Source: a virus. Taken from it: DNA of 24,133 nucleotides. The notes below the pieces were generated by a model that searched no databases, was not told the origin of the DNA, and was given only the letters and a program-made list of their open reading frames with translations. Location of the stretch: positions 1-24,133 of IMG/VR virus record IMGVR_UViG_3300008108_000477. One strand, given 5' to 3'. Of the stretch, positions 1 to 24,133 are shown in pieces. A program made the position numbers and the translations under genes. Each line of letters opens with the position of its first letter. Position 1 is the first letter of the stretch.

Positions 1-2303
1 AGTGATGAAGAAATGTTAGCCGAGATTAATCCACCCTCACTAACCATTTCAACAGAACTACTTACAATACATAAGTTAGTATCTCTAACATAAAATCCAA
101 AGTTACCAGCAGATACTCCGGTAAAGGTAAATGAGTTACTAGTTACACCCGAAAGAGATTGTCCTGTACTTCCTGAGAAATAGAAGGGACTTGTACCCCC
201 CGATACAGTAACAGTTACTTCACCATTACTTGATAAACAACCTGGCTGTATACTTGTAAGGGTACTAATACCAAAACTCGACACATTTGGTACTACCACA
301 TTTTTGACAACAACACACCCTGTAGAATCGGTAACCTCAACCGAATACGTTGATGCCGATAATCCTGTTATGGTGTCACTTGTAGAACCATTAGACCAAA
401 GATAAGTGTAAGGTGCAACTCCTGTCTGACCTGTGACTTGAACCGCCCCCGCATTAACACCACAATTTGGATTTCCTGAGATTGAGAATCCATAATCAAA
501 CAATGAAGATGTACTTACAGTGACAGTCGCTGTGGTGGCGCTGGCACCTCCAAAATCTACAACCTCTGCGTAGTAATCACCAGAACCCAAACCAACAAAT
601 TCAGTAGGGTTTGTGTATGAAGCTCCTTCATAAATCTGTATCGAATCTTGGAATAATGTTATTACGTATGGCAATGAACCCGAACTTCCACTTACATAGA
701 ATACACCATTACTTTCACCACAAGTCGTTCCTGACACATCAATAATTTCTGCATCCAAACAACCCGCTATTACTATGTTGATGTATTGCTCAGCATTTAC
801 ACCACCTGAAGAATCGTTTAATCTAAAAATGTAAGTTCCACCAGACAATCCAGAATATTCTACAGTACCCGTAAAGTTAGTATAACTTGGTAAAGTACCG
901 GGACTATCATTATCTAATGTATATGGTGACACACCACCTGTCGGTGTAAATAATATTCTACCACCGTTAGGGTCGTCACAAGTACCCGTTAATGAAAAAT
1001 AATAACTTAAACCTGTACCCGCACTTGATGGTGATGGTGTTGGCGTATTTGTCGGTGTTGGTGTATTTGTAGGAGTTACTGATGGTGTTTGTGTTTTTGT
1101 TGGGGTATTTGTCGGAGTTTCCGTATTTGTCGGTGTCGCAGTATTGGTTGGTGTTACAGTATTTGTTGGTGTAACGGTATTCGTTGGAGTTACAGTATTG
1201 GTAGGTGTAATTGTATTTGTCGGAGTAACAGTATTAGTTGGGGTTACAGTATTGGTTGGTGTTATAGTATTCGTTGGAGTTGGGGTAGGTGTCTTTGTCG
1301 GCGTTACTGTGTTTGTAGGTGTTGGGGTTGGTGTCTTTGTTGGTGTTACCGTATTTGTTGGAGTTACAGTATTAGTTGGAGTTGGTGTAGGTGTGTTCAG
1401 TGAACAACACACAAAGCTATCTTGCCAAGATGATAAACCGTATACTTGTACATCATTTTGATAATAATATGTTTGAGTTAGAACACCAATTTGAGTTGCT
1501 AAAGCACAAACCGAATTAAATGTGATACCCGAAGTCGAGTATGACTGTTCGGCTGGAGAATTATTACAGTCCGTATAAAATAAATAAACTTTTCCATTTT
1601 GTGATGGGTCTGTATTTCCTGTGGCATTATTGATGTCCGTTTGTGAAATGTTTACATTCAAATACCTACAATCACATGACGTGGGGGTTAGTGTTGGTGT
1701 ATTAGTATTTGTTGGCGTATTAGTATTCGTTGGGGTGACTGTTGGCGTTATAGTATTTGTCGGAGTCACTGTTGGTGTTGGTGATGGACATACCTCACCT
1801 TCACCAACAAAACAAGTTGAGCAATCACTCGCCCCGTAATTGTTAAAAGTATCTAAAGGATAATTCCATGTATATGATGAATATGTGTCAGGTTGTACTA
1901 CAACTTCATAACAACCATCGTTTGGATTCAACCCACCAGGTGAAATCAAAGTTAATCCAACAAAGTCACCAACGTTCCACCCAAAAAAATTACCAGTATT
2001 TATTCTCCAATTTTGACCACTACAACAATTACTTATATAATATTCAACATCTGAACAATATTCAACAGATGTTATTTCACCGTTACCACCAGTTATGACA
2101 TAAATAACTGAGCTAGCATTTGGGTCTTGATAAAATCCATCAGAAGCGTATGGCACAGTACAAACACCACCAGTATATAAAACAGTACCTACTTGTAATA
2201 CAGGTGTTAAGGCATCATCATATGAAAATGTATCTGTAAGTGGCGCAGTACAAGCAGTTACTTTATTAACTAAACTATAATTGAGGGTTAAACCAGTACA
2301 CAT
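1..2303 (-). CDS. Partial tail fibre/adhesin with Thr-Pro-Thr-Asn stalks and tandem SprB-like domains (C-terminus outside window)
   Basis: An open frame starts at an ATG at 2303 (overlapping the upstream stop as TAATG) and stays open to base 1, giving at least 767 codons with no stop in the window. Visible architecture: an N-terminal Cys-containing domain (about residues 1-172), a short Thr/Pro/Asn-rich linker (173-208), a Cys-rich domain (209-303, with a CDC and a CC pair), a long TPTNTV-type repeat stalk (304-426), then tandem domains whose first cysteines fall at 442, 528, 614, 689 and 745. The third domain contains [11 protein letters not shown], then GLSAS and VEVTDSTGC, which matches the SprB repeat of flavobacterial gliding adhesins. 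No signal peptide is evident, as expected for a virion protein. I infer a distal fibre or adhesin attached to the baseplate, coupled translationally to the upstream tail protein. Sure of the frame and domain pattern; the adhesin role is inference. Confidence 0.85.
1026..1394 (-). repeat. Degenerate 18-bp tandem repeat coding a TPTNTV stalk
   Basis: On the minus strand this stretch reads as variants of ACTCCAACAAATACTGTA, coding Thr-Pro-Thr-Asn-Thr-Val. Interspersed TPTKTPTP units and a final PSPSS end the block. It covers about 123 residues (304-426) of the adhesin. Third-codon positions vary freely while the amino-acid pattern is kept, so selection appears to act on the protein. An extended, possibly O-glycosylated, flexible stalk is the likely structural meaning. 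Confidence 0.9.
1680..1787 (-). repeat. Shorter Thr/Pro/Asn-rich repeat linker in the adhesin
   Basis: This is a second, shorter block of the same repeat class, coding [17 protein letters not shown] and further TPTNTN units (residues 173-208). It separates the N-terminal domain from the Cys-rich middle domain. Together with the longer block it gives the protein a domain-stalk-domain-stalk-domains layout. Confidence 0.85.
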
Positions 2304-5300
2304 TAGTTACAATAAATAGTTATATCAATCCCCACGTTTAGTTGTAGAGTTTTATTTGTGAAATCTGCCATACATCCAGTATTACTTACAGTAATTACTC
2401 CATTAGTTATAGAATAGTTTAATCCCCACTGATATAAATTAGCAAAATTTGTATTCAATCCGTCAATCCATTCTTGGTTTGTCGGTGCTTGTGTTGCAGT
2501 ATATCCCGTGAAGAAAGGTACTTGTACTAAAATATCGTTGTCTAATCTCAAATCTGTATACCAAATAGAAGTTACACTATTCAAATCACACTCACTTGTT
2601 GTGTGACCACTTAATAGAATCAAACTATTAATTTGATTATACAAAACTTGTTGAAATGTTGTTCCTGATTCCTCAGAAGTTGATTCAGTCCATGGGTAAA
2701 TTCCACACTGAAGTGTTTGGTCTATACAATCGTAACCAAAAAGTTGCCCTTCAAGGGTACATGGAATACAAGGTACAGGTACAATTTCACAACCACGTTG
2801 TCTTCTCCAAACAACTTTTTGTCTGTGAAATTGTGAGTTTTCAAATCTTGTACCTGTGTTCCATATAGTTGAAGCAGGTATCATCTGTTCAACTAAACGA
2901 ACCCAATAGTTACCAAGACCCAATGTGAAGTCAATCATTTTTTGGTACGTGTACTGATTTGAAGGTATATTTACAGTTTGTTCAGATTGTAAGTAGTTCC
3001 AATAGATTTGTTGTAGTGTAGGGTAACCTCCACCTTTACCGTCAGTAATAGTTTGTCTATTTCTAACGTTAATCATATTTTTCCAAAACGTCTGAGCAAA
3101 TTCAAAGAATGTCTTTTGTTTTGGGTTTGGTTGTATCACCGTATTATCAATACCTCCGGTACCTGTTGTTAATCCAGATGCTGGTATTGGGTAGTTATAC
3201 TTTCTACTCATATCCCAAACATCATATTCCAAACCCTGACCCATATTCATAAACAGGTCAACATTCTTGGCGTTTAAAACCAACTTCTCATTTGAGACGT
3301 AGTAATATGCATTGAATCCTCCTTGTGTTTTTCTCAACCCAACTTGGTCATCTGTCCAAGACTTTTGGTTATCACTAGTTTGAGTCAAGTCAAAACCAAG
3401 TGTCATATACGGGAAACTTCTGAATCTGTCAAAATATTTTTGTCCGTATGTGTATGGTTGTAAAACTGTCTGAACATTTGGATTTTGTCCTGTGAATGTT
3501 GCTTCAGTAACTATAGTATCTTGTTCAGCTCTGTGTTTTGGTGTTTGTTCAAACCAACCCGAACCTCTTTCAAAAAAATAATTATCGGTGTCGATTGGAG
3601 CTTTAGGATAACCTTGTTCATCTACAGGATAATTTTCTCTTTCAAAATCAACATCTTCAATTTCGTAGTCAACCGTAAATCCTGTGTAGGTAACACCTTG
3701 AATCTTGTAAGTATTTTCAGGGTCTAATACAGGAACTACTTGTGAGTATGTACCACCAGTCAACTGAACAAATTGTTCCGTAAACTGACTCATGTTGATT
3801 TTTGAATCGGCTAAATAAATGGTCTCGTTGAACTCAACTAATGCTTGTGGAGCTCCGACCATTCTCATAATAAATTCAACTGACTTTCTTGTTCCTTTTG
3901 CTCTGAATAACCAACCTGAATTAATAATAAGTTTTCTGTAGTATTCATAGTTTAACTCACTTGGAGTTAAATCTCTTGTCATACCAGGGTAGATAGATTG
4001 GTTTTTAGTTCCAAAAACTGAACTTAAAAAATCATCATTGGTTATTGGTGAGATATTAACTTGGTAACCTAAAGTATACGCTAAGTTTACAAGAAGTTGT
4101 GACGGAATATCATCTTTAGGTACATAATTTACAGAAGTAATGTAAGCCAAGGCATCTATAAACTTTTTAGTTTCATCGTACGCTCTACCGTAAATTTGAA
4201 TTACCTTTTCAACTCTTTGGTCCTCAGTATCAAACTCTTTGAAAGAACCAGTAATCAAAAATCTACTAATTAAGTTTGTTTTAAAACTATCTAAAGCAAC
4301 CGCAACTTCATTGATTTGTTCAAGATAACTATCAAACGCTCTTGTTCTGATATCTAAATTCCATGTACCATCTAAAGGCCACGTAACTGTTTGATTTGCA
4401 ATATAAGTTTGACCATTATCATTTTCTCTTGGGTATTTGAAATATGCAGTATATCTCGGAGTCACCATTCTATTGAGAAGGAATTTCTCAACCTCATCAA
4501 AAGGTTCATCAAACGCAACCTCGGTTTCAAATAAATTTGGTCTCAATACTATCGGTAAGTTTGTTGATGAACTACCAGAAAAAGGGTTACCTTCAACTAC
4601 TATTTGTATAGTACCGGCACTTAATGATGACGATGGTGTAAAATCAACAATTTTGAATTCTGTTTCATAATCACCACTGATGAACAAAGCATACTTTAGA
4701 TATTCTCTTGTAAAATTTCTTAAGGGTGAAAATTCAAAAGGTCTAACAGATAAGTTTCTATCTGCATTTGTTGAGTAATCAATATCAAAAGGATTTTTTA
4801 TTCTTGTAACATCAATATCAAAAGTTGTTTCATTTTCAACAACATCAAAAGAAATATTTGTCGCAGTGTTAGCTGTCGTATAGTCGTAATAAATTTGGTC
4901 AACCACTAAACCCGCAGGAAAGTAATTGATAATTTTAATAATAGAAACTTCAAGTCTTTTAGCTAATGAACCATATAATGAAAAGTTGGTGACATTAGAT
5001 ATATCGTAGTTTGGATAAACAGAATACTGTTTTGCTAAGATTGCTCTCGATTGTTCAATATTATCTATATTGAGTGTGTCTAAAGTAAAAGGGTCCGAAA
5101 AAACACCAATATCAAATCTTCTGTTAACTTTTTCGACAACAGAAGTAATGTTATCACCTCTATTTTGACGAACTTCATAAAGAAGGTTGTTGAACTCATC
5201 ACGAACCTCAAACAAGTTGTACTGTTGGTAAATGTTATTATTTGTGTCGTAAAGAGTGTAAATTCCGTCTTCAATACTCTTAGTCTGATTACCGTAAAGA

Positions 5301-6016
5301 GCGATAGCCAATGTATCAATGTCATATTGAGCCATTTCAATTTCAACCGTAACAGGATTGAAATATGTGTTAGTTATAATGATATTTTGATTTGGTTGTC
5401 CGATGAACGGTGTTGCCGATGGTTTGTTAGACGGTGCACTTGATGGTGATAATGTACAAAATAGTAAATCACTACCAGCCTCTACATATCTATATCTAAT
5501 TTGTTTTTGTTGAGTGTTAACCAAATTTGTAGTTACTGGTTCGCAGTAAAATGAAGAAGTTATAATTCTGAAAAAATTAGGAATCTTTGAACCATCTTCA
5601 TTCAAATATTCAACTCTAAAACCAACAAGACCTTGGTTTACAAATTTGTTTCTATACTGTGGGTCTACATTATTCAAATCAATAATGATACCCTTAACGT
5701 TAGGTAATGCTGACAATATACCACAATCCGTTATATTTGTTCTGATTTCAGCAGGACGAATATACAATGTATATATTCCCAACGCATTGAATTCAGATGC
5801 TGGTAATTTTAGATTATAGAGTCCACCCAAAATTTCATTCGTATTCCCACCAGTATCATTGTTATTGAAATAAGGTGTTAATAGTGAGGCTGCGTCTAAT
5901 TTTTTTAAGACAAAATTTTGTGTCACATCTCTACTTGGTGTGTAATTCATGATTATCTCCACATCTTCGGGAGACATGTCAGCGGGTCTTGTAATTCCGT
6001 AGGTTCCGAGTGCCAT
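2303..6016 (-). CDS. Large baseplate protein with tail-protein-I-like motif (putative gp7/P2 gpI analogue)
   Basis: The protein is about 1237 residues from the ATG at 6016. The frame extends upstream to a GTG at 6067, and other ATGs lie at 6043 and 5977; I prefer 6016 because it limits the overlap with the upstream gene to 38 bases, but 5977 (TGACATG spacing) is nearly as good. Around residues 685-720 the sequence [19 protein letters not shown] resembles the conserved segment of phage tail protein I (P2 gpI), where an RxKGTRxxIE-like motif is typical. A Cys-rich patch (C1076, C1083, C1086, C1097, C1104) lies near the C-terminus, a plausible metal or disulfide site. Lying downstream of the gp25-like and gp6/J-like genes, it most likely completes the baseplate wedge and anchors the adhesin encoded next. 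No transmembrane segment seen. The gp7/gpI link is inference from a short motif and context. Confidence 0.75.
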
Positions 6017-6884
6017 ATTGGCTAAAGAATATTGTTGACCCATCAGGGTAATCGTAGTAGTCAACACCGTTAATTGTGTATGCCGTATATGATGTACTCA
6101 TTTCATTTATAACCCCATACACTTGTCCATTTTTGAATATTGGAACATTGGTCGCATACTTTATAGTACCATAGTTTTTCAAATCAGTTATTTGAGATTT
6201 AGTAAATCCTGATACTGTAAATGGTACCGTAGTCCAAGTACTTGATACTTGTGCCTCCACCGTATTTGCAGAATCACCAGTAAAAATAAAATTCGCATTA
6301 ATTGGTATTCCCGACCAATTTCCTTGATTCTGTGTAAACGTACATGTTCCTTGTGGGTTTGGTATTGTTGCTCCTGTAACAGGAACAGGAACTGTTTTAG
6401 TTACTTGTGTGGTACCCCACGGATTGTTTTGAGTTAAGGATATTTGAAAATCACCATCATATGTGTATGTGTGTGACAAATATTGAGGTGCGGTTTCATT
6501 TAATACCTGTACAGGTGAACCATCACCCCAATCTAATATGTAATTAGAAAGTGATAAGAATTTTCTGAATTCAATATCTGATGTATTATAAACAAGAACA
6601 GTGTATGGTGTTAATGTGGATGCGGTGAAAACGAAATTATTAACAACTTCTTTCTGTAGTAATAAACCATCAAATGGAGTATAAAAACCTAAATCATTAA
6701 AACTATTTTGAAATACAACATCAACAGTTAGTCCAGTTAATAAACTAGTACCTCCTGTACCCCCTGAAAGAATATATGACATACCCGAATAAACACCAAA
6801 AGTATTTGACTGATATGTTTCACTAACGATATCTGTACTCAACACCTCAGGTGATATTCTTATTTTATAGATTTCACTATTCAT
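5979..6884 (-). CDS. PKD-domain baseplate/tail structural protein
   Basis: This 301-residue protein starts at an ATG that overlaps the preceding stop (TAATG), a sign of translational coupling. Residues about 88-168 form a recognisable PKD (Ig-like) domain: DWGDGSP at 118-124, LSHTYTYDGDF at 136-146, then ISLTQNNPWG. PKD domains are beta-sandwich modules found in extracellular adhesins and in some virion surface proteins, where they mediate protein or glycan contacts. The N-terminal part is Gly/Thr/Ser-rich and resembles no family I can name; the C-terminus is rich in Tyr, Asn and Thr. Flanked by large tail proteins, it is probably a baseplate-associated accessory or fibre-connector protein. 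Its last residues overlap the start region of the next gene. Confidence 0.75.
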   Translation of the reverse strand: MNSEIYKIRISPEVLSTDIVSETYQSNTFGVYSGMSYILSGGTGGTSLLTGLTVDVVFQNSFNDLGFYTPFDGLLLQKEVVNNFVFTASTLTPYTVLVYNTSDIEFRKFLSLSNYILDWGDGSPVQVLNETAPQYLSHTYTYDGDFQISLTQNNPWGTTQVTKTVPVPVTGATIPNPQGTCTFTQNQGNWSGIPINANFIFTGDSANTVEAQVSSTWTTVPFTVSGFTKSQITDLKNYGTIKYATNVPIFKNGQVYGVINEMSTSYTAYTINGVDYYDYPDGSTIFFSQYGTRNLRNYKTR

Positions 6885-7687
6885 TATGGATTTACGTATT
6901 CATACCATTTTATGGGGTTACCCTGAGTTCCTATTCTTACACCATTTTGTGTTGTTATTATATATTCATAATTAGCATAATCTATATCCACTACGTAATA
7001 AAAATATTTTGACTTATCAAAGTTAAACGGTTGTGGTATTGAACTTTGAGGTTCAATCATCATCCTTGTGAAGTCACCAGTCTTGGCATTAAAGAATTTA
7101 GCCGACATATAAAATCTTGTGGTGTCAACGTATGTTGGGTTTTTTAACCAATAAAAGAAATACCCTTCTTTATCCCCAACATAATCTAAGGTAAATGAAG
7201 GTTTATTGATATTGATGTTTTGTACTGTAAGACCTGTCCCTAATAATGCCCCTTGTTCATTACCTTGTTGGGTTGGTATTATGATTGTTGCCATAATTTT
7301 TTGGTCTTCAGAACGTGGCGTGTTATACAAATCCACTTTAAAGAAACTTCTTTGAAATGCTGCGGAAAAATAATATATCTCGGATACCGTAAATGTTTCA
7401 GCAGTATAACTACAAACCCAATCGGTTGATGTGGATGCGGTTACTTGATAAATCGGTGGTAAAAAATAAAACTCGTAGTTTGTAGATGTTAATCCACCAC
7501 TGTACGGAACGTGAGCATAACGTGTTACCTCAAAATCTTCAGTAGGGTTAACAATTTTCTCTAATACGTCAGCCTCATACTCATCAAGACCATCTGTTCT
7601 ACCAGCATTATCCCATGTAAGTTCAATGGGTATATTAACTTGTTTGTCTTTAATAATGTTCGGTAATCTGAATTTATTCACATCCAT
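6884..7687 (-). CDS. Uncharacterised baseplate-region structural protein
   Basis: I chose the ATG at 7687, giving 267 residues; the frame opens further at a TTG at 7714, which would add nine residues and lengthen the overlap with the upstream gene from 14 to 41 bases. The protein begins MDVNKFRLPN, is rich in aromatic residues and alternates hydrophobic and polar residues in a way that suggests mostly beta structure. It contains DYVGDKEGYFFYWLKNPTY followed by FYMSAKFFNAKTGDF. I do not recognise a named family. There is no signal peptide or membrane segment. Its stop overlaps the start of the PKD-domain gene, so the two are probably made together. A structural role in the baseplate is inferred from position only. 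Confidence 0.7.
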   Translation of the reverse strand: MDVNKFRLPNIIKDKQVNIPIELTWDNAGRTDGLDEYEADVLEKIVNPTEDFEVTRYAHVPYSGGLTSTNYEFYFLPPIYQVTASTSTDWVCSYTAETFTVSEIYYFSAAFQRSFFKVDLYNTPRSEDQKIMATIIIPTQQGNEQGALLGTGLTVQNININKPSFTLDYVGDKEGYFFYWLKNPTYVDTTRFYMSAKFFNAKTGDFTRMMIEPQSSIPQPFNFDKSKYFYYVVDIDYANYEYIITTQNGVRIGTQGNPIKWYEYVNP

Positions 7688-9401
7688 CGATATACGGGTC
7701 AACAATGTAGTCAACCAAAGGTCTGTTTATGTTTCTATAGAACGATGTTGGAACTTGTAGAAACAATATATCACTAAAAGGATAGTGAGCATCATTTAGA
7801 AAAGGAGAATCAACACCAACACCATCGGTGTCAATGTAACCATATGGATATAAATCTCTCCATCTCCATTGTCTTTCTGTCTCAGAATAAAATGACCAGT
7901 CAGGGATAAAATCAACAGTCTCTTTTGCACCTACCTCTATGTAAGTTGAAAATGCTCTGATGGGTACCGAAAAATGTGGTTGATAAAAATATCCTGATTC
8001 ATAATTCAAAGGTGATGAATTACTAAAAATTAAAGGATTGTATGAGAACTTGTGCATCATTTTAGATAAAACAGTCTCAGTCATTACAAAGTCATTCCAC
8101 TCACAAAAATCACCAGAAATAATATCACCAACCTCTAAGGGATTATTATAATAGAAAGTTTTTCCTGAAAAATTATAAGATGATGTACTCAAACCTAAGT
8201 CTTTATTTGTTGGACTAGCTGCGTTCCACCAAATATCGTCCTGACCATCCAAAAAGTTAAAGTCCCATCCTATTAATAAACCAGGGTATCCATTTGAATA
8301 TGGTTTGTTAAAATAACCCATATAACCTTTTTGCATTATAGTGACAAATAGTTCAGATAAAGGTCTTCCTTGATTATCTAATAACTCTGACGTATCAATG
8401 TCTTTTGTGAATGTAAAACCACACGTTTGACTACCATCTTTAACAGACACTCTTGAGACTCCATTCGGTGTTAATGCAGAATATTCTAATTGTTTTTTAT
8501 TACTAAAAGCATTATTTTCAAACCCAAGTTTCGTTAAATCATAATCGGATTCCGATGTCAATATTTTATGTCTTCTTACATAATATTGAGAAGTTGTTTC
8601 ACCAGTATTGTTTATATCTAATACTCTTTTGAAAGTCCCTGTTGAATTATTAGTAAAGGCAGTATACCCAATATTATATATTGAGAATATTTTATCTTCA
8701 GAACCAAAGTATTGGTCTCCTAAAGATTCTACTTGAAAGTAGTTTGTACCATTTGATGATATGGATAGTTCAACAAATTCACCAATTTGTAAATTATGTG
8801 AAACTCCACAATAAAAAGTAACTAAAGACTTACCATCGGGATTTGTGTTTTGTAAAACAAATGGTACACCATCACTAGCTTGAAAATATGTAACAGCAGA
8901 AAATTGGGTATTTTCATATCTCATTTGTTGTTCTGTATCACCACTTACGGGATACGAAACGTATATATTCCAATTATATGTTGATGCACTTTTATTATAA
9001 AAAGGAATGTGACCTGATATACCTGAAGTTCTGTAGAACGTAAATTCATCAAATTGAACATATCCTTTCCACGCATTTATTTGTGGTGGGTTTTGATTAG
9101 CATTTATCGTTTTTGCTTCTACACCATTAATGTAAAATAAGTTATTTCCGAAAGGAGTATAAGAAGTATATCCACTTACACCATTATCAAAAATGTTTAC
9201 AATTTTACCACCAATTCTAAACACGTTACTTGATTGTCTTTCCTCCTCAAATTGAGATGTCTGTGACAAGTACACATTTCTATCACCTTCAATAATCTCT
9301 CTTTCTTGAGATTCCAAAGGTACTTGAATAAGGTAATCTTGTTCGGGTGCTCCTTTGAACCTATTTTGGTTTCTTAATATTTTTACATCACCTAAACTCA
9401 T
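7674..9401 (-). CDS. Uncharacterised large structural protein of the tail/baseplate
   Basis: This is a 575-residue protein starting at the ATG at 9401, whose first bases overlap the stop of the upstream 1652-residue gene (ATGA, 4 bases). A GAGG sequence 7 bases before the ATG is one of the few Shine-Dalgarno-like signals in the window. The N-terminus (MSLGDVKILRNQNRFKG) is polar, and the rest is rich in Tyr, Phe, Ser and Asn with many short predicted beta strands. Segments such as GVSHNLQIGEFVELSI and DTSELLDNQGRPLSELFVTI look like virion beta domains, but I cannot assign a family. Sandwiched between two giant tail proteins in an overlapping run, it is most likely a baseplate or tail-tip component. 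Confidence 0.7.
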   Translation of the reverse strand: MSLGDVKILRNQNRFKGAPEQDYLIQVPLESQEREIIEGDRNVYLSQTSQFEEERQSSNVFRIGGKIVNIFDNGVSGYTSYTPFGNNLFYINGVEAKTINANQNPPQINAWKGYVQFDEFTFYRTSGISGHIPFYNKSASTYNWNIYVSYPVSGDTEQQMRYENTQFSAVTYFQASDGVPFVLQNTNPDGKSLVTFYCGVSHNLQIGEFVELSISSNGTNYFQVESLGDQYFGSEDKIFSIYNIGYTAFTNNSTGTFKRVLDINNTGETTSQYYVRRHKILTSESDYDLTKLGFENNAFSNKKQLEYSALTPNGVSRVSVKDGSQTCGFTFTKDIDTSELLDNQGRPLSELFVTIMQKGYMGYFNKPYSNGYPGLLIGWDFNFLDGQDDIWWNAASPTNKDLGLSTSSYNFSGKTFYYNNPLEVGDIISGDFCEWNDFVMTETVLSKMMHKFSYNPLIFSNSSPLNYESGYFYQPHFSVPIRAFSTYIEVGAKETVDFIPDWSFYSETERQWRWRDLYPYGYIDTDGVGVDSPFLNDAHYPFSDILFLQVPTSFYRNINRPLVDYIVDPYIDGCE

Positions 9402-12400
9402 AGTATTTCCTCATTGAATATATATTTGTTTATGTACTTATTCATTGCGGATTTTCCCACTTTTAATCCAAAATAAAAATGATAAGGTGAACCAACACCA
9501 ACAACGGGTGGTGGTGGATACATATATGAGTTTGGTGTAATTGTAGGACTTAATCCACCTGTCGATGATGAATTATAAATGAAACCTGGTTTTTCAAATG
9601 TAGGTGTTACCACATTTGATGGAAAAGTTGGTTGACCCGATGCTATATTACCACCTAATAATCTGTCAACTGATTGGTATTTGTAGGTGTAAATTTGTGA
9701 CGGAACAGTTTCTTTAACCTGCCAATCGTTTGTTTGTGAACCAAAAATAAGATTTCCATTATTCTTTATTTGCCACGGCCAATATGGAACTTCTTGGTCT
9801 TCAAAACCGTAATAATTTGTAAGATAAATAATTGTATTATCTTCAAATGTAGTTCTACCAGGTGTTATTAAATCCCTGTTTTGTGTATTAGCAGAAAAGA
9901 AAACGCCTAACACAGGACCATCACCCGTTTGATAATATTTGATTTGACTTTGAGAGTAGTTGTCACCCAAATACGGTGTAACACCAAACTCTGAATTAAT
10001 ACTCAATAGTTGTGTAATATCACCATCCAACCTTTGTTTTGTTCTTGAAAATAAAGAATTTATTGATGAATCACCTGCACTTAATACTTGTTCCCAAAAA
10101 CTAGCATCTGCCAATCTACTGATTACAAATAACTGAAGTATATCAGAAGTATCGTTGTATGAACTTGTTGGTATTTTATCAATAATAAATCCTTCATAAT
10201 CAGGGTTGAATGTAATTTCACGAACAAATTGGTCTCTTGGTCCTAAATCAATAATAGTTGTTGGACTACCCAATAATCTTTTATTACTAGCATCGTAAAG
10301 TTCATCGTTAGAATTTAATGGTGGAACCTTACCTATGAATTTAGTACCATTATACGGCGAACTACGATAGAAGAATGAGTTGTTTGTTTCTTTAAAAACA
10401 ATAGTATCGGTACAATATCTGTATGTGGTATCTGAGTTAAATGTTGCTGCGGATAATGGTGCCAAATACAAAGTATCCTTTTGGAAAGTATACATATACA
10501 GAGAACCATTAATCCAGTTATTAACAAATGTGAGTGATATGACATTTCTACATAACGCAAACATCATTCTAAATCTTGACCTCCATTCAAAGAAAGATGT
10601 TATGTCTTTTCCGATATTTGAAAAGCTTGGTCTTTGTACCAAATAGTAACAACCACCATACATTTTTTTGATATCATCTTCTTTATCTAAGTAATAACAA
10701 TCATCAGTATTAATAGCAACTCCAAAATTCTCACCGTCACCCGTATAACACGTTAAAGGAACCATACCTTCACAACTAAATGTCTGTATGATATTTGCCG
10801 CAACACTACCAGCATCCTCTAAGAAATCATCGGCAGCACCTCCCGTGTTATCACTACTAACATTATATGTTGGTGTAAGTTGCCCACTCAAACCACTGTC
10901 CGATATTGAGTATATTGAAAAACTTTTATTTTGGTGTAGGACAAATCTTCTATCGTGGGTATCTGATGTAGGTAATCTGTCAGACCTCATAATCATTCTT
11001 GAGGTATTAGACATTGTTAAAGTATCAGTAGGGTATTGTGTAAAATATGTTGGCGAGTAATAGAAGTAATCATTTCTACTAGGGTTTCCACTACCCCCAT
11101 TACACAACATCATCGTACCACCTTCTACAATTTCATTGTTTTTATAACCATTTCTAAATCCACTACTATTTGTGGAATTAACCATTTTGTTACCACTACT
11201 CTTAGTTGCCAAAGCGCCACTTACAGTGTTAAAGTTACTTATTGAACCAACAACACCTGAACCAACTTTTGGATTGCTAGCATCTAAACATGAATAATCT
11301 AAGTGATTTTTAGTTACAAATGATTGGTAATTACTACCAACCGTAAACGTATAACTACCATAGAACAAATATCCATTATTATTGGAACCGTTATTTGCCA
11401 ATAAATTGTGTCTTGTTAGTGTATAATTTACTGAATTATATTTCTGAATAGGAATATTCATTTTGTAGTTACCTCTAACTGTTGGGCCTGAACCGAAAGC
11501 TTTACCATATAAAGGTGATAAATCATATATTGTATCCTGTCTATCGGTATACATATCAACACCTCTAACTAAGAAAACCACTATGTGGTCATTATACTCT
11601 GTATTTAACTTGAAGTTAGGTACATTGTATTTGAATTTTTCAGTGCCTGAAGAATCTGGATAATCATCAGGATTGTCTCCACCACCTTTAGATACACTTT
11701 GATAACCAAAAATAAAACGATTAATCAACGTGTTATTACCAAATCCATATGTTGTTGGTACACCCGCAATTCCAGCTATTTGAACATAATCTTGTATTGT
11801 GGATGCTGTAATTACCTGATAATATTCAACATCTGAAGGGTATATGTATTTGTTTTTTAAATCTCCTGTAGAACCTGTAATCTCATAAACGGTCGCACTA
11901 TTTGTACTTAGGTTAGACGGATTCATATAATTCACCGTAGCGAAATATGTCGTACTAGTAATTGATGTTCCTGTAGTTCCCCCACTAACGTTAGGGTCTG
12001 CAGAATTAGCAGTATTTTGAAAACTAATAACTCTTCCCGCCTGTAAGGCATCCTGACTATTTGGGTCACATAATAAAACTAAAACATTATCATAGTGAAA
12101 CTTACCTGTGTTAAGTGAAGATGATGGGTTTACACTAACTTTAACTTTATTCTGTGCACCATCTGCATGGTATTTTGCCTTAACATTAAACAAGTTCATT
12201 CTCTCGGAAAGTGTTAAATCCCAAGACCAAGTTTTGTAATTTGTATATGGATTACCATCATCAGCATTATCATCCATGAATGGTGATTTTGTCCAAACTG
12301 AATTGTCGACACCATTATCAAATCCTGACATTGTAGATTGGAATCCATATACGTATTTAGATTGCCAAGTCGTATCTACTTCATCACCATTCAAACCAAT

Positions 12401-14356
12401 TATCTGTTCAAAAAACAAGTAGTCAGTTGAATTTACTAATAAACTATTATTTGCGGACGGTGTTGTATCATTTTGAGATACCACATCTCTACTTTCACAA
12501 TTACACATATCACAGTCGGGATATGACATGTTAGGTAATGGTATTGATGTAAGTGGACATGTCTCACTAATGTTTACCAATTGCCATTTTGGACAATTTA
12601 ATTTTAATAAACCAAACGATAATGCCTTAACTACATTACATAAAATAATTAATGCACTTAACAATACCGTACCAACTACATTGATGATTACTCTTAAAAT
12701 TGGCCATAAAATACAAATAATATTAGATAGAAAAATTAATGTAATTGTAACAGGAACAAGTAATGTTATTAATATATTGAATAAGAAATAAATTAAATCA
12801 AAATTTCTTACCCCGTCGTTGACTGGGAATTTATTGTTTTCAGACTCACAACTTCTATTTAAAATTTCTTTAATTCCTAAAAATCTAGCACGTCCACTAC
12901 CCTTTCTATAATCTTCAATAAACTGAGATGTAGTATAAACTTTATTATACTTCATCAAGTAGAAAAAGTCCTGACAATTTATTGCCGCTTGTTTATCTGC
13001 ATAGTCATCCCAATCTAATGAAAACGCATAACTTTTTTGGAATAATTGCCAATTAGTGTTACCTGTATAATTTGAATCATAGTAAGGACTTGTGTTCAAT
13101 GCATATAAAGCAGGGTCAACACCAGGACTTGTTGAAGTCGCCCCTGTCCAACCATATTCTCTGATATTTGGAACTAAAAAGTTAGCTCTCTGAATTTCCC
13201 CTTGAATAGGAATTATTGTTGTCCCATCTTTTAATGGTCCATTTTGTTCGGCTTGGTATTTTATTTTGAATCTATATTTTCCTTTTGTCGGAATACCAAT
13301 TCTTGGGTCTTTTGAGTATACTATTTCACCGTATTCATTTGTTACCACGTAATCCAAATTCATAGGTACGTCCACCAAGAAAGTTCCATCATCGTCAATT
13401 ACTTTTCCACCATTAGTTAATCTATACTGTTCAAGTATTGGATTCCCATTCACATCGGTATTAACCGTCTGTCTTATAGCTAAAATTTCACCAGGTCCCG
13501 TAACCATTCCACACAAGTCACCTTGTTCTGTTTTTGGTTTACAATTCTTTTTCAACATTTGGGAATCTTGTGAACTCATGATTGAACCCATGAACACCGA
13601 AGTCGGTTGAATTTCAATTCCTAATTCTCTCAAATCAAAATCTGCACGTGTTATACCAATACTACACTGTGAACCGTCACCCCAAAATGATGTAACATTA
13701 ATGTCTTTTTTAGCATTAACAATTTGCGGTAGTGAGTCTAAATCTTCAGATGCTCTGAATTGAACTCCGTCAAATTGTTCGGCAGTAGCCAATCCCATTC
13801 TGATTAAATCTGCCGGTCTTAAAGAAAACTCACCAATATTAGATAAGTCCAAATCCATTGTAAGTGTTTGAATACCCAACGGCACACCAACAATCATAAA
13901 GTCACCTGACTCGTTAGTCTTTACAGTATACTTGTAATATTTTTCGTATATCTCGAGTACTTCATTTCTTGTTAAGATATCTTCTCTTGTTGGAAATGTA
14001 CCTGTAGGTGTATGTCCACCATATTCCTGATTATACGGTAATAAATTATAACGATAACCGTCTTCATTTTTTTCGGCAGGACTTTTATACGGGTACAAGG
14101 CACTGATAACAGGATTTAATAAATCCTCATCTTCAACAGGAACAAAAACAGATACTCTTACATTTGGTACACCAAATCCACCGTTAGCAACAACACGACC
14201 AACAACCACACCATAGTCAGCACAAAAACGAGTATAGACATCACCTTGTGAAAGTTTCATGGAAAGGATTTCCAAAAAGTCAAAATCCTGTTCTACATTC
14301 AGTTTTAAATTTTGGTCAACTCCTAATTGTGTACGTAATCTGTATGATTTAGGCAT
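9398..14356 (-). CDS. Giant baseplate/tail protein with Ig/prealbumin-like domains and an internal multi-pass hydrophobic segment
   Basis: This 1652-residue protein starts at the ATG at 14356. The N-terminal region holds a carboxypeptidase-regulatory/prealbumin-like domain (about 45-170: VVVGRVVANGGFGVPNVRVS, then ESGDFMIVGVPLG). A second similar unit lies at about 280-366 (DDDGTFLVDVP). Residues about 519-585 are almost uncharged and strongly hydrophobic, enough for two or three membrane helices, and are followed by cysteines at 588, 600, 615, 618 and 620 (CDMCNC). The remaining 1000 residues are Ser/Thr/Asn/Tyr-rich and beta-like. It has no N-terminal signal peptide. Location directly downstream of the gp6-like gene indicates a baseplate component. 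Membrane helices inside such a protein are unusual and could act in membrane engagement or penetration during DNA delivery. I know no named family that covers the whole protein; function is inferred. Confidence 0.8.
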   Translation of the reverse strand: MPKSYRLRTQLGVDQNLKLNVEQDFDFLEILSMKLSQGDVYTRFCADYGVVVGRVVANGGFGVPNVRVSVFVPVEDEDLLNPVISALYPYKSPAEKNEDGYRYNLLPYNQEYGGHTPTGTFPTREDILTRNEVLEIYEKYYKYTVKTNESGDFMIVGVPLGIQTLTMDLDLSNIGEFSLRPADLIRMGLATAEQFDGVQFRASEDLDSLPQIVNAKKDINVTSFWGDGSQCSIGITRADFDLRELGIEIQPTSVFMGSIMSSQDSQMLKKNCKPKTEQGDLCGMVTGPGEILAIRQTVNTDVNGNPILEQYRLTNGGKVIDDDGTFLVDVPMNLDYVVTNEYGEIVYSKDPRIGIPTKGKYRFKIKYQAEQNGPLKDGTTIIPIQGEIQRANFLVPNIREYGWTGATSTSPGVDPALYALNTSPYYDSNYTGNTNWQLFQKSYAFSLDWDDYADKQAAINCQDFFYLMKYNKVYTTSQFIEDYRKGSGRARFLGIKEILNRSCESENNKFPVNDGVRNFDLIYFLFNILITLLVPVTITLIFLSNIICILWPILRVIINVVGTVLLSALIILCNVVKALSFGLLKLNCPKWQLVNISETCPLTSIPLPNMSYPDCDMCNCESRDVVSQNDTTPSANNSLLVNSTDYLFFEQIIGLNGDEVDTTWQSKYVYGFQSTMSGFDNGVDNSVWTKSPFMDDNADDGNPYTNYKTWSWDLTLSERMNLFNVKAKYHADGAQNKVKVSVNPSSSLNTGKFHYDNVLVLLCDPNSQDALQAGRVISFQNTANSADPNVSGGTTGTSITSTTYFATVNYMNPSNLSTNSATVYEITGSTGDLKNKYIYPSDVEYYQVITASTIQDYVQIAGIAGVPTTYGFGNNTLINRFIFGYQSVSKGGGDNPDDYPDSSGTEKFKYNVPNFKLNTEYNDHIVVFLVRGVDMYTDRQDTIYDLSPLYGKAFGSGPTVRGNYKMNIPIQKYNSVNYTLTRHNLLANNGSNNNGYLFYGSYTFTVGSNYQSFVTKNHLDYSCLDASNPKVGSGVVGSISNFNTVSGALATKSSGNKMVNSTNSSGFRNGYKNNEIVEGGTMMLCNGGSGNPSRNDYFYYSPTYFTQYPTDTLTMSNTSRMIMRSDRLPTSDTHDRRFVLHQNKSFSIYSISDSGLSGQLTPTYNVSSDNTGGAADDFLEDAGSVAANIIQTFSCEGMVPLTCYTGDGENFGVAINTDDCYYLDKEDDIKKMYGGCYYLVQRPSFSNIGKDITSFFEWRSRFRMMFALCRNVISLTFVNNWINGSLYMYTFQKDTLYLAPLSAATFNSDTTYRYCTDTIVFKETNNSFFYRSSPYNGTKFIGKVPPLNSNDELYDASNKRLLGSPTTIIDLGPRDQFVREITFNPDYEGFIIDKIPTSSYNDTSDILQLFVISRLADASFWEQVLSAGDSSINSLFSRTKQRLDGDITQLLSINSEFGVTPYLGDNYSQSQIKYYQTGDGPVLGVFFSANTQNRDLITPGRTTFEDNTIIYLTNYYGFEDQEVPYWPWQIKNNGNLIFGSQTNDWQVKETVPSQIYTYKYQSVDRLLGGNIASGQPTFPSNVVTPTFEKPGFIYNSSSTGGLSPTITPNSYMYPPPPVVGVGSPYHFYFGLKVGKSAMNKYINKYIFNEEIL

Positions 14357-14427
14357 ATAATATCTTTTTAGATAAATAGTTATTCATCTATTTTCAAAAT
14401 AACTTACTAAAACTCTATGTAAAGGAA

Positions 14428-16266
14428 TTAAGAGAAATCTACAGTCTTAAGATTCTTGATTCTTACCTTAATGTCTTTGTTAGGGAATCTAACTTGGTAA
14501 ATTTGTGATGGCTCAGCAAAAATAGTGTCATCAACTAATAAAATTTCTTTTGTTGCACTATTAGCATATCTTTGTGAAGTTTCAGATGACGAATATTGAC
14601 CACCAACTTTATTGAAAACTTTTAAGTCGGTTACTGAAATAACACCGGCAACATCTTGTACTTGACTCCTTATTTCAGATATGAATACATTACCACCCAT
14701 TTCTCTGAATACTGGACTCATTAATGTTTGTATTTTGTCAATAACTCTTGTTATAACCTCACCTTGGTTTTGTGCCGAATCAACAACAACAGAAATATCA
14801 AATTCTAAATCAATTACTTGAGCAACATTAATTGAAATGTAATCATTTATCATTCTATAATTTGATAAATAATTTGCTAAGTTTGTTTTTAGTGTGTTTG
14901 ATACAGTTTGAGTCAAAGACCCTGTCGAATCATAAGATACAATATTGATATTAATTTTGTTATCTTCTTCCGTGATTGCAACCTTAGCAGGTGCACCGTA
15001 CTTACCTGGCATTTTTCTTATAATAGCATAGTAATCATTTACCGTCACAGCTCTGTTTTGAGCCGCAAAGTTAAATGTTACCATATTTCTAACCTCTTCA
15101 ATATTAGGTTGGTTAGCCCCACCAATTGCGGCAGTAACGTTGTTAACCCTTAATGAATTTACGACTTGTTGATTTATATTAGCCGAAGGTCCATTAACGA
15201 AGAAATTAACCGTACCAACTTGGTTTATTGTATTTACACCGATATTAGAAACGGTTCCACCACCAATTCTATACTGAACAAATAATGTAGTATTTGCTTT
15301 AACTGTTTTACCTAAACCAATATTGTTTTGATAGTCTTGAATTCTAAGTGGTACACCCGTTCTTGAAAATTGAGCTAATTGGTCATCAGCAGTAACTGTA
15401 GCATTACCAAATTGAACTCTTAAGAAACCTTCTGGTGTATATTCTGTTATGAACCTTAATTCAGTTTCAAGGTATCTACCAACCTTTATACCTGGTCTAT
15501 CTGCGGGTTTAGTTGGGTCTTCAACGAAAACTCTACTTTCAGCTAACGAATCAACTTCAAACCATCTATCAGGTGAATTAACAAATTCAGAATATGTGGG
15601 GATTGATTGAAATGATGTTCCGTCTTTTTGTATCACGGATGTTACACCTATAATATTTTTTTCAGGTAGAAAAAACTCAAAGAATGGCTTAACATCTGCA
15701 GGTGTAATAACTTTTTTATAAACCTTAGTTATTCCATTAACCACCACTTCTCTTTTAGTAATCGTATAATTCAATAACTTACCATTAGAATCAAAGTTTG
15801 GTATTTTAATTTGGTTTGGAAATCCTTCACTGTTATATTGAGATGAAAAATCAATATCGTTAACATTTTCAAATGTTTGTCCCGCACCAACCACTTGTGA
15901 ACCCGCTCTTAGGATACCCAAATATCTCGTATCTTCTTGGTCTCCAAATGCCGGCACTGTGATTGAGAAGTCACAAAGAGCAACTGACGGTCTATTACCG
16001 GGTATTTTTAAACCATAAGTTCTGGCAATGTTAAAAATTGACGAACGTTGTTGGGCATATTGAAGTACTGTTTCTTGAATACTTCTGTCCATGTGATAAT
16101 GTAAGTTATCACCAATGGCTGCGTTTAAATCTAAAAAAACTGAATATACTGAGGCATCATTGAAGTTATCAATAAGTTCAGGATAATACTGTTGTGTGTA
16201 ATTAATGAGGTCCTGACGTAGTGCTTCAAAGTCTCTGTCTGCGTATGAAATTCTTCTTTGTGCCAT
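14428..16266 (-). CDS. Baseplate wedge protein, gp6/J-like
   Basis: This 612-residue protein begins MAQRRISYADRDFEALRQDL, followed by a Pro-Glu-Leu and an NDASVYSVFLDLNAAIGD segment. This is the characteristic start of T4 gp6-like and P2 gpJ-like baseplate proteins. In T4, gp6 dimers form the iris ring that holds the wedges together and triggers sheath contraction; the length is close to that of T4 gp6. The C-terminal part (VDFDISVVVDSAQNQGEVITR in sense, then FISEIRSQVQDVAGV) also fits the J family pattern of beta domains ending in a small alpha/beta module. It lies five bases downstream of the gp25-like gene, the same order as W-J in P2. A 71-base gap separates it from the giant gene that follows. 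Confident on family. Confidence 0.92.
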   Translation of the reverse strand: MAQRRISYADRDFEALRQDLINYTQQYYPELIDNFNDASVYSVFLDLNAAIGDNLHYHMDRSIQETVLQYAQQRSSIFNIARTYGLKIPGNRPSVALCDFSITVPAFGDQEDTRYLGILRAGSQVVGAGQTFENVNDIDFSSQYNSEGFPNQIKIPNFDSNGKLLNYTITKREVVVNGITKVYKKVITPADVKPFFEFFLPEKNIIGVTSVIQKDGTSFQSIPTYSEFVNSPDRWFEVDSLAESRVFVEDPTKPADRPGIKVGRYLETELRFITEYTPEGFLRVQFGNATVTADDQLAQFSRTGVPLRIQDYQNNIGLGKTVKANTTLFVQYRIGGGTVSNIGVNTINQVGTVNFFVNGPSANINQQVVNSLRVNNVTAAIGGANQPNIEEVRNMVTFNFAAQNRAVTVNDYYAIIRKMPGKYGAPAKVAITEEDNKININIVSYDSTGSLTQTVSNTLKTNLANYLSNYRMINDYISINVAQVIDLEFDISVVVDSAQNQGEVITRVIDKIQTLMSPVFREMGGNVFISEIRSQVQDVAGVISVTDLKVFNKVGGQYSSSETSQRYANSATKEILLVDDTIFAEPSQIYQVRFPNKDIKVRIKNLKTVDFS

Positions 16267-16271
16267 TTATA

Positions 16272-16736
16272 TTAAATATTGATAATAACAAAATCCTTAT
16301 TGTCGAAAGTGCTATCAGTAATAGTATAGTCAATTCTTATTTTTGCTGTATAGTCCGCAACACCAGTACCAGGTACTCTATAAATACCACCGACACCAAT
16401 GTTACTCATATTTAAATCACCAACAAGTTCAAGTTCTTCGGTGTATGGTGTTATTGTAATATCATTTAATATCAAATTTGGTAAAAATTCATCTACCGCT
16501 TGTCTGATATCTGCCTTAATAGCTTCAAATGATAATCCATCCATAGGTTCAAAAATGAACTCATAAATTCTTGTACCAAAATTTGGTAAGTAATATCTAC
16601 TACCTTTTCTTGTTAAGATAAGATGTAACAAATCAGTTCTTATTTCCTCCTCAGGTGTTTGAGATAAGGAAAGGTATTTTCCATCCTGACTTTGTCCGAA
16701 AGGAAAATTAATACCATATGTTTTACCGTCAGCCAT
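16272..16736 (-). CDS. Baseplate wedge protein, gp25/W-like
   Basis: This 154-residue protein has the conserved core of the gp25-like (GPW/gp25) family at residues 31-66: EIRTDLLHLILTRKGSRYY, then LPNFGTRIYEFIFEP. The family is shared by T4 gp25, P2 gpW and contractile injection systems; gp25 sits at the inner baseplate and nucleates sheath assembly. It is the first gene after the terminator that ends the ribonucleotide reductase genes, so it probably opens the late structural transcript. The leader (ATTTATGTATA before ATG) has no Shine-Dalgarno sequence. Length is slightly greater than T4 gp25 (132 residues). Confident. Confidence 0.95.
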   Translation of the reverse strand: MADGKTYGINFPFGQSQDGKYLSLSQTPEEEIRTDLLHLILTRKGSRYYLPNFGTRIYEFIFEPMDGLSFEAIKADIRQAVDEFLPNLILNDITITPYTEELELVGDLNMSNIGVGGIYRVPGTGVADYTAKIRIDYTITDSTFDNKDFVIINI

Positions 16737-16773
16737 TATACATAAATATATCCACAGAATAATTTTTAGAAAT

Positions 16774-16806
16774 AAAAAAACCCGACAATCTATTTGTCGG
16801 GTTTTT
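16774..16806 (-). terminator. Bidirectional hairpin terminator after nrdA
   Basis: A perfect 8-bp stem, CCCGACAA/TTGTCGGG (16781-16788 with 16794-16801), closes a 5-base loop. It is flanked by seven A on one side and five T on the other, so it has a U tract in both directions. On the minus strand it lies 27 bases past the nrdA stop and 38 bases before the gp25-like start, separating the nucleotide-metabolism block from the structural block. Confidence 0.9.
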
Positions 16807-16832
16807 AATACATTATAACCTTAAATTATTAA

Positions 16833-18560
16833 TTATGCTTCACAACTCGTGCAAACCAAGTCATTAAGATTAAGTTTTTTTCTTGCAAATGCCTGAGCTG
16901 AGTTCATTGAATGCTGATAGTAAAGGGTCTTAACTCCCAATTGCCATGCGTCAATAAGAAGTTTATTAACATCTTTAGTCGGCATATCCGGTGAAATCAT
17001 TAAGTTCAATGACTGTGATTGGTCAATAAAATCTTGTCTGATAGCCGCTTGGTTAATGATTGTAGATTGATTAATTTCAGCAAATGTTCTAAAAATTTCT
17101 TTCTGTTCATCAGTCAAAAACTCTAAATGTTGTACAGAACCATCTTGTTTTTTAATACTGTCCCAAGTCGCTTTAGTATCTTTTTTGATATCAACAAGTA
17201 ACTTTTTAAGTACTGGGTTTTTGATAGTAACTTTTAATTTAGCAACATCCTTAACATAACAGTTAGACCAAATTGGTTCAATAGATTGTGAAACCTGACC
17301 CAAGATAAATGCTGATGATGTTGTAGGTGCAATTGCGTTTAATGTAACGTTTCTTCTACCATAACCGACTAATGTTTCTGGTTCACCAAACATCTCAGCA
17401 AGTTCCGCAGATGCTTTATAAGATTTGTCTTTTATCAATTTGAAAACCTCAATATTCAATCTTGCACTATCTTTACTGTCAAAAGGTAAACTTTTAGATT
17501 GAAGTAGTGAATGCCATCCCAAGACACCTAAACCAAGGGCTCTTTGTCTTTTAGCGAAGTTGTAAGCCTTTTCAAGATAGAAGAATGCTCTTTGACCCTC
17601 GATTGTACCATTATTTCTTAGTTCATCAATTTTACTAATAAATTCAGTAACAACCGCATCTAAGAAGTATACCATAACTTCAACAGCGTCTGTGTCTTTC
17701 CACTCGTCGTAGTGTAAAAGGTTCATAGAAGACAAAACACAAACAAAAGATTCTTCTTCTGAGTTGTGTAATGCAATTTCAGAACAAAGATTTGAATTAT
17801 AAATTTTCATGTCTTTATCTCTGTAAACTTCAGGTGCCTTGTTATTCATAGTATCTGTGAACATAATATATGGATATCCAATCTCACCTCTTCTTTGAAT
17901 TACTTTAGCCCAAATAGCTCTTTTTTCTTTATCCCCATTTACCATTTGTTCCATGAATTCATCAGTAACTGTTACTGCGTGTGTCAAATCTTGAATTGGG
18001 AATCCCTCAGTACCGATTTCTAAAAACTCCATAATATCAGGATGCTCGACTGGTAGGTATGGTGAAAATCTACCTCTACGTGTTGAACCTTGTGATATGT
18101 TATCAACAACACTTTGGAAAAGATTCATAAAGTGTACTGAACCAGGTGCGTGTCCATTATCGGTAATTGACGCACCTCTTCCACGAATATTTCCAAAATA
18201 TCCCGAGGTACCTCCACCCATCTTACTCATTTCTCCAACTTCCGCTTGTGTATATAAAATTGACTCAATGTTGTCACCAATATTAGAACCAAAACAACTA
18301 ACAGGTAAACCCCTTTTCTTACCAAAATTAGCCCACACGGGTGATGAAAGTGAGTACCATCCTTTACCCATATACTCATAAAACTTATCGGCAAAACCTT
18401 TAAGTTTTACATTGTCTGCAGTTGTACTCAAAATTTTTTCAGCGTGCTCTGCAATCACTCTGATTCTTTCCAGTGGTTCTTCACCTTCGCTGAGGTATCC
18501 TCTACGAAGGAATGTTATGGATTCTTCATTAATCCAATCAAAAGGTTTTCTATTTTCCAT
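16833..18560 (-). CDS. nrdA: Class I ribonucleotide reductase, catalytic large subunit (short form without ATP-cone)
   Basis: Reduces ribonucleoside diphosphates to deoxyribonucleotides for phage DNA synthesis. Of 575 residues, the key catalytic positions can be matched to E. coli NrdA: C89 (VSCF) and C274 (FVCVLSSMNL) as the redox pair, N257/C259/E261 (SNLCSEI) as the active-site Asn, thiyl Cys and Glu, and Y547-Y548 (TLYYQHS) for radical transfer. The C-terminal CTSCEA (C570, C573) would be the shuttle cysteines that re-reduce the active site. The protein begins directly at the barrel region: the N-terminal ATP-cone activity domain of E. coli NrdA (761 residues) is missing, while the partner NrdB carries one. 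It lies 19 bases downstream of nrdB and ends before a terminator, so the two form an operon. No intron or intein interrupts it. Very confident. Confidence 0.96.
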   Translation of the reverse strand: MENRKPFDWINEESITFLRRGYLSEGEEPLERIRVIAEHAEKILSTTADNVKLKGFADKFYEYMGKGWYSLSSPVWANFGKKRGLPVSCFGSNIGDNIESILYTQAEVGEMSKMGGGTSGYFGNIRGRGASITDNGHAPGSVHFMNLFQSVVDNISQGSTRRGRFSPYLPVEHPDIMEFLEIGTEGFPIQDLTHAVTVTDEFMEQMVNGDKEKRAIWAKVIQRRGEIGYPYIMFTDTMNNKAPEVYRDKDMKIYNSNLCSEIALHNSEEESFVCVLSSMNLLHYDEWKDTDAVEVMVYFLDAVVTEFISKIDELRNNGTIEGQRAFFYLEKAYNFAKRQRALGLGVLGWHSLLQSKSLPFDSKDSARLNIEVFKLIKDKSYKASAELAEMFGEPETLVGYGRRNVTLNAIAPTTSSAFILGQVSQSIEPIWSNCYVKDVAKLKVTIKNPVLKKLLVDIKKDTKATWDSIKKQDGSVQHLEFLTDEQKEIFRTFAEINQSTIINQAAIRQDFIDQSQSLNLMISPDMPTKDVNKLLIDAWQLGVKTLYYQHSMNSAQAFARKKLNLNDLVCTSCEA

Positions 18561-18579
18561 GTTTCTATATTAATTTAAA

Positions 18580-19863
18580 TTAAAATAAATCGTTCATTGT
18601 TATCGATTTCGTTTTTTTGCTATAATTGATACTTCTTTTATTGAAGAAATCAGTGTGTTTTGTTGTTAAAATTTCATCATCAAACCATTCAGTCGTTTCC
18701 AAAAGAGGTTGGTTGATTTCGAAAATATTATCAATACCGATAGAATTTAAAGAGGTATTAAATCTATGTTTGATAAACTCTAAAGTTTGTGCTTTTGACA
18801 AGAAAGTCAAGTCACCTTTTTCAAAAATCCAATTTACTATTTCAAGTTCAGCTTCGTAAGCATCTTTGGTTGCTTGAATCAGGTCTTGAACCAAGTCATC
18901 AGTCCACCATGATGGATTTTCTTTTTTTATAATATTAACCAAGTCGAATCCAAAACCAGCATGAATATTTTCTTCTTTAGATGTGGCCTCAACAGCATTA
19001 CTAATACCTTTTAATACATTTTTATGTTTATTAAATGACATAATAACTAAGAATTGTGAGAACAACGATACGTTTTCAACAAACATTGAGAACAATACAA
19101 CTGATTCAAAATATTCTTGATTTTCAACCGCCTTTGAATTTGATATGGTTTTTTCCAAATATTTAATTCTTCTACGAATTGCAGGTACTTCCAAGATGTT
19201 TTCAAATTCACTATTAAGACCTAACAATTGAATTAGGTGTGAATATGCATCCGCATGTCTTACCTCTGATTCTGCGAATGTTGCACCAACACTACCAATT
19301 TCTGGTTTTGGTAGTCTTTTATAAATGTCACCCCAAAATGTTTTTACCGCAATTTCTATTTGTGAAATTGCCAACATAGCTCTTTGGACCGCAGTTTGTT
19401 CTTTTTCACTCAAGTGTACTTTAAAATCTTGAATGTCCGAAGTGAAATTAAACTCTGTATGAACCCAATATGAATGTCTAATTGCATCAACATACTCATA
19501 CAAATCAGGATATTCGTAAGGTTTTAAATTGATTCTTTTTGAAAAAATATTCGGTTGGTGTTTTGAACGATAAATGATATATTCTTTAGCAACATCATTT
19601 AACCCATTATCCATAAGTTTATTTTCCACCATATCGTGGATTTCATCCACATGAGGAACTCTTTCTTTATCTCCTTTAAAGATACCTTTTGTGGTTAGTC
19701 TTGCAATTTTTTCAGCCATATCTTCATCTATTTTACCAACAGATGCCATAGCTTTCATAACCGCTTTTTTTATCTTTTCGGATTCGAATAGTACTGTTTC
19801 ACCGCTTCTCTTTACGACGAATCGGTGGTCTTTTAGTGCCATATTAAAAATGTAATTATCCAT
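18580..19863 (-). CDS. nrdB: Class I ribonucleotide reductase, radical-generating small subunit fused to an N-terminal ATP-cone
   Basis: Houses the metal centre that generates the radical used by NrdA. Residues about 12-103 form an ATP-cone (VVKRSGETVLFESEKIKKAV, later HVDEIHDMVENKLM and YIIYRSKHQ). The ferritin-like part follows with metal ligands recognisable by alignment to E. coli NrdB: D143, E200 and H203, E263, E298 and H301. Y207, four residues after H203, sits where the radical tyrosine lies in E. coli. A C-terminal tail with Y414 matches the NrdA-binding, radical-transfer tail. ATP-cones are normally on NrdA; NrdB-borne cones regulate activity by changing NrdB oligomerisation in Leeuwenhoekiella blandensis. 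At 427 residues it is the usual small-subunit length plus the cone. A second ATG at residue 8 is a possible start. It lies 12 bases from the helicase gene. Confidence 0.96.
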   Translation of the reverse strand: MDNYIFNMALKDHRFVVKRSGETVLFESEKIKKAVMKAMASVGKIDEDMAEKIARLTTKGIFKGDKERVPHVDEIHDMVENKLMDNGLNDVAKEYIIYRSKHQPNIFSKRINLKPYEYPDLYEYVDAIRHSYWVHTEFNFTSDIQDFKVHLSEKEQTAVQRAMLAISQIEIAVKTFWGDIYKRLPKPEIGSVGATFAESEVRHADAYSHLIQLLGLNSEFENILEVPAIRRRIKYLEKTISNSKAVENQEYFESVVLFSMFVENVSLFSQFLVIMSFNKHKNVLKGISNAVEATSKEENIHAGFGFDLVNIIKKENPSWWTDDLVQDLIQATKDAYEAELEIVNWIFEKGDLTFLSKAQTLEFIKHRFNTSLNSIGIDNIFEINQPLLETTEWFDDEILTTKHTDFFNKRSINYSKKTKSITMNDLF

Positions 19864-19875
19864 AGTTTTTTTATA

Positions 19876-21258
19876 TTAAGTATTTGTATTTTCTCGTTGT
19901 CTTCTTTGATTTAACAACTCATTAATTCTTGTTCGATTTCTTTCTTCTTTTTGTTCCTCAAGACCAAGTAGTGTGACACTTTGTTCAGTATCAATAACCA
20001 AAAATTCATTATCAAATTTACAGTTTTCAAATACAACACCGTCTTTACCAAGACGTGATTTTGTTATCGCAATTGTTGCCAAATTCATTTCTTTTTGTTG
20101 TAATGTTTTAGCCACAGTAATAATAACGTGACCTACTTGTGCTTTTTTGATTGAACCACCCATTTGGTCTGTAGTAACAACTTCAGATGATATTGATGAA
20201 CGGTTACCTTGTGTTGCAGTCCAACCTACGATTTGTAGTTCGTGACATAAAGCCTCAAACGCTCGCATAACCGAACCCTCACTTTTCCATTCATCTTCGA
20301 GTTTTCTGTCAGGTACAATACAGTCAATGTAGTCTATCACTATCATGTCTATTTTATTACCTTCCGCCATCATTTTTCTAACTTGATTTTTAATTTGATT
20401 CATAGTCATAGTATCTGATGGCAATTTCTTCAAAGTTAAGATATTTTTTGTATTTGACTTAATTTCTTTAACCTTTTCTAATACAGTTTCTCTGTGGTTT
20501 GACAAATCATCAGGAGCAATACCTGTCCACATAGTAAAATGTTTACGTTGTATAATTTTAGGATTGTCCTCAAAAAATACTTGTAGTACATTATACCCAA
20601 GATTAAATGCGTTGTTCGCTATTTTAGACAAAATTGTAGTCTTACCAACACCTGTCGGTGCCAATATTACACCAATCTCCCCTTTAGCCAATCCACCTTT
20701 AAGTAGATTATCAATACCTTGAATTCCCATCGGAATAGGATGTCTGTAATCATCATCCAAAACCTCGTCCAAGTTTGAGAATACGTCAGATGTACCAACT
20801 TCAACTTCTCCAACTTGTAGAGCTTCACGAACCATTTGTTCTAAGTGGTCATAACTTTCAAAATCACCCTTATCGATGATTTTTTGTGCTTTCGACATCA
20901 CTTTTTGAAGTTCTTGTTGTTTACAGAATTTCAAAGATTTTTCTTGGACAAAATCTGAACCTTCTATTGGACACTCTTTTACTTGTTCCAACATATCCAT
21001 CACCATTTTTTGTGCCATTGGTGATGTAATTTCAGATTTTGTTAGTTGGTCTAAAGTATTAAAGGTCGGTGCATGTTCATACTTTACATAATACTCCCTT
21101 ATCATTTGCATGATAAGTCTGAAGTATTGATTATCAAAATATTTGGGGTCTAAAACGTCAACGATAGATGTAGCAAAATCTTTGTTAAGTATAATATTGT
21201 TTAATAATTGTATTTGAAATGTGTTCCCTAAATAACCAAAATTTTTATCGTTTGACAT
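19876..21258 (-). CDS. Replicative DnaB/gp41-like DNA helicase
   Basis: Hexameric helicase expected to unwind DNA at the phage replication fork. The 460-residue protein has an N-terminal helical domain (about 1-150) and a RecA-like motor: Walker A APTGVGKTT (200-208), the catalytic-Glu segment VFFEDN (E230), Walker B MIVIDYID (305-312), a Gln sensor segment WTATQGNRSS (346-355), and an arginine/lysine-finger-like stretch near KSRLGKDG (400-407). The overall organisation and length are those of T4 gp41 (475 residues) and bacterial DnaB. No separate primase domain is present in the polypeptide. A 44-base gap precedes it, with an AT-rich box at 21292-21299. It is followed closely by nrdB. Confident on family. 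Confidence 0.93.
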   Translation of the reverse strand: MSNDKNFGYLGNTFQIQLLNNIILNKDFATSIVDVLDPKYFDNQYFRLIMQMIREYYVKYEHAPTFNTLDQLTKSEITSPMAQKMVMDMLEQVKECPIEGSDFVQEKSLKFCKQQELQKVMSKAQKIIDKGDFESYDHLEQMVREALQVGEVEVGTSDVFSNLDEVLDDDYRHPIPMGIQGIDNLLKGGLAKGEIGVILAPTGVGKTTILSKIANNAFNLGYNVLQVFFEDNPKIIQRKHFTMWTGIAPDDLSNHRETVLEKVKEIKSNTKNILTLKKLPSDTMTMNQIKNQVRKMMAEGNKIDMIVIDYIDCIVPDRKLEDEWKSEGSVMRAFEALCHELQIVGWTATQGNRSSISSEVVTTDQMGGSIKKAQVGHVIITVAKTLQQKEMNLATIAITKSRLGKDGVVFENCKFDNEFLVIDTEQSVTLLGLEEQKEERNRTRINELLNQRRQRENTNT

Positions 21259-21302
21259 AATTTTTAATAACGTTTTACTACCTCTCGGATTTATAAATAC
21301 TC

Positions 21303-21758
21303 TTAAGCGAGCTGATAATTCATGTATTTGTAAGATAAATTTTCAGCTGAAAAAATGTCAGTCAGACCCCTCAATATGATTTTCAACTCTGGTCGTATGT
21401 CTACGGTATATCTTACCTTTGGTGGGTACAATTTGGCGTCAACTATTCTATGACAAATTGTCTCATCTCCAATCTTTACATACAAGTTAAAGTATTCTGG
21501 ACCTTCCGTATTAGATGTTTCCAAAATCTCTGGGTCGGCAATAATTTGGTCTTGATTGTCAACCATGTAAATCAAAGATTTTAGTCTAAGGTTGTTTTCG
21601 ACTAGTTCGGCAACTTCTTTAAGAATGGCACCAACTTCCAAACTTCTTCTCGCCTTAGGATTATATCCTTTAACGTTATAGAATCTTTGTACGATGATGT
21701 TGTCATTCAAAGTCATTAAGAACTCCATCTTTGTTGTGTCTTGCATTTGTTCTTTCAT
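21303..21758 (-). CDS. Uncharacterised conserved-looking protein in the replication cluster
   Basis: This 151-residue, soluble, mixed alpha/beta protein starts MKEQMQDTTKMEFLMTLND, with alternative ATGs at residues 5, 11 and 15. A central motif reads FYNVKGYNPKARRSLE, followed by acidic and hydrophobic stretches. It has no cysteine cluster, signal peptide or membrane segment. I do not recognise the family. It sits four bases downstream of the 5' nuclease gene and 44 bases upstream of the helicase, in the position where T4-like phages may keep helicase-loading or DNA-binding accessory genes (gp59, dsbA). An accessory replication or transcription role is plausible but is inferred from context only. 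Confidence 0.75.
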   Translation of the reverse strand: MKEQMQDTTKMEFLMTLNDNIIVQRFYNVKGYNPKARRSLEVGAILKEVAELVENNLRLKSLIYMVDNQDQIIADPEILETSNTEGPEYFNLYVKIGDETICHRIVDAKLYPPKVRYTVDIRPELKIILRGLTDIFSAENLSYKYMNYQLA

Positions 21759-21762
21759 AATT

Positions 21763-22770
21763 TTAATTTTTAGTATTGAATCGTTTTTTTTCTTTTCTTG
21801 ATAGTTTCATAAATGGTTGTAAAAATTCAACCCACTGATTATCTGTTTTTGGAAGGTATTTGAAAATTCCATCATCGTTCATTAGTCTCATAAGATTTTT
21901 GTAACCCCTACCATCAGGGTCCAACTCTTCTTCATAATAAGCTTTGACTTCTTCTTTACCCTCGTCAGATATTAGTGGGTTGGACAAATCAATAAGTTTT
22001 TTATTGATATTGAAAAATTCTTGACCGAGTAATCCTTGTTTTGTTTTCCCTTCGAGAATGTTTGATACAGATTTTTGTTTCTTTTCATCTTCACTAAAAT
22101 TATTGATTGTTGTAAAAATATCGGAAACAGAAGTTGTTTTTTCAAGTAAGTCGGGAAATAATTTAATAATTGTTTTTTCACCAAGCAAAAGTATCCCATC
22201 AATATTATCTGATTTATCACCAGTTAATATTTTATAAGTTACAACATTTTGGTGGGGTATCCAAAGATTACCAATATTAATCCTTTCTCCGTATTTGTGA
22301 TATTCTTTTTTAATCGGAGAATAGATTTCGACGTTTTCAGAAATGAGTTGTGTCAAATCTTTGTCGGCTGAGAAAATTGTTTTTTTCTCATCAACAGAAA
22401 TTTGACAATAGTAAGATATCAAATCATCACTTTCCGAGTTGTCAATACATATCTGACGAATAAACATATCCTCCAAATATTGACGTATACGGGACTTTTG
22501 CCAGTCATATGATTGACGCTTCAACTCATTGGTTTCTGAACGTCTATTTTGTTTGTATTGAGGTAATAGAAGTCGTCTTTGGGAGGAGTTATTCTCTCCA
22601 TCCCAAAAGACTATAACCTTATCATAATTGTGCTCTTGTAAGAACTTCTTAAGTGTATTGATGAAGTGAAAAATACCCCCAATATGATTTCCATTGTGGT
22701 AATATTCTTTTACCCCATGAAATCCGATTTTGAATAGATTGTCTCCGTCAATTAAAAGTGTCTTAGTCAC
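21763..22770 (-). CDS. FEN-family 5'-3' exonuclease (T4 RNase H-like)
   Basis: A structure-specific 5' nuclease expected to remove RNA primers and flaps on the lagging strand. Acidic active-site residues are visible in the right order: D8 and D10 (LLIDGDN), D57 (FWDGEN), E113/D115/D116 (SESDDLIS), D136/D138 (SADKDLT) and D185/D188 (TGDKSDNI). The basic YKQNRR segment (72-77) corresponds to the flap-gating region. A helix-3-turn-helix-like element follows the last aspartates (GILLLGEKTIIKLF). At 335 residues it is close to T4 RNase H (305). The start codon is GTG at 22770: an in-frame TAA lies two codons upstream and no ATG fits, so GTG is the most likely start. It follows uvsX by 15 bases and precedes the 151-residue gene by four. 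Confidence 0.92.
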   Translation of the reverse strand: MTKTLLIDGDNLFKIGFHGVKEYYHNGNHIGGIFHFINTLKKFLQEHNYDKVIVFWDGENNSSQRRLLLPQYKQNRRSETNELKRQSYDWQKSRIRQYLEDMFIRQICIDNSESDDLISYYCQISVDEKKTIFSADKDLTQLISENVEIYSPIKKEYHKYGERINIGNLWIPHQNVVTYKILTGDKSDNIDGILLLGEKTIIKLFPDLLEKTTSVSDIFTTINNFSEDEKKQKSVSNILEGKTKQGLLGQEFFNINKKLIDLSNPLISDEGKEEVKAYYEEELDPDGRGYKNLMRLMNDDGIFKYLPKTDNQWVEFLQPFMKLSRKEKKRFNTKN

Positions 22771-22785
22771 AATTTAAGTTTTATG

Positions 22786-23793
22786 TTATTCAATAACTTC
22801 TTTTTCCTCAGTAAGTGTGAACTCACCATCTGTTCCGATAATTTGTTTCCAATAATCGGAATGTTCTTTTTTGTAAGCTTCAATAGATGCTTTTTCTTCT
22901 GAAGCTTCTTTACCCGCCAAGAACCCGTGTGGTGTTACGATAATTTTACCATCTTCATAACCCAAACCATTAATGTGGTTTTTCATAACGGAAACTTTGG
23001 TACGAGTTGCAAACTTAACAGTTCTCTTGTCTTTGGTTGCTGTAATCTTGGTAGTTCCAGCACCTTTTTGGTTACCAAACAAAAATACCAAAGATGAGTT
23101 AAGCCAAACAGACTCACCACCTTTTGCCTTAATTTTTGGTTGACCAAACGGATTGTCAGGAAGTTCAACCCACGGTTGGTTAACAATAACCAAAGTGTTT
23201 TCGTATTTGGAATCAGCCTTACGTGAACCTGAGATACGCTGGTTAATACCCATACCAATTTTGTCTGACAATGTAGCAGCATTGTGTTGTTTACCACCCT
23301 TACCTTCAAAAGTCATCTTAGATGGAATTGAACCGATTGAATCCCAAAGGAAACATAGACTATAGTCCAACTCTCCCTTTTCTTGTGCATCCAACAAACT
23401 ATTGATATAATCTGTAATCTGTTCGATGTAGTCAAAGTTGTTGTTGAATATATAGAATCCGTCCCAATCGATTTCACCCGTCTCCTCATCCACAACTTCA
23501 TCACATTGGAATCCCATCAACTTTGCGTGTTCAAAGCTCCATTTCTGCTCGGTAATAATAAACACAGGAAGAATTTCTTTCTTTTGTGCATCCACCGCAG
23601 TCTTCACCAACGCAGTTGTCTTACCCGTATCTGAGTGTCCCAAAAACATATTGATGTGTCCAATAGCAGGACCAGGTAAACCTACTGCATCCAAGAAGTC
23701 AGTTCCTAAATCGAAAAAACGTTGTGGTTTGTATTTCGCAGATGTAGAGAACTGTTTCTTAATATCTTTAAAATCTTTTTTCTTAATTGCCAT
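22786..23793 (-). CDS. uvsX: RecA/UvsX-like recombinase
   Basis: Single-strand-DNA-dependent ATPase for strand exchange and recombination-dependent replication. The 335-residue protein has Walker A GHSDTGKTT (52-60), a catalytic-Glu position ITEQKW (E82), Walker B LCFLWDS (D151), and the L2-proximal VIVNQPW (203-208). A PGPAIGHINMFLG segment just before Walker A is typical of phage RecA-like proteins. The C-terminus is acidic (LTEEKEVIE), as in RecA and UvsX. It is shorter than T4 UvsX (391 residues). Its first 11 bases overlap the end of the 73-residue gene, and it is followed by the FEN nuclease. The name uvsX is used for the phage ortholog role; a more RecA-like member cannot be excluded. 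Confidence 0.93.
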   Translation of the reverse strand: MAIKKKDFKDIKKQFSTSAKYKPQRFFDLGTDFLDAVGLPGPAIGHINMFLGHSDTGKTTALVKTAVDAQKKEILPVFIITEQKWSFEHAKLMGFQCDEVVDEETGEIDWDGFYIFNNNFDYIEQITDYINSLLDAQEKGELDYSLCFLWDSIGSIPSKMTFEGKGGKQHNAATLSDKIGMGINQRISGSRKADSKYENTLVIVNQPWVELPDNPFGQPKIKAKGGESVWLNSSLVFLFGNQKGAGTTKITATKDKRTVKFATRTKVSVMKNHINGLGYEDGKIIVTPHGFLAGKEASEEKASIEAYKKEHSDYWKQIIGTDGEFTLTEEKEVIE

Positions 23794-24004
23794 AATTGTA
23801 TTTGTAGAATTCTTTTAAATTTTCTAACTTGTCTTTTGCATTTGCTAATTTTTCGACAAACTTGTCCATCTCTTCCAAGTGTTGTGGATGTTCCCCAATA
23901 CCAACAGGGTTTTCCATGTACACCATTAAAGTTGCCTCAGCCTCAGCAATCTCACTCTCATACTTTTTGATGAGCGATTCGTACATTAATTTTCTTATTT
24001 TCAT
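23783..24004 (-). CDS. Small coiled-coil protein overlapping uvsX
   Basis: A 73-residue, highly charged protein (MKIRKLMYESLIKKYESEI at the start) with long helical heptad-like stretches broken by a short Pro/Gly loop (NPVGIGEHPQH, about 33-43). This suggests a helical hairpin. Its stop lies inside the first codons of uvsX (11-base overlap), which argues for translational coupling. The ATG at 24004 lies 16 bases beyond the T tract of the terminator hairpin that follows the SSB gene. I recognise no family; small charged helical proteins beside recombinases can be loaders or regulators, but that is only a contextual suggestion. Confidence 0.7.
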   Translation of the reverse strand: MKIRKLMYESLIKKYESEIAEAEATLMVYMENPVGIGEHPQHLEEMDKFVEKLANAKDKLENLKEFYKYNYGN

Positions 24005-24019
24005 TGTCTGTATTTTTTT

Positions 24020-24063
24020 AAAAAAAGAGCATGGACACTATGTCTATGCAAGTGTCCATGCTC
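24020..24063 (-). terminator. Strong intrinsic terminator after the SSB gene
   Basis: A perfect 13-bp inverted repeat, GAGCATGGACACT with AGTGTCCATGCTC (24027-24039 with 24051-24063), has an 11-base loop. On the minus strand it is followed directly by seven T residues (24026-24020). It begins seven bases after the SSB stop codon. The next gene starts only 16 bases past the T tract, leaving little room for a separate promoter. Confidence 0.92.
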
Positions 24064-24069
24064 ATTAAA

Positions 24070-24133
24070 TTAGAATGGTAGTTCCTCGTCTGGGTCCATT
24101 TCAGATTGAGGGTCATAAGTCTTTTCAGATTGT
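24070..24133 (-). CDS. ssb: C-terminal end of a bacterial-type single-stranded DNA-binding protein (partial)
   Basis: Only the last 20 codons and the stop are in the window: QSEKTYDPQSEMDPDEELPF. The acidic tail ending in Pro-Phe is the signature of bacterial SSB C-termini (E. coli SSB ends DDDIPF), which recruit replication and repair proteins. T4 gp32 does not end this way. The downstream terminator and recombination neighbours support the call. The DNA-binding OB fold lies outside the window, so the family is inferred from the tail and context alone. Confidence 0.75.
   Translation of the reverse strand, partial: QSEKTYDPQSEMDPDEELPF

Follow-up and report, generated by a model that had tools for sequence, protein, structure and literature searches.

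The described systems closest to the enzyme studied here are the class Id ribonucleotide reductases (RNRs) of Leeuwenhoekiella blandensis (NrdAi/NrdBi; PDB 5OLK, 6SF4/6SF5; PMC5794259) and Facklamia ignava (PMC6187632), both with the ATP-cone on NrdBi. Measurements on these two enzymes established that ATP favors β2 and an active α2β2 complex, and that dATP leads to β4 and to inactive α2β4/α4β4 complexes; the L. blandensis cone binds two nucleotides. A 2018 study described cone-bearing NrdBi in "viruses and bacteria" and judged the NrdBi cone a relatively recent, mainly flavobacterial acquisition (PMC5794259). Viruses with a subclass Id RNR have been reported in the ocean. The partner NrdAi is known to be without an ATP-cone, a β-α gene order is typical of operons with the cone on β, and the median NrdAi length is 564 aa (PMC9669993). 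The cone-on-NrdBi layout is, in other words, already known, and the locus described below is a further phage member; what we add is that its cone appears intact, with the mapped contact and interface residues kept across a viral clade.

The window (the whole 24,133-base stretch of a virus record that was analyzed) carries both subunit genes on the minus strand, and the original prediction had placed them at 16833–19863, which is their exact span. The gene nrdB (18580–19863) encodes the 427 aa radical-generating subunit, with a Ribonuc_red_sm match at residues 110–384 (E 2.7e-59). Its N-terminal ATP-cone, anticipated at about residues 12–103, was located by the PF03477 profile at residues 15–103 (19555–19821, minus strand; E 7.5e-21, 74.9 bits against a cutoff of 25.8). 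By Pfam, NrdB consists of cone and core only and thus differs from the F. ignava protein, which has an extra N-terminal glutaredoxin domain; the two share the cone on NrdBi, the β-α operon and class Id membership, the dATP switch having been measured in the latter. The gene nrdA (16833–18560) encodes a 575 aa catalytic subunit which, as had been proposed, is coneless: its Pfam matches are limited to the catalytic families Ribonuc_red_lgN (residues 14–84) and lgC, and a profile search of the whole record found no PF03477 match other than that in NrdB. The further proposal that NrdA begins at the barrel region did not hold, as a short N-terminal helical domain is present and the length is normal for NrdAi. 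A cone concealed in or upstream of NrdA is excluded by the Pfam result and by the spacing of the genes, since just 19 nt lie between the nrdB stop and the nrdA start. The order, β then α, is that typical of cone-on-β operons. A 7-residue insert at NrdA residues 46–52 (18405–18425) is shared by only 2 of 64 viral relatives, and cellular NrdA rarely, if ever, has it.

Residues 8–427 of the window NrdB align with the cone-bearing L. blandensis NrdB (PDB 5OLK) at E 5.3e-159, and the best PDB relatives of NrdA are the class Id α subunits 6dqx (E 1.8e-201) and 6dqw. What defines an NrdBi protein is a Glu as first metal ligand together with a strictly conserved Trp; the Mn-dependent subgroup that has been studied also has a Lys (PMC6754362). 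In the window NrdB the first ligand is Glu rather than Asp (E170, aligned to L. blandensis E170 and invariant in 160 loci), the Trp follows seven residues later (W177) and the subgroup Lys stands three residues before it (K174). Y207 and T294, whose counterparts in L. blandensis keep the tyrosine away from the metals, are conserved as well. NrdA has all class I catalytic positions, each conserved: C89, N257, C259, E261, C274, Y547, Y548 and the C-terminal C570 and C573. Judged by these residues, NrdA and NrdB together form a class Id (NrdAi/NrdBi) ribonucleotide reductase with a predicted Mn2 center, the class Id cofactor being Mn2(IV,III) without a tyrosyl radical.

Alignment with other two-nucleotide cones (A. 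aeolicus, E. coli, P. copri and NrdR) gave the positions of the inner and outer nucleotide contacts, and cone–cone interface residues were taken from the L. blandensis paper, whose "Asp76" corresponds to Glu76 in the 5OLK sequence. The nucleotide-contact residues K18, R19, K30, Y95 and R99 are the same as in L. blandensis, and the aromatic Y95 would stack on the outer base. The β4 interface residues D77, E80, M84, K93, I96 and I97 equal L. blandensis D73, E76, M80, K89, I92 and I93. The two systems thus share domain order, a coneless NrdA and every mapped nucleotide, β4-interface and metal-site residue, and the resemblance to L. blandensis advanced in the original prediction is borne out by the end-to-end alignment to 5OLK and the identity of the mapped cone residues, nucleotide-binding ones included. 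They differ in that the window enzyme is phage-encoded, is about 56% identical, has a cone–core linker 4 residues shorter and falls in its own clade. All 11 mapped contact and interface residues are invariant in the 86 loci of the viral clade, bar I97 in one, and 19 cone positions are near-invariant over the viral and cellular sets.

These data bear directly on whether the cone is a degenerate remnant without ligand function. It is less conserved than the core (sequences of the viral clade average 0.81 identity to the window in the cone and 0.90 in the core), and its dN/dS among viral relatives is slightly higher (0.077 versus 0.053 for the core; rough values from simple pairwise counting, with many pairs near synonymous saturation). 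However, its Lys, Arg, Tyr and Arg contacts are intact, its dN/dS is no more than 0.077, the 19 near-invariant positions lie within it and it is modeled well (see below). On the kept residues and the dN/dS we reject degeneracy, which we regard as extremely improbable; as far as sequence can tell, the cone is neither degenerate nor decaying.

We consider, at a probability of roughly 80%, that this is a phage class Id RNR in which the activity switch is the intact ATP-cone at the NrdB N-terminus. In keeping with the earlier suggestion that the radical subunit would be the sensor of ATP and dATP, supported here by the position of the cone and the likeness to L. blandensis, ATP in the cone would favor β2 and with it active α2β2. 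Two dATP per cone would let cones pair through helices 3 and 4 to give β4, which would hold NrdA in nonproductive α2β4/α4β4 complexes. Phage dNTP synthesis would then be under negative feedback rather than being carried out by an unregulated enzyme. Because contact and interface residues are identical, the phage enzyme most likely works like that of L. blandensis, and the phage has probably retained an off-switch that is absent from some other phages. We found no assay of a phage cone-bearing NrdBi in the literature searched. The system offers a clear and cheap way to ask whether dATP feedback on phage-made dNTPs is maintained in lytic phages.

Conserved residues alone are no proof of inhibition, as the cone could bind nucleotides yet only activate. 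The main rival to the L. blandensis-type switch is accordingly one of weakened inhibition, in which the cone binds ATP and dATP but inhibition is lost at the dATP levels of infection, through a raised Ki or activation by ATP only, leaving the enzyme effectively uninhibited. Such an outcome would be in line with the coneless RNRs of some cyanophages, a lack interpreted as advantageous for lytic phages (PMC6370689), and with the linker shortened in the window clade, which could alter the β4 geometry; Salicola-type phages, moreover, change the interface itself (D77 to K/E, K93 to R, I97 to T). The window clade, in contrast, keeps the entire β4 interface and both nucleotide sites in 86 loci, with strong purifying selection on the cone; any relaxing of inhibition should become visible there first. 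We therefore deem weakened inhibition unlikely.

NrdB was modeled with AlphaFold2 from an input alignment without INPHARED sequences, giving a mean pLDDT of 76.5. The model matches the L. blandensis core 6sf5 with Z 37.3 and an rmsd of 1.7 over 295 residues, and 5OLK, cone and core together, with Z 36.9; the whole-chain rmsd to the latter exceeds 10, as expected if the cone–core angle differs, and the modeled angle is not to be trusted. The cone is well modeled, residues 11 to 100 giving pLDDT averages of 72 to 92 per 10-residue segment. The C-terminal tail (residues 399–427; 18583–18669, minus strand) is of low confidence (pLDDT <50), as expected for a tail docking to NrdA, and its K409, R410, N413 and Y414 are invariant.

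Relatives of the locus are encoded on 525 IMG/VR stretches, and the best 80 of these 525 all have the cone on NrdB; where an NrdA open frame is present in these 80 it never exceeds 586 aa. On each of seven larger contigs (51–184 kb) there is exactly one ATP-cone and a single NrdA. The idea that the phage carries an additional NrdA with a cone was rejected, none occurring in these seven, possibly incomplete, large relatives. In the window a DnaB-like replicative helicase gene (19876–21258, minus strand; DnaB_C E 2.6e-15) lies 12 nt upstream of nrdB and a gene for a gp25-like baseplate wedge protein (16272–16736, minus strand; GPW_gp25 E 2.6e-11) lies downstream of nrdA, both syntenic in viral relatives. 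The block of uvsX, exonuclease, a 151 aa protein, helicase, nrdB, nrdA, gp25 and a baseplate-J-like gene is conserved in most sufficiently long contigs and is therefore a lasting feature of a single phage lineage. The 151 aa protein (21303–21758, minus strand), whose position flanked by the exonuclease and helicase genes is conserved in viral relatives, has no Pfam or convincing PHROG match.

A cone on NrdB with NrdA downstream is also found in Staphylococcus (Remus/Romulus), Mammaliicoccus MSShimriz1, Sporosarcina Lietuvens and Salicola SCTP-2 phages, whose NrdBs are only 47–52% identical to that of the window and stand in other genome neighborhoods. In Firmicute-phage cones M84 is replaced by L or F, and in the Salicola type three interface positions are altered. 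The shortened linker recurs in Salicola-type phages and is absent from the cells and Firmicute phages compared. In Silviavirus-type phages (L165, Staphylococcus phages), on whose cones the literature search returned nothing, homing endonuclease genes interrupt nrdA and not the cone-bearing nrdB. Coneless NrdBi occurs too, in phages and in Bacteroidota. A large coneless phage NrdBi clade (L186–L247), about 60% identical to the Sporosarcina phage NrdB, adjoins the cone-bearing Firmicute-phage clade and is a place to seek cone loss. At two further Bacteroidota loci (L314, L315) the partner fused to the ATP-cone is not an RNR subunit but an apparent uridine-kinase/phosphoribulokinase-type protein.

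In a phylogeny of 58 NrdBi cores the window phage clade (support 100/100) stands apart from the cellular cone clade (100/95), whose members are nearly all Bacteroidota. Two more groups are formed by the cone-bearing NrdBs of Firmicute phages (100/98) and by those of the Salicola type (100/100); coneless phage clades lie in between, and the cone state changes at least twice. The phage/Bacteroidota tree called for at the outset thus separates the window and cellular cone clades, each well supported, yet their union into one clade is not rejected by the AU test (p 0.264), nor is a single clade of all cone-bearing NrdBi (p 0.234). The same unrejected union would allow nrdBA to have been captured recently from a flavobacterial host, the phage enzyme then being a host enzyme, and the closest cellular relatives are indeed Flavobacteriales at 59–62% identity among the 80 nearest genome loci (cellular sampling being limited to these, with F. 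ignava not among them). We disfavor such a capture and hold it to be quite improbable, given that the core tree keeps the phage and cellular clades distinct, that the shorter linker is common to window-type phages and absent from cells, and that in dozens of contigs the genes around nrdBA are conserved phage genes. Most simply read, the layout was passed down inside an old NrdBi lineage. The claim that the cone had switched subunits in a phage, leaving NrdA for NrdB, is accordingly not upheld: the layout belongs to part of the NrdAi/NrdBi subclass and was inherited by the phage clade. One cellular entry (L139), a MAG labeled Hydrogenovibrio whose NrdBi groups with Flavobacteriales, is probably a mis-binned contig.

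Among the phage sequences the cone on NrdBi is present in no fewer than three diverged groups, which bears on where the fusion arose. In a tree of the cones themselves, with those of Bacteroidota serving as outgroup, a single NrdBi cone clade was marginally rejected (p 0.028), and was not rejected once the Firmicute-phage cones were left out (p 0.43); with fewer than 90 columns, few outgroups and a post hoc design, this test gives a hint that the Firmicute-phage cone may come from a separate source. The short linker shared by window- and Salicola-type phages, set against the grouping of Firmicute-phage cones with an anaerobic NrdD cone, leads us to the tentative and rather doubtful suggestion that phages, not flavobacteria, hold much of the cone-bearing NrdBi diversity and that the cone joined NrdBi more than once. 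Were this true, lytic phages would repeatedly have gained or retained dATP feedback instead of shedding it.

In the remainder of the window a 767 aa open reading frame (3–2303, minus strand) with long Thr-Pro repeats is open-ended and runs off the contig, and the plus-strand open reading frames at 1089–1839 are its antisense shadow. Our literature search returned nothing on Bacteroidetes phages that combine an RNR with starts devoid of Shine-Dalgarno motifs. A Shine-Dalgarno-like motif is absent at 13 of the 14 gene starts in the window, the regions upstream are A/T-rich and the GC content is 34%, features that fit, and do not prove, a Bacteroidota host.
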